Under the pieces are notes generated by a model. That model made no database searches. It was given only the letters and a program-made list of their open reading frames with translations, and was not told the origin of the DNA. Position numbers and translations under genes: made by a program. From the NCBI GenBank assembly GCA_014189895.1, contig BJFQ01000009.1, forward strand, positions 1 through 50,160: a DNA stretch of 50,160 nucleotides, in the 5' to 3' direction. The stretch is from Acidobacteriota bacterium (GTDB taxonomy: Bacteria > Acidobacteriota > Holophagae > Holophagales > Holophagaceae). The first letter of the stretch is position 1; each line of letters starts with the position of its first letter. This document shows, piece by piece, positions 1 to 50,160 of the stretch.

Positions 1-902
1 GTCGATTTTGTTACCTTGATCCTTTTTGGGGTGCCGCTCATGCGGTGGCTGAAGCGTGTCGTAATTTATCCTGCGTCGGAGCCGAACCCATTGGATTAAC
101 CGATTGCTTGAATTACGGAAATCCAGAAAAACCTGAGAACATGTGGACCTTTGAGCAGGGATGTCTTGGGATTCGTCAAGCCTGCCTTGCCCTAGGGGTG
201 CCCATCGTCTCAGGGAATGTCAGTCTTTATAACGATACAGAAGGGCAAAGTATTTTCCCAACCCCGATGATTGGGGCGGTAGGACTTATTGAACGCTGTT
301 ATGCCTCCGTTCCTCTCGAAGAAGATCATCCCGATGCCTTCTCTGCGGATGTGAATTATTATTCGGGCTCATCGTTTCGTTCACCGGCGGATGTGATTTA
401 TCTCCTCGGGACCACGCGAGATGAGTTGGGTGGATCAGAGTACCTTAAATGGCGCATAGGTCGCGTGACAGGTCCCTGTCCCGAGCTTCATCTTGATGAT
501 GAATTAGCTTTACAGCAATGTTTACGTGAAGGTATTCGTATGGGGCTCATGCGCAGTGCGCACGATCTTTCTGAAGGAGGCTTACTCATTGGTTGTATTG
601 AATCAGCTTTTAAGAGCGGTTTTGGGTTTCAATTAGAACTTTGTCGCGGTTATCTTCGATTGGATAGCTTACTTTTTGGGGAGTCGGCTAGTCGTGCGGT
701 CATCAGTGTGCACGGTGAAGCTGTCGAAGCCCTAGAGCAGCTAGCCCGTAATCATGGGGTTCCCTGGGCCAAGTTAGGTGTGGTAGGCGGGAAGTCATTT
801 TCCGTTTCGATTGATGGTGTTAAGGTCCTCGATATCCCTTGTGTCGACCTTCAACACCTTCATCGCGGGTCCTTGGAGCGACAACTCGATCTAACATTTT
901 AG
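1..902 (+). CDS. purL: PurL, phosphoribosylformylglycinamidine synthase (3' part)
   Basis: This is the C-terminal ~300 residues of PurL, which makes FGAM from FGAR, ATP and glutamine-derived ammonia in purine synthesis. The frame is open from base 3 and runs in from outside the window, so the ATG at 45 is internal. Family signatures are visible: DPFWGAAHAVAE at the left edge, then GAEPIGLTDCLNYGNPEKPE, and GVPIVSGNVSLYN with PTPMIGAVG. The AIRS-type C-terminal half follows with SAHDLSEGG. The presence of separate purQ and purS at 2.5-3.5 kb indicates the small three-subunit PurSQL type rather than the fused large PurL. It is followed after 15 bases by an amidase on the same strand. Confidence 0.96.
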   Translation, partial: RFCYLDPFWGAAHAVAEACRNLSCVGAEPIGLTDCLNYGNPEKPENMWTFEQGCLGIRQACLALGVPIVSGNVSLYNDTEGQSIFPTPMIGAVGLIERCYASVPLEEDHPDAFSADVNYYSGSSFRSPADVIYLLGTTRDELGGSEYLKWRIGRVTGPCPELHLDDELALQQCLREGIRMGLMRSAHDLSEGGLLIGCIESAFKSGFGFQLELCRGYLRLDSLLFGESASRAVISVHGEAVEALEQLARNHGVPWAKLGVVGGKSFSVSIDGVKVLDIPCVDLQHLHRGSLERQLDLTF

Positions 903-917
903 GTAAAGGAGTTCTCC

Positions 918-2525
918 ATGGCATCTACTTTCAAAGCCCTACATCGTCGGTCTTTCTTGGTGGGTAGCTTTTTTGCGAGTACAGCGCCCCTCTGGGCTCG
1001 ATGGAAAACCTCTGCATTAGCGGTTCCCATCGAAGAAGCCTCTGTGGAATCACTTCAAAAAGCTATGACCCAAGGGAACACAACGTCCGTCGAATTAACT
1101 CGACAATATCTTCAGCGCATTCAAACGATCGATCGATCGGGCCCCACCCTTCGTAGTGTTTTAGAAGTAAATCCTGATGCCTTGGATATCGCACGAAGCC
1201 TGGATGCCGAGCGGAAAGCCAAAGGTCCCCGTGGCCCTTTGCATGGTATTCCCGTGCTCATCAAAGACAACATTGATACCGCCGATAAAATGAAAACCAC
1301 AGCCGGGTCCTTGGCGCTCGTCAATGCACCGACACCCAAAGAGGACGCCCCCCTCGTGGTGGCGCTTCGTCAAGCAGGCGCTGTCATTTTAGGAAAAACC
1401 AATTTGAGTGAATGGGCTAATTTTCGGTCGACGAGAAGTTCGAGCGGCTGGAGTGGCCGAGGTCTGCAAACTAAAAACCCCTATGCGTTAGATCGAAATC
1501 CGAGTGGTAGCAGTTCGGGTACCGGCTCTTCGATTAGTGCGAATTTGGCGACAGTCGGTATTGGGACTGAAACAGACGGATCCATTGTCAGTCCAAGTAA
1601 CGCCAATGGGCTCGTGGGTTTCAAACCGACCGTGGGTCTCGTCAGTCGTCGTGGCATCATCCCAATTTCGCACACCCAGGATACGCCTGGCCCCATGACA
1701 CGGAGCGTTCGTGATGCCGCCTTAGTCCTCTCGGCGATTGCCGGGATTGATCCGAAGGATCCAGCGACACTGATGGCCAAAGGAAAAATTAAAAAGGATT
1801 ATACCGAAGGTTTCGAGACAGCTTCCCTTAAGGGAGTTCGCCTCGGTCTCTTGAAAACGTACGTCAGTCGTCATCCAGAAGTGGAAAAGGTCGCTCGAAA
1901 GGTTTTGGATCGTCTGAGCGCAGAAGGCGCCATTCTCGTGGATGTAGAATTGCCTGAACGCTCTACCTTTGGAGAAGCAGAACGCGAAGTTCTCTCTTTT
2001 GAATTTAAAGCCGATCTCAATGCCTACCTCGCCGAACGTGGCGGAGCCATGAAGACCTTGAAAGACTTAATTGATTACAATGAATCACACAAAGACACGG
2101 CGATGCCCTTTTTTGGACAGGAAATTTTCTTGACTGCCCAGGCTCGAGGTGATTTAAAAGATGAAGCCTATCTCAAAGCGTTAGCCATCTGCGCCCAAGG
2201 GGCTCGTCAAGATGGGATCGATGCTTATCTTGAGAAATACAAGGTTGAAGCTCTTATTTCGCCAACGTCAACGCCGGCCTGGCTTACGGATCATATCAAT
2301 GTGACGGGTGGTGGGGGATTTAGTTGTTCTTCCCTCCCGGCAGTGGCGGGTTATCCTCATCTGACGATTCCCATGGGCTCCGTTCACGGTCTTCCTATTG
2401 GCATGTCGTTGATCGGCAATGCGTGGTCGGATCATCGTATCTTGCAACTAGGCTATGCATTTGAAAAAATCACTCAGGCTCGCTTTGCCCCTCGCTTCTT
2501 GACTTCAGCTGAAGTGCCGAACTAA
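918..2525 (+). CDS. Amidase-signature family hydrolase, Tat-exported
   Basis: This is a 535-residue amidase-signature (AS) enzyme that hydrolyses an amide of unknown identity. The N-terminus carries a twin-arginine motif (RR at 10-11, HRRSFLVG) and a short hydrophobic stretch, so export by Tat is likely. The Ser-cisSer-Lys triad is visible: Lys116 in VLIKDNID, the GSSSGTGSS loop at 197-205, and the nucleophile Ser222 in TETDGSIVSPS. The ATG has a clear AAAGGAG ribosome site. It lies 15 bases after purL and may be co-transcribed. Its stop interlocks with the purQ stop. It resembles exported AS amidases more than GatA, because it carries a signal and there is no gatB or gatC nearby. The substrate cannot be told from sequence. 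Confidence 0.9.
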   Translation: MASTFKALHRRSFLVGSFFASTAPLWARWKTSALAVPIEEASVESLQKAMTQGNTTSVELTRQYLQRIQTIDRSGPTLRSVLEVNPDALDIARSLDAERKAKGPRGPLHGIPVLIKDNIDTADKMKTTAGSLALVNAPTPKEDAPLVVALRQAGAVILGKTNLSEWANFRSTRSSSGWSGRGLQTKNPYALDRNPSGSSSGTGSSISANLATVGIGTETDGSIVSPSNANGLVGFKPTVGLVSRRGIIPISHTQDTPGPMTRSVRDAALVLSAIAGIDPKDPATLMAKGKIKKDYTEGFETASLKGVRLGLLKTYVSRHPEVEKVARKVLDRLSAEGAILVDVELPERSTFGEAEREVLSFEFKADLNAYLAERGGAMKTLKDLIDYNESHKDTAMPFFGQEIFLTAQARGDLKDEAYLKALAICAQGARQDGIDAYLEKYKVEALISPTSTPAWLTDHINVTGGGGFSCSSLPAVAGYPHLTIPMGSVHGLPIGMSLIGNAWSDHRILQLGYAFEKITQARFAPRFLTSAEVPN

Positions 2526-3223
2526 GAAACTAGACGGCTGCTGAGTTCTAACGATTGAAAGATACCCAGCCCATCCATCATGCCGAGACTCGCTTCACAA
2601 GCGCGCTCGGGGTGGGGCATGAGTCCAAGAACATTTCCTGATGAATTAACGATTCCGGCAATTTGTTCGAGAGATCCGTTGGCCGCCGAAGTGTCATTGA
2701 CTTCACCGGATGGATGAGCATACTTAAAAACTATTTGACGGTTGGCATGCAGTAAAGCTAACGTCTCTTCATCGCATGTATAGTTGCCTTCGCCGTGAGC
2801 GATTGGCATTTCGAGTAACTGACCGTGACTTAAAGAGGCCGTAAAGGGTAAGTCGTTACGCTCCACCCGAAGATGGACGCGCTGATGGAGAAATTGTAGG
2901 CCTCGGTTTCGGAGAAGGGCACCGGGAAGTAAGCCTGCTTCACAAAGGATTTGAAATCCATTGCAAATCCCTAAGACCCATCGGCCGTCATTCGCATGGC
3001 GATGAACCGCTTTCATAATAGGCGCAAGGGACGCAATGGCCCCACATCTTAAGTAATCGCCATAACTAAACCCACCCGGGACGATGACTAAATCCGTGTT
3101 TGCCGGAAGCTCGGTGTCCTGATGCCAGACGGGAGTGGCGTCCCATTCCATCAGTCTTTGGCTGACATGGAGGGCGTCATGATCACAGTTGGACCCAGGA
3201 AAAATAAGAACCGCCACTCTCAA
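2522..3223 (-). CDS. purQ: PurQ, FGAM synthase glutaminase subunit
   Basis: A 233-residue class I glutamine amidotransferase that feeds ammonia to PurL. The nucleophile elbow is GICNGFQ with Cys87, and the His/Glu pair sits in the C-terminal PHPER motif. Other PurQ hallmarks are FPGSNCD near the start and VPGGFSYGDYLR at about 48-59. Its start overlaps the purS stop by four bases (ATGA), so the two are translationally coupled. Its stop overlaps the convergent amidase stop by four bases. The partner purL is nearby but on the other strand, so the three subunits are not one operon here. Confidence 0.97.
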   Translation of the reverse strand: MRVAVLIFPGSNCDHDALHVSQRLMEWDATPVWHQDTELPANTDLVIVPGGFSYGDYLRCGAIASLAPIMKAVHRHANDGRWVLGICNGFQILCEAGLLPGALLRNRGLQFLHQRVHLRVERNDLPFTASLSHGQLLEMPIAHGEGNYTCDEETLALLHANRQIVFKYAHPSGEVNDTSAANGSLEQIAGIVNSSGNVLGLMPHPERACEASLGMMDGLGIFQSLELSSRLVS

Positions 3224-3459
3224 GGAAGGACCTCGATGATGGCTTTTTCCATGATGGGGTTCACTAAGAGAGCCTCACACATCTTCTGAGCTTGCTCTCG
3301 AGCTTCTTCGGGAGTGGACGCTTCCACGTCAAATTCGATCGCACGACCGATACGAACATGGCGGGCCTTAAAGCCGAGGGTTTGAAGGCCTTGTTCAACC
3401 GCTTTTCCCTGGGGATCCAAAATAGCAGGCTTGAGCTGAACTGTGACCTTAATTTTCAT
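3220..3459 (-). CDS. purS: PurS, FGAM synthase subunit
   Basis: A 79-residue protein of the PurS family, which bridges PurL and PurQ in the three-protein FGAM synthase. The characteristic pattern KVTVQLKPAILDPQGKAVEQ opens the protein, followed by the conserved R-x-G-[RK] region (HVRIGRAIEFDVEA) and a C-terminal LLVNPIMEKAIIEV. Length is normal for the family. The gene is first in a purS-purQ pair. Its promoter should lie in the ~65 bases between the start and the porin terminator at 3526-3557. No purine riboswitch aptamer was recognised there. Confidence 0.95.
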   Translation of the reverse strand: MKIKVTVQLKPAILDPQGKAVEQGLQTLGFKARHVRIGRAIEFDVEASTPEEAREQAQKMCEALLVNPIMEKAIIEVLP

Positions 3460-3525
3460 GCAGGATCTCCCCTTAGTATTTTCACATGTCGCTAAGCGTA
3501 AGCCAACCCATTGGGTAGCCCCTAA

Positions 3526-3557
3526 ATTAAAAAGACCCCCGAAGGGGTCTTTTTAAT
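3526..3557. terminator. Bidirectional Rho-independent terminator
   Basis: A 14-bp perfect stem (3526-3539 pairing with 3544-3557) closes a CGAA loop. The lower part of the stem is an A-run on one side and a T-run on the other, so it can end transcription from either direction. It lies just past the porin stop on the minus strand and separates the porin from purS. The loop is the same as in the terminator at 32066-32097. Confidence 0.9.
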
Positions 3558-3576
3558 GATCCAAGAAGAACGTCGT

Positions 3577-4782
3577 TTAGAACGCTACTTGGAGGGCGAC
3601 CACGATAGAATCGCCACCCTGTGCGCCGGTTTGACCGGTGCGAGGAGCCAAGAAATTACCTGATCGCTTGATGTAATTGATCTTGATATTGGCTTTCTTG
3701 CTGGCTTCGGGCAAGAAAGAATACATGTACCCAATCGTCGCTTCTGTGTATTCGGGAGAAAAATCACCACCCGCAGTAGGAAGATAGGGATTAGTCGTGC
3801 CATAGAAATTACTGCCAACGTTGTAATTCATAGAATCATAACGTGCAACAAGCGTATGTCCCCCATCCATGGTGTAAGCCAACGTAGCTACCATGCCCCG
3901 AAATTTCTGATCGAGGTGATCTCGCTTGACTGCAGAGGAAGCCAAACCGTAGGCCTGGAATCGACGTCCTAATAAACCTGACATGTATTCCAATTCAAAA
4001 CGATACTCAGAGTTCATAAATTGATAGAAAGCACCCATGTTGGTCGTGGTATCTAGGTTGTCATAGATCGCTGCGGCAGTGGCTCCTGATGTCCCAAAGG
4101 CTTGAGGGGTTGTGGTAGCCGTGAAGGTATCTTTGATATCGGTAGCTCCCTGTAATCCATAAAAACCAAACTTGTTAAATTTTCCTTTATTGAGCTCAAC
4201 ACGCCAGACTAGGTCTTTTTGTGAATTCGCATCCACTAGTTTGCCTGCTCCGTTGAAGGAGCCCACTACAGCGCGACCACTGAGATCGTCTTCGAGCGTA
4301 AAGGTTTTGACGACCGCAAAGCCTCGGTCACGGTTATCGCCAAAGACACGGCCTAGTTGAGAACGTTCGATCGTTATCAGTTCGGATGAAGAGGTTAAGC
4401 CTTCTAAGCTCTGGTAATTTTTCATTTGACCGGCTCGGAGTTCGATACCTGAAGAAAAAATATTCTTATAAGACAAAGTAAGATCTTGTAAAATTGAACC
4501 CGATGCAATCGAGGGATCGATCATTAATTCCCAATCCACATCAGGGGCAATAGTACCTGTCATTTTAAATTCAGCTCGTCGGATTGACGTGCCGTTCTCT
4601 GCAAACTCAGAACGGAGATTATAGTACTTCTTTCCAAAACCGCTGTTCCAGCGTAAATTGTTATCCATCATTTGGGTTTGCCAAATTTGGAGTAAACCAC
4701 TCATTTTAGGTTGTGCCAAGAGGGGGAAGGTACCTGCCAGAGCAAGCGCTGCAAGGACACTGCGAGAAAGGGAACGTTTCAT
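3577..4782 (-). CDS. Outer-membrane porin, OprO/P-like
   Basis: A 401-residue beta-barrel protein. The first ~23 residues form a signal peptide (MKRSLSRSVLAALALAGTF, cleavage near LLAQ). The rest shows alternating polar/aromatic strands, and the chain ends in Phe (VALQVAF), the usual signal for outer-membrane insertion. The sections RRAEFKMTGTIAPDVDWELM and LSYKNIFSSGIELRAGQMK resemble the phosphate-selective porin O/P family, where the region after the signal reads as an inner strand rich in R and E. Phosphate specificity is not shown by sequence alone. It is a single gene with its own terminator downstream and a palindromic operator candidate about 100 bases upstream. Confidence 0.8.
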   Translation of the reverse strand: MKRSLSRSVLAALALAGTFPLLAQPKMSGLLQIWQTQMMDNNLRWNSGFGKKYYNLRSEFAENGTSIRRAEFKMTGTIAPDVDWELMIDPSIASGSILQDLTLSYKNIFSSGIELRAGQMKNYQSLEGLTSSSELITIERSQLGRVFGDNRDRGFAVVKTFTLEDDLSGRAVVGSFNGAGKLVDANSQKDLVWRVELNKGKFNKFGFYGLQGATDIKDTFTATTTPQAFGTSGATAAAIYDNLDTTTNMGAFYQFMNSEYRFELEYMSGLLGRRFQAYGLASSAVKRDHLDQKFRGMVATLAYTMDGGHTLVARYDSMNYNVGSNFYGTTNPYLPTAGGDFSPEYTEATIGYMYSFLPEASKKANIKINYIKRSGNFLAPRTGQTGAQGGDSIVVALQVAF

Positions 4783-4880
4783 TGAAATCTCCTAAGTCCG
4801 AAACGGACAACGATTAAAGTTTCACCTCTTCGTGTAAACAGGAGGTGTCAAAAAAGTATTATTTCTGTATCTTGTAAACT

Positions 4881-4897
4881 ATATTGAGACTCAATAT
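4881..4897. promoter_or_regulatory. Perfect 17-bp palindrome upstream of porin
   Basis: Two 8-base arms (ATATTGAG and CTCAATAT) flank a single central A. The site sits 99-115 bases before the porin start, in the A+T-rich 205-base gap between the porin and the Atl gene. Its size and symmetry fit the operator of a dimeric repressor or activator. The core TTGAGACTCAA does not match a regulator box I can name with confidence. The porin is the likely target, since the gene on the other side is transcribed away from and ends at this gap. Confidence 0.5.
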
Positions 4898-4987
4898 TAA
4901 TATAGAATCAATAGGCTTATTAGGCAAGGGAAAATATCGAATAATAGTCCACCATTGTAGAGTCCAAGACCCCCTGAAGCCTTGAGA

Positions 4988-5338
4988 TTAAGGGACCCAA
5001 CGGTAGACAATGATGGGGATTTCGCCTAAATCTGTGACGCGGACCCCTTCGCCCCGAAGCCTTCGTATCTGCTCGAGGCTTCCCTCAATCCGTCCTCGAC
5101 TTGGAATGTATCCTCGGTGATTGACTACGCGTTGCCAGGGGATAGAAGTTCCAAGGGGTAATCCCTTTAAAATCCAACCCACCAAGCGGGCTTGATTAGG
5201 ATAGCCTGCAAGTTCCGCCACCTGCCCATAGCTAGCAACTTTGCCTTGGGGGATCCTTTTCACTACCGCCAAAATGTTTTGAATCCGTGTTTGTCGAAAG
5301 GAGCCGTCGGTTTTTTTAGTTGGACGAGCTTTAGGCAA
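4988..5338 (-). CDS. atl: Alkyltransferase-like (Atl) DNA-binding protein
   Basis: A 116-residue protein of the MGMT C-terminal fold. It keeps the DNA-binding helix-turn-helix (IPQGKVASYGQVAELAG, 29-45) and the arginine-finger region (ARLVGWIL). The active-site PCHRV of O6-alkylguanine transferases is replaced by PWQRV, with Trp68 where the alkyl-accepting Cys would be. This is the mark of Atl proteins, which bind and flag alkylated guanine for nucleotide excision repair but do not transfer the alkyl group. The best start is TTG at 5338, overlapping the upstream DUF2203 gene by eight bases. The ribosome site is weak, so the exact start is uncertain. Confidence 0.87.
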   Translation of the reverse strand: MPKARPTKKTDGSFRQTRIQNILAVVKRIPQGKVASYGQVAELAGYPNQARLVGWILKGLPLGTSIPWQRVVNHRGYIPSRGRIEGSLEQIRRLRGEGVRVTDLGEIPIIVYRWVP

Positions 5339-5714
5339 GGGGATCTTTATCCGAAGAGGTTAAATCTTTTTTTTCCTTAAGGGGCTTTCGTGACCGGAAT
5401 CCCCCCTCATGGGTATGCCAAAAGGACAGTTCCGATTCGGGCCAACTCCAACACCAATAACCGTGCCCTGCATCAAAATCGACGAGCCAGAGTCCTTTGA
5501 CTTCACCGCCGAGATGTTGAACCCCTTCGGTCCAACTTTCGACCAAGGTCTTGAGTCTTTCTTTGAGATCCTCTTCAAGAGCTAGGTGCCCCTGGGTTTC
5601 TGCCGTTTGAAGCTCTTGCGCCATGCTTTCAGCTAAGTGAGTCACCGGCGCTGTGAGATTGCGTACTTCTAGGGTTAATTTTTGCGCTTCTTCTAGATTG
5701 AATACTCTACCCAT
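5331..5714 (-). CDS. DUF2203 family protein
   Basis: A 127-residue cytosolic protein. The first ~60 residues form a charged helix (FNLEEAQKLTLEVRNLTAP onward). The C-terminal half holds the signature of DUF2203: a conserved G-x-V-K-x-L followed by L-V-D-F-D, then a Trp-rich segment (YWCWSWPESELSFWHTHEGG) ending in an arginine. Function is unknown for the family. The start has a GAGGGAG site. It is co-transcribed with, and overlaps, the atl gene. There is nothing to suggest it shares the DNA-repair role of its neighbour. Confidence 0.75.
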   Translation of the reverse strand: MGRVFNLEEAQKLTLEVRNLTAPVTHLAESMAQELQTAETQGHLALEEDLKERLKTLVESWTEGVQHLGGEVKGLWLVDFDAGHGYWCWSWPESELSFWHTHEGGFRSRKPLKEKKDLTSSDKDPLA

Positions 5715-5743
5715 GAAGCCACTCCCTCTATCATCATAGACAT

Positions 5744-6412
5744 ATGCAATTCATTCCGAGCGTCAAATCTTATCAGTCCTCAGAATTATGGAAAGGGTTC
5801 CCCCGGCTTGAGCTTCGCTTAGAAGAGACTGCGCTTGCTGCTTCGTGGTTGGACCGGATTCCCGAGGGACTCGAGATACGAACCCTGCATCTCCCCCCAT
5901 GGAATCCTCAGACTTTTTCCATGGATGGGGTGGCTCCTTTCCTGCAGGCTCCTTTCGATTTAGATTTTCTTGTCCTCCCGGTGCCGGCCTTATCAGAACG
6001 AACCCTTCAATTTCAATTACTCTCGACGCTTGAGCTATTCCTTGAAATTCTGGGAGGGCGGGGCATCAAGATTGCTCTTCGACCCGAAGCCGATACTCTC
6101 GCCTTGGTGACCTTGGTTAAAAGCATTCGCGCCGATGCGATTGGCTATTGTTGGGATGCTCACAATTCGGATTGGGAAGCCATCGCCGATCGGCTGTTTG
6201 TCGCATATGGGACTCCCGAGGATTCCTTCCAGCCTCTTCACGAGTTAGGCTATCGCTGGGATATCGGACTGGATGTCAGCAGTCCTGATGATTTTAAAAT
6301 TGCCCATCAGCGCTTGAGTGGACTCTATCCTGACCCTTTGTTTCCCAAGCGATTGCCCGACGTTCCCTCGGATCCCGAAGTGTCCCTCGGAGAACATTGG
6401 AACCTTCAGTAA
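5744..6412 (+). CDS. Unknown protein, possible TIM-barrel-like
   Basis: I do not recognise this 222-residue protein. It has no signal peptide or membrane segment. The strand/helix alternation (FLVLPVPAL, GIKIALRPEADTLALVTLVK, AIGYCWDAHN, LFVAYGT) and the phrase IALRPEAD suggest a TIM-barrel of the sugar-phosphate isomerase/epimerase kind, but this is a weak impression. It ends ten bases before the lpxB start and is probably co-transcribed with lpxB. It starts 29 bases from the divergent DUF2203 gene. Confidence 0.65.
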   Translation: MQFIPSVKSYQSSELWKGFPRLELRLEETALAASWLDRIPEGLEIRTLHLPPWNPQTFSMDGVAPFLQAPFDLDFLVLPVPALSERTLQFQLLSTLELFLEILGGRGIKIALRPEADTLALVTLVKSIRADAIGYCWDAHNSDWEAIADRLFVAYGTPEDSFQPLHELGYRWDIGLDVSSPDDFKIAHQRLSGLYPDPLFPKRLPDVPSDPEVSLGEHWNLQ

Positions 6413-6422
6413 GATAGAGCGT

Positions 6423-7562
6423 ATGGCAACTAAACTACTCGTCATCGCAGGCGAGGCCTCCGGTGATTTACATGGTGGCCACCTGCTTCGTGAATTAAAA
6501 AAGCGCCAACCAGGCATAACCCTTGTGGGCATCGGTGGGGATTCGATGACGCCCTATCTCGACGAGAAAATTGCCGATCTCAAAGATCTTGGCGTCGTGG
6601 GTTTTTTCGAAATCTTGAGGCATTTACCCCGCCTGTGGCGACTGAAGAGGCGCCTCCACCAGCGTTTGAGTCAAGGGGATATTCACGACGTACTCTTTAT
6701 TGACTACCCCGGCTTTAATTTACGATTAGCTCAGTCGTTTCGGCGTGCGTTTCCCCATCTAGGCCTGCATCATTATGTGTGTCCACAAGTTTGGGCTTGG
6801 CGACCCCAGCGCATTCCCGTATTGGGCCAAACGCTCACGACGCTGTATTGTTTATTCCCTTTTGAAGTCCCCCTTTTCAAAGATTATTCTGTGCGAGCGG
6901 TGTGTTTAGGCCATCCTCTTCTCGATTGGGTGAAGCCGGAAGTCAGCCGCGATGAATTTTTCAAAGAACTCGGACTCGATCCCTACCGACCGCTGGTCAC
7001 CCTTCTTCCGGGCAGTCGACCCGAAGAGATTCGTCGACTGCTGCCTGCCATGGCTTCCATGGTGTCGAGATCTCAATTAGAAATGCCCACCATTCAATGG
7101 CTTTTAGCCCTGGCGCCCACCATTCCCTCGGATTTAGTTCGCCCTTGGATCCAAGGACTTCCGATTCATATTGTGGCCGATCGATCCTACGCTTCCCGAG
7201 CCTATGCGCAGGCTGCGGTCATTGCCTCGGGGACGGCGACCCTTGAAACAGCCTTGCTGAAGGTTCCTTTTTTTGCGGTTTATCGTTTGCACCCTTTGAG
7301 TTTCTGGATGGCGAAGCGTCTTGTCAAACTTCCCTACTTCGCCCTCGCCAATGTAGTGATGGGCTCTAAAATTATTCCAGAACTCTTGCAAAATGAAGTG
7401 CAAGGGGAAACCCTCTGGGTCGAACTAAAAAAATTATTAACCCCCGAGGGGAGTGCTTCCCAAATCGGAGAAATGACGCTCCTTCGAGAGCGTCTCGGAC
7501 ATTCCGGTGCGATGGAGCGAATTGCTGATGACCTTCTCGGACATCTGCACGTTTCGCGTTAA
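6423..7562 (+). CDS. lpxB: LpxB, lipid-A-disaccharide synthase
   Basis: A 379-residue GT-B glycosyltransferase (family GT19) that joins UDP-2,3-diacylglucosamine and lipid X at the inner membrane to form the lipid A disaccharide. Signatures are GEASGDLHGGHL near the start, the CPQVWAWR motif, LLPGSRPEEIRR, and ASGTATLETAL. The frame is open upstream to 6318, but the ATG at 6423 matches the family start (MATKLLVIAGEASGD) and avoids a 95-base overlap with the previous gene. Length is normal. Its stop interlocks with the stop of convergent kdsC, so two steps of LPS synthesis sit head to tail. Confidence 0.97.
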   Translation: MATKLLVIAGEASGDLHGGHLLRELKKRQPGITLVGIGGDSMTPYLDEKIADLKDLGVVGFFEILRHLPRLWRLKRRLHQRLSQGDIHDVLFIDYPGFNLRLAQSFRRAFPHLGLHHYVCPQVWAWRPQRIPVLGQTLTTLYCLFPFEVPLFKDYSVRAVCLGHPLLDWVKPEVSRDEFFKELGLDPYRPLVTLLPGSRPEEIRRLLPAMASMVSRSQLEMPTIQWLLALAPTIPSDLVRPWIQGLPIHIVADRSYASRAYAQAAVIASGTATLETALLKVPFFAVYRLHPLSFWMAKRLVKLPYFALANVVMGSKIIPELLQNEVQGETLWVELKKLLTPEGSASQIGEMTLLRERLGHSGAMERIADDLLGHLHVSR

Positions 7563-8089
7563 GCCTTTACGTCGTAACGCTTCACCACCGTATCCCATGA
7601 ACCCTGAGCTTTGAGAATTAATTCAGCCAACGTTCTCAAAACTCCTGAACCACCTAGCTCGGGGAATACCTGGTGTACGTTCGATCGTACTTCAGCACAA
7701 GCATCCGCCGGACAGGCCGCTAACCCCACCCGTTGGAGGACAGGTAGGTCCTGAAGATCGTCGCCTAGATAAGCAATGTTCTCCCACGTGCATTGATATT
7801 TATGCAGCAGGTCTTCGATACTCTTCGTTTTGTCGCGAATGCCCATAAAGCAGTCAGTGATTTCGAGATCTTGAGCCCGCTGGCTAACGGAAGCCGACGA
7901 GAGACCTGTAATAAACGCTACGGGGATCGATTGAGTCTGAAGCCACTTAATTGCTGCCCCATCGCGGACGTGGAATGCTTTGCAGTGAAGACCCCCCTCG
8001 ACGGGGTAATGCAGACGACCATCAGTTAAGACGCCGTCGACATCCGTGGCGACTACTTTAATCTGTCGGGCTCGAGTCTCTAAGTCCAT
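7559..8089 (-). CDS. kdsC: KdsC, Kdo-8-phosphate phosphatase
   Basis: A 176-residue HAD-family phosphatase that releases Kdo from Kdo-8-phosphate, a step in LPS inner-core synthesis. The catalytic motif is DVDGVLTDG (Asp16 and Asp18), then ITG with Ser, K in the MGIRDKTKS region, and GDDLQDLPVL for metal binding. It lacks a cap domain, like KdsC. The ATG at 8089 has an AGAAGG site with good spacing; a GTG three codons upstream (8098) is the alternative. The gap to the divergent rhodanese gene is only about 40 bases, so both promoters must overlap. Confidence 0.93.
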   Translation of the reverse strand: MDLETRARQIKVVATDVDGVLTDGRLHYPVEGGLHCKAFHVRDGAAIKWLQTQSIPVAFITGLSSASVSQRAQDLEITDCFMGIRDKTKSIEDLLHKYQCTWENIAYLGDDLQDLPVLQRVGLAACPADACAEVRSNVHQVFPELGGSGVLRTLAELILKAQGSWDTVVKRYDVKA

Positions 8090-8128
8090 GGAGTTCACCT
8101 TCTGAAAGATTTAGGTCAGAATAGCAAG

Positions 8129-8422
8129 ATGTCCACCTTTATTCCTCTCGAAGATGCGCAACGACTCTTAGCCCAAAATGCTTTGGTCGTCGATGTGCGA
8201 ACAGAAGCGGAGTGGATGGCGGGACACGGACCTGAACCCATCCTGCATTGCCCGTTGGATCAGTTAATCGAGAATCCCCATCTTGTTCCCTCGGACCGCC
8301 CGCTTTTACTGTGCTGCCGCAGCGGAGGTCGAAGTGGAACCGCCCAAATGTTTTTGGCGCAGCAAGGATTCAAAGAGGTTTATAACCTCGGACCCTGGGA
8401 GCGGGATCCTCGGATTGTTTAG
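8129..8422 (+). CDS. Single-domain rhodanese-like protein
   Basis: A 97-residue rhodanese domain with the persulfide-forming cysteine in the CCRSGGRSG loop (Cys63). The upstream conserved VVDVRTEAEWMAGH motif is also present. Such proteins pass sulfane sulfur or act in redox chemistry; the true partner is not visible. No signal peptide, so it is cytosolic. There is no good Shine-Dalgarno before the ATG. Its stop overlaps that of cmk by four bases on the opposite strand. Confidence 0.85.
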   Translation: MSTFIPLEDAQRLLAQNALVVDVRTEAEWMAGHGPEPILHCPLDQLIENPHLVPSDRPLLLCCRSGGRSGTAQMFLAQQGFKEVYNLGPWERDPRIV

Positions 8423-9096
8423 AGCGAGGTTCGGCCCTGTTCAGATTCGTAATGGGCGACGATCAAATCTACAACTTCGTTGACCGTTCGGTATGATGTA
8501 TCGATCTCGAGCGCATCGTCCCCTTTGCGCAGGGGACTGATAGCCCGCGTACGGTCTGCTAGATCACGGCGTTCTAGGTCCACAGCCACTTCTTCAAGGG
8601 TCGTCATAATTCCTTTGTCACTCAGCTCTTTGAATCGACGTTCACTTCGTATACGAATCGAAGCTACTAAAAAGATCTTGCTGATGGCTTGAGGAAACAC
8701 CACGGTTCCAATATCTCGTCCATCGACGACCCAATGACCGCGCTGGCCGAGACGTTGTTGTTGCTTCACCATCGCCTCCCGAACTTGACCATCAGCGCTG
8801 ACGGGCGTCACCATCTGATTAATTTCCATCGTACGAATGGCGTCACTTACATTTTCTCCGCCGAGGAAGATCGATGTCCCCTCTTGGTTGATTTCGATTG
8901 TATTCAGAATATTTTTGACGTGCTCCGTATCGGTTAATCCCACCCCTGCACGGTGGAGGGCAAGAGCGGTGGCGCGGTACATGGCCCCGGTATCGAGATA
9001 AGACCACCCCAAGCGCTCGGCTGTCCGTTTAGCCGTCGTCGATTTGCCCGATCCCGAGGGACCGTCAATGGCGATCAGGTCAAGGCGTGAGGGCAA
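8419..9096 (-). CDS. cmk: Cmk, cytidylate kinase
   Basis: A 225-residue P-loop kinase that phosphorylates CMP and dCMP. The Walker A loop is GPSGSGKST at 12-20, followed by LDTGAMYRA, and later by GRDIGTVVFP and RDLADRTRAISPL, all typical of Cmk. The start appears to be TTG at 9096, with a GAGG site close to it; there is no ATG before the P-loop. The gene lies 11 bases after clpP, on the same strand, where clpX is often found. It is likely co-transcribed with tig and clpP. Confidence 0.95.
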   Translation of the reverse strand: MPSRLDLIAIDGPSGSGKSTTAKRTAERLGWSYLDTGAMYRATALALHRAGVGLTDTEHVKNILNTIEINQEGTSIFLGGENVSDAIRTMEINQMVTPVSADGQVREAMVKQQQRLGQRGHWVVDGRDIGTVVFPQAISKIFLVASIRIRSERRFKELSDKGIMTTLEEVAVDLERRDLADRTRAISPLRKGDDALEIDTSYRTVNEVVDLIVAHYESEQGRTSL

Positions 9097-9107
9097 GGGA
9101 CCTCGCT

Positions 9108-9719
9108 TTAAGCTAAGGGACGATTATTGAGAACCTTATCAATTAAGCCATACTCCATGGCTTCGAGTGAACTCATAAAATAATCTCGGTCACTATCTTT
9201 TTGAATCTTTTTCAAAGGTTGACCGGTATGAGCGGCCAACATCTGATTGAGGATATCCTTGAGTCGCTGAATCTCTTTATACGTGATCTCGATATCACTG
9301 GCTTGACCCTGGGCTCCACCACTGGGTTGGTGAATCATGATGCGAGCATTGGGAAGGGCGAAGCGTTTGCCCTTGGTTCCTGCGGTCAGTAATAAAGCTC
9401 CCATACTAGCTGCTTGGCCGACGCAATAGGTCACAATATCGTTCTTGACGAACTGCATGGTGTCATAAATGGCCAAGCCTGCGGTGACGCTACCGCCCGG
9501 GCTATTGATATAAATTTGAATATCTTTATCGGGATCTTCACTTTCAAGAAAGAGCATTTGGGCGACTATGGCATTAGCGACCGAGTCATCGATGGCGGTA
9601 CCCAAAAAAATAATATTGTCTTTGAGAAGACGACTATAGATGTCATAGCTGCGCTCTCCTCGAGGGGTTTGTTCGATCACAATCGGAGGATAGTAATTTT
9701 TTTCAGGAAGGGATGACAT
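9108..9719 (-). CDS. clpP: ClpP, ATP-dependent protease proteolytic subunit
   Basis: A 203-residue serine peptidase that forms the 14-mer Clp chamber. The catalytic triad is Ser105 (GQAASMGA), His130 (IMIHQPSGG) and Asp179 (DRDYFMS). The IGF-loop and handle regions look normal. An AAGGAG ribosome site precedes the ATG. It follows tig by 33 bases, the usual tig-clpP order. No clpX or lon follows; the next gene is cmk, so the ATPase partner must be encoded elsewhere. Confidence 0.98.
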
Positions 9720-9752
9720 AAGACTCCTTATGGATCTCAGGATAACAAAGGC

Positions 9753-11189
9753 CTAGTGGGAATGGCCTTCATGACTTCCGTGATCATGATGGGCATGGGG
9801 GTTAGTGGAAGTACCCTCGGCGCTTTCTCCTTCGTCAAACGGATGAAGCGTCGAGGCTTGGTCTTGCGTACGTTCTGATTCCAAAAGGGCTTCATAACCC
9901 TTCTTGTCGAGGAGTATTTCTTGGACGGTCGATAGTTCCAAGAGACGCTTAAAGATCAGTTCGGTTCGAATACGACCCTTGATTTCACCGAGGGCACCGC
10001 GGTTTTCCAGTTCACTCTTCACTTGCTTCAACGTCTGTTTAATTTGATTCTCAGCCATAAATTTCTCAATATCTGCATCTACGGCCGATTCAGGAACCTC
10101 TACTTTTTCAGCGTCGCCCAGTTGTTTCAGGAGGTAGCCACATTTAATGCTTCGTTGGGCGTCTTTCAGGCGATGTTCTCGGTAGGCCTCCCAATTAATA
10201 CGTCTGGGGTCCATGCCTTGTTCGGCAAACTGTTGAGAAAATTCTCGGCAGTAATCATCTAATTGCATTGCGGTCATGGAGGCAGGAATGTCGAAGGTTG
10301 TTTTTTCCAGCAGAAGGTCTAGAAGATCCGCTTGAAGTCGGCCTTTGGCATCGCGCTCTGAGGCTTCCTCTAAATCTTTCTTCAACCGATCCTTTAAGGC
10401 TTGAAGATTTTCAAATGGTCCTGCGTCTTTCGCAAAATCGTCATTGATTTCAGCAAGGACCCGTTCGCGGATATCTTTAACGACCACATGATATTTAACA
10501 GACTTACCGGCAAAGTTTGCATTGGCATCTGTTTCCGAATGCTGAAGGGTGAATTCTTTCACCTCATCGACTTTTAAACCTATCAAGGCGCTATCGAGAG
10601 GTCGGGTTTCGTCAATTTGAATCACCTGCTCTTTAAAGGAGCGAGTCTTTTCCGGTTTTCCATCCAGACGGAAGGGGGTCACCTTCAGGTCACAAGTGAC
10701 CAGAAGCTTAGCGACCACCGGGGTATCGACAGATTTCAGTTTGGCGGCTCGAGCCTGAAGATCTTTGAGTTGCTCCTCGATCAGATCGTCATCAACCTGA
10801 CGCTTCCTTTTTGTGAGCGACAAGCTTTGGTAGTTTGGGAGTTTTAGTTCAGGCGCGACATCGAAACTAGCAACGAATTTAGCATCGGTATTTTGTTTTA
10901 GTTCGAGCTTCTCAATGGAGGGATTTGAAATGGGCGTTACACCCGCTTTTCGAGAGGCTTCCCAGAAGAAATCACGCACAAGACTTTCAGCCACTTCTTG
11001 ATGAACTTCTTTGCTGAAACGTTCCATGATGAATTGAGTGGGCACTTTACCTTTTCGGAAGCCCGGTAATTTCAGCGTAGACGCTAACCGGCTCGTAATC
11101 CGGGCAAAGGTTTCGTCCACATGCATGGAAGGAACGGTGACATCAAGCGATTGTCGCGTGCTGCTCTGGGTGTTTAGGGTGTATTGCAT
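9753..11189 (-). CDS. tig: Trigger factor with histidine-rich C-terminal tail
   Basis: A 478-residue ribosome-associated chaperone and prolyl isomerase. The ribosome-binding signature is LPGFRKGKVPTQFI in the N-terminal domain, followed by an FKBP-like domain (about 150-240) and the helical C-terminal domain. The ATG at 11189 has a GAGGT site; the open frame reaches further upstream but that part overlaps tRNA-Leu and is not coding. The family is usually around 430 residues. Here the extra end is acidic, then closes with seven His in the last 16 residues (NPHAHHDHGSHEGHSH), a metal-binding type tail like that of SlyD. Confidence 0.95.
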   Translation of the reverse strand: MQYTLNTQSSTRQSLDVTVPSMHVDETFARITSRLASTLKLPGFRKGKVPTQFIMERFSKEVHQEVAESLVRDFFWEASRKAGVTPISNPSIEKLELKQNTDAKFVASFDVAPELKLPNYQSLSLTKRKRQVDDDLIEEQLKDLQARAAKLKSVDTPVVAKLLVTCDLKVTPFRLDGKPEKTRSFKEQVIQIDETRPLDSALIGLKVDEVKEFTLQHSETDANANFAGKSVKYHVVVKDIRERVLAEINDDFAKDAGPFENLQALKDRLKKDLEEASERDAKGRLQADLLDLLLEKTTFDIPASMTAMQLDDYCREFSQQFAEQGMDPRRINWEAYREHRLKDAQRSIKCGYLLKQLGDAEKVEVPESAVDADIEKFMAENQIKQTLKQVKSELENRGALGEIKGRIRTELIFKRLLELSTVQEILLDKKGYEALLESERTQDQASTLHPFDEGESAEGTSTNPHAHHDHGSHEGHSH

Positions 11190-11224
11190 GGTGACCTCAT
11201 TGGGTAGGACTGGGGGAGAGAATG

Positions 11225-11310
11225 TGGTGCGAGTGCGCGGACTCGAACCGCGACGCCTTGTGGGCACAGGCTTCTAAGACCTGGGTGTCTACCAATTCCA
11301 CCACACTCGC
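11225..11310 (-). tRNA. tRNA-Leu (anticodon UAG)
   Basis: An 86-base class II tRNA. The acceptor stem GCGAGTG pairs with CACTCGC and an encoded CCA follows. The anticodon stem-loop CAGGTCTTAGAAGCCTG presents UAG, reading CUA-type leucine codons. A long variable arm (about TGCCCACAAGGCGT) and the T-arm GGTTCGAGTCC are present. It lies 35 bases upstream of the tig start, on the same strand. Confidence 0.97.
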
Positions 11311-11325
11311 CTTGTCAAATTTTGA

Positions 11326-11402
11326 TGGTGCGCCCTGAGCGATTCGAACGCCCGACCGTCAGGTTCGAAGCCTGAAGCTCTATCCAGCTGAGCTAAGGGC
11401 GC
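11326..11402 (-). tRNA. tRNA-Arg (anticodon UCG)
   Basis: A 77-base tRNA with acceptor stem GCGCCCT/AGGGCGC and an encoded CCA. The D-arm reads AGCTCAGCTGGATAGAGC and the T-arm GTTCGAATC. The anticodon loop CTTCGAA gives UCG, for CGN arginine codons. It lies between the adenosine-deaminase family gene and tRNA-Leu and may share a transcript with both. Confidence 0.97.
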
Positions 11403-11479
11403 AGTGGAAACCTTCATTCTATCGTCAAGTTTCCCCATAAAGAATCGGTATTTTAGGGGGTCTGCGGGGGATTCGGCCT

Positions 11480-12415
11480 TTAATGGGCTCGCCCTTGTAG
11501 GCACCAAGCATCTACTTCTCCATGAACCCAAAGTTTTTGGAGTTCATCCTCTGTCAAGCCTAAACGACGGGCTAGCTTTTCTTCGGTGTCTAGTGAACAC
11601 GGGATGATTCCAGGATCATCCGTTCCGAGGGCGCAGCGAACGCCTGAGCGAAGCATATGGGGCAAAGGATGCTGCGTGAGTGAGGGCACTAAGATACGAT
11701 TTGACGAGATACAAATATCTACAGGAATAGATTCAGCCTGGAGGAGTTGAAGGGTTTGATCATCGGAAAGAACGCCATGGACAATGCGTGACACGCCCCC
11801 TTCGATAATCGCCTCTCTCACATTGTTAGGATCTCCGTTTTCTCCCGCGTGTGCGGCGATCCGTAGACCCAATTTTCTAGCACGATCAAAGACGGGCGCC
11901 CAGGCTCGAAAGGGTACACGTTCCAGGCCTCCGGTGGAGAACCCCACGACATAAGCAGGGAGATCCTTGCTAATCAAATCTACCACTTCGTGACCATGGT
12001 CAATACCGAAGTGGTTCACGGCATCAATCACGACGGCGGTGGCGAGGCCTTGGGCTTGGGCTTCCTGTAAACCTTCTTCAAGTCCCTTCCAAAACTCTGA
12101 CAGAGGTAATTGTTTTTCTTGAACGACCAGCCAGTGGGGGGAACACCAAAGATCAAAACCTTGGCCTCCCGAAGCAAGGGTTCGAGCAGTGATGGATCGA
12201 ACCGCCTCGCGAATGGCTTCCCGATTTTGAATGAGCGAAGCAATAAATAAAAAAGCCTCAATGAAGTCTTCAAAAGAACGATCGTCGCCCCTCCATAAAC
12301 CTTCTAGTGATGCGGGGAGTGCTTTATTTTGCTCGTGAGCCTGAGTGCGAACCCAATTCGGATCGAGGCCTCCCTCAAGATGAACATGACGATCAATGTG
12401 TCGAGGAGGATGCAT
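11480..12415 (-). CDS. Adenosine/adenine deaminase family hydrolase
   Basis: A 311-residue member of the metal-dependent purine deaminase family. Visible motifs are the zinc-binding HVHLEGGL near the start (His10 and His12), AAHAGENGDP with its ligand His and catalytic Glu, IVHGVL, the DICISSN substrate loop, and GTDDPG with the zinc-binding Asp. The family includes adenosine deaminase, adenine deaminase and others such as aminodeoxyfutalosine deaminase, so the exact substrate is not fixed; about 310 residues is slightly short. It follows the zinc-ribbon protein gene by 29 bases and precedes two tRNAs. Confidence 0.85.
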   Translation of the reverse strand: MHPPRHIDRHVHLEGGLDPNWVRTQAHEQNKALPASLEGLWRGDDRSFEDFIEAFLFIASLIQNREAIREAVRSITARTLASGGQGFDLWCSPHWLVVQEKQLPLSEFWKGLEEGLQEAQAQGLATAVVIDAVNHFGIDHGHEVVDLISKDLPAYVVGFSTGGLERVPFRAWAPVFDRARKLGLRIAAHAGENGDPNNVREAIIEGGVSRIVHGVLSDDQTLQLLQAESIPVDICISSNRILVPSLTQHPLPHMLRSGVRCALGTDDPGIIPCSLDTEEKLARRLGLTEDELQKLWVHGEVDAWCLQGRAH

Positions 12416-12444
12416 CGAAATCGCGGGTACCCTTCTTAACTTAT

Positions 12445-12726
12445 TTATTCGTCGTAGTCATCCATCTTAAGTCCCCCAGGATCGATCCCTTCTTTCTCGG
12501 GTTCGAGTGGACTATCCCCAATGGCGACTTCCTCTAACGTCTCTTCATGTTCGGCATGATCATCATCAATATCTAGAGCGGTTTTAGTTTTCTTGATGGC
12601 CTTTACCTTGGATGCTGAAGCCTTTTGATTGGCACCACATTTGGGACAGACCGCTTCAGCTTTCGCGAAGTCATAGAATTTAGTATTGCAGCTGAAGCAA
12701 GACCATTTTTTGCCAAGTTTTGCCAT
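12445..12726 (-). CDS. FYDLN-type zinc-ribbon acidic protein
   Basis: A 93-residue protein. The N-terminus has two CxxC pairs ([13 protein letters not shown] and VCPKCGA), a zinc ribbon that matches the FYDLN family, where the second half of the hallmark reads FYDF here. After a lysine-rich middle the C-terminal ~45 residues are strongly acidic ([11 protein letters not shown], and DDYDE at the end). The family's function is unknown. It seems to be the first gene of the operon leading to the deaminase, two tRNAs and tig. The ribosome site is not strong. Confidence 0.82.
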
Positions 12727-12928
12727 GGAGGGTTGAGTCCTTAATAACGAGGTTTAAAGATTGCTTTAGGTTTCTAAATAACAGATTTTGTCTTGATTGT
12801 CACTCTCCAAGACCTGATCAGAAGGTTTTGGGACCCTAAGCCCACCTTTTCGCTGTCGAACTTTTCGCCTGTGGGTTCTTTAAAATCCTTATTTGAATGG
12901 GGTTAAAATGGGTTGTGAGGGTTAAGGT

Positions 12929-13771
12929 ATGAATCGTTTTAAGTCTTTTATCCTGATTGTGGCCATGTCGGCCCTCTTGATGCTGATTGGTGATGTTTTT
13001 TACGGCCAACAGGGTCTCCTGATCGCTTTGGGTATTAGTATTTTGATGAATGGTATTAGTTATTTCTTTTCGGATCGCATGGTTTTAAAAGCCTATCGTG
13101 CCAAGATCATCACATCGTCTGATGATCCCCAACTTTTCGAAATGGTTCAAAACTTAGCTCGCCGTGCCCATCTACCGATGCCGCGTATTGCCATCATTCC
13201 TGATGACACTCCGAATGCGTTCGCTACGGGACGTAATCCGGAACGCGCCGTGGTCGCCGTGACGAATGGAATTCGTCGTCTCATGAATCGGGAAGAGCTC
13301 GAAGCGGTGCTGGCCCATGAACTGGGTCATGTCAGCCATCGGGATATTTTAGTCGGCTCTATTGCCGCGGTTTTAGCCCAAGCCATTATGTTTATTTCTC
13401 GAATGGCCATGTGGTTTGGTGGCTCGCGTGATCAAGAAGGACGCAGTTCGAGTCCTGTAGGGGCGATTGCCGTGATGATCTTAGGACCCCTCGCTGCGAT
13501 GATGTTACAAATGGCCCTGAGTCGTTCTCGTGAATTTATGGCAGATGAATTCAGTGCCACCGTCACCGGTCGACCGGATATGCTCGCCTCGGCCCTCGAA
13601 AAACTTGAGAATTTTAATCAACGCGTTCCCATGATGGATGCGGAACCGGCGACAGCGCATATGATGATTGTGAATCCGCTCTCCGGCGGTGGGCTCATGT
13701 CGTTATTTAGCACCCATCCCCCGGTCAAAGAGCGCATCAAGCGCCTTCGCGCGATGAGAGTCCGCGGCTAA
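12929..13771 (+). CDS. htpX: HtpX, membrane M48 zinc metalloprotease
   Basis: A 280-residue inner-membrane protease that degrades damaged membrane proteins. Two N-terminal membrane segments lie at about 6-22 and 28-46. The zinc motif HELGH is at 130-134 and the third ligand Glu is in SREFMADEFSA. Two further hydrophobic stretches lie between them. The C-terminus has STHPPVKERIKRL, typical of HtpX. Length is normal. The stop interlocks with the convergent ychF stop. The 202-base gap upstream holds A+T-rich sequence likely to contain its promoter, with no heat-shock element I can defend. Confidence 0.96.
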   Translation: MNRFKSFILIVAMSALLMLIGDVFYGQQGLLIALGISILMNGISYFFSDRMVLKAYRAKIITSSDDPQLFEMVQNLARRAHLPMPRIAIIPDDTPNAFATGRNPERAVVAVTNGIRRLMNREELEAVLAHELGHVSHRDILVGSIAAVLAQAIMFISRMAMWFGGSRDQEGRSSSPVGAIAVMILGPLAAMMLQMALSRSREFMADEFSATVTGRPDMLASALEKLENFNQRVPMMDAEPATAHMMIVNPLSGGGLMSLFSTHPPVKERIKRLRAMRVRG

Positions 13772-14868
13772 ACGTTAAACAGGAAATGCATGACGTCCCC
13801 ATCTTGGACGACATACTCTTTCCCTTCTGTTCGCATTTTTCCAGCGTCTTTAGCGCCTTGCTCGCCCTGATGTTCAATGTAATCCGCATAGGCAATCACC
13901 TGAGCTCGAATAAATCCTTTTTCAAAATCGGTATGGATCACGCCCGCCGCCTGAGGAGCTGTTGCGCCTTTAGGAATAGTCCAGGCGCGCACTTCTTTTT
14001 CGCCGGCCGTGAGATACGTCTGGAGACCTAAGAGGTCATAACTGGAGCGAATTAACGTATTCAACCCCGGTTCTTTGAGTCCCGATTCCTCGAGGAACAG
14101 AGGACGCTCCGAAGGATCGAGTTCTTGGATCTCTGCTTCCAGTTTGGAGCAGAGACCAATCACGGGCGCATGCCGCTCTTGAGCGAGTTGATGGAGACGA
14201 ACGAAATGAGGATTGCCCATGGGATTAGGAATGTCTTGTTCACTAATATTGCCGACAAAAAGGACTGGCTTGAGGGTTAGGAGTCCAAAAGATTTCACCA
14301 GAGCTCGATCGTCGGCTTTGAGACCTAGGGAACTCGCCGGCTTTCCGGCATTCAACACTTCTAAGATGCGCTGAAGGATCGCTAAGATAGCGATCGATTC
14401 TTTATCGCCTCCTTTGGCTGTTTTACTGTGTTTTTGGAAAGCTTTATCGACCGATTCTAAATCTTTAAGCATAAGTTCGGTTTCAATAATCTCGATATCA
14501 CGGGCGGGATCAACTGAGCCCTCCACATGTGTGACATTGGAGTCTTCAAAACATCGGCAGACTTGAACGATGGCATCCGTGTCTCGAATGTTCGCAAGAA
14601 AAGCATTGCCTAATCCTTCCCCCTTCGAGGCCCCTCGAACGAGCCCTGCAATATCCACAAATTCTTGACTCGCGGGAAGGATCCGTTCCGGGTGAACAAT
14701 GAGAGCTAAGGCCTCAAGACGTGCATCGGGAACATCCACCACCCCGGTGTTGGGCTCAATCGTGCAAAAGGGATAGTTGGCACTCGCCGCCCCCGCTCGA
14801 GTGAGCGCGTTAAAAAGCGTAGATTTACCCACATTGGGTAAACCGACAATGCCACAGGCTACGGCCAT
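13768..14868 (-). CDS. ychF: YchF/Ola1 family P-loop ATPase
   Basis: A 366-residue OBG-family nucleotidase that binds ribosomes and prefers ATP. The G1 loop is GLPNVGKST at 9-17, with [11 protein letters not shown] (switch I), [17 protein letters not shown] (G3), and a TGS-type C-terminal domain containing the conserved [15 protein letters not shown] segment. YchF proteins have NxxE rather than NKxD at G4 (VGNISEQD here), which explains the ATP preference. The start has a GAGGTGGAG site. It is divergent from the carrier protein gene at 14980 across a 111-base gap. Confidence 0.97.
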
Positions 14869-14979
14869 AACTCCACCTCATCTTTTAGTATCCCAAAAAT
14901 AAAAATGTTTGAACTCGAATAATGGGAGTATTTTTTAGTCATATGAAGTAGTGCCGTTACTTTTATTTGGGAGGCCGCC

Positions 14980-15222
14980 ATGATCGTTCGAACCCCCTGG
15001 AGTGGTCAAGTCGTTGAAGTACGCGTCCGCTTGGGTTCTGAGGTGGATGAAGACGAATCGTTGGTCCTCATTGAGAACAAAAGTATGGAGGGAATCCCGG
15101 AAGCAGTTTATGCGCCCATTGCCGGGGTGGTCCTTGAAATTCATGTCGAAGAAGGGGATCAGCTCCAAGTTGATGACGAACTGGTCACCCTCGAGGGCGA
15201 TGAGCCTGACGAGGACGCCTAG
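14980..15222 (+). CDS. Biotinyl/lipoyl-domain carrier protein, atypical loop
   Basis: An 80-residue single-domain protein of the biotinyl/lipoyl hammerhead fold: TPWSGQVVEVRVRLGSEV, then ESLVLIENKSME, then YAPIAGVVLEIHVEEGDQL. The likely swinging-arm residue is Lys34, in ENKSME, which is closer to the lipoyl pattern (DKxxME) than to biotin's MKM. There are 14 residues from that Lys to the AG of the second half, while the BCCP-like neighbour at 15257 has 10, so the loop is four residues longer than usual. The C-terminus is acidic. A GGGAGG ribosome site precedes the ATG. It starts an operon with the BCCP-like gene and enoyl-CoA hydratase. Whether it is modified is not known. Confidence 0.75.
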   Translation: MIVRTPWSGQVVEVRVRLGSEVDEDESLVLIENKSMEGIPEAVYAPIAGVVLEIHVEEGDQLQVDDELVTLEGDEPDEDA

Positions 15223-15256
15223 ATAAAAGGCGTTAAACTAGGTCTTTAGGTGTTTT

Positions 15257-15469
15257 ATGAATTTTATTTGCGCCGAGATGGCCGGAAAAATACTCGAAAT
15301 TTGTATACAGGTCGGTGATCTCGTCGACAGCGACCAAGATGTGGTCGTTATGGAATCGATGAAAATGCAAATTCCGGTGGTCGCGCCGCGTGCGGGGCGT
15401 GTGAAGGCGATTGGGGTCTCCCAAGGTCAATTTGTGAACGAGGGCGATGCCCTTGTTGAACTCGAGTAA
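15257..15469 (+). CDS. Biotin carboxyl carrier domain protein
   Basis: A 70-residue stand-alone biotinyl domain. The biotinylation site is the canonical VMESMKMQ with Lys36, followed by VVAPRAGRVKAI and the second-half VSQGQFVNEGDALVELE. It is probably biotinylated by BirA and used by an acyl-CoA carboxylase. It sits 34 bases after the atypical carrier and six bases before an AUH-like enoyl-CoA hydratase. The only carboxyltransferase in the window is at 24.9 kb. No biotin carboxylase is present here. Confidence 0.88.
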   Translation: MNFICAEMAGKILEICIQVGDLVDSDQDVVVMESMKMQIPVVAPRAGRVKAIGVSQGQFVNEGDALVELE

Positions 15470-15475
15470 CAGGAC

Positions 15476-16255
15476 ATGATCGAGCGTCAGGACCTTCATG
15501 GGGATGAACAGGGCGTCGTGATTCTTTCCATGAATCGCCCCGAAGGAAAAAACGCCTTCAGCCGATCGTTCCTGGAATCTTTTCATCAGGCTATCAATGA
15601 ACTTGATGTCAATGAAACACGGTTACTCATTCTACGCTCTCACGTTCCGGGTGTTTTTTGTGCGGGAGCCGATCTCAAAGAGCGGGCTCAGATGACCGAT
15701 GCCGAAGTGGTTCAATTTCTCGATCGTTTAGGAAATCTCCTGATCCGTATCGAGGCCTTGCCCTTTCCCACGGTGGCCATAGTTCACGGTGTGGCTTTCG
15801 GCGGGGGTTTAGAATTAGCCTTGGCATGCGATCTGCGTATAGGGACCTCCTCCACGCAAGTCGGACTGACCGAAACCTCCATTGGGATTATTCCAGGAGC
15901 AGGAGGGACCCAGCGCTTAACCCGCTTGCTGGGGATGTCGCGGGCGAAACACATGATTTATACCGCGCAACGCATCTCAGTTGCAGAAGCTTGTGATCTT
16001 GGGCTTGTTGATGAGATCAGCACGAGTGAAGATGGAGAAAGCGAAGCACGTGGCCTCGCGCAACGCATACTCCGCAATGCACCCCTCGCGCTTCGGGCAG
16101 CCAAGCGCGCTATTCAAGAAGGACTGCTCGCCCCCCTTTCTGAAGGACTTGTCATCGAACGTCAACATTACCTCAGCCTCCTTCAGACTTCGGATCGTCA
16201 AGAGGGATTAGCGGCCTTTCGAGAGAAGCGTCCACCGCGCTTTGAAGGACGATAA
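15476..16255 (+). CDS. Enoyl-CoA hydratase, methylglutaconyl-CoA (AUH) type
   Basis: A 259-residue crotonase-fold enzyme. The acyl-CoA thioester is held by VPGVFCAGADLKERAQM (58-73), and the catalytic glutamates are Glu113 (GGGLELA) and Glu133 (GLTETSIG), 20 apart as in true hydratases. The sequence is close to mitochondrial AUH, methylglutaconyl-CoA hydratase of leucine breakdown: the FCAGADLKERA block, IIPGAGGTQRL and the C-terminal REKRPPRF all agree with it. Another enoyl-CoA substrate remains possible. It is in the carrier protein operon, next to the BCCP gene, which fits a biotin-dependent branched-chain pathway. Three bases separate it from the CDF gene. Confidence 0.9.
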   Translation: MIERQDLHGDEQGVVILSMNRPEGKNAFSRSFLESFHQAINELDVNETRLLILRSHVPGVFCAGADLKERAQMTDAEVVQFLDRLGNLLIRIEALPFPTVAIVHGVAFGGGLELALACDLRIGTSSTQVGLTETSIGIIPGAGGTQRLTRLLGMSRAKHMIYTAQRISVAEACDLGLVDEISTSEDGESEARGLAQRILRNAPLALRAAKRAIQEGLLAPLSEGLVIERQHYLSLLQTSDRQEGLAAFREKRPPRFEGR

Positions 16256-16257
16256 CC

Positions 16258-17241
16258 ATGCTGCATCTGCATTCCAATCACGGTTTGACGCTGCGTCGAT
16301 TATGGCTGAGCGCCCTAATTTTTTTCCTGAGCTTCCTCATCCAAGGCTTTGGGGGTTTTTTAACCGGCTCTATAGGATTAATCAGCGATAGTTTAGAAAA
16401 TCTCAACGATGTCTTCGTGAATACGCTCAGCATGGGCAGCCTGTGGGTCGCGCACAAACAAAGCCCCGATCATCGATGGCCTTATGGTCTTCACCGACTC
16501 GAAGTGGTGAATGGATTGATCGTGGTGATCTTGCTGGGTCTCTTTGGATTTTTCGTTGGTTCCGAAGCGCTCGATCGGCTCCAGAACCCCCAGCCAATTC
16601 AAACAGGAAAAGTCCTTCTCTTTGCCCTAAGCGGCCTCATTTTAAATCTTGTGGCGACCCGCATTCTCGTCCCCAACGAAGAGGACTTGGCTAAAAACAA
16701 TCTTAATTTGAAGAGCGCCTACATCCATGCCCTACTCGATAGTGTCACCAGTATTGTTTTGATGATCTCCATGGTCGTCATTCGTTTTACCGGTTGGACG
16801 TGGATCGATCCGCTCGTCGCTCTCTTGATTTTAAGCCTGATCGCCCGCGGCATGTTTGTGCTGCTGAAAGATATTCTGTCCATCTTGCTCCATTGGGCTG
16901 CCTTCAATCATCAGGAGGCGATCGATGACCTTAAAAAATTACCGGGAATCCTTGACGTCCAGGATATGCGCAGTTGGAAAATCTGCAGTCATTTAGCGGT
17001 CGCCACCGCCCATGTCGTGATCGAGGCGGAGCGCTTGGAGGAAACGGAAGCGTATCTGGAAGATATTGAACATCTCCTCTGGGAGAAATACAAGGTTCGT
17101 CATTTAACGATCCATTTTGAAAATCAAACGATGGCCGATCGCCATCATCATCTCTTCATTCATAATCACGACTCAGCCGGAGTCGAGGACCCCATTCATA
17201 AGGGTCCTCATCTCCATTCACATCCTCATCAACACGACTGA
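16258..17241 (+). CDS. Cation diffusion facilitator (CDF) metal efflux protein
   Basis: A 327-residue inner-membrane CDF transporter with about six membrane segments and a cytosolic C-terminal domain. The metal site in the second helix has SDSLENLND (Glu47 and Asp51 in the HxxxD-type spacing, so Glu replaces the usual His or Asp) and in the fifth helix HALLD (His157, Asp161). The end is rich in histidine (HHHLFIHNHD and HLHSHPHQHD), which fits zinc or related divalent ions. The AAGGA site is nine bases before the ATG. It follows the hydratase by two bases and may ride on its transcript, although the functions do not obviously match. Confidence 0.9.
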   Translation: MLHLHSNHGLTLRRLWLSALIFFLSFLIQGFGGFLTGSIGLISDSLENLNDVFVNTLSMGSLWVAHKQSPDHRWPYGLHRLEVVNGLIVVILLGLFGFFVGSEALDRLQNPQPIQTGKVLLFALSGLILNLVATRILVPNEEDLAKNNLNLKSAYIHALLDSVTSIVLMISMVVIRFTGWTWIDPLVALLILSLIARGMFVLLKDILSILLHWAAFNHQEAIDDLKKLPGILDVQDMRSWKICSHLAVATAHVVIEAERLEETEAYLEDIEHLLWEKYKVRHLTIHFENQTMADRHHHLFIHNHDSAGVEDPIHKGPHLHSHPHQHD

Positions 17242-17256
17242 GGCAAGAGTTCGAGG

Positions 17257-18714
17257 TTACTGACCTGCTCCTGTCGGGGGGGTCGCCCACGTCCAGGATT
17301 CGTATTCGCTCTTTTCTAAAATCCGAGGGGCTTTGTCGGCATTCGCGGTGGTTCGTAGCAGCCCGTAGGTCATCTTGACGATCAGCGCAATCTTTTCGTA
17401 ATTGATCTTATCCGCGGTATCGGTCTTCTGGTGGTAATCCAACACATCGCCCATGCCATCAAAGAAGAACAGGGCAGGGATACCCCGTTTGAAGAAGTTG
17501 TAGTGGTCGGAGCGCAACCAATATTTATCGGCTTCAGCGGTGAGGTTGATGCCCATGGAGGTTGCAATTTCCCGAGCGTATTGCGTGAGTTCGCTGACTC
17601 CTTTCTCAACGCGCGCCGGCGCGACATCCACCCGGGTCGTTTCCATGCGGCCAATCATATCGATATTCACGTTGGCCACCATCTGATTGAGGGGGATGGG
17701 AGGATTTAGCAGAAAGGATTCTGATCCCAGAAGTCCTTTTTCTTCACCCGAAACGGAGAGAAATAAAATACTTCTCTTGTTTTTCGTCGTACGCAATTGT
17801 CGAGCTAATTCCATCAGACCGGTGGTCCCTGATGCGTCATCGTCGGCTCCCGGATAGTAATCCTCTTTGGTTCCGCCTAAGTGATCGTGATGGGCGGAGA
17901 TGACCACGTATTCATTTTTGAGCACGGGATCCGTCCCGGGAATGACGCCCACAACATTGGTGGCATTAATCATTTCTTCGTTGGTGCCCGCTTGAAAAGA
18001 AACCTTGAGCCCTTCACTGAAAGCTCCTTGAATCTTTTGGAGACCTTCTTCGGTGAGCCATGCCGTGAACCGAGGCGTTCGACCCGGGCGGGCGGGGCCC
18101 ATGGCGTTAGGGATGGATAAGCGGGGAGCTCCCCCTTGAGATTTGAGCGTATCCATTAATTTTTTTTGATCAGGGCCAAAGTTCGACCATCCATAAAGAA
18201 TACCGATGGCGCCTGCTTGCATGAGCGGTCGTGAGGCGCTTTGCATGGCCTGCATCGGGTTCTCGCTGCCTAAAATCATCAACACCATTTTGCCCTTGAG
18301 ATCCCCAACCTGGGTAAGATCCGAGCCGTTCATGCGAACGAGTTCTCCTTCAAAGTTGGTCGAGGCCATGGTTTCGTAATCACGGCCCGAATTGAGCGAT
18401 AAGGCCCCTAGGGTCATTTTCATTTTGGAGGGATTGACGGTGGTTTTCTTGAGCGGATAGGAAAAAAGATAATCGTTCATGGTAGTGCCTTTGATCAGCT
18501 CAAGCCCTGCGGCTTTAAATTCTTTGGCAATATAAGCGGCGGCCACGGTTTGGCCCACTTCACCCGTGCCTCGCCCCATGCATTCAGGGCCTGCAAGATA
18601 ATAGAGATCTTTTTTCATTCGAGCTACGTTGGGTTCCACCTTGTACGGTGGTGTTTGGGCCACCAGAGAGAGGGACATTAGTATTGAGACCATTAAACTG
18701 GTTCTGAATTTCAT
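17257..18714 (-). CDS. Secreted M28 family metallopeptidase
   Basis: A 485-residue zinc aminopeptidase of family M28 with an N-terminal signal peptide (MKFRTSLMVSILMSLSLVAQ). The catalytic metal ligands are in ISAHHDHLGG, ADDDASG, SGEEKGLLGSE, NIDMIGRM and the C-terminal LRSDHYNF. A protease-associated-type insert occupies about 130-280. The ATG at 18714 has an AAGGAG site; the longer open frame to 18804 would overlap the formyltransferase gene. It is last in a minus-strand run after the formyltransferase gene, with a gap of 34 bases. The protein is probably periplasmic or lipid-anchored to the periplasm. Confidence 0.9.
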   Translation of the reverse strand: MKFRTSLMVSILMSLSLVAQTPPYKVEPNVARMKKDLYYLAGPECMGRGTGEVGQTVAAAYIAKEFKAAGLELIKGTTMNDYLFSYPLKKTTVNPSKMKMTLGALSLNSGRDYETMASTNFEGELVRMNGSDLTQVGDLKGKMVLMILGSENPMQAMQSASRPLMQAGAIGILYGWSNFGPDQKKLMDTLKSQGGAPRLSIPNAMGPARPGRTPRFTAWLTEEGLQKIQGAFSEGLKVSFQAGTNEEMINATNVVGVIPGTDPVLKNEYVVISAHHDHLGGTKEDYYPGADDDASGTTGLMELARQLRTTKNKRSILFLSVSGEEKGLLGSESFLLNPPIPLNQMVANVNIDMIGRMETTRVDVAPARVEKGVSELTQYAREIATSMGINLTAEADKYWLRSDHYNFFKRGIPALFFFDGMGDVLDYHQKTDTADKINYEKIALIVKMTYGLLRTTANADKAPRILEKSEYESWTWATPPTGAGQ

Positions 18715-18748
18715 AGCACTCCTTATCAAACAAGAACTTAAGATATCG

Positions 18749-19669
18749 CTAGGCCGATGGAACCCCAAGAAGATCCATCCATTCTGCGTGTTTATGCGGG
18801 TCAACTGATGTTTTTTCTGGGTCTAAGCGAAGCCGATGGAGGGCCAAGGCGCCCTCGCGGAAGCCCAGCAGACAATACCCCTCATGGATTCGATAATGAC
18901 CGACCGGACAGGAATGGCTACTGGGTATCGCCCAGGGAATATAAAGTGTGCGCCCCTTTTCTTTCATAAAAGCGGTGGGCCAAGGTTCCGCCACCGCTCG
19001 GATTTCGTTGAACGCCTGCTGCGCGGTCATGGAAAAGCGGAGTTCACTATCCTCGGGACGTCGTCGACCAAAGTAAGACGAAGGCCCGAGGTCCAATTGT
19101 CGTTGTCGCGGGGGCTGCCCTGCGGTAATCAGCGGCAAGACCGAGCGGAGTAAAGGAGGCGCTGCCTGCGTCATTTTCTCGGAGAGGGTTAGCGGGGTTT
19201 CATTCCAGGCGAGAGGAATCTTCACTTGAGCCACCACATCGCCGTCATCAGGTTTTTCCGTCATGCAATGTAGGGTTAAACCTGTTTCCACTTCGCCCTT
19301 GGCTAAGACCCAGTTAATGGGAGCCCGTCCGCGGTAGCGAGGAAGGAGACTGCCGTGAAGATTGAAGGCGCCCAGCGTCGGTAGTGATAAAAATCGACCT
19401 TGAATCATCTCTCGAAAATAAAAACTAAACAGAAGATCAGGCTGAAGGTCCTGACAGCGTTGAAAATTGTCGTCTTGATTAAAATCAGGGATTTTGTAAA
19501 CAGGAATCCCCTGAGCCCGAGCTAACACTTCGGGCGGCGTAAACCAATGATCGTCTGCCGTGGGCTCGTAAGTATAGAGCGCCTTGACGGTGATTCCAGC
19601 ATCCAAAACACTTTGGAGGGCCACGGTCCCAATCGAGGAATAGGCGCAGACGAGGGCAGTGGGGCTCAT
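18749..19669 (-). CDS. ArnA-type sugar-nucleotide formyltransferase
   Basis: A 306-residue protein of the formyltransferase family. The catalytic region AFNLHGSLLPRYRGRAPINW and the following TGLTLH, with Asp in KPDDGDVVAQ, match the Asn-His-Asp triad. It is closest by eye to the N-terminal domain of ArnA, which formylates UDP-Ara4N: FSFYFREMI, RAVAEPWPTAF and FGRRRPEDS all match this group and not Fmt. ArnA has a C-terminal decarboxylase domain that is missing here, and no other arn gene is in view, so the substrate may be a different 4-amino sugar nucleotide. It lies 16 bases after the zinc-ribbon gene. Confidence 0.85.
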   Translation of the reverse strand: MSPTALVCAYSSIGTVALQSVLDAGITVKALYTYEPTADDHWFTPPEVLARAQGIPVYKIPDFNQDDNFQRCQDLQPDLLFSFYFREMIQGRFLSLPTLGAFNLHGSLLPRYRGRAPINWVLAKGEVETGLTLHCMTEKPDDGDVVAQVKIPLAWNETPLTLSEKMTQAAPPLLRSVLPLITAGQPPRQRQLDLGPSSYFGRRRPEDSELRFSMTAQQAFNEIRAVAEPWPTAFMKEKGRTLYIPWAIPSSHSCPVGHYRIHEGYCLLGFREGALALHRLRLDPEKTSVDPHKHAEWMDLLGVPSA

Positions 19670-19685
19670 CGATTGTCCATGGTGT

Positions 19686-20513
19686 CTAGTCAGCTAAACG
19701 GGGAATATTCTCGGCTAGGTTTTTAGCAAACCAGCCGTCCTCCGATCCAAAGGAGAAGGTCATCGGTTTCATGCGCGCCCCTTCGGCTTGAAGACCAATG
19801 CCGTCGGAATATCCCTGAACCGCAATTAATTTCTTCCAAGCCATTTTGAGCGATTTCGTCGTTCCGTCTCCCACCCAAAACAGATGCTTATTGGTGAAAA
19901 TCAGAGTTCCCTCACCCACGTGCGTTTGTCGGGTTGTAACCACCGGGTGTCCCTTGAAAGATCCAATACGGTAATACACCCCTTTGGCGATTCGAAGACT
20001 GACCCCTTGGCTGCCTCCCTCAAAGGACTTATGTTCACGCATTTCATAGAAAGCGACCCCCGACCAGGCCCAAATAATTTGTTCTTCTTTTCCCAAAATC
20101 ACAGGGGTTCCAAAATTGATCCCACTGCGTTCGGGTATGCGTCCGGACAGGATTTCGCGTATGACTATTCCTTGACCTTTTTTTATAAAAGCGTCCTTGC
20201 AGTCCTCCGGCGTGAGCTCTAGATACCCCCAAAGGTCATCGAGTTTGACTTCTTCGGCTTCGGTCAAACCGTCGGTCTCGAGGGCTTCATGAACCATGCT
20301 CGAGAATAGGTCCGTCTTATAAGACTGGAGATTGGCGATAAAGCCCTCGTCCGCAATCTTTTGAGCCTCTCCTAAAATGGGCCGTGGATCGTCTTTGTGT
20401 TTGAAAAACAAATCGCGCAATACGGCATCTGCATTCTTTTGCTTTTCCACGCATGCGGGATGTTCACTTCGAAAGAAGCCCGCTTTTTCTTGACAGAGCC
20501 GACAGAGACCCAT
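19686..20513 (-). CDS. Unknown protein with N-terminal zinc-binding motif and PH-like region
   Basis: I do not recognise the function of this 275-residue cytosolic protein. The N-terminus has C4-x2-C7 and H18/C21, a possible zinc ribbon or treble clef. Residues about 40-130 are helical and acidic. The C-terminal half (about 140-270) alternates beta strands: IIWAWSGVAFYEM, GGSQGVSLRIAKGVYYRIG, GEGTLIFTNKHLFWVG and MAWKKLIAVQGYSDGI, which looks like a GRAM/bacterial-PH fold. It is 12 bases downstream of the acyl-CoA dehydrogenase stop and upstream of the ArnA-like gene on the same strand. Confidence 0.6.
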   Translation of the reverse strand: MGLCRLCQEKAGFFRSEHPACVEKQKNADAVLRDLFFKHKDDPRPILGEAQKIADEGFIANLQSYKTDLFSSMVHEALETDGLTEAEEVKLDDLWGYLELTPEDCKDAFIKKGQGIVIREILSGRIPERSGINFGTPVILGKEEQIIWAWSGVAFYEMREHKSFEGGSQGVSLRIAKGVYYRIGSFKGHPVVTTRQTHVGEGTLIFTNKHLFWVGDGTTKSLKMAWKKLIAVQGYSDGIGLQAEGARMKPMTFSFGSEDGWFAKNLAENIPRLAD

Positions 20514-20525
20514 GGTTATGCTCCG

Positions 20526-21671
20526 CTAATTACCCTGTTGAATCTCTTTAGCAATGACGAGTCGCTGAATCTGATTGGTCCCTTCGTAAATTTGGAGTAG
20601 TTTGGCATCGCGCATAAATTTCTCGACCAAGAACTCGCGACTGTATCCATTACCCCCCAAAATTTGAACGGCATCGGTGGCCACTTCCATGGCGGTATCC
20701 GTTGCAAAGGTTTTCGAAATAGCACTTTGTTTTGAATTCTTAATTTGATGATCCGTCATCCACGCCGCTTGATAGGTCAGAAGGCGGCTCGCCTCAATTT
20801 TTACCGCCATATCCGCCAGCATAAAGCTGACGCCTTGGTTCATAATGATGGGACTTCCAAATTGGATCCGAGTCTTGGCATAGTCGAGCGCAATTTCATA
20901 GGCCGCCCGGGCCACGCCAACGCCACCGGCGGCAACGGCTGCGCGGGTTTGGTCGAGCGTTTTCATCGCAATAATGAAGCCCATGCCTTCTTTGCCTAAA
21001 AGATTAGCAACGGGGACTTCGGCGTTTTCAAAATGCAGTTCGATTTGATTGGAGGCCCGTTGCCCCATTTTGTCTAAGGCCTTTCCAACGGTGAGGCCTG
21101 GGGTATTGCGGGGGACGATGATGGCACTTGAACCTCGAGCGCCCCGAGAGGGATCGGTGGAACAAAAGAGAGTGTAGAAATCGGCATAGCCGCCGTTGGT
21201 GCAGTAACACTTCGTTCCGTTGATGACGTAGACATCCCCTTTTTTCTCGGCGCGGCAGGTCATGCCTCCTGCATCGGATCCTGCATTGGGTTCCGAGAGC
21301 GAGAAGGCGGCGAACAAAGGCGCTTCCACTAATTTAGATAACCACGTTTTCTTTTGCTGATCCGATCCGGCAATCAGGATCGGCGTGATGGCTAAGCCGT
21401 TGGCCATGATGGAGGTGTAGAGACCGGCACAGCCCCACGCGAGTTCCTCACATACAATGGCTTCGTCGAGTTGGCTTTTACCTGGGCCTCCGTATGCTTT
21501 GGGGACGAGGGATTGGAGATAGCCGGCTTCCCATGCTTTTTGATAGACCGGGACGGCCCATTCTCCGGTGAGATCGTAGTGCCGTGAAACGGGACGCATC
21601 ACCTCGACTGCAAAGGCATGAGCGCCCGCTTGCAATTGTTTTTGTTCATCCGAAAGCGAAAAACCGATCAC
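20526..21671 (-). CDS. Acyl-CoA dehydrogenase
   Basis: A 381-residue FAD-dependent short-chain-type acyl-CoA dehydrogenase, passing electrons to ETF. The FAD segments are AFSLSEPNAGSDA and YCTNGGYADFYTLF, and the C-terminal IYEGTNQIQR has the catalytic-Glu pattern of the butyryl/short-branched group. GTG at 21671 is the best start: it is preceded by GGAGG and gives the normal length; the longer frame to 21863 reads into the divergent ald promoter. Isovaleryl-, butyryl- or 2-methylacyl-CoA are possible substrates. It is the first of four genes in a minus-strand series and shares a 121-base divergent region with ald. Confidence 0.93.
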   Translation of the reverse strand: MIGFSLSDEQKQLQAGAHAFAVEVMRPVSRHYDLTGEWAVPVYQKAWEAGYLQSLVPKAYGGPGKSQLDEAIVCEELAWGCAGLYTSIMANGLAITPILIAGSDQQKKTWLSKLVEAPLFAAFSLSEPNAGSDAGGMTCRAEKKGDVYVINGTKCYCTNGGYADFYTLFCSTDPSRGARGSSAIIVPRNTPGLTVGKALDKMGQRASNQIELHFENAEVPVANLLGKEGMGFIIAMKTLDQTRAAVAAGGVGVARAAYEIALDYAKTRIQFGSPIIMNQGVSFMLADMAVKIEASRLLTYQAAWMTDHQIKNSKQSAISKTFATDTAMEVATDAVQILGGNGYSREFLVEKFMRDAKLLQIYEGTNQIQRLVIAKEIQQGN

Positions 21672-21792
21672 ACATCCTCCACGAATTCTATTGGCACCCT
21701 TGTAGTTTATACAGAAGGCCCACCGTTCTACTTGGAATAAGAAAGACTGTCCAAAAACTAGTAGAATAGAGGTTGAACGTGAAGGCGAATCT

Positions 21793-22914
21793 ATGCGTAT
21801 TGGATGCCCCAAAGAAATCAAAAATAATGAAAACCGTGTGGGGTTAACCCCGGCCGGCGCCAAAGCACTGGTGGCCTCCGGGCATAAGGTTTATTTCCAA
21901 AAAACAGCCGGCGAAGGCTCGGGATTTTTAGACTCCGAATATATCCAAGCCGGTGCCCATCTCCTTGCGACGGCGGATGAAGTCTTTGATCAAGCCGAGA
22001 TGATCATCAAAGTGAAAGAACCTCAAGCCGGTGAAATTAAAAAATTAAAACAGGGTCAAGTCTTATTCACCTATCTGCATCTCGCGCCGGATTCGGAGCA
22101 AACTCAAGGGCTCCTAAAGTCCAAAGTCACGGCCATTGCCTATGAAACCATTACGGATCGAGACCATCGTTTACCCTTGTTGACGCCGATGTCCGAAGTG
22201 GCCGGACGAATGTCCGTCCAAGTCGGTGCTCAGTATCTTCAGAAAACCATGGGAGGCCGGGGCATGTTGCTCGGCGGTGTCCCGGGGGTGCCTCCTGCGC
22301 ACGTGCTCGTTTTGGGGGGTGGCGTCGTGGGTATCAATGCCATTAAGATTGCGGTGGGCATGGGAGCGCGCGTGACGGTTCTCGATCGCAGCTTGCCTCA
22401 ACTTCGATATCTTGATGATATTTTTGGCTCGTCCATTGAAACGCTTTGGAGTAGCCAAGCCCATATTGAAGAAACGTTGCCCTCGGCGGATTTAGTCATT
22501 GGCGCCGTGTTGGTGCCGGGTGCCTCGGCTCCCAAATTGATTACCCGGGCCATGTTGAAACTCATGAAAAAAGGTTCGGTCATCGTGGACGTAGCGGTGG
22601 ATCAAGGCGGCTGTGTCGAAACCACCCATGCGACCACCCATGCGGACCCGGTGTATGTGGTGGAGGACGTCCTTCATTATTCCGTGGCCAATATGCCCGG
22701 TGCCGTCCCTCGAACCAGTACGATTGCTCTGACTAATGCGACGTTGCCTTATGCGCTGAAGTTGGCGAATGCCGGTTGGAAAAAAGCGCTCACCGATGAC
22801 CCTGGGTTTCTTCTCGGATTGAATACGCACGAAGGACATCTGACGTGTGAACCCGTTGCCCAAGAACAAAAACTAACCTACACCCCGCCGACTTCGTTTC
22901 TTCGCGGTTCATGA
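21793..22914 (+). CDS. ald: Alanine dehydrogenase
   Basis: A 373-residue NAD-dependent enzyme that converts alanine to pyruvate plus ammonia. The N-terminus ([20 protein letters not shown]) is typical. The substrate-binding residues are in VKVKEPQ and FTYLHLAP (His in YLHLAP is catalytic). The NAD fold has [17 protein letters not shown] with GxGxxG. The C-terminus is normal. It overlaps the SDR gene by four bases (ATGA). It is divergent from acyl-CoA dehydrogenase across 121 bases. Confidence 0.97.
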
Positions 22915-23687
22915 TGCGCCCCGCCAAACTCAATATTCTCATTACCGGCGCTTCCTCCGGTATGGGAGAAGCCTGCGCTCGGGCGTTGGCCCCCTTAGGT
23001 CACTCACTGGTCTTGGGGGCACGAAGCGCTGACAAGTTAAAAAAATTACAAAAAGAACTTTCCAAAAAAGCTTCCGGAAAAATCGTCGCCAAGACGGTGG
23101 ATGTTCAAAGTACCGCGAGCGTGAAAGCCTTCACTGCTTTCGGGCTTAAATCCCTGGGGTCCTTGAATGTGGTTTTGGCTTGTGCGGGCCTGGCACGGGG
23201 CCTAGAGCCCATTGAAACCATCACCGATGATGAATTAGAAGAAATGGTCCGGACGAATGTCGAAGGTCTAGTCAAAACCCTTCGTGCAACGCTCCCTCAC
23301 CTGAAGAAAAGCGGCTGGGGTTATGTCATGGCGATTGGTTCCACCGCCGGTCATGCCGTCTATGAAGGGGGCGGAACCTACTGTGCAACTAAGCACGGCG
23401 TCAACGCGCTGATGCAAACCCTTCGTCTAGAACTCTGTGGTCACAATATTCGCGTCACGAGTCTCGATCCGGGCATGGTGGAAACAAATTTTTCCGTGGT
23501 GCGATTGAAAGACAAATCCCGAGCCCAAAAAGTCTATCAAGGGATGACCCCTCTTACGGGTCAGGACATCGCCACGTGCGTGCAATGGTTACTAACCCTT
23601 CCTGAGCATGTCAATATTGACGAGATGATCATTAAGCCGCTCGATCAAGCGAGTCATACGGGCGCAAAAGTTCATCGCCGAAAATAA
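22911..23687 (+). CDS. Short-chain dehydrogenase/reductase (SDR)
   Basis: A 258-residue classical SDR oxidoreductase. The cofactor motif is [13 protein letters not shown], then NxAG-equivalent LACAGLARG, and the catalytic Ser...Tyr-x3-Lys is in [21 protein letters not shown]. The final catalytic Asn region is RTNVEG. No Asp/Arg pair makes the NAD or NADP choice obvious, but the Arg in GARSADKL suggests NADP. It is translationally coupled to ald. It resembles YdfG-like serine/3-hydroxy acid dehydrogenases. Its stop abuts the convergent MFS gene. Confidence 0.88.
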
Positions 23688-24851
23688 TTACTGCGAGAGC
23701 GCAAGGCGCTGACGTCGGATATGATACGCCAGCGGAATTCCAAGGGTCATAAAGAAAGCGCCCACACTCCAACCCAATTGGTACGAATACGTTCCAATGA
23801 GGTAGCCCAAAAACCATGAACCAAGTCCAATGCCGGCGTCAAAAGCAAACATGAAGGTTCCGAATGCGGTCCCCCGACTCTCCTCGGGTACCGTATCTAA
23901 GAGCGCCGTGTTGAGGAGCGTGAAGACCATGGAATACCCGGCACCAAAAAGCAGACCCGCCATGACTAAACGCTCGAGACCTCCGTAAGGAAGGGATAGA
24001 ACCACCAATCCGAGCGTCGCAAGCGTGGTCATGCGGGGCAGGTGAGTAATGGGTTGTGATCCAAGTCCGGTGATCCCGACCGCGATGCGCATGATCACCA
24101 TTCCAAGTCCCATCGATGCTAATCCGGACGCCGGCCAACGGAGTTGAAGTCCAAGACCCTCCTGAGCGGAATAGCTGTTCATAGCGCCGTACGCAATCGC
24201 TTGAACAAAGAGTAAGGACGAGAGTTCAAGAATAAGGCGATTGGGTTTTTGGAGATGCGAAGTATGACGTTCGACCGAGGGGGGATCCTTTGGAATGAGG
24301 AGTCCTAATAACGAAAGCGAACCGAAACAAAGTACGAGACCCAGACACTCGATCGTCCATCCCCAGTGCTGATAAAGCGTGACGCCGACGGTTGGACCAA
24401 GGATAACGCCCATGGGTCCCGCGAGTCCGTAGAGGGCAAACCCTTGGGTCCGTCGCGATTCAGGAATGATGCTGCCGGCTTTCGCCGAAGCGGAGGTCAA
24501 AATCCCCGACCACACCACACCATGAAACGGTGCTAAACAATAAAAGTTCACCAAAGACGTGGTGAATCCATAAATGCCTGAGATCACCATGAAGACCAAG
24601 GAAGAAAGAATCATCATGCGTCGATGGCCGATGCGATCACCGATGGCACCGGTAAACAACGCGCCGACGGAAGAGCCGAGGGTAAAGACCGCGAGAAAGC
24701 GTCCGCTATCTGCCAGGGAGGAACCTAATTCCTGAAGACGAAGCGGCGCGGTAGGAAAAAGTTGAAACGCAGAAAAAAAAGTGAGCAGCGCAAAGCACCA
24801 AATAAGAATAAACGAAGGGGTCCAGATGGGTTCATTCGGCTCTGGATTCAA
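23688..24851 (-). CDS. Major facilitator superfamily transporter
   Basis: A 387-residue MFS permease with about 12 hydrophobic helices. The loop 2-3 motif is GDRIGHRRMM, and the fifth-helix region (YGLAGPMGVILGPTVG) resembles motif C of drug/proton antiporters. The substrate is not evident. The start is TTG at 24851, which has an AAGGAG site five bases away; no ATG is nearby. It converges on the SDR gene with no spacer and is divergent from the carboxyltransferase gene. Confidence 0.85.
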   Translation of the reverse strand: MNPEPNEPIWTPSFILIWCFALLTFFSAFQLFPTAPLRLQELGSSLADSGRFLAVFTLGSSVGALFTGAIGDRIGHRRMMILSSLVFMVISGIYGFTTSLVNFYCLAPFHGVVWSGILTSASAKAGSIIPESRRTQGFALYGLAGPMGVILGPTVGVTLYQHWGWTIECLGLVLCFGSLSLLGLLIPKDPPSVERHTSHLQKPNRLILELSSLLFVQAIAYGAMNSYSAQEGLGLQLRWPASGLASMGLGMVIMRIAVGITGLGSQPITHLPRMTTLATLGLVVLSLPYGGLERLVMAGLLFGAGYSMVFTLLNTALLDTVPEESRGTAFGTFMFAFDAGIGLGSWFLGYLIGTYSYQLGWSVGAFFMTLGIPLAYHIRRQRLALSQ

Positions 24852-24930
24852 AACGGCTCCTTCGGGACTCGGCTAAGTCCCCTAGTTTAACCCTTCTACT
24901 GCTGAAGTTCATTTCTCCTCTAGTCGAACC

Positions 24931-26505
24931 GTGGGGTTACTCGATAACCTAGAAGATCTTTGCAAATCTTTTAGGAATCCCATGCAGGCTGATGATTTTA
25001 AAAAAATTAAAGACCGTGTTTTAAAGGGTGGATCTGAAAAAGACCACGCTAAAAACACCGCTCAAGGCAAACTCTTTGCCCGTGAGCGTATTGCCCGCCT
25101 CGTGGATGCAGGGTCTTTCATTGAAGACGGACTGCTCGCGAATGCCGTGACCCCTTCGCTTCCTGGTGATGGCGTGATCACGGGAACGGCTCTCGTCGCC
25201 GGCCGTGCGGTGGCCTTGATGGCCAACGATAGTACGGTCAAAGCGGGATCTTGGGGCGCTCGAACCGTTGAAAAAATCATTCGCATTCAAGAGGTTGCGC
25301 TTCGTCAACGAATTCCCATGTTGTATCTCGTCGACAGCGCAGGCGCTCGGATTACCGATCAAATTGATATGTTTCCCGGTCGTCGTCATGCCGGAACGAT
25401 TTTTCATAATGAAGTCGCACTCTCCGGGCTAGTGCCTCAGATCTGTCTCTTGTTCGGACCGAGTGCTGCCGGCGGTGCGTACATTCCCGCTTTCTGCGAC
25501 GTCGTCCTGATGGTCGAGGGAAATGCCTCGATGTATCTCGGCAGTCCGCGTATGGCCGAGTCGGTCATTGGAGAAAAGATCTCCCTGGAGGACCTGGGCG
25601 GCGCCAAGATGCATTGTTCGATCAGCGGATGTGGCGACTTTCTCTGCGCCAACGAAGAGGAAGCCATCGCGCTCTGTCAAAGGTATTTGAGCTATTTCCC
25701 CCAGCACTGCGAGGCCGAACTCCCGACGGTTGCCGCCCAAGGACCCCAAGCCCTCAAAGTTCCCATTGAGAAAATCGTTCCGGAAGATATTAATTCTCCT
25801 TTCCAGATGTACGACTTCATTAAAGGTCTCATCGATCAGGACTCATTTCTCGAAATCAAAAAACTCTTTGCGCCTGAATTGATTACCGGTCTGGCTCGTC
25901 TTAATGGATCGCCCGTAGGGATTGTCGCCAATCAACCGCGCGTCAAGGGTGGTGTGCTGTTTGTCGACTCTGCGGACAAAGCGACACGGTTTATTAATTT
26001 GTGCGATGCGTTTGGGATCCCTCTTATTTTCTTGTCGGACGTTCCCGGTTTCATGATTGGATCGGCGGTGGAAAAGCAGGGCATCATTCGTCATGGAGCT
26101 AAAATGATCAGCGCCATGTCAAGCTGCACCACCCCTCGGTTCTGTGTCATTGTTCGCAAGGCTTACGGGGCGGGTCTCTACGCCATGAGCGGTCCGGGTT
26201 TTGATCCGGACGCAACGCTAGCGCTGCCCACCGCTTCCATTGCTGTGATGGGTGCCGAGGCAGCCGTTAATGCCGTCTATTTTAATAAAATTCAAGAGAA
26301 GCCCGAAGCCGAGCGGGCTGATTACGTTGCGGCCCTTCAAGAAGAATACCGAGAAGACGTCGATCTTTTAAAGCTGGCTTCCGAACTTCATCTTGACGAA
26401 ATTGTTGCGCCTGAAGACTTACGAGCCAACCTGATTGCAAGAGTGGGAAGGGCCCAGCGGCGAGCGCTCTCTCCGGCGAAGCGCAAGTCGGTAACACCGG
26501 TTTAG
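24931..26505 (+). CDS. Acyl-CoA carboxylase, carboxyltransferase (beta) subunit
   Basis: A 524-residue carboxyltransferase of the AccD5/PccB/MccB family. The N-half reads GKLFARERIARLVDAGSF and GSWGARTVEKIIRIQE; the C-half has FLSDVPGFMIG and VIVRKAYGAGLYAM. The oxyanion glycines are in GPSAAGGAYIPAFCD and RKAYGAGLYAM. It is not the zinc-finger AccD of fatty acid synthesis. Methylcrotonyl-, geranyl- or propionyl-CoA are possible acceptors; the AUH-like gene at 15.5 kb favours the leucine pathway. The start may be GTG at 24931 or ATG at 24982, the latter with an AGGA site. A biotin carboxylase partner is not present in the window. Confidence 0.9.
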   Translation: MGLLDNLEDLCKSFRNPMQADDFKKIKDRVLKGGSEKDHAKNTAQGKLFARERIARLVDAGSFIEDGLLANAVTPSLPGDGVITGTALVAGRAVALMANDSTVKAGSWGARTVEKIIRIQEVALRQRIPMLYLVDSAGARITDQIDMFPGRRHAGTIFHNEVALSGLVPQICLLFGPSAAGGAYIPAFCDVVLMVEGNASMYLGSPRMAESVIGEKISLEDLGGAKMHCSISGCGDFLCANEEEAIALCQRYLSYFPQHCEAELPTVAAQGPQALKVPIEKIVPEDINSPFQMYDFIKGLIDQDSFLEIKKLFAPELITGLARLNGSPVGIVANQPRVKGGVLFVDSADKATRFINLCDAFGIPLIFLSDVPGFMIGSAVEKQGIIRHGAKMISAMSSCTTPRFCVIVRKAYGAGLYAMSGPGFDPDATLALPTASIAVMGAEAAVNAVYFNKIQEKPEAERADYVAALQEEYREDVDLLKLASELHLDEIVAPEDLRANLIARVGRAQRRALSPAKRKSVTPV

Positions 26506-26556
26506 AATGCTGCTATTACTTGGGTAACCTCATGGCATCATAAAAAAAGGCCCTCC

Positions 26557-26988
26557 ATGAAAAAAATCCTCCCCTTCGTGATCACCACTCTAGTTTTGGC
26601 ATGTTCCCTCAATGCTCAGACGCCTTATGTTTACCGTGAGTCCCTTAAAGAAAAAGCGGATCAAGGCGATGCTTTTGCTCAATATGCTTTAGGGTTGCAG
26701 TATCTGACTACTCCGGGTGTTAAGGAGAGAGACCAATTAGCCGCTTCGTGGATTCGTCGTTCGGCGGAACAAGGATTTCTCGAAGCTCAAGTAGCCCTGG
26801 CCGATCTCTACCGCAAAGGCCAAGGCCTCCCTCAAGATCTTTTCCAAGCGTACGTGTGGTCTAGTATTGCAGCTTTACGAGGTGATGCATACGCGGCTCG
26901 GCTGAAAGTTTTATTGGCCGAAAAATTAGCGACGCCACAAATCAAACAAGCCGAAGACCTCGCTCAAGCGTGGAAACCCAAGCGTTAG
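26557..26988 (+). CDS. Sel1-repeat exported protein
   Basis: A 143-residue protein with an N-terminal signal (MKKILPFVITTLVLACSLNAQ). The LVLAC could also be a lipobox, so it may be a lipoprotein. About three Sel1-like helical repeats follow (ADQGDAFAQYALGLQYL, AEQGFLEAQVALADLY, LRGDAYAARLKVLLA). Such small repeat proteins usually bind other proteins. It stands alone, convergent with murJ, whose stop is ten bases away. Confidence 0.8.
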   Translation: MKKILPFVITTLVLACSLNAQTPYVYRESLKEKADQGDAFAQYALGLQYLTTPGVKERDQLAASWIRRSAEQGFLEAQVALADLYRKGQGLPQDLFQAYVWSSIAALRGDAYAARLKVLLAEKLATPQIKQAEDLAQAWKPKR

Positions 26989-26998
26989 TTTGCGACAA

Positions 26999-28582
26999 TT
27001 AGCGAAAGCGTTGCGTTAATTGATTCCTTAGTTGCTTCGCTAAGGGATCTTTCATCACCAATAGCAGACCAAAATAAATGAGAGCACCTACGAGCACCAA
27101 GGGGAGTACTCCCGCTACAAGAGCGAGTCTCGGTTGCTCAAGGGAGAGATGAACAAAGGATTGATCTAAGGCTCGAACACAAAAGCCCATGACAAGTCCG
27201 GCTACCCCGTAACGTCCCCAGGATCGAAGGACGCGGCCATAGGGAAAACTCTGTGTGTGTCGAGGGAGACGAACCAGCAGCACCACGACACCGATGAGGC
27301 TTGAAAGGCCATTGGCCAGGGCCAACCCTTGGGTCCCCAAGGGTTGAATGAGCCAGAGGGAAAGAGCAATATTACTGACTAAGCTGATGGAGGCTGAGAT
27401 CATGGCGCCTCGATAGTCTTTGAAGGCATAGAGGGCTTGAGTCCCAATGCGTTGGGTGGAAATAAATAAAATCCCGACACATTGAAAGACCAGAGTGGAG
27501 GCGGTCCATTGAACCGCGGAGAGCGAATACGCACCCGTATAAAAAATCATACTGATAATCGGACCCGCCAAGAGGGCAAGGCCAATACTTGCAGGGATGC
27601 ACATGAGTGACGCACCGGACAAACTCGTAGCGATGGTGTCATTGACGCCGATCATATTTTTTTCTTCAGCCATACGAGCGAGGGCTGGCAGACTCACGGT
27701 GGCAATGGACATCGCAAAGAGACCTAAAATCATTTCACTCATCATGCCGCTGTTGAAGAGGACCACTTGAGCGCCTTCAGGAAGACGAGAAGCGAGGGCC
27801 GTCGAGACCAGTACATTAATCGGATAAATGCCGGCGGTAATGAGTCCCGGAGCCATGCGCTTGAGGGCCTTGAGGACCCAAGGATTTTTGAAATGTAGCC
27901 CCGGCCTAAAACGAAAACCTATTCGGAAGGCGGACGGCAAGAGTACGGCTAACTGAACGACCCCGCCCACTAAAACAGCTTGAGCACAGATCAGCGCTAC
28001 CTGGGATTCCATGAGTTCACGCCCGGTGGCTTTGATCGTGATAATCATCCATCCTGCAAAAACCATAAAAGCAAGATTCCAGAAAATAGAAACCGAGGCA
28101 GCGAGAATAAATTTACCTTTGAAATTCAGAAGGCCCGCCATTCCGGCCGTGAGGCTCACCAAAACCAGATAGGGAAACATAATGCGCGCGAGGAGGGTGG
28201 TGAGGTCGTGCTGACTGGCGTCGCGTCCCATCGTGAGCCATCCCGTAAGGGGATTCATGAAAAGCATGACGCCCATGACGACGAAGGTGAGGAGGAGTGT
28301 AAGCGTCCCGAGAAAAAAGATGCCGGTACGCACCGCCGCCTCATGACCTTCGGCCGCTTCGGTTTCGGTCAACGTCGGAACAAACGCGGCCGACATGGTG
28401 CCTTCCGCCGTGAAGCGACGAAAGAGATTCGGAAGACGAAAGGCCACGGCAAAAGCATCCGCCGCCGGACCCGCCCCGAGGAAGTGGGCTAAAAACATAC
28501 TCTGCAACAAACCCGTGAAGCGCGACAGCAGGGTCATGAGACCGACCCCCGAAGCCGAACCTAAAATTTTTTGTGGGGTCAT
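26999..28582 (-). CDS. murJ: MurJ, lipid II flippase
   Basis: A 527-residue MOP-superfamily membrane protein with about 14 helices. The N-terminal hallmark is VGLMTLLSRFTGLLQSM and RLPNLFRRFTAEGTMSAAFVP, where the arginines and Asp line the central cavity that carries lipid II across the inner membrane. The ATG at 28582 matches the family start (MTPQKILGSASG); the longer frame would run into tRNA-Thr. It is downstream of nusB and tRNA-Thr on the same strand. Confidence 0.95.
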   Translation of the reverse strand: MTPQKILGSASGVGLMTLLSRFTGLLQSMFLAHFLGAGPAADAFAVAFRLPNLFRRFTAEGTMSAAFVPTLTETEAAEGHEAAVRTGIFFLGTLTLLLTFVVMGVMLFMNPLTGWLTMGRDASQHDLTTLLARIMFPYLVLVSLTAGMAGLLNFKGKFILAASVSIFWNLAFMVFAGWMIITIKATGRELMESQVALICAQAVLVGGVVQLAVLLPSAFRIGFRFRPGLHFKNPWVLKALKRMAPGLITAGIYPINVLVSTALASRLPEGAQVVLFNSGMMSEMILGLFAMSIATVSLPALARMAEEKNMIGVNDTIATSLSGASLMCIPASIGLALLAGPIISMIFYTGAYSLSAVQWTASTLVFQCVGILFISTQRIGTQALYAFKDYRGAMISASISLVSNIALSLWLIQPLGTQGLALANGLSSLIGVVVLLVRLPRHTQSFPYGRVLRSWGRYGVAGLVMGFCVRALDQSFVHLSLEQPRLALVAGVLPLVLVGALIYFGLLLVMKDPLAKQLRNQLTQRFR

Positions 28583-28605
28583 GAGGGGTAGGTTCCCTAA
28601 AGAAG

Positions 28606-28681
28606 TGGAGCCCGCAGCCGGGATTGAACCAGCGACATCGAGTTTACAAAACTCGCGCTCTACCAACTGAGCTATGCGGGC
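28606..28681 (-). tRNA. tRNA-Thr (anticodon UGU)
   Basis: A 76-base tRNA with acceptor GCCCGCA pairing to TGCGGGC and an encoded CCA. The D-arm reads AGCTCAGTTGGTAGAGC and the T-arm GGTTCAATCC. The anticodon loop TTTGTAA presents UGU, decoding ACA-type threonine. It lies between nusB and murJ on the same strand; the start of murJ is 23 bases away. Confidence 0.97.
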
Positions 28682-28750
28682 CTAGAGAGGGCTCTTTATT
28701 TATTTTGACGTCCCCGCTGCAAATCATCAAGAAAACCTTCCAAGCTGACA

Positions 28751-29239
28751 CTAAGTAGGGTTTTCCACCGAGGGAGGCGTTGGGGGCTCGGAATCTGTTT
28801 TCGATTTTGATCGACGACGGACCACAGTGTCGTTCGGCCGAAAATGCTTGCGAGCCGAATCCAAAATGCCGTTGAGAAATTGAGTGCTATCCGGGTCGCT
28901 GAATTCTTTGGCGATCTCGAGGGACTCATTGATGATGATGGGATAGGGAATATCGGGGCAGTGCATGAGTTCATAGAGCCCTAAGCGTAATAAATTACGG
29001 TCGACGACGACCATGCGGGCAATTTTCCAATGCTCCGCAAAATTCTGGATCATCTGGTCGATGATTTCATGATGCTGATGAACGCCGAGGACCAGGGTCT
29101 TGGCGTTCGCAAAGGCTTCTTGATTGAGATCCTGAATCGTTTTGAATCCTTGAAAAACTTCTTCAGGCAGATATTCGTTGACGTCCATGGCGTAGAGCAT
29201 TTGGAGGGCATACTCGCGCCCGCGTCGTCTAATGCCCAT
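28751..29239 (-). CDS. nusB: NusB, transcription antitermination factor
   Basis: A 162-residue all-helical NusB, which with NusE helps antitermination of rRNA operons. The N-terminal RRRGREYALQMLYAMD and the C-terminal-half PYPIIINESLEIAKEFSDPDSTQFLNGILD are typical. An extra ~25-residue Ser/Thr/Pro-rich tail follows. It overlaps the end of ribH by 11 bases, so the two are coupled; the ribH-nusB order is common in many bacteria. Confidence 0.95.
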   Translation of the reverse strand: MGIRRRGREYALQMLYAMDVNEYLPEEVFQGFKTIQDLNQEAFANAKTLVLGVHQHHEIIDQMIQNFAEHWKIARMVVVDRNLLRLGLYELMHCPDIPYPIIINESLEIAKEFSDPDSTQFLNGILDSARKHFRPNDTVVRRRSKSKTDSEPPTPPSVENPT

Positions 29240-29711
29240 ACATACGTCCGTCCCGTTTGACTTGAATCATTTCAAGGAGCGCGGACATGGCTTCCCATCC
29301 TTTATTGTTTTCATTTTTCTGAGCCCGGGCTTCAGCTTGCTCGAGCGTATGGACGGTGAGGATGCCACAGGTGAGGGGTAGGGGTCCTTCGAGAGCCAAG
29401 GTCTGAACGGCCTGCATGACGGAATGCGTTAAGACGTCAAAATGGGGCGTGTCGCCTTGGACAATACACCCCAACAAGAGAAGGCCTGCATGGCGTTCTT
29501 CTTTCATGATCCATTGGGCGGCCTGAGGGATTTCAAAGGAGCCTGGGACGCGAAAGACGTCTAGTTGACTCGCCTGACCGCCGGTACGAATGAGGTAGTC
29601 TTGAGCTCCCTGAATCAGTCCATCCACAATAGGGCTGTGCCAACGACCTGCGATGAGGGCATAGCGGTCCTGAGGAAGACTTTGACCTTTGAACTCTAAG
29701 AATGTTTTCAT
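29229..29711 (-). CDS. ribH: RibH, lumazine synthase
   Basis: A 160-residue 6,7-dimethyl-8-ribityllumazine synthase, which condenses 5-amino-6-ribitylaminouracil with dihydroxybutanone phosphate in riboflavin synthesis. The active-site segments are VFRVPGSFEIPQAA, and LLGCIVQGDTPHFD with the catalytic His. Length is normal. No FMN riboswitch was recognised in the 106-base gap upstream, and the other rib genes are not in the window. It leads the ribH-nusB operon. Confidence 0.95.
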   Translation of the reverse strand: MKTFLEFKGQSLPQDRYALIAGRWHSPIVDGLIQGAQDYLIRTGGQASQLDVFRVPGSFEIPQAAQWIMKEERHAGLLLLGCIVQGDTPHFDVLTHSVMQAVQTLALEGPLPLTCGILTVHTLEQAEARAQKNENNKGWEAMSALLEMIQVKRDGRMYGH

Positions 29712-29817
29712 TCAACCCCCCGCAAGGTGTCTGAAGGTTCATTCTATCACACGCTAGAGTTTGCTTCGCACTCCTCGCATAATAGAGAGATCGGATTTCG
29801 ACTCTTGGAGGATCCCC

Positions 29818-32067
29818 TTGGCTCAAATTGAATCCACGGTTGCCTTTGTCTCGCATGCTTATACGCAGATGACCCAACGGTTGACGGTGGTCCGTGCGCG
29901 CTTAGGAAAACCGCTGACGCTCGCCGAAAAAATTGTTTATAGTCATGTCGATGATCCCGGTAGTCAAGCGCTTGAGCGCGGCAAATCCTATCTGATGTTG
30001 CGTCCCGATCGCGTGGCCATGCAAGATGCCACGGCGCAGATGGCCCTCCTTCAATTCATGTCATCCGGTCTTTCTGAAGCCGCCGTGCCGAGTACCGTGC
30101 ACTGTGATCATTTGATTCAAGCCGAGGTCGGTCGCGAAGCCGATTTACTCAAAGCCCAAACGGACAATAAAGAAGTTTATGATTTTCTCGAATCTGTTTG
30201 TCAAAAATATCAACTCGGTTTCTGGCGACCGGGTAGTGGCATCATCCACCAAGTCGTTCTTGAGAACTACGCATTTCCCGGGGGTCTCATGATCGGCACT
30301 GATTCCCACACCCCGAACGCGGGGGGACTAGGCATGGTCGCCATTGGCGTGGGCGGAGCCGACGCGGTCGATGTGATGGCCGGCATGCCCTGGGAACTAA
30401 AAGCCCCCAAAGTGATTGGGGTGAAATTAACCGGACAACTCAAGGGATGGACCTCGCCTAAAGATGTGATTTTGAAACTCGCCGGCATTCTCACCGTCAA
30501 AGGGGGAACCGGCGCCATCGTGGAGTATTTCGGTCCCGGCGTGGCGAGTATTTCCTGCACGGGTATGGGAACGATTTGTAACATGGGAGCTGAAATTGGA
30601 GCGACTACGTCACTCTTTCCTTTCAATCACCGTATGGGCGACTATTTGAAAGCCACCGGACGCGCCGATTTAGCCGCGCTCGCCGAACAACATCAATCCC
30701 TCTTATCCGCCGATGAAGGATGTACCTACGATCAAGTGATCGACATTGATCTCGATACGCTCGAACCTCATATTAATGGACCCTTCACGCCGGACTTAGC
30801 TTGGCCGCTTTCGAAATTTGCTCAAGCCGTTCGCGAGAAGGGCTATCCCGAAGAACTCAAAGTCGGACTCATCGGTTCCTGCACCAATTCAAGTTACGAA
30901 GATATGGCCCGCTCCGCGCATGTGGCGCAACAAGCCCTCGATCACGGATTGCAAACGAAAGCGGAATTTACGGTCACGCCCGGAAGTGAACAGATTCGAG
31001 CCACCATTGCTCGCGATGGTCAGTTAGCAACCTTCGAGAAAGTCGGCGGCGTCGTTTTAGCCAATGCTTGCGGCCCCTGTATTGGCCAATGGAAACGCCA
31101 TAAAGTCACAAAAGGCGAAAAGAATTCGATCATTACTTCTTTCAATCGCAACTTTGCGGCGCGTAACGACGGCAATGCGGAGACCCATGCGTTTGTGGCC
31201 TCTCCTGAAATCGTCACTGCGCTCTCAATCGCCGGACGACTTACTTTTAATCCCGAGACAGATTCCCTCACGGGTGCCGACGGTCAATCCTTTAAATTAA
31301 AATCACCTTATGGCGACGAACTTCCTCAGAAAGGTTTTGATGCGGGTCAAGTGACCTACCAAGCACCTTCGGCATCAGGAACTTCGACGCAAGTGAAGGT
31401 GAGTCCGACGAGCGAACGTCTTCAGTTGCTCCACCCTTTCCCCAAATGGTCAGGAAAAGATTTTGATCGTCTCCCCATGCTCTTGAAAGCGAAAGGGAAA
31501 TGCACGACGGATCATATTTCTATGGCGGGACCTTGGCTCAAATTCCGAGGCCACCTCGATAACATCTCCAATAATCTCTTTATTGGGGCCATTAACTTTT
31601 TCAACGGGAAAGCCAATGCCGTGAAAGACCAACTCTCCGGCGAATACCTCGAAGTCCCTGCGGCGGCCCGTCATTACAAGCAAGAAGGCCTCGGCTGGGT
31701 GGTTTTCGGAGATGAAAACTACGGCGAAGGAAGTTCTCGTGAGCACGCGGCCATGGAACCTCGCCATCTCGGCGGTCTCGCCATCATCGTCAAGAGTTTT
31801 GCTCGTATTCATGAAACCAATTTAAAAAAACAAGGGCTGCTTCCGCTGACGTTTGTTCACGCATCGGATTACGACAAGGTACAAGAAGATGATCGCGTCT
31901 CTATTTCGGGGATCGCGACGCTCGCACCGGGTGTTCCCTTGACGCTCACGCTGCATCATGCCGATGGATCTTTAGATACGTTCCCCGTCGCTCATACCTA
32001 TAATCTTGGACAAATCGAATGGTTCAAGGCGGGAAGTGCTTTGAATCTCATGGGCCAAAAGGCATAA
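29818..32067 (+). CDS. acn: Aconitate hydratase, mitochondrial type
   Basis: A 749-residue aconitase that interconverts citrate and isocitrate in the TCA cycle. It matches the mitochondrial ACO2 class rather than AcnA or Acn[46 protein letters not shown]. The three cluster cysteines are in [10 protein letters not shown] and [10 protein letters not shown]. The C-terminal swivel domain has [15 protein letters not shown] with catalytic Ser. The start is most likely TTG at 29818, seven bases after GGAGG; the family start matches this (LAQIESTV), and there is no in-frame ATG nearby. A bidirectional terminator follows directly. Confidence 0.96.
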
Positions 32068-32097
32068 AAAAAGGACCTCCGAAGAGGTCCTTTTTTT
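32066..32097. terminator. Bidirectional Rho-independent terminator
   Basis: A 14-bp stem (32066-32079 with 32084-32097) closes a CGAA loop, with an A-run and T-run at its foot. It begins inside the aconitase stop codon and separates aconitase from the convergent cold-shock gene, so it can stop both. The loop and overall design match the terminator at 3526-3557. Confidence 0.93.
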
Positions 32098-32111
32098 TAC
32101 CGCGTCAGCAA

Positions 32112-32315
32112 TTATACTTTGTTGACGTTGGTGGCTTGGGGGCCTTTTTGGCCTTGGCCAACTTCAAAGCTCACTCGTTGGTTTTCATCGAGGGTTTTGA
32201 AGCCCGTGCCTTGAATGGCAGTGTGATGAACGAAGAGATCGGCTCCGCCTTCATCGGGGGTAATGAAACCAAAACCCTTGTCGGCGTTGAACCACTTGAC
32301 AGTTCCTTGCGGCAT
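32112..32315 (-). CDS. csp: Cold-shock domain protein (CspA family)
   Basis: A 67-residue single OB-fold RNA/DNA-binding protein. Both RNA-binding motifs are present: RNP1 KGFGFI and RNP2 DLFVHH. The start is an ATG with an AAAGGA site. The gene is preceded by a promoter candidate at 32420-32446, leaving an untranslated leader of about 100 bases, as is common for cold-inducible csp genes. Its stop faces aconitase across the shared terminator. Confidence 0.97.
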
Positions 32316-32700
32316 AAATTATTCCTTTGTACTACCTGGTGATAAGAACGCACAACTTCCACCCAGGCTAGGAATCTATGCATATAAGCTAGTCATCAAC
32401 TGAGATGGTAGCCATTTCTAGTATAGGGTCGGAGCCTTTAAATCAAGGCATTCGATTGTTCTCGGATTATCTAAATGCACTTATATATGATCTTAGTGAT
32501 AACCCTCTCCACCATAAAATCGACATCTTCTAGGTTCTTTTGCGAGTCATTAACGCCCCCAGTGTCCTCATGTCGTCCGACTCCTAGGACTGCCCAGCGC
32601 GCCGACGTCCATAATCTTAGGCGGATAAACCCTCCCTTCCATTTGCTAAAGTATTAGATAACCACCACTTAACCATCCACTCTTTTGATTTAGGATCGGC
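32316..32700. other. 385-base gap between csp and sdhC
   Basis: This is the longest stretch without a convincing gene. It should hold the divergent promoters of csp (minus) and the sdh operon (plus). The csp leader of about 100 bases occupies its left end. An open frame of 60 codons at 32475-32657 has no ribosome site and no recognisable sequence and is not called. Near sdhC the only clear signal is AGGA before the ATG. I saw no small RNA structure that I can defend. Confidence 0.6.
32420..32446 (-). promoter_or_regulatory. Candidate sigma-70 promoter of csp
   Basis: On the minus strand TATACT (32420-32425) is a good -10 box and TTGATT (32441-32446) a fair -35 box. The spacer is 15 bases, shorter than the usual 17, so the -35 element is less certain than the -10. 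Transcription would start near 32412, about 97 bases before the csp start. Confidence 0.4.
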
Positions 32701-33417
32701 ATGACCTCGTCGCGCTTTTCTCAGTCCTCGATCGGGCAAAAGATCATCATGGCCGTGACGGGCATTTTATTAGTGCTCTTTGTTTTAATTCATATGTTGG
32801 GCAATCTTCAGCTTTATGCCAATGACGGGGGGCAAGCCCTTAATGCGTATGCCCAGATGCTTCATGATCTCGCCGGCGGTTACGGAATTTGGATCGCTCG
32901 AGGAGGGCTCTTGCTTCTCGTAGCCCTTCATATTTGGTCGGCTTTACAACTGACCTTAATGAATCGAAGAGCTCGACCCATTGATTATGAACAACATGCG
33001 TATAAAGAATCTACCTGGGCGGGAAGAGGGATGCGCATCAGCGGCATCATCGTAGCCGTCTTTATCGTCTTCCATTTGCTTCACCTGACGGCTGGAAAAA
33101 TCATCCTTCCCGCACTCAATATTCCGCTGCTTGCGGATGGCGGTATGAATGTATTTGCCAATGTCGTCCAGAGTTTCCAAATCAAGTGGGTGGCGGGGTT
33201 TTATATCGCCTCCATGCTCGCCTTAGCCCCTCATTTAGCCCACGGTATTTGGAGTTTGCTTCAAACCTTAGGCCTTTCACATCCCAATTTCAATGCCACA
33301 CGTAAGCTCATTGCCGGGTTACTGACGGCCCTCATCATTTTGGCGAATATTTCCTTCCCGATTGCCGTTCAATTAGGTCGCGTGACCCTCCCTTCCTCCC
33401 TCGTGAGTTCCCGATGA
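32701..33417 (+). CDS. sdhC: SdhC, succinate dehydrogenase cytochrome b558 subunit
   Basis: A 238-residue membrane anchor with about five helices, of the cytochrome b558 family that binds two haems b (type B complex II). Candidate haem ligands are His in [25 protein letters not shown] and LAPHLAHG. No separate sdhD is present, as expected for this type. An AGGA site precedes the ATG. The stop overlaps sdhA by four bases (ATGA), so the operon is translationally coupled. Confidence 0.93.
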
Positions 33418-35333
33418 AGCTTGATCCTAGAATTCCTACCGGCCCCTTGACGGAAAAATGGAGCCATTATCGCGAGCATGTAAAACTTGTTTCCCCAGGG
33501 AATAAGCGTAAGTATAAAGTTCTGGTGGTGGGTTCTGGTTTGGCCGGAGCATCCGCTGCGGCAAGTTTAGGTGAACTCGGTTACCAGGTGGAATGTTTTT
33601 GTTATCAGGATTCTCCTCGTCGCGCGCACTCCATTGCCGCTCAAGGAGGCATCAACGCCGCGAAAAATTATCACAATGATGGCGACAGTGTTTTCCGACT
33701 CTTTTACGACACCATCAAGGGCGGTGATTTCCGGGCTCGTGAAGCCAATGTGTACCGATTAGCACAAACCTCGGTTCATATCATTGATCAATGCGTCGCT
33801 CAGGGCGTTCCCTTTGCCCGTGAATACGGCGGCTTGCTCGATAATCGTTCTTTCGGCGGCGCCCAAGTGAGCCGTACGTTCTATGCGCGAGGTCAGACCG
33901 GCCAGCAACTGCTGATCGGCGCTTATCAAGCCCTCGAACGTCAGATTGGTCTAGGGACCGTTAAGATGTTCGCTCGCCATGAAATGCTCGAACTCATTGT
34001 GGTGGACGGCGTTGCCAAAGGCATCGTGGTTCGTGACATGGTCAGCGGAAAAATTGAAAGCCACATGGCGGACGCCGTGTGTCTTGCTTCTGGCGGCTAC
34101 GGCAATGTGTTTTATTTATCAACGAATGCCAAAGGCTGTAACACCACCGCGAATTGGCGTGCGTATAAAAAAGGGGCAGCCTTTGCCAATCCTTGCTACA
34201 CCCAAATTCATCCCACCTGTATTCCGGTCAGCGGCGACCACCAATCCAAATTAACCCTCATGTCCGAATCCCTTCGTAACGATGGACGGGTCTGGGTACC
34301 CAAACGTAAAGAAGATTGCGGTAAACATCCTTCCGAGATTCCCGAAGTGGATCGGGATTATTACCTCGAACGCAAATACCCGAGTTACGGCAATCTTGCG
34401 CCTCGTGATATCTCCTCGAGGTCGGCCAAAGAAGTCTGTGACGAAGGTCGCGGCGTCGGTCCTACCGGTTTAGGGGTCTACCTCGACTTCGCGGACTCTA
34501 TTCGTCGCTTAGGTAAGCCTAAGATTCAAGAAAAGTACGGCAATCTTTTTGAGATGTATGAGCGCATCACGGATGAAAATCCCTACGAAGTTCCCATGCG
34601 TATTTATCCGGCGGTGCATTACACCATGGGCGGTCTCTGGGTGGACTATGAACTCATGAGCACGATCCCAGGCCTCTTTGTGCTGGGGGAAGCCAACTTT
34701 AGTGACCACGGCGCTAATCGTCTAGGCGCTTCGGCTCTCATGCAAGGTCTCGCCGATGGTTATTTTGTCTTGCCGTACACCCTAGGAAATTATTTAGCCA
34801 ACGTCAAACCCACCGATCGTCCCTCTGCGGATCATGCCGAGGTCAAAAAAGCTGAACAAGCGGTTCAAAGTCGCATTGAAAAATTATTATCCATTAAAGG
34901 CAAAACAACGCCGGCTCATTTTCATCGCGAACTCGGAAAAATTATCTGGGATTATTGCGGTATGGCACGCAATGAAGCCGGGCTTAAAAAAGCCATTAGC
35001 CTCGTGCAGGATCTCAAGAAGCGATTTTGGTCCGATGTCTCTGTCCCCGGTACCGGAGCTTCGCTCAATCAGGCCCTTGAGCACGCGGGTCGGGTGGCGG
35101 ACTTCATTGAACTGGGAGAACTCATGTGTCGCGATGCGCTGCAACGAAGCGAATCCTGCGGAGGTCACTTCCGTGAGGAATGGCAGACCTCCGACGGCGA
35201 AGCCAAACGCGATGATGATCGTTTCTGTCATGTCGCGGCCTGGGAATATCAAGGCGAATCCCAAGATCCGCTTCGCCACGAAGAACCTCTTCATTTTGAA
35301 AACGTCGAACTCGCGACGCGTAGTTATAAATAA
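33414..35333 (+). CDS. sdhA: SdhA, succinate dehydrogenase flavoprotein subunit
   Basis: A 639-residue flavoprotein that oxidises succinate. The Rossmann motif is [15 protein letters not shown], the covalently FAD-bound His is in [11 protein letters not shown], and the substrate loop includes [11 protein letters not shown] and [13 protein letters not shown]. Length and motifs fit the B. subtilis/Wolinella-like group that pairs with a single cytochrome b subunit. It could also act as a fumarate reductase. It follows sdhC with a four-base overlap, and sdhB follows after 11 bases. Confidence 0.97.
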
Positions 35334-35344
35334 GGAAACTTCCG

Positions 35345-36115
35345 ATGAAACTCAAACTTAAAGTCTGGCGCCAACCCGATGCCCACACCCCGGGCCGTAT
35401 GGTGGACTACACGGCAGAAGCTCAGCCGGACATGTCGTTTCTCGAAATGCTGGATGTCGTCAATGAAGGACTGATCCAGAAGGGACAAGAACCCATTGCC
35501 TTTGATCATGATTGTCGGGAAGGAATTTGTGGCTCGTGCTCGATGGTCATTAACGGACGTCCGCATGGACCCCGTGATCGTACGACGACCTGCCAACTCC
35601 ACATGCGAAGTTTTAACGATGGCGATACGGTGGTCATCGAACCGTGGCGCTCGTCGGCGTTCCCCATTCAAAAAGATCTGGTCTGTGACCGCAGTTCCTT
35701 TGACCGTATTATTGCCTCGGGTGGCTTTATTTCTGCACCTACCGGCAGTGCCCCTGATGCCAATGCCTTACCCATTCGAAAATCCGATGCCGATCGTGCT
35801 TTTGATGCGGCGGCTTGTATTGGATGCGGCGCCTGTGTGGCGGCTTGCCCGAATGCCTCGGCTATGCTTTTTGTCTCCGCGAAGATTTCTCATTTAGGTA
35901 AACTTCCCCAAGGTCAACCGGAACGTTATTCACGCGCACTCAGCATGGTCGAACAAATGGATGCCGAAGGTTTTGGTTCCTGTACGAATCACGGAGAGTG
36001 CGAGGCCGCGTGCCCCAAGGGGATCAGCGTGGAGAACATTGCTCAAATGAATCGCGATTTCCTAAAAGCATCGGTGTCGCAGCGACCTGAAGTGGCTTCC
36101 GGCGGCGCTGGTTAA
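35345..36115 (+). CDS. sdhB: SdhB, succinate dehydrogenase iron-sulfur subunit
   Basis: A 256-residue iron-sulfur protein. The plant-type 2Fe-2S ligands are in [16 protein letters not shown] and the later TTCQL; the 4Fe-4S ligands are in [12 protein letters not shown]; the third cluster is in [14 protein letters not shown]. It passes electrons from SdhA to the haems of SdhC. The stop overlaps the convergent AmpG-like gene by four bases. Confidence 0.97.
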
Positions 36116-37407
36116 ATCGTTTTCCTTTGATGTTTTTCAGCTCTCCACGTGAGCAGTAAAACTGGTAATCCTAGGATCGCCGTGAAGATAAAGAAGGGTG
36201 CGTACCCCCAATGGGATACATACACGCCGGAGAATCCGGCTAGAAACCGTGGAACTAGTTGCATCAACGACGCTAAGATCGCATATTGCGTGGCGGTATG
36301 CTTGGCATGGGTCAAGGAAGAGAGATAGGCAATGAACGCGGCACTCGCAATGCCCGAAGAAAGATTATCTACGGAGACGACGAGCATGAGGGCCGTCAGA
36401 TTATGACCCCAATGACTTAAACCGGCGTAGAAGAGGTTGCTTCCCGCCGCCAGAATTGCGCCCACGGTCAGCATGCGGGGAATGCCGAAGCGAAGCGAGA
36501 GGACACCGCCTAAATACGTGCCCCCAATGGTCATGATCACCCCATAAATCTTACTCACGGTGGCGACTTCTTGTTTAGTAAAGCCTAATGATTGATAAAA
36601 GTTATAAGCCATGGCGCCCATGACGACATCGCTAATGCGATAAATCGAGATCAAAGCCAAAATCCAGATCGCTTGTTGTTGATAGCGGCGAAGAAAATCG
36701 GCAAAAGGATTCACTAGGGCTTCTTTGAGCCAATCCCAAAACCGGCCAACGCGAATCCGTTCTTGCGCGAGGGGTTCAGGAGAGCAGAGCACCGTCACGA
36801 TTCCCACCAACATGGAGATCGCCATTACGACATATCCAAAACGCCACGCGGCGTGATCATATCCTTCCACCTGCTGCTGCCAGGCGGTTATCCAAAGTAA
36901 ACCTGCACCCGACCAAATCATGGCCAGGCGGTAACCCGCTTGATAGGAGGCCGCCAGGATACCTTGCTCATTGGACGGAGCCGATTCAATTCGGTAGGCA
37001 TCCAAAGCAATATCTTGCGTCGCGGCGGCAAAGGCGACCACCAAGGTGCAACTGATGACGGCCATGAGTTGGGTGACGGGATGAAACCAACCGATGCCAA
37101 AGAGTCCTGCTGCGATCAGCACTTGCGTCGCGAGCAACCAGCTTCGTCGCTGACCTAGGAGTCGACTCAAGAACGGAAGGGGTAATTGATCGACGAGCGG
37201 CGACCACATCCACTTGACCGCATAGGCCAAGGAGACCCAAGATAAAAAACCAATCGTGGAGACATTGACCCCCGCTTCACTCAAGCGGAAGAAAAGAGAT
37301 CCCGCCACTAAGAGATAAGGAAGTCCCGCCGCAAAGCCCAGTAATAAAATACGAAGGCTCGTCCCTTTGAAATATAAAGACCACGTGGGAGAGGGGGCAG
37401 GCGACAT
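36112..37407 (-). CDS. ampG: AmpG-like muropeptide permease (MFS)
   Basis: A 431-residue MFS transporter with 12 or so helices. It matches AmpG, which imports anhydromuropeptides for cell wall recycling: [55 protein letters not shown] and [12 protein letters not shown] all follow the E. coli pattern. The inserted loop after helix 6 is longer. It is probably the last gene of a minus-strand run (unknown-lgt-rluD-ampG), starting 22 bases from the rluD stop. Confidence 0.87.
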
Positions 37408-37429
37408 GCTTTATATTATCGACTGAGTA

Positions 37430-38461
37430 TTAGCGAGCCTCGGGACCTTTTGTCAGAAAGTCAGGATCCGGGGTCAATCCTAATTGGGCCATGATGGAGA
37501 TAAAACCCGGATGAAGTTCCGCCCAAAAGGTTAAAGGGCGTTGATCCTTGGGATGCACAATGCCGAGAGACCACGCATGGAGCATGGGGTGGGGAATCAG
37601 CGTTTGATCGCGTTGATCATTTTTCCATTCGGAGGGTCCTGCATAAAGCGGGTCGCCCAAGAGAGGCATGTTGGCATGAGCCAGATGGGCACGAATTTGA
37701 TGGGTGCGGCCCGTCAAGAGTTCGCAAAGCATGAGGCCCACGCCGTTGGAACTCTTAATAAGGGTGAAGCGTGTTTGTGAAGGGCGACCACCGGCTTGCA
37801 CCGTCATGCGCAGACGGTAACGACGATCTCTAGCAATGGGCTGATCGACGAGCCATTGCTGAACATGGGGCATCCGTTTATTCAAACGCACGAGGGCTAG
37901 ATAGAATTTTTTCACAGTTCGCTGTTTAAATTGTTGCTGCAGAGAGAGTTGAGCTTCCCGAGTTTTGGTCAGACACAAACAACCTGAGGTGAAACGATCG
38001 AGGCGATGGACGAGACCCAGTAAAGGTTGCTCCATGTCCTCATCATCGATGTCCTCAGCCGAAGAGGCAGCGGGCATCGGACACGCTTGCGCATGAATGT
38101 GGCCTAAGAAGGCATTCAAAATGGTGCCATCAGGGTGACCGGGTCCCGGGTGAACCACGCGGTCGGGTTCTTTATTGATCACGAGAATGGAATCGTCCTC
38201 GTAAAGGATCGTCAGGGGAAGATCCTGAGGCTCCACGTGTCCTAAATCCTGAGGCGCGTGAGGCTCAAAGCCCTCGAGATGATCTCCCATGACGAGCGAA
38301 GTTGAAGTTTTAGTCATGACCTCACCGTTGAGGCGAATCACCCCTTCTTTAATGGTGGCTTCCCACTGAGTCCGGGAGAAATCTGAAAAAGTATTGGCTA
38401 AAAACCGATCACAACGAGGGTGATCCGCTTCAAGAACAATCGAGAACGTGGGGCGTGTCAT
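37430..38461 (-). CDS. rluD: RluD-family 23S rRNA pseudouridine synthase
   Basis: A 343-residue RluA-family enzyme with an N-terminal S4 RNA-binding domain (RCDRFLANTF to about residue 80) and a catalytic domain whose Asp is in the GLVHRLDRFTSGCL motif. The C-terminal GRTHQIRAHLAHANMPLLGD is also typical. The ATG at 38461 overlaps the lgt stop by four bases; the longer open frame to 38599 is inside lgt. RluD is the best guess, but RluC/RluA types cannot be ruled out by eye. Confidence 0.9.
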   Translation of the reverse strand: MTRPTFSIVLEADHPRCDRFLANTFSDFSRTQWEATIKEGVIRLNGEVMTKTSTSLVMGDHLEGFEPHAPQDLGHVEPQDLPLTILYEDDSILVINKEPDRVVHPGPGHPDGTILNAFLGHIHAQACPMPAASSAEDIDDEDMEQPLLGLVHRLDRFTSGCLCLTKTREAQLSLQQQFKQRTVKKFYLALVRLNKRMPHVQQWLVDQPIARDRRYRLRMTVQAGGRPSQTRFTLIKSSNGVGLMLCELLTGRTHQIRAHLAHANMPLLGDPLYAGPSEWKNDQRDQTLIPHPMLHAWSLGIVHPKDQRPLTFWAELHPGFISIMAQLGLTPDPDFLTKGPEAR

Positions 38462-39273
38462 GAAGGATTTTTTCGTAGACGGTTTCGGCCGTAGAGCCAA
38501 ACGCTGAGACCAAAAAGAATAAACAGAAGAGCGGTCAGGCGACCAGTGGACAGTCCCTCGACGTTCCACCAAGTGCCACGAGCTAGATCTCCGCGCCACG
38601 TTTCAATCACAAATCGTCCGACGCCCTCGAGAATAAAATAAGCAGCAAAAAGTTGTCCTTTAAATTGGCGACGCGGCCACGCCCAGAGAAGAATACCTAA
38701 AATCAAAAAATTACTAAGGCTGGCGTAGAGTTGTGTGGGATGGAGCGCGATATCCAAAGGCGTCCCTGCATACAGGGCCGCAAGGGGATTCGTAAAGATG
38801 ATGGCAAAAGGGGAGTCGGAGGGGGTACCAAAACAGCATCCCGCCATCAGGCAACCCCATCGACCAATCCCTTGTCCCAAAGAAAGCCCCCCCACGAGGG
38901 CGTCTCCGATCGAAGCGACTTGATCGAAGTTCATTGTCCGTACTTTCCAGATCAATACCCCGACGCCCGCAATGACGGCTCCATGAACGACGCCGCCCGC
39001 ACGAAGGGTACTGAGTGAAAAGGCTTCTTCAAAGGTGATAGCTCCGGCTTCGCCTAGGGGCGTGAGAAGCCCTACGACGACAAGGAGAATTTTGGCTCCC
39101 AAGACACCGGAAATCAGAAGTGCAAAGGTGAGATCGGAAATAAAATCAGGAGGATGTCCATCGCGAACCCCTAAGTGGCGGGCCAAGAGCGAACCGGCCC
39201 AAAATCCCACAATCAGAATCAATCCATAGGTACCGATGGGAAGCGGGCCAAGATCAAAAAGAATGGGATGCAT
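38458..39273 (-). CDS. lgt: Lgt, prolipoprotein diacylglyceryl transferase
   Basis: A 271-residue inner-membrane enzyme with seven or so helices that moves diacylglycerol from phosphatidylglycerol to the lipobox cysteine. The signature is GQGIGRWGCLMAGCCFG (the CC-containing variant found outside gamma-proteobacteria), with HPTQLYASL and GRFVIETWRGD near the end. Starts overlap: its ATG shares one base with the stop of the upstream gene, and its stop overlaps rluD by four. Confidence 0.94.
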   Translation of the reverse strand: MHPILFDLGPLPIGTYGLILIVGFWAGSLLARHLGVRDGHPPDFISDLTFALLISGVLGAKILLVVVGLLTPLGEAGAITFEEAFSLSTLRAGGVVHGAVIAGVGVLIWKVRTMNFDQVASIGDALVGGLSLGQGIGRWGCLMAGCCFGTPSDSPFAIIFTNPLAALYAGTPLDIALHPTQLYASLSNFLILGILLWAWPRRQFKGQLFAAYFILEGVGRFVIETWRGDLARGTWWNVEGLSTGRLTALLFILFGLSVWLYGRNRLRKNPS

Positions 39274-39725
39274 TACATTCCTTGCTTAACAAAGGGATTG
39301 AGGCGAACAGGAGGGGGATCGAGACTCGCTATGTCAAAACTTAACACCTCTCCGTAGGGTTTCAGAAGGGGGATCAACGTTTGAACGACGAGAGGATTAA
39401 ATGCTCGATTAAAGTCCTGAGCTAAAGCCATTTTAGGAGTGCCTTTGAGAATAAAGACCCGAACTCCGGATGTTTCTTCCTCTAAAAGATAAGCGTCACT
39501 CAGTAGAGGGGCGACCACTTGCATTACTTGCTGGCGAACCGCATCAGGAAGGGGAACATGGCTGACTTGAGCGACTTGAGTGGCATAAGGATTTCGGACG
39601 CTGTAGAGTCCGTAGACCGTGAGCATGAAAAAAGCCACGAGGATGCTGTAAAAGAAACGTCGCCAACCTCGATCAAAGGCTTGATCTTGGGGCTGAGGAG
39701 GATGTTCGAGAGGGGAGAAAGTCAT
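39273..39725 (-). CDS. Unknown single-span membrane protein
   Basis: A 150-residue protein I do not recognise. A hydrophobic helix lies at about 25-44 (FYSILVAFFMLTVYGLYSV) after a short polar N-terminus, so it is probably an inner-membrane protein with the rest in the periplasm. The remainder has no known motif. The C-terminal end GM overlaps the lgt start by one base, so the two are coupled and perhaps related in function. It starts 38 bases from the divergent lpxD. Confidence 0.65.
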   Translation of the reverse strand: MTFSPLEHPPQPQDQAFDRGWRRFFYSILVAFFMLTVYGLYSVRNPYATQVAQVSHVPLPDAVRQQVMQVVAPLLSDAYLLEEETSGVRVFILKGTPKMALAQDFNRAFNPLVVQTLIPLLKPYGEVLSFDIASLDPPPVRLNPFVKQGM

Positions 39726-39763
39726 AGGATAATAAAAGAGACGATACCGAAGGAGAGGAAGAG

Positions 39764-40759
39764 ATGATGCAGGGCCTGTCAGCCCAAGAACTCGCGAGCC
39801 GACTTCACGGCACGTTAGTGAATTGTCCCCCAGAACGTCGCTTAACTAAAGTTCAACCTTTAGAAGAGGCGGATGGCGAAGGTCTATCTTTTTTAGCCAA
39901 TGCCCAATATCTCTCCGACGCCCAGGCGTCTCAGGCTGGATTAATTTTGTGTCGCCCCGAGGATCACTTGGGTGCTCAAGCTCAACTCCAAGTCCCTCAT
40001 CCCTATCTTGCATTCGCCCATTGCATTGAATGGCTCCACCCGGAAGCAGAATCTGATTGGCGGGGCGCCTCAGGCACTACGCCTTCCATTGACGCCACGG
40101 CTCAGATTGCGCCCGGTGTCCAAGTTGGCCCGCAGGTCTCCGTCGGCAAGCGCGCGCGTATTGGCGCTCGCTGCGTTTTATATCCAGGCGTTCACGTGGG
40201 CGATGATTGCGTCCTCGGCGAAGATTGTATTTTGTATCCCGGTGTGATTCTTTATCGAAAATCGATTCTCGGTGATCGGGTCCGTATTCACGCGAACAGT
40301 GTGGTCGGAAGTGACGGCTACGGTTATGTGCTTCACGAAGGTCGTCATCACAAAATTCCCCAGGTGGGTTGGGTTGAAATTGCCTCCGAGGTCGAAATTG
40401 GATCCTGCGTCACCATTGATCGAGGTGTCTTGGGTGCAACGCGAATCGGTCGTGGGACCAAAATTGATAATCAAGTTCAAATTGCCCACAACGTTCAAGT
40501 AGGCGAGCACTGTCTCCTTGTGAGTCAAACCGGTATTAGTGGCAGTACGACTTTGGGCAACTTCGTCACCCTCGCTGGAAAAGTAGGCGTGGTGGGTCAT
40601 ATTCATATCGGGGATCGTTCGATGGTGGGAGGCAATAGTGTCGTCACCAAAGATTTACCCGCCGACTCTTTTGTGACCGGTTATCCCGCACGACCTCATG
40701 CCGAGTGGTTAGCGGCGCAAGCATCCTTGAATCAGCTCGCTAAGAAACATAAAAAATAA
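39764..40759 (+). CDS. lpxD: LpxD, UDP-3-O-acylglucosamine N-acyltransferase
   Basis: A 331-residue left-handed beta-helix acyltransferase of lipid A synthesis. The N-terminal uridine-binding domain reads LSFLANAQYLSDAQ, and hexapeptide repeats run from about 105 to 290. The catalytic His is in QIAHNVQVG. Its substrate acyl chain is unknown. A GGAGAGGAAGAG site lies right before ATGATG, so the second Met might be used. It is convergent with acpS and divergent from the lgt operon. lpxA and lpxC are not nearby. Confidence 0.95.
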   Translation: MMQGLSAQELASRLHGTLVNCPPERRLTKVQPLEEADGEGLSFLANAQYLSDAQASQAGLILCRPEDHLGAQAQLQVPHPYLAFAHCIEWLHPEAESDWRGASGTTPSIDATAQIAPGVQVGPQVSVGKRARIGARCVLYPGVHVGDDCVLGEDCILYPGVILYRKSILGDRVRIHANSVVGSDGYGYVLHEGRHHKIPQVGWVEIASEVEIGSCVTIDRGVLGATRIGRGTKIDNQVQIAHNVQVGEHCLLVSQTGISGSTTLGNFVTLAGKVGVVGHIHIGDRSMVGGNSVVTKDLPADSFVTGYPARPHAEWLAAQASLNQLAKKHKK

Positions 40760-40775
40760 TCTTATTGTGAGTTCG

Positions 40776-41144
40776 TTAGGATTCTAGAACGACAAAGGCG
40801 TAGGCCATATGATCGTCGTGGGTCACCGACGCGTGCAAGTGCGTGACCTTCCGGTTTGCTAATTGATCTTTCAGGGCGCCCTCCGACCATAAGCGACCGT
40901 TGAGGTACCGTAACTCTTTCCAATGCCATCCATCCATTCCCACGCCCAAGGATTTTCCAAAGGCTTCGCGGAGGGCCCATCGGCCCGCGAGTCGTTCGGC
41001 GAGGCGATCGGGGTGCGACTGGAGTAAATAGAGCGCTTCTTCAGGTGCTAAGATTCGGCGACAACATTTTTCAGCGCCAAAGCGATCGATCATGCGTTGC
41101 CAGCGTCGTGCGGGGCAGACATCCATCCCAATACCGTGGATCAC
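40776..41144 (-). CDS. acpS: AcpS, holo-ACP synthase
   Basis: A 122-residue phosphopantetheinyl transferase that activates acyl carrier protein. The metal-binding Asp is in GIGMDVCP (Asp8) and the second is in the WALREAFGKSLG region, with the Glu there. The C-terminal THDDHMAYAFVVLE is also typical. Its start overlaps the GNAT stop by four bases. It ends a minus-strand group with a GNAT, a crotonase-fold protein and an amidotransferase. Confidence 0.93.
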   Translation of the reverse strand: MIHGIGMDVCPARRWQRMIDRFGAEKCCRRILAPEEALYLLQSHPDRLAERLAGRWALREAFGKSLGVGMDGWHWKELRYLNGRLWSEGALKDQLANRKVTHLHASVTHDDHMAYAFVVLES

Positions 41145-41638
41145 GAGAGATCCTTGATGAAAAATCGATCACAATGGGAATGTCCGGTGCCACCCATGGA
41201 TTTTGGGATCGATACAAACCCATGCGATGTGTACAAGGCTTGAGCAGTCTGCATGTCTGAGAGCGTTTCGATATAGCATCGCTTGAAACCTGCCGCGGGA
41301 GCTTCCCTAAGGCAGAGTTGTAGAATCGCTTTACCAAAACCTTGACCCCGAACCTTAGGATCAAAATACATTTTTTGAAGTTCGCAGGTATCGCTTGGTC
41401 CCTCGTCGAGGGGCGCGAAGCCTCCGCCTCCCCATACTTCACCCGCGGCATCCTCGATCACCCAAAATTTTCGTTGAGCCGTGTTGTAGAACGCCGACAG
41501 CGAATCGAGTTGAGCGTCCGCCATAGAAGTAAATTGCTGTCGGTCAGGCGGGACAAATTCGGCGATGGTCGTTCGAATCACCCGGGCTAGCGCCGCATCG
41601 TGACGAGGATCCAGGGGTCGAATCTGATAGGTAGACAT
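41141..41638 (-). CDS. GNAT family N-acetyltransferase
   Basis: A 165-residue acetyltransferase. The acetyl-CoA loop R/Q-x-x-G-x-G/A is RGQGFGKAIL, and FDPKVRGQGF before it is typical. C-terminal TLSDMQTAQALYTSHGFV follows. The substrate is not evident. It is in the acpS group, three bases after the crotonase-fold gene. Confidence 0.85.
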   Translation of the reverse strand: MSTYQIRPLDPRHDAALARVIRTTIAEFVPPDRQQFTSMADAQLDSLSAFYNTAQRKFWVIEDAAGEVWGGGGFAPLDEGPSDTCELQKMYFDPKVRGQGFGKAILQLCLREAPAAGFKRCYIETLSDMQTAQALYTSHGFVSIPKSMGGTGHSHCDRFFIKDLS

Positions 41639-41641
41639 GTT

Positions 41642-42430
41642 TTAAGAGAAACGTGGAGGTCGTTTTTCCAAAAAGGCCCGAATACCTTCTTGGGCGTCCG
41701 GACTTTTCATAAGGCGTTTCATTTCCTGACCTTCGGCTTCGAGTAAGGATTTAAAGGAAGTGGCGTCGAGTCCTAAATTACGTTGAGCCGATTGCTTGAT
41801 GCTGGCTAAAAGATGTCGCGGTGCGCCAGCAAGGCGTGCCATTTTCTTAGCGACCACCATTTCGAATTGATCGGCAGCGATCACTTCGTTGACTAATCCT
41901 AAAGTCAGGGCTTGTCCCGCCGTGAGCGTGTCCCCCGTCCACATAAGTTCCATGGCTTTAGAGGGAGAGACCATACGGGAGAGTAAAACACTGCCACCCC
42001 AATCAGGGTGGAGGCCAATCTTAGCAAAGGCCATGGAAAAATTAGCTTGATCTGAAGCCCAGCGAAGGTCTGCGGCCAGTGCGAGACTCATGCCGGCGCC
42101 GGCAGCGGGCCCATGAACGAGGGCGATGACGGGTTTAGGAAGCGTAAAGAATCCATACGCAACCTCGGTACCCAATTGAAGAAGTTGATCCATCTCATCA
42201 ATTCGTTTGTCTTGAATACACTGAGCCATCCAACCGATATCTCCGCCTGCACAGAAGGCCCGACCTTCTCCGCGAACAATGAGTGCCTTGACGTCAGGAT
42301 CGGAGGCTTGACGAAGGGCCTCATGAAAGCCTTCGATCATTTCTGGGACCAGCGCGTTGAGTCGATCGGGACGATTCAGGGTCAAAATACCTAATTGATT
42401 CTGGATTTTAAATTCAAGAGGTGCGGACAT
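41642..42430 (-). CDS. PaaG-like crotonase-fold isomerase
   Basis: A 262-residue crotonase-superfamily protein. The CoA-binding segments are RAFCAGGDIGW and GPAAGAGMSLALAADL. The two hydratase glutamates are absent at the usual places (Ser at the first). Instead IGLHPDWGG has the Asp that PaaG-type isomerases use (Asp143). It is therefore probably an enoyl-CoA isomerase or ring isomerase rather than a hydratase. No phenylacetate genes are near, so the substrate is unknown. It follows the class I amidotransferase gene by three bases. Confidence 0.85.
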   Translation of the reverse strand: MSAPLEFKIQNQLGILTLNRPDRLNALVPEMIEGFHEALRQASDPDVKALIVRGEGRAFCAGGDIGWMAQCIQDKRIDEMDQLLQLGTEVAYGFFTLPKPVIALVHGPAAGAGMSLALAADLRWASDQANFSMAFAKIGLHPDWGGSVLLSRMVSPSKAMELMWTGDTLTAGQALTLGLVNEVIAADQFEMVVAKKMARLAGAPRHLLASIKQSAQRNLGLDATSFKSLLEAEGQEMKRLMKSPDAQEGIRAFLEKRPPRFS

Positions 42431-42433
42431 CTT

Positions 42434-43303
42434 TTATTTCCTTTTTTGACGAATAGCGTCTAGGAATCCCTTGAATAAATTACGAGCGGCTTCACCCGTG
42501 AGACCCTCTTCGCGAGTTAGATTTTCTGGATGCCATTGAACGCCCACAATAAAACGACTGGGATCCGAAGACTCAAGGCCTTCGATCATAGGCCGACCTC
42601 CTACGAGATCCTCTTGGTCGACGGCGCTGATAATGAGCCCCTTGCCGACTTCTTTCACAGCTTGATGGTGACGGCTGTTGACAGCCATGCGGGGAACTTT
42701 GATTTGAAGTAAGTGGGCGAGTTGAGAATTGGCCTTCACGGACACGCTGTGGGGAAGCACTTGTTTTTCATCGGAGTATTTACCCTCATACGTGCGAGCA
42801 AGGGGAACGCCCTCATCGGGAAGATGCTGATACATACTGCCGCCAAGAGCCACATTGATGATTTGCTGTCCTCGGCAGAGTCCTAAGATAGGTAGGTTTT
42901 TTTCTTGAGCGTGGTTGATGACCTTAATTTCTAAATCTGTTCGAGCATCATCGGGTTCTGCTTTTTCATGGAGCGGTTCTTGAACGTCCCAATACTTAGG
43001 ATGAATATCGGCTCCTCCGGTGAGCAAAATACCTTCAACGTCATCAAGGTTCGGTAGAGGATCTTGAGCGGTGATGAGCAGTATTTTCCCCTTCCAGCCA
43101 GCCTCTTCTAAAGCCTTTTGGGAAGTCTGTCGGGCCGTAGATGGATCACTACAAATTACCAGAATGCTGGAGTCCATTCGACGCCCCTTTGCTTGTCCTA
43201 AGTTTATCGAAGTTAAGGCTTTAGGCTGAAGGGGGAGCGTCGTAAATCCCAAACATACACTTGTCGAGATTCGCACTAGAAACCCAAGAGATAGAAGGCG
43301 CAT
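42434..43303 (-). CDS. Class I glutamine amidotransferase-like (PuuD/C26) hydrolase
   Basis: A 289-residue gamma-glutamyl-gamma-aminobutyrate hydrolase-like protein (peptidase C26). The nucleophile is Cys143 in GLCRGQQIINVALGG, and the catalytic His-x-Glu is QWHPEN. The first 42 residues may be a signal-like extension (MRLLSLGFLVRISTSV); an alternative ATG at 43177 gives 247 residues, the size of PuuD. Both have ribosome sites of moderate quality. If the first start is right the enzyme is exported, which is unusual for this family. Confidence 0.82.
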   Translation of the reverse strand: MRLLSLGFLVRISTSVCLGFTTLPLQPKALTSINLGQAKGRRMDSSILVICSDPSTARQTSQKALEEAGWKGKILLITAQDPLPNLDDVEGILLTGGADIHPKYWDVQEPLHEKAEPDDARTDLEIKVINHAQEKNLPILGLCRGQQIINVALGGSMYQHLPDEGVPLARTYEGKYSDEKQVLPHSVSVKANSQLAHLLQIKVPRMAVNSRHHQAVKEVGKGLIISAVDQEDLVGGRPMIEGLESSDPSRFIVGVQWHPENLTREEGLTGEAARNLFKGFLDAIRQKRK

Positions 43304-43397
43304 GAGGGGAATCCTTAGAAGTCAGTCTTTATTAATTCCTAACTTATGAAACAATACTTTACACCCTTAACCCTATCTTGGGACAGGGCCATTAAAT

Positions 43398-43415
43398 CAG
43401 CGAAGAGCTTCGCTG
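43398..43415 (+). promoter_or_regulatory. Hairpin in the ssb leader
   Basis: CAGCGAAG at 43398 pairs with CTTCGCTG ending at 43415, so the sequence can fold into a 7-8-bp hairpin 15 bases before the ssb start, just ahead of its GGAG site. It has no U-run, so it is not an obvious terminator. It could control ribosome access or mRNA stability, or be a DNA site for a regulator. Confidence 0.4.
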
Positions 43416-43430
43416 GAAACAGGAGCCAAA

Positions 43431-43877
43431 ATGTCGGCATCGATGAACAAAGTGATCCTCATTGGGAATCTAGGTAAGGATCCCGAAATGAAAATGACCG
43501 CGACAGGAACGCCTGTCTGTCGTTTTAGTTTAGCCACGACCGAAAATTGGAAGAATCAGGCTGGCGAAAAACAAAGTAAAACCGAATGGCACACGATTGT
43601 GGTGTGGGGTAAGCAAGCTGAAATTGCCGAGAAATACTTACGCAAAGGCAAGCAAGTGATGATCGAAGGTCGTATTCAATATCGCGACTATACCGATGCT
43701 CAAGGGGTCAAAAAGACGATTTGCGATATTCGTTGCGACAATTTTGTAATGTTGGGTCGCATGGATGATGGAGCCCCCCGTACGGAAGCCATGAAGGGCG
43801 GGTCTGACTACGAAGAGACCTCCTCGCCTGTGCCTCCTTCCGCCAGTGCGTATCCCAACGAAGATATCCCCTTTTAA
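43431..43877 (+). CDS. ssb: SSB, single-stranded DNA-binding protein
   Basis: A 148-residue OB-fold protein. The N-terminal NKVILIGNLGKDPEM, the core VCRFSLATTENWK and the ITWHTIVVWGKQAE-type segment (TEWHTIVVWGKQAE) are typical. The acidic protein-docking tip is present (EDIPF at the end). A GGAG site precedes the ATG. The gene is followed on the same strand by two unknown exported proteins, an Smr-like protein and a PfkB kinase; spacings are 8-33 bases, so a shared transcript is likely. Confidence 0.97.
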   Translation: MSASMNKVILIGNLGKDPEMKMTATGTPVCRFSLATTENWKNQAGEKQSKTEWHTIVVWGKQAEIAEKYLRKGKQVMIEGRIQYRDYTDAQGVKKTICDIRCDNFVMLGRMDDGAPRTEAMKGGSDYEETSSPVPPSASAYPNEDIPF

Positions 43878-43910
43878 TCGATAAATTTCAAATCCTCAGG
43901 AGTACTTAAA

Positions 43911-44867
43911 ATGCAACGCTCACACATATTGTTATGCATGACTTCGGCCCTCGTCGCTCAAGCGATTCCGCAAGCTTCGACCCCAGCCCCCACGCTATCG
44001 CTTGCAAAGCGGATTGATGCAGAAACGGTGCGTCTCGATAACTTGAAACTGACGAACCCTGCACAGGCCCTTACCGAAGCCTTGGCTTTGATCCCGGATC
44101 CGCTCCCCACCTTCGATAAATCTAACATTCAGGCCACTCGACAATCCCTCATGGATCAATTAGCCATCGTTCAAGTGAAATTCATGGCTGGCACGTATGC
44201 CCGTGAATGTGGAAAATGGGAACAGGCAAGCAGTCTCTTCAAAGAAGCTGCTGAATTAGCAACGGCTGCGAAAGCGCCGACCAAAGAGGGCGTGGCACCT
44301 TCTCGAAAGCAATGGGAGGATGCCGTCGCCGAAGCCAAAATTAAAATCGCCGAAGTGGAGCCCAAATTAGTCGCCTTCGACAACAACCCAAAGTTTAAAG
44401 AACTCGGGGCGAAAGCGGAACGCACTATGGATGAGAATATCGAATACGAAAAATTCATGGCCCAGAAGGCAGATCTTATTCAACCTCTGCAAGTATGGAA
44501 AAATAACATCGCCCTTGCCCCTAAAGCCCTCGCCGTCTTTGATGATTTAGAAAAAGGGCCGGACGCTTATATCGAAGCCTGTAATAACAATGTACAGAAA
44601 ATGCAGAAAGTCATTGTAGCTGAAAAAGCGGAACTAAATCGTTTTGATGAAGATGCAAAAAACCCGATTATCAACTCCAAGCGCCTCAAGCCCTTGGCTT
44701 TTTACATCAGTCAGAAGATCCGCCAAATGTCAGAACAAAAAACCGATCGTCCAACTTGGCTCTTAAATCTTAATCGCTACCTCGTCTTAGATCCCGGCAA
44801 CAAAGAAGTGCTTAAAAAAATTGACTGGGCCCTAGGAAATACGGCTCCTTCCAAGAGCAAGTCCTAA
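43911..44867 (+). CDS. Unknown exported helical protein
   Basis: A 318-residue protein not recognised. It has an N-terminal signal (MQRSHILLCMTSALVAQA), then a Pro-rich start and a mostly helical body with many Lys/Glu/Ala. Residues about 90-150 resemble a degenerate TPR-like or coiled-coil region (KWEQASSLFKEAAELATAA). The phrase LNLNRYLVLDPGN near the end also looks TPR-like. It has a GGAG site before ATG. A paralogous relation to the next protein is possible but not clear. Confidence 0.65.
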   Translation: MQRSHILLCMTSALVAQAIPQASTPAPTLSLAKRIDAETVRLDNLKLTNPAQALTEALALIPDPLPTFDKSNIQATRQSLMDQLAIVQVKFMAGTYARECGKWEQASSLFKEAAELATAAKAPTKEGVAPSRKQWEDAVAEAKIKIAEVEPKLVAFDNNPKFKELGAKAERTMDENIEYEKFMAQKADLIQPLQVWKNNIALAPKALAVFDDLEKGPDAYIEACNNNVQKMQKVIVAEKAELNRFDEDAKNPIINSKRLKPLAFYISQKIRQMSEQKTDRPTWLLNLNRYLVLDPGNKEVLKKIDWALGNTAPSKSKS

Positions 44868-44875
44868 CGAACCCC

Positions 44876-45691
44876 ATGACCGTTCGATATTTATGGGGTC
44901 TTCTGGCCTCCGCGGTTGTATGGTCTCAAAGCCCCGCGCCACTCCCGAGCGTGTTTACTCAAAATATCGGCCACTGGGAAACCTTGTTAGATAAAGGACT
45001 CTCCACCTCGGTTCGCAAAGAAGTACTAGCGCACATTGAAAAACGAAAGATTAATACTCCTGCGGACCCCAATGAAAACTTGGCCTTGATCGCTCTCAAG
45101 AAAGTCTTGTCACGCGCCTTTATTCTCGAAGGAAACTGGGAAGACGGGTTGCGTCACTTGGATGAAGTCCTTGAATCCAGTCGGGACAATATACAAAGCG
45201 TCGAAGAGATTTATGCCAAGCTCAAAAATGATAATGAAAATAAAATCAAGACGTCACAAGAGTCCATTGATAAGTACAATCCTTATCTCCAAGATCTCCA
45301 ATCAATTCGACAGCTGACGCTCGACCAAAAAAAACGCAAACAGGAATTGGAAGTCTTTATCAGTGATCAGCGAGCGGCCGTCACGCAGTCTATCAAAAAT
45401 ATTGAGACCATGAACCAGACACTGAAGGTGCTTCGACAAGATAAAGACGAGATTGCAGAACGCATTCTCAACTGGCGCGTCCTTTTAGAACAAGAAAAAA
45501 AAGATCAGAAGAAATATAAGTCGACGAAAGAGTTTATTAATGCTCGGATTCAACAGATCAAAGCAGACACGAGTAAACCGCTCTTTGATCGACGCGCTTA
45601 TGCCGCACGACTGGTCCAGCTCGACCCTGCGTATATTCCTGCCCGAAAACTATGGGGCACACTTTTGAACACCTCGATGCGACGACGGTAG
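44876..45691 (+). CDS. Unknown exported coiled-coil protein
   Basis: A 271-residue protein not recognised. The first ~20 residues form a signal peptide (MTVRYLWGLLASAVVW). Residues about 100-230 have heptad-like patterns and high Lys/Glu/Gln content, typical of a coiled coil; the ends look like TPR halves (NWEDGLRHLDEVLE and LVQLDPAYIPARKLWG). Nine bases separate it from the previous gene. Both probably act in the periplasm, perhaps together. Confidence 0.65.
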   Translation: MTVRYLWGLLASAVVWSQSPAPLPSVFTQNIGHWETLLDKGLSTSVRKEVLAHIEKRKINTPADPNENLALIALKKVLSRAFILEGNWEDGLRHLDEVLESSRDNIQSVEEIYAKLKNDNENKIKTSQESIDKYNPYLQDLQSIRQLTLDQKKRKQELEVFISDQRAAVTQSIKNIETMNQTLKVLRQDKDEIAERILNWRVLLEQEKKDQKKYKSTKEFINARIQQIKADTSKPLFDRRAYAARLVQLDPAYIPARKLWGTLLNTSMRRR

Positions 45692-45692
45692 G

Positions 45693-46415
45693 ATGGCCAT
45701 GACCTGGAACGATGATCTCGCCGAATTAAAAAAGAATCTACCCGCAGCCCCTCTCGCACCGCCGGCCGTACCGAGCGCTATGAATCAAGCGTCCAAGAAG
45801 ACCAAACCTAGTGCGCCCGCCCCGCTCGTGGAAGAGGATCAACTTTTTTTAGCGGCGATGGGACTTAAAGCCGCTCCGACAACGACGGCAAGCACGAACC
45901 CGGCCCCCCAGAGTCTGAGTCTGGCCGATGAAGATCAACTTTTTTTAGAATCGTTGCCTGGTACCCCGCGTCGCAAGGAAGTACTCCCGCCGCCGCCGTC
46001 ACTACAAACCGAGCATTTAAAAAAAGTTTTATCTTCTGAAAAGCCTCTAGTAGAAGAAGTCAAAGAGCCGACGCCTGCTTCAGAGCCCCTTCAGGTCGCG
46101 GTGTCTTCGTCACCTCAACCCGCAAGTGAAATCCATTTGGCTGCCGGCATGAGTGTCGAGGTCGATGCGCATTTGGATCTGCGCCACTTTACAGATATCG
46201 ATGGCCTCCTCCGACTCCAAGAAAGAATCGAGGACGGAGTTTTCATGGGATGGCGACATCTATGGGTGGAGTTTTCTTCGGAAGGGTCCCTGAAAGCAAC
46301 GGTCTGCGACAATCTGAAGTCGGGCTGCTACGCTTCGATTCGTCAGTTTGCTGGGGCGCCCGAACGTATGGGAGGTACCCACGCTCTCATTCTTTACTAT
46401 CTGCCTTCGCTCTGA
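45693..46415 (+). CDS. Degenerate Smr-domain-like protein
   Basis: A 240-residue protein. The first 150 residues are low in complexity and rich in Ala/Pro, with two copies of an EDQLFL motif (48-53 and 80-85), as found in the linker that precedes Smr domains. The C-terminal ~85 residues look like an Smr domain by strand order and by the terminal GAPERMGGTHALILYYL. The nuclease motifs are lost: LDLHG is LDLRH (161-165) and HGxG is FSSEG (194-198). The start may be ATG at 45693 or 45699; the latter has an AGGA site. Confidence 0.6.
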   Translation: MAMTWNDDLAELKKNLPAAPLAPPAVPSAMNQASKKTKPSAPAPLVEEDQLFLAAMGLKAAPTTTASTNPAPQSLSLADEDQLFLESLPGTPRRKEVLPPPPSLQTEHLKKVLSSEKPLVEEVKEPTPASEPLQVAVSSSPQPASEIHLAAGMSVEVDAHLDLRHFTDIDGLLRLQERIEDGVFMGWRHLWVEFSSEGSLKATVCDNLKSGCYASIRQFAGAPERMGGTHALILYYLPSL

Positions 46416-46446
46416 GAAGATCATAAGTCGGTCCTTAAAGGTGTCT

Positions 46447-47349
46447 ATGAGTTTATTAGTCGTCGGAAGTGTGGCTTTTGACTGTCTCGAAACCCCCTCG
46501 GGCAAACGAGATCATGTCCTCGGAGGCGCGGCGAGTTATTTTTCCCTAGCGGCGAGTGTCCTGACCGATATCCAACTCGTAGGAGTCGTCGGAAATGATT
46601 TTACGGAACTTTATTTAAATAAATTCTCCGGTCGGCCCATTGATCTGGCTGGTCTTGTCCACCGCCCTGGACAAACCTTCGTTTGGAAGGGTCGCTACGG
46701 GGCTAATATGAACGAGGCCGAAACCCTCGACACCCAACTCGGTGTCTTTGGGGATTTTGATCCCGTTTTGCCGCCTCATTTTCAAAAAGCTGATTATCTC
46801 TTCCTGGCCAACATTCTTCCTCGGCTCCAAACCCGTGTCATGGATCTCATGACGCAGCGTCCAAAGTGGATTGGTCTCGACACCATGAATCTTTGGATCA
46901 ATACGGCTCGGGAAGATCTCTTGGCGGTTTTAAAACGCGTGGATATTCTTTTGATTAACAATAAAGAACTCGAACTTCTCGTGCAGGACTCCACGCTATC
47001 CCTCGCTCAGTCTTATGAACGCGTCGTGGCCTTAGGTCCTAAGATCGTCGTCGTTAAAAAAGGCAATCAAGGCGCTGAACTCTTTTGTCCCATGGGACAA
47101 CTGCACATGGAGGTTCATCCGGTCGATAAAGTGGTCGATCCGACGGGAGCCGGAGACTCGTTTGCGGCAGGATTCCTTGGCTACCTGGCTCAAAGTGGCG
47201 CCCCCCTCACGGATTTCCAGGCTCTCAAGACTGCCTTGATGTATGCCAATGCCATGGCTTCATTCACGGTTGAAAAATTTGGACCCGAATCCCTTGAGAC
47301 ACTCACGCATGATCAATTACTGTCGCGCGTTAAGTTTTACCAAACCTAA
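46447..47349 (+). CDS. PfkB-family sugar kinase
   Basis: A 300-residue ribokinase-fold kinase. The N-terminal part has GSVAFDCLETPSG and VLGGAASYFSLAAS with the two-Gly substrate motif; the C-terminal signature is VVDPTGAGDSFAAGFLGYL with the catalytic Asp. The substrate is unknown. The ATG at 46447 has an AAAGGTG site; the longer frame overlaps the Smr-like gene. Its stop interlocks with rsmG. Confidence 0.92.
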   Translation: MSLLVVGSVAFDCLETPSGKRDHVLGGAASYFSLAASVLTDIQLVGVVGNDFTELYLNKFSGRPIDLAGLVHRPGQTFVWKGRYGANMNEAETLDTQLGVFGDFDPVLPPHFQKADYLFLANILPRLQTRVMDLMTQRPKWIGLDTMNLWINTAREDLLAVLKRVDILLINNKELELLVQDSTLSLAQSYERVVALGPKIVVVKKGNQGAELFCPMGQLHMEVHPVDKVVDPTGAGDSFAAGFLGYLAQSGAPLTDFQALKTALMYANAMASFTVEKFGPESLETLTHDQLLSRVKFYQT

Positions 47350-47918
47350 ACTGGATCCATCCTCAGAACCACCCGCGACCCTCGCGTAGGAAGTTGATAC
47401 GGATGAGGGGTACAGGACCAATGAGCGGGATGTTCTTCATTCATCCAGTCCTGACTTTTGAGTGCCAAGAAAAAACCTCCGGGGACCGTATGTCGATCCA
47501 TCCAAGAAGCGAGTAGGCGAGGGGAGCCGACTGCTTTGGCAACACCGACGGAAGCATGAAGGGAAGGGATCAACTCCGCTCGACCATGGAGGGCTTCTAC
47601 GTTGGCTAGTTTTAATTCCAGAATCACTTGTTGAATGAACATCGTCTTCTTTTGAGCCGCATCGAGGGCCGTGATGCGCAGATCCGGGCGTAGGATAGCT
47701 AAAACAATAGCTGGAATCCCCGCCCCCGAACCAAAATCCACCACATGGGATCCCGCGGGTACGGTTTCGAGATGGGGCAGCAAAATGGAGGCGTCGAGAA
47801 TCAGTTCTTCATAGCGGTCGGCCGGCGCCAAGCTGGTGAGCGCATGGGTCTGATTCCATTGTCCTAAGAGCGCTAAGTAGCGATCGAAGAGCAAAGGAGA
47901 CGACTCGGGAGTCAACAT
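47346..47918 (-). CDS. rsmG: RsmG, 16S rRNA m7G527 methyltransferase
   Basis: A 190-residue Rossmann-fold methyltransferase that adds m7G to 16S rRNA. The SAM motif is VVDFGSGAGIPAIVLAIL, preceded by HALTSL, typical of RsmG, with ITALDAAQKKTMFI after. The usual SRA motif is replaced by AKA in VGVAKAVGSPR. It is probably its own transcription unit, 59 bases from the divergent ybeY start. Confidence 0.9.
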   Translation of the reverse strand: MLTPESSPLLFDRYLALLGQWNQTHALTSLAPADRYEELILDASILLPHLETVPAGSHVVDFGSGAGIPAIVLAILRPDLRITALDAAQKKTMFIQQVILELKLANVEALHGRAELIPSLHASVGVAKAVGSPRLLASWMDRHTVPGGFFLALKSQDWMNEEHPAHWSCTPHPYQLPTRGSRVVLRMDPV

Positions 47919-47977
47919 AGGTTCATTTTAGAATGGAGCTAGCGTATTCTTGGAACTTATTGTCACGGAGAACTCAA

Positions 47978-48445
47978 GTGGGACGAACTTCAAAGGATTT
48001 CTGGCTCGACGTTCAGAATCGTAGTCGTCATCGACCCCCTTCTTCACGTCACCTCCTGACATTAGTGACCGAAATTATTCGAAAAGAATCCCCTGAAACG
48101 CAAGGTGTGGGGTTGATCTTTGTGGATGACGGTGAGATGAAGCGGATTAACACAACACACCGAAAAAAAAAGAAAACCACCGACGTCTTGAGTTTTCCTT
48201 CTCATCTTCCTAAGGGCGCGTATCCCTATTTAGGCGATGTGGTGATTTCGCTCTCGTTGGCACGTACCTTAGCAAAGAGCGCAGGGGTCTCCACGACACG
48301 CTATTGCTCGACCCTTTTGATTCATGGTCTTTTACATCTCTGCGGCTACGATCACGAGAAAGATCAGGGCGAAATGATGAAGCGTCAGGCGTATTGGGAG
48401 CGACACGCCCTGAAGAGCGATCCTTTGCCGATGGGACGACCCTAG
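47978..48445 (+). CDS. ybeY: YbeY, endoribonuclease
   Basis: A 155-residue metal-dependent RNase for 16S rRNA maturation and quality control. The zinc motif is HGLLHLCGYDH with the three histidines, and the upstream KKTTDVLSFP is typical. GTG at 47978 is the best start, with a GGAG site; the open frame extends to ATG at 47933, which has no site and nearly touches rsmG. No phoH, often next to ybeY, is present. Confidence 0.93.
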   Translation: MGRTSKDFWLDVQNRSRHRPPSSRHLLTLVTEIIRKESPETQGVGLIFVDDGEMKRINTTHRKKKKTTDVLSFPSHLPKGAYPYLGDVVISLSLARTLAKSAGVSTTRYCSTLLIHGLLHLCGYDHEKDQGEMMKRQAYWERHALKSDPLPMGRP

Positions 48446-48546
48446 TCTCTGAGCCTCAGCCTCAAACGCTCCTTTATTAGTAGAACGCTAGGCCTTCAAG
48501 CGATAAAATAGGAGGTTCGGACCCCTGGGGTTCTTTGGAGTCTTAC

Positions 48547-49275
48547 GTGCTGAATTTGTTAGGGTCACTTGGCTTAGGGTTGCTGCTTACGCTGGCTTTC
48601 TATTTTCTCAACGTCACGCTTTGGTTCGGCATCCCCTTTGGCTTAGCGGCTGGTATCGCCCTCTTTATTTATTTAGGACGCCAAGTTCAACAAAAATTAG
48701 AAGCCATCTTTAAGCGAGCCGGGGAACAACTCAATCGCCAGCCCCCTCTCTTCGAGAAAGCTATCGAAACCATGAAAGAAGGTTATGTCTTCTCGAACCA
48801 GCAATTTTTAGTTCGAGGCTCCATCGATGGACAGATTGGCATGGTCCAATACTTACGCGACAAGGAAGACGAAGCCATCCCGCTATTGAAGTCCGCTTCC
48901 ATGCAGCACTATATGGCGAAAGCGATGCTCGCGGTTATTGAATACAAAGAAAAAAACTATGCCGAAGTGCATTCCGTGATGAAACTCGCTATTCGCGCGG
49001 CGAAAAAAGAAAGCATGCTCTATGCGCTTTATGCTTATTTCCTCAGTGGCAAAATGAACGATCGCAATGAGGCGATTGCAATTTTAAACAAAGGACTCAA
49101 GGTCCTGAAGAACGATGAACGTTTGTTGAATAATCGCAATGCCCTCCAGAACGGTAAAGAAATGAAGATGAGTGTCTACGGCGCCGCTTGGTATCAATTC
49201 AAGATCGAGCGACCCAAAATGATGATGCAACCTCCTCCTTTTGCCAGGATGTCGGGCAAAGGGATGAGACGCTAA
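48547..49275 (+). CDS. Membrane-anchored TPR-like protein
   Basis: A 242-residue protein of unknown function. Two hydrophobic helices lie near the N-terminus (about 1-19 and 25-45 after GTG), followed by helical repeats resembling TPR (AIPLLKSASMQHYMAKAMLAV, AEVHSVMKLAIRAAKK, RNEAIAILNKGLKVLK). It may tether partners to the inner membrane. GTG at 48547 has a TGGAG site six bases upstream; TTG at 48535 is an alternative start. yebC follows after 19 bases. Confidence 0.75.
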   Translation: MLNLLGSLGLGLLLTLAFYFLNVTLWFGIPFGLAAGIALFIYLGRQVQQKLEAIFKRAGEQLNRQPPLFEKAIETMKEGYVFSNQQFLVRGSIDGQIGMVQYLRDKEDEAIPLLKSASMQHYMAKAMLAVIEYKEKNYAEVHSVMKLAIRAAKKESMLYALYAYFLSGKMNDRNEAIAILNKGLKVLKNDERLLNNRNALQNGKEMKMSVYGAAWYQFKIERPKMMMQPPPFARMSGKGMRR

Positions 49276-49294
49276 GATAATTGAAGGAGTCTCC

Positions 49295-50008
49295 ATGGGT
49301 CGCGGACATCTTTTCGTTGGAAAATCCCTTAAGGACGCCAAACGTGGGTCCATGTGGACGAAGATCCTAAAAGAAATCACCGTAGCCGCCCGTCTAGGAG
49401 GCGGAGATCCCAATGCCAACTCGCGTCTGCGTCTTGCGATTGATCAGGCTAAGCAAAATAATATGCCTAAAGATAATTACGAACGCGCCATTAAAAAGGG
49501 AACCGGTGAACTTGAGGGCGTGACCTACGAAGAAGTAGTTTATGAAGCCTACGGCCCAGGTGGCTCAGCCATGATTATCGAAGCGATGACCGATAACAAA
49601 AATCGAACTACGCCGGAGATTCGAAGTTACTTCTCCAAGATCGGTAGCGATCTCGCGGCGCAAGGCAGCGTACATTTTCTCTTTACACGCATGGGGCAGA
49701 TCATTATTGATCATGCTATACCTGAAGAAAAGCTCATGGAAGTGGCTCTCGAAGCCGGCGCCGACGATATTGTGCTGGATGGCCAAGTGTGGATTGTGAA
49801 AACGACCCCCCATGACTATGAAGCGGTTAAAAAAGCCATCGATCAGGCTCACATCCCCACCCTCGATGCCAAGATTGTCCAGTCGCCTTCGACCACGATT
49901 CAACTCGAAGGCAATACGCTGGCGCAATTCCTAAAACTCGTCGATGCCATTGAAGATAACGACGATGTTCAGCACGTCTGGCATAACGCCGAATACGACG
50001 CCCACTAA
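49295..50008 (+). CDS. yebC: YebC/PmpR-family translation or transcription factor
   Basis: A 237-residue YebC-type protein, now linked in some bacteria to translation of proline stretches. The N-terminus reads MGRGHLFVGKSLKDAKRGSM (unlike the more common MSGHSKW), followed by RLGGGDPNANSRLRLAID, NMPKDNYERAIKKGTGE and YEAYGPGGSAMIIEAMTDNKN, all typical. A GGAG site precedes the ATG. ruvC, a frequent neighbour, is not present. Confidence 0.94.
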   Translation: MGRGHLFVGKSLKDAKRGSMWTKILKEITVAARLGGGDPNANSRLRLAIDQAKQNNMPKDNYERAIKKGTGELEGVTYEEVVYEAYGPGGSAMIIEAMTDNKNRTTPEIRSYFSKIGSDLAAQGSVHFLFTRMGQIIIDHAIPEEKLMEVALEAGADDIVLDGQVWIVKTTPHDYEAVKKAIDQAHIPTLDAKIVQSPSTTIQLEGNTLAQFLKLVDAIEDNDDVQHVWHNAEYDAH

Positions 50009-50011
50009 AAG

Positions 50012-50160
50012 TTAATTGGATTCCTCTTTCAGCTCAATCATCTGGGCTTGAAGAATCGGTTCGATTTGATCGAGGGCTGTGGCCTCTAGATTATCTTCAC
50101 CAAAGTCGGTGAGTTGAGGAAGATCGACGAGGGAGTTGAGTCCGAAATTTACTAAAAATT
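50012..50160 (-). CDS. scpB: ScpB, chromosome segregation/condensation protein (3' end)
   Basis: The last 48 residues of a minus-strand gene that runs out of the window on the right. The reading frame gives FLVNFGLNSLVDLPQLTDF, which matches the C-terminal winged-helix end of ScpB (pattern FLxxFGLNSLxDLP), followed by an acidic tail ending in EESN. ScpB works with ScpA and SMC in chromosome condensation. It converges on yebC with a gap of three bases. Confidence 0.85.
   Translation of the reverse strand, partial: FLVNFGLNSLVDLPQLTDFGEDNLEATALDQIEPILQAQMIELKEESN

Follow-up and report, generated by a model that had tools for sequence, protein, structure and literature searches.

In model domains, shifting the lysine by a single residue abolishes both lipoylation and biotinylation. 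LbpA proteins are small and stand alone. One report describes them as lipoate-binding proteins that have the lipoyl fold but do not belong to the dehydrogenases (PMC6067878). Plant BADC proteins, as presented in a second report, are 25–30% identical to BCCP, lack the biotinylation motif and are not biotinylated; they are present beside the true BCCPs of heteromeric ACCase, bind carboxylase subunits, and are reported either to aid BC-BCCP subcomplex assembly or to act as inhibitors of the enzyme (PMC11926652). Our literature searches found no paper on Holophagaceae biotin carrier proteins, and among the matches listed for lysine-lacking lipoyl/biotinyl domains the family described here is not named.

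Within a 50,160-nt stretch of genomic DNA (the window), we characterized a lysine-displaced, long-loop biotinyl-fold protein of 80 residues (P0001; 14980–15222, + strand, ATG start), hereafter the look-alike, delineated from its open reading frame, homologues and a structure model. It matches Pfam Biotin_lipoyl (PF00364) at 37.2 bits against a curated cut-off of 22.1, which places it in the superfamily and bears out the biotinyl/lipoyl fold named in the original prediction for this DNA. The loop reads E32-N33-K34-S35-M36-E37-G38-I39-P40, with the Lys34 codon at 15079–15081, and the whole hairpin loop region from E32 to P46 (ENKSMEGIPEAVYAP; 15073–15117, + strand) exceeds that of biotinyl/lipoyl domains by 3 residues. 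From K34 to G49 there are fourteen intervening residues, against ten between K36, the biotin-site lysine, and G47 of the neighbouring BCCP; the turn ENKSME and both spacings had been read correctly beforehand. Counted between anchors, E32 to P46 takes 14 steps in the look-alike and E33 to P44 takes 11 in the BCCP, so the loop is longer by three residues, and the earlier description of a lengthened loop can be refined to +3 residues between anchors with K34 displaced to E+2, where carriers have their lysine at E+3. We rejected an ordinary carrier with a misaligned lysine, since the E+3 residue is S35 and the residue eight before the anchor proline is G38, neither of them lysine. When the family profile was compared with solved structures, 54 of the 60 rows listed (from 68 matches, many of them duplicate or mutant entries for the same proteins) spanned exactly 3 residues fewer than the profile; two spanned 4 fewer, and the remaining four were half-domain or HlyD matches. 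The extra length is family-wide. Chance or assembly error as its source is ruled out by two congeneric genomes, which carry the look-alike at 90% protein identity to the window copy with dS values of 1.30 and 0.45.

An AlphaFold2 model of the look-alike reached a mean pLDDT of 85.8 from an alignment of 32 sequences (18 look-alikes and 14 BCCPs); the model leans towards the BCCP fold because of those BCCP rows, and an alignment of 15 close relatives without BCCPs gave a pLDDT of only 46. Foldseek and VIA-align superposed 69 residues within model residues 1–72 on Pyrococcus BCCP (2ejf, 2d5d) at 0.8–1.0 Å with Z 14, consistent with a barrel-sandwich fold as modelled with BCCPs in the alignment, and the three unaligned residues would correspond to the loop. 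The modelled strands cover residues 27–33 and 40–44 and leave a six-residue loop at 34–39, so K34 is predicted to sit at the base of the loop and not at its tip. The fold search also returned BesA and EmrA-type adaptors (Z about 12, rmsd 3.4–3.7 Å), which belong to the same fold class and offered no functional lead.

Outside the window's genus, none of the 45 full-length loci among the matches listed has a lysine in the stretch from the loop Glu to the Pro. These loci comprise 40 distinct sequences and derive from 47 listed, less one partial gene at a contig end (L102, kept within the 48 loci used for gene order) and one member of the window's genus (L101, counted separately). All 45 listed loci instead share the signature E-x-T-D-x-x-[RH]-[TS]-x-[FY]-[FY]-x-x-x-P, with T at +2, D at +3, R/H at +6, T/S at +7, F/Y at +9 and +10 and P at +14 relative to Glu, each in 45 of 45. 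An overlapping whole-genome set agrees, with 27 of 27 outside-genus loci free of a loop lysine and T-D present in 26 (A-D in L026). In the window's genus this signature is absent, and all three genomes carry the loop ENKSMEGIPE[AT]VYAP with Lys34 invariant. The lysine at E+3 in an A/S-M-K-M turn that marks a BCCP was thus found in neither group, the listed loci having T-D at E+2/E+3 (45/45) and the genus ENKS; nor was the conserved hairpin-tip lysine of lipoyl domains and H-proteins, which is missing from the same 45 loci and replaced in the genus by K34 at the loop base. The family has no conserved Cys, and the loop position occupied by His can also be Arg. The homologue search suggested with the original prediction recovered the long loop throughout the family, with Lys34 conserved only in the window's genus; homologues without a conserved lysine, named at the outset as the finding that would tell against the proposal, are what all 45 outside-genus loci among the matches listed proved to be.

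The window genome is small (1.17 Mb, 97.1% complete) and retains the look-alike gene. Of 77 genomes from the same taxonomic family, a family profile search picked up the gene in 72, the five misses being 64–83% complete; of 16 genomes from other families of the class, it picked up the gene in none. Contigs among the matches listed are labelled mostly Geothrix, Holophaga, Holophagaceae or Holophagales, with some labelled Acidobacteria only and one Deltaproteobacteria, and we infer that the host taxonomic family is Holophagaceae. Across a phylum sample of 199 genomes, family members scored 111–142 bits and no outside match exceeded 56 bits; the four outside-family matches inspected were all canonical EAMKM BCCP domains. 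Family proteins are 75–84 residues long. In a 41-row tree the look-alikes group together (92/88) and the BCCPs group apart (94/96), neither being placed beside the other, on few columns and with long branches; tandem duplication is thus no more than a possible origin. Eleven pairwise comparisons yielded dN/dS values of 0.04–0.13 within the window's genus (3 pairs) and 0.04–0.17 outside it (8 pairs); these are rough values, several dS exceeding 1, and by this measure the gene is under purifying selection. A pseudogene is contradicted by the same values. Since the signature is near-invariant without a lysine and dN/dS is low, the loop appears constrained, though not as an attachment site.

Because the family outside the window's genus lacks a lysine for cofactor attachment, the look-alike is very probably not a biotin or lipoate carrier. 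By analogy with BADC, our preferred reading, at a probability of roughly 0.55, is that it is a cofactor-free biotinyl-fold protein of Holophagaceae that works by binding a partner through its loop. A biotinyl/lipoyl-type domain would have exchanged the modified turn for a lysine-free loop that has three extra residues and the signature E-G-T-D-x-x-[RH]-[TS]-x-[FY]-[FY]-x-x-x-P. The protein would then carry nothing and act by binding, with the loop as its putative contact surface; for the narrower assignment as a protein-binding or assembly module we would give even odds. In the core family, an attachment lysine that is gone and a loop that is tightly constrained would be a clear instance of a carrier domain put to new use.

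The genes around the look-alike bear on which partner might be involved. Directly downstream is a canonical stand-alone BCCP (15257–15469, + strand; motif ESMKMQIP) that scores 93.0 bits against NF006079, just under the cut-off of 95, and 57 bits against Pfam; its closest NCBIfam model is PRK08225, which we take to be the YngHB type. An enoyl-CoA hydratase (ECH) gene follows (15476–16255, + strand), closest to NCBIfam PRK07657, presumably the YngF type, at 275.9 bits and below the equivalog cut-off of 363. Next comes a cation diffusion facilitator (CDF) transporter with a His-rich tail (16258–17241, + strand; TIGR01297, 200.4 bits), whose gene starts 3 bases past the final base of the ECH stop. 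On the other side lies a divergent YchF GTPase gene (13768–14868, − strand). The upstream divergent gene is YchF in 37 of the 48 loci among the matches listed, PNPase in 5 and neither in 6. Of these loci, 40 have 2.3 kb or more of sequence beyond the look-alike on its downstream side, the other 8 being too short to judge, and within 4.2 kb the 40 contain BCCP, ECH and CDF (26 loci), ECH and CDF (4), CDF (3), CDF and PyrC (2) or PyrC (5), again among the matches listed. Close relatives contribute many of the loci, so such counts are not independent, and because the neighbours vary between subgroups the neighbourhood names no function or single partner. The statement that the look-alike directly precedes a normal BCCP holds here and in most loci with the YchF gene order; the corollary that one operon encodes two different carriers is not supported. 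As a separate observation, some Geothrix-type genomes have a half-BCCP duplicate just after the BCCP gene, a stretch of about 35–38 codons that lacks the motif's ESM and matches a BCCP's C-terminal half at 83–92% identity (L066:8552–8665, L068:8550–8663, L073:8550–8663, L083:7056–7160, L088:8560–8670 and G034:C1:952923–953039).

The look-alike also persists in genomes for which the search gave no stand-alone BCCP like the neighbouring one. Such a BCCP (at least 126 bits) turned up in 8 of 23 genomes; the remaining 15, where it did not, all retain the look-alike. Some of these 15 genomes are fragmented or incomplete, but five (G007, G010, G016, G023 and G031) reach 97% completeness or more, and other BCCP-type domains were matched among the 15. 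G031 (98% complete) has its best BCCP match in a frame of 702 residues that lies 3.7 kb from a carboxyltransferase; its BCCP is therefore probably fused, and the look-alike is kept. The single-contig genome G010 gave no AccA match and a carboxyltransferase match of only 102 bits. In that genome, at about C1:2202867–2206634, carboxyltransferase and BCCP-type matches each fall in a 1900-residue frame, apparently the same one, which suggests a single-chain acyl-CoA carboxylase. The AccA subunit of heteromeric acetyl-CoA carboxylase went undetected in the three reduced genomes from the window's genus (G000, G001 and G002), where AccA matches are weak cross-hits, some just over the Pfam cut-off, inside acyl-CoA carboxyltransferase frames. 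We rejected a strict link of the look-alike to heteromeric ACC or to the BCCP next to it, as the gene is still present in genomes where the searches did not find these.

A bolder reading, less likely than not, is a bacterial BADC counterpart that serves as a family-wide core protein, in which a swinging-arm carrier domain would have become a dedicated binding or signalling module; its loop (T-D-x-x-[RH]-[TS]-x-[FY]-[FY]) would recognise a specific partner or ligand, or bear a modification on a residue other than lysine. It is unlikely that the look-alike is a BADC-like assembly or regulatory subunit dedicated to a carboxylase that uses the neighbouring BCCP. The precedent of plant BADC (PMC11926652) speaks for such a subunit, as do BCCP and ECH genes that both lie downstream of the look-alike in 28 of the 48 loci among the matches listed, short ones included. 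The window also encodes an acyl-CoA carboxyltransferase about 10 kb downstream (24931–26505, + strand; PF01039, 488 bits; nearest to the mmdA model, whose cut-off its 408.8 bits do not reach), which may be the enzyme that works with the BCCP. Against a dedicated subunit, however, stand the 15 of 23 look-alike genomes, some fragmented or incomplete, in which the neighbouring-type BCCP was not found, the retention of the look-alike in G031 with its probably fused BCCP, and the AccA and carboxyltransferase results for G010.

The CDF gene is the commonest of the neighbours sought, lying within 4.2 kb downstream in 35 of the 40 assessable loci among the matches listed, in YchF-type and PNPase-type surroundings alike. 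This association could point to an accessory of the metal transporter, acting in metal buffering or transporter gating, yet we regard that role as quite improbable: five of the same 40 listed loci have PyrC and no CDF match, the family offers no conserved Cys and a loop His that interchanges with Arg, and the many close relatives among the loci mean that the counts are not independent.

A carrier restricted to the window's genus, with Lys34 biotinylated or lipoylated there and either gained or ancestral and lost elsewhere, has in its favour the invariance of Lys34 and ENKSMEG in the genus (3/3 genomes) and the presence of the modifying enzymes, but we consider it decidedly doubtful. The window genome has one PF03099 match (biotin ligase; G000:C30) and one PF21948 match (LplA/LipB; G000:C17), and its canonical substrates are an E2 lipoyl domain with STDKV (G000:C2), a BCCP domain with EAMKM (G000:C5) and the BCCP of the window. 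With single matches, both provided with ordinary substrates, the PF03099 and PF21948 searches bring no special extra ligase into view, and each ligase is already accounted for by canonical targets. K34 moreover lies at E+2 in a six-residue loop and not at E+3 in a tight turn, neither an A/S-M-K-M nor an E-x-D-K motif is present, and a lysine occurs in 0 of 45 relatives among the matches listed. The YchF protein tree is compatible with either polarity, with p-AU 0.429 for all other genera as one group; in the best tree the window's genus falls weakly with three genera of the same YchF gene order (support 65/98), and this shared gene order would favour a derived rather than ancestral ENKS loop. 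The simplest view is that Lys34, at the base of the loop, is incidental. The original prediction had left open lipoylation, biotinylation by a special ligase or no modification at all; the single ligase matches and the 45 of 45 listed loci without the lysine favour the last, and the first two found no support at the level of the family. In a side observation, the LipB-like octanoyltransferase of the window genome (L150; G000:C17:14618–15184, in a 369-residue frame) runs into an apparent Nudix hydrolase domain, as judged by eye, and LipB frames of similar length (355–384 residues) occur in four other genomes.

A functionless decaying duplicate of BCCP is scarcely credible: the lysine motif is indeed lost and the family departs from BCCPs at the functional site, but dN/dS is 0.04–0.17, the gene is found in 72 of 77 genomes, and the loop signature is near-invariant outside the window's genus.

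The fold adopted by the look-alike is often annotated as a biotin or lipoate carrier, and the protein warns against attaching such labels to small proteins. Among known systems, it resembles stand-alone BCCPs (PRK08225 type; Bacillus subtilis BLAP, 1z6h; Pyrococcus BCCP, 2d5d) in fold, size and where the glycine and Glu anchors lie, with 26–36% identity to 14 BCCPs of its own family. It differs from them in a loop 3 residues longer and in lacking both the A/S-M-K-M motif and a conserved lysine. The lipoyl domain of 2-oxoacid dehydrogenase E2 shares the fold, and the look-alike loop Glu-Gly aligns over the E-G-D-K of E2, but the E-x-D-K lysine is absent and the loop is longer by 3 residues (4 relative to two E2 rows). 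Unlike LbpA, which is reported to be lipoate-binding, the look-alike has no loop lysine outside one genus. Plant BADC, set beside it here by description, likewise has a BCCP-like domain without the biotinylation motif; in contrast, the look-alike is bacterial, stand-alone and 75–84 residues long, with a longer loop.
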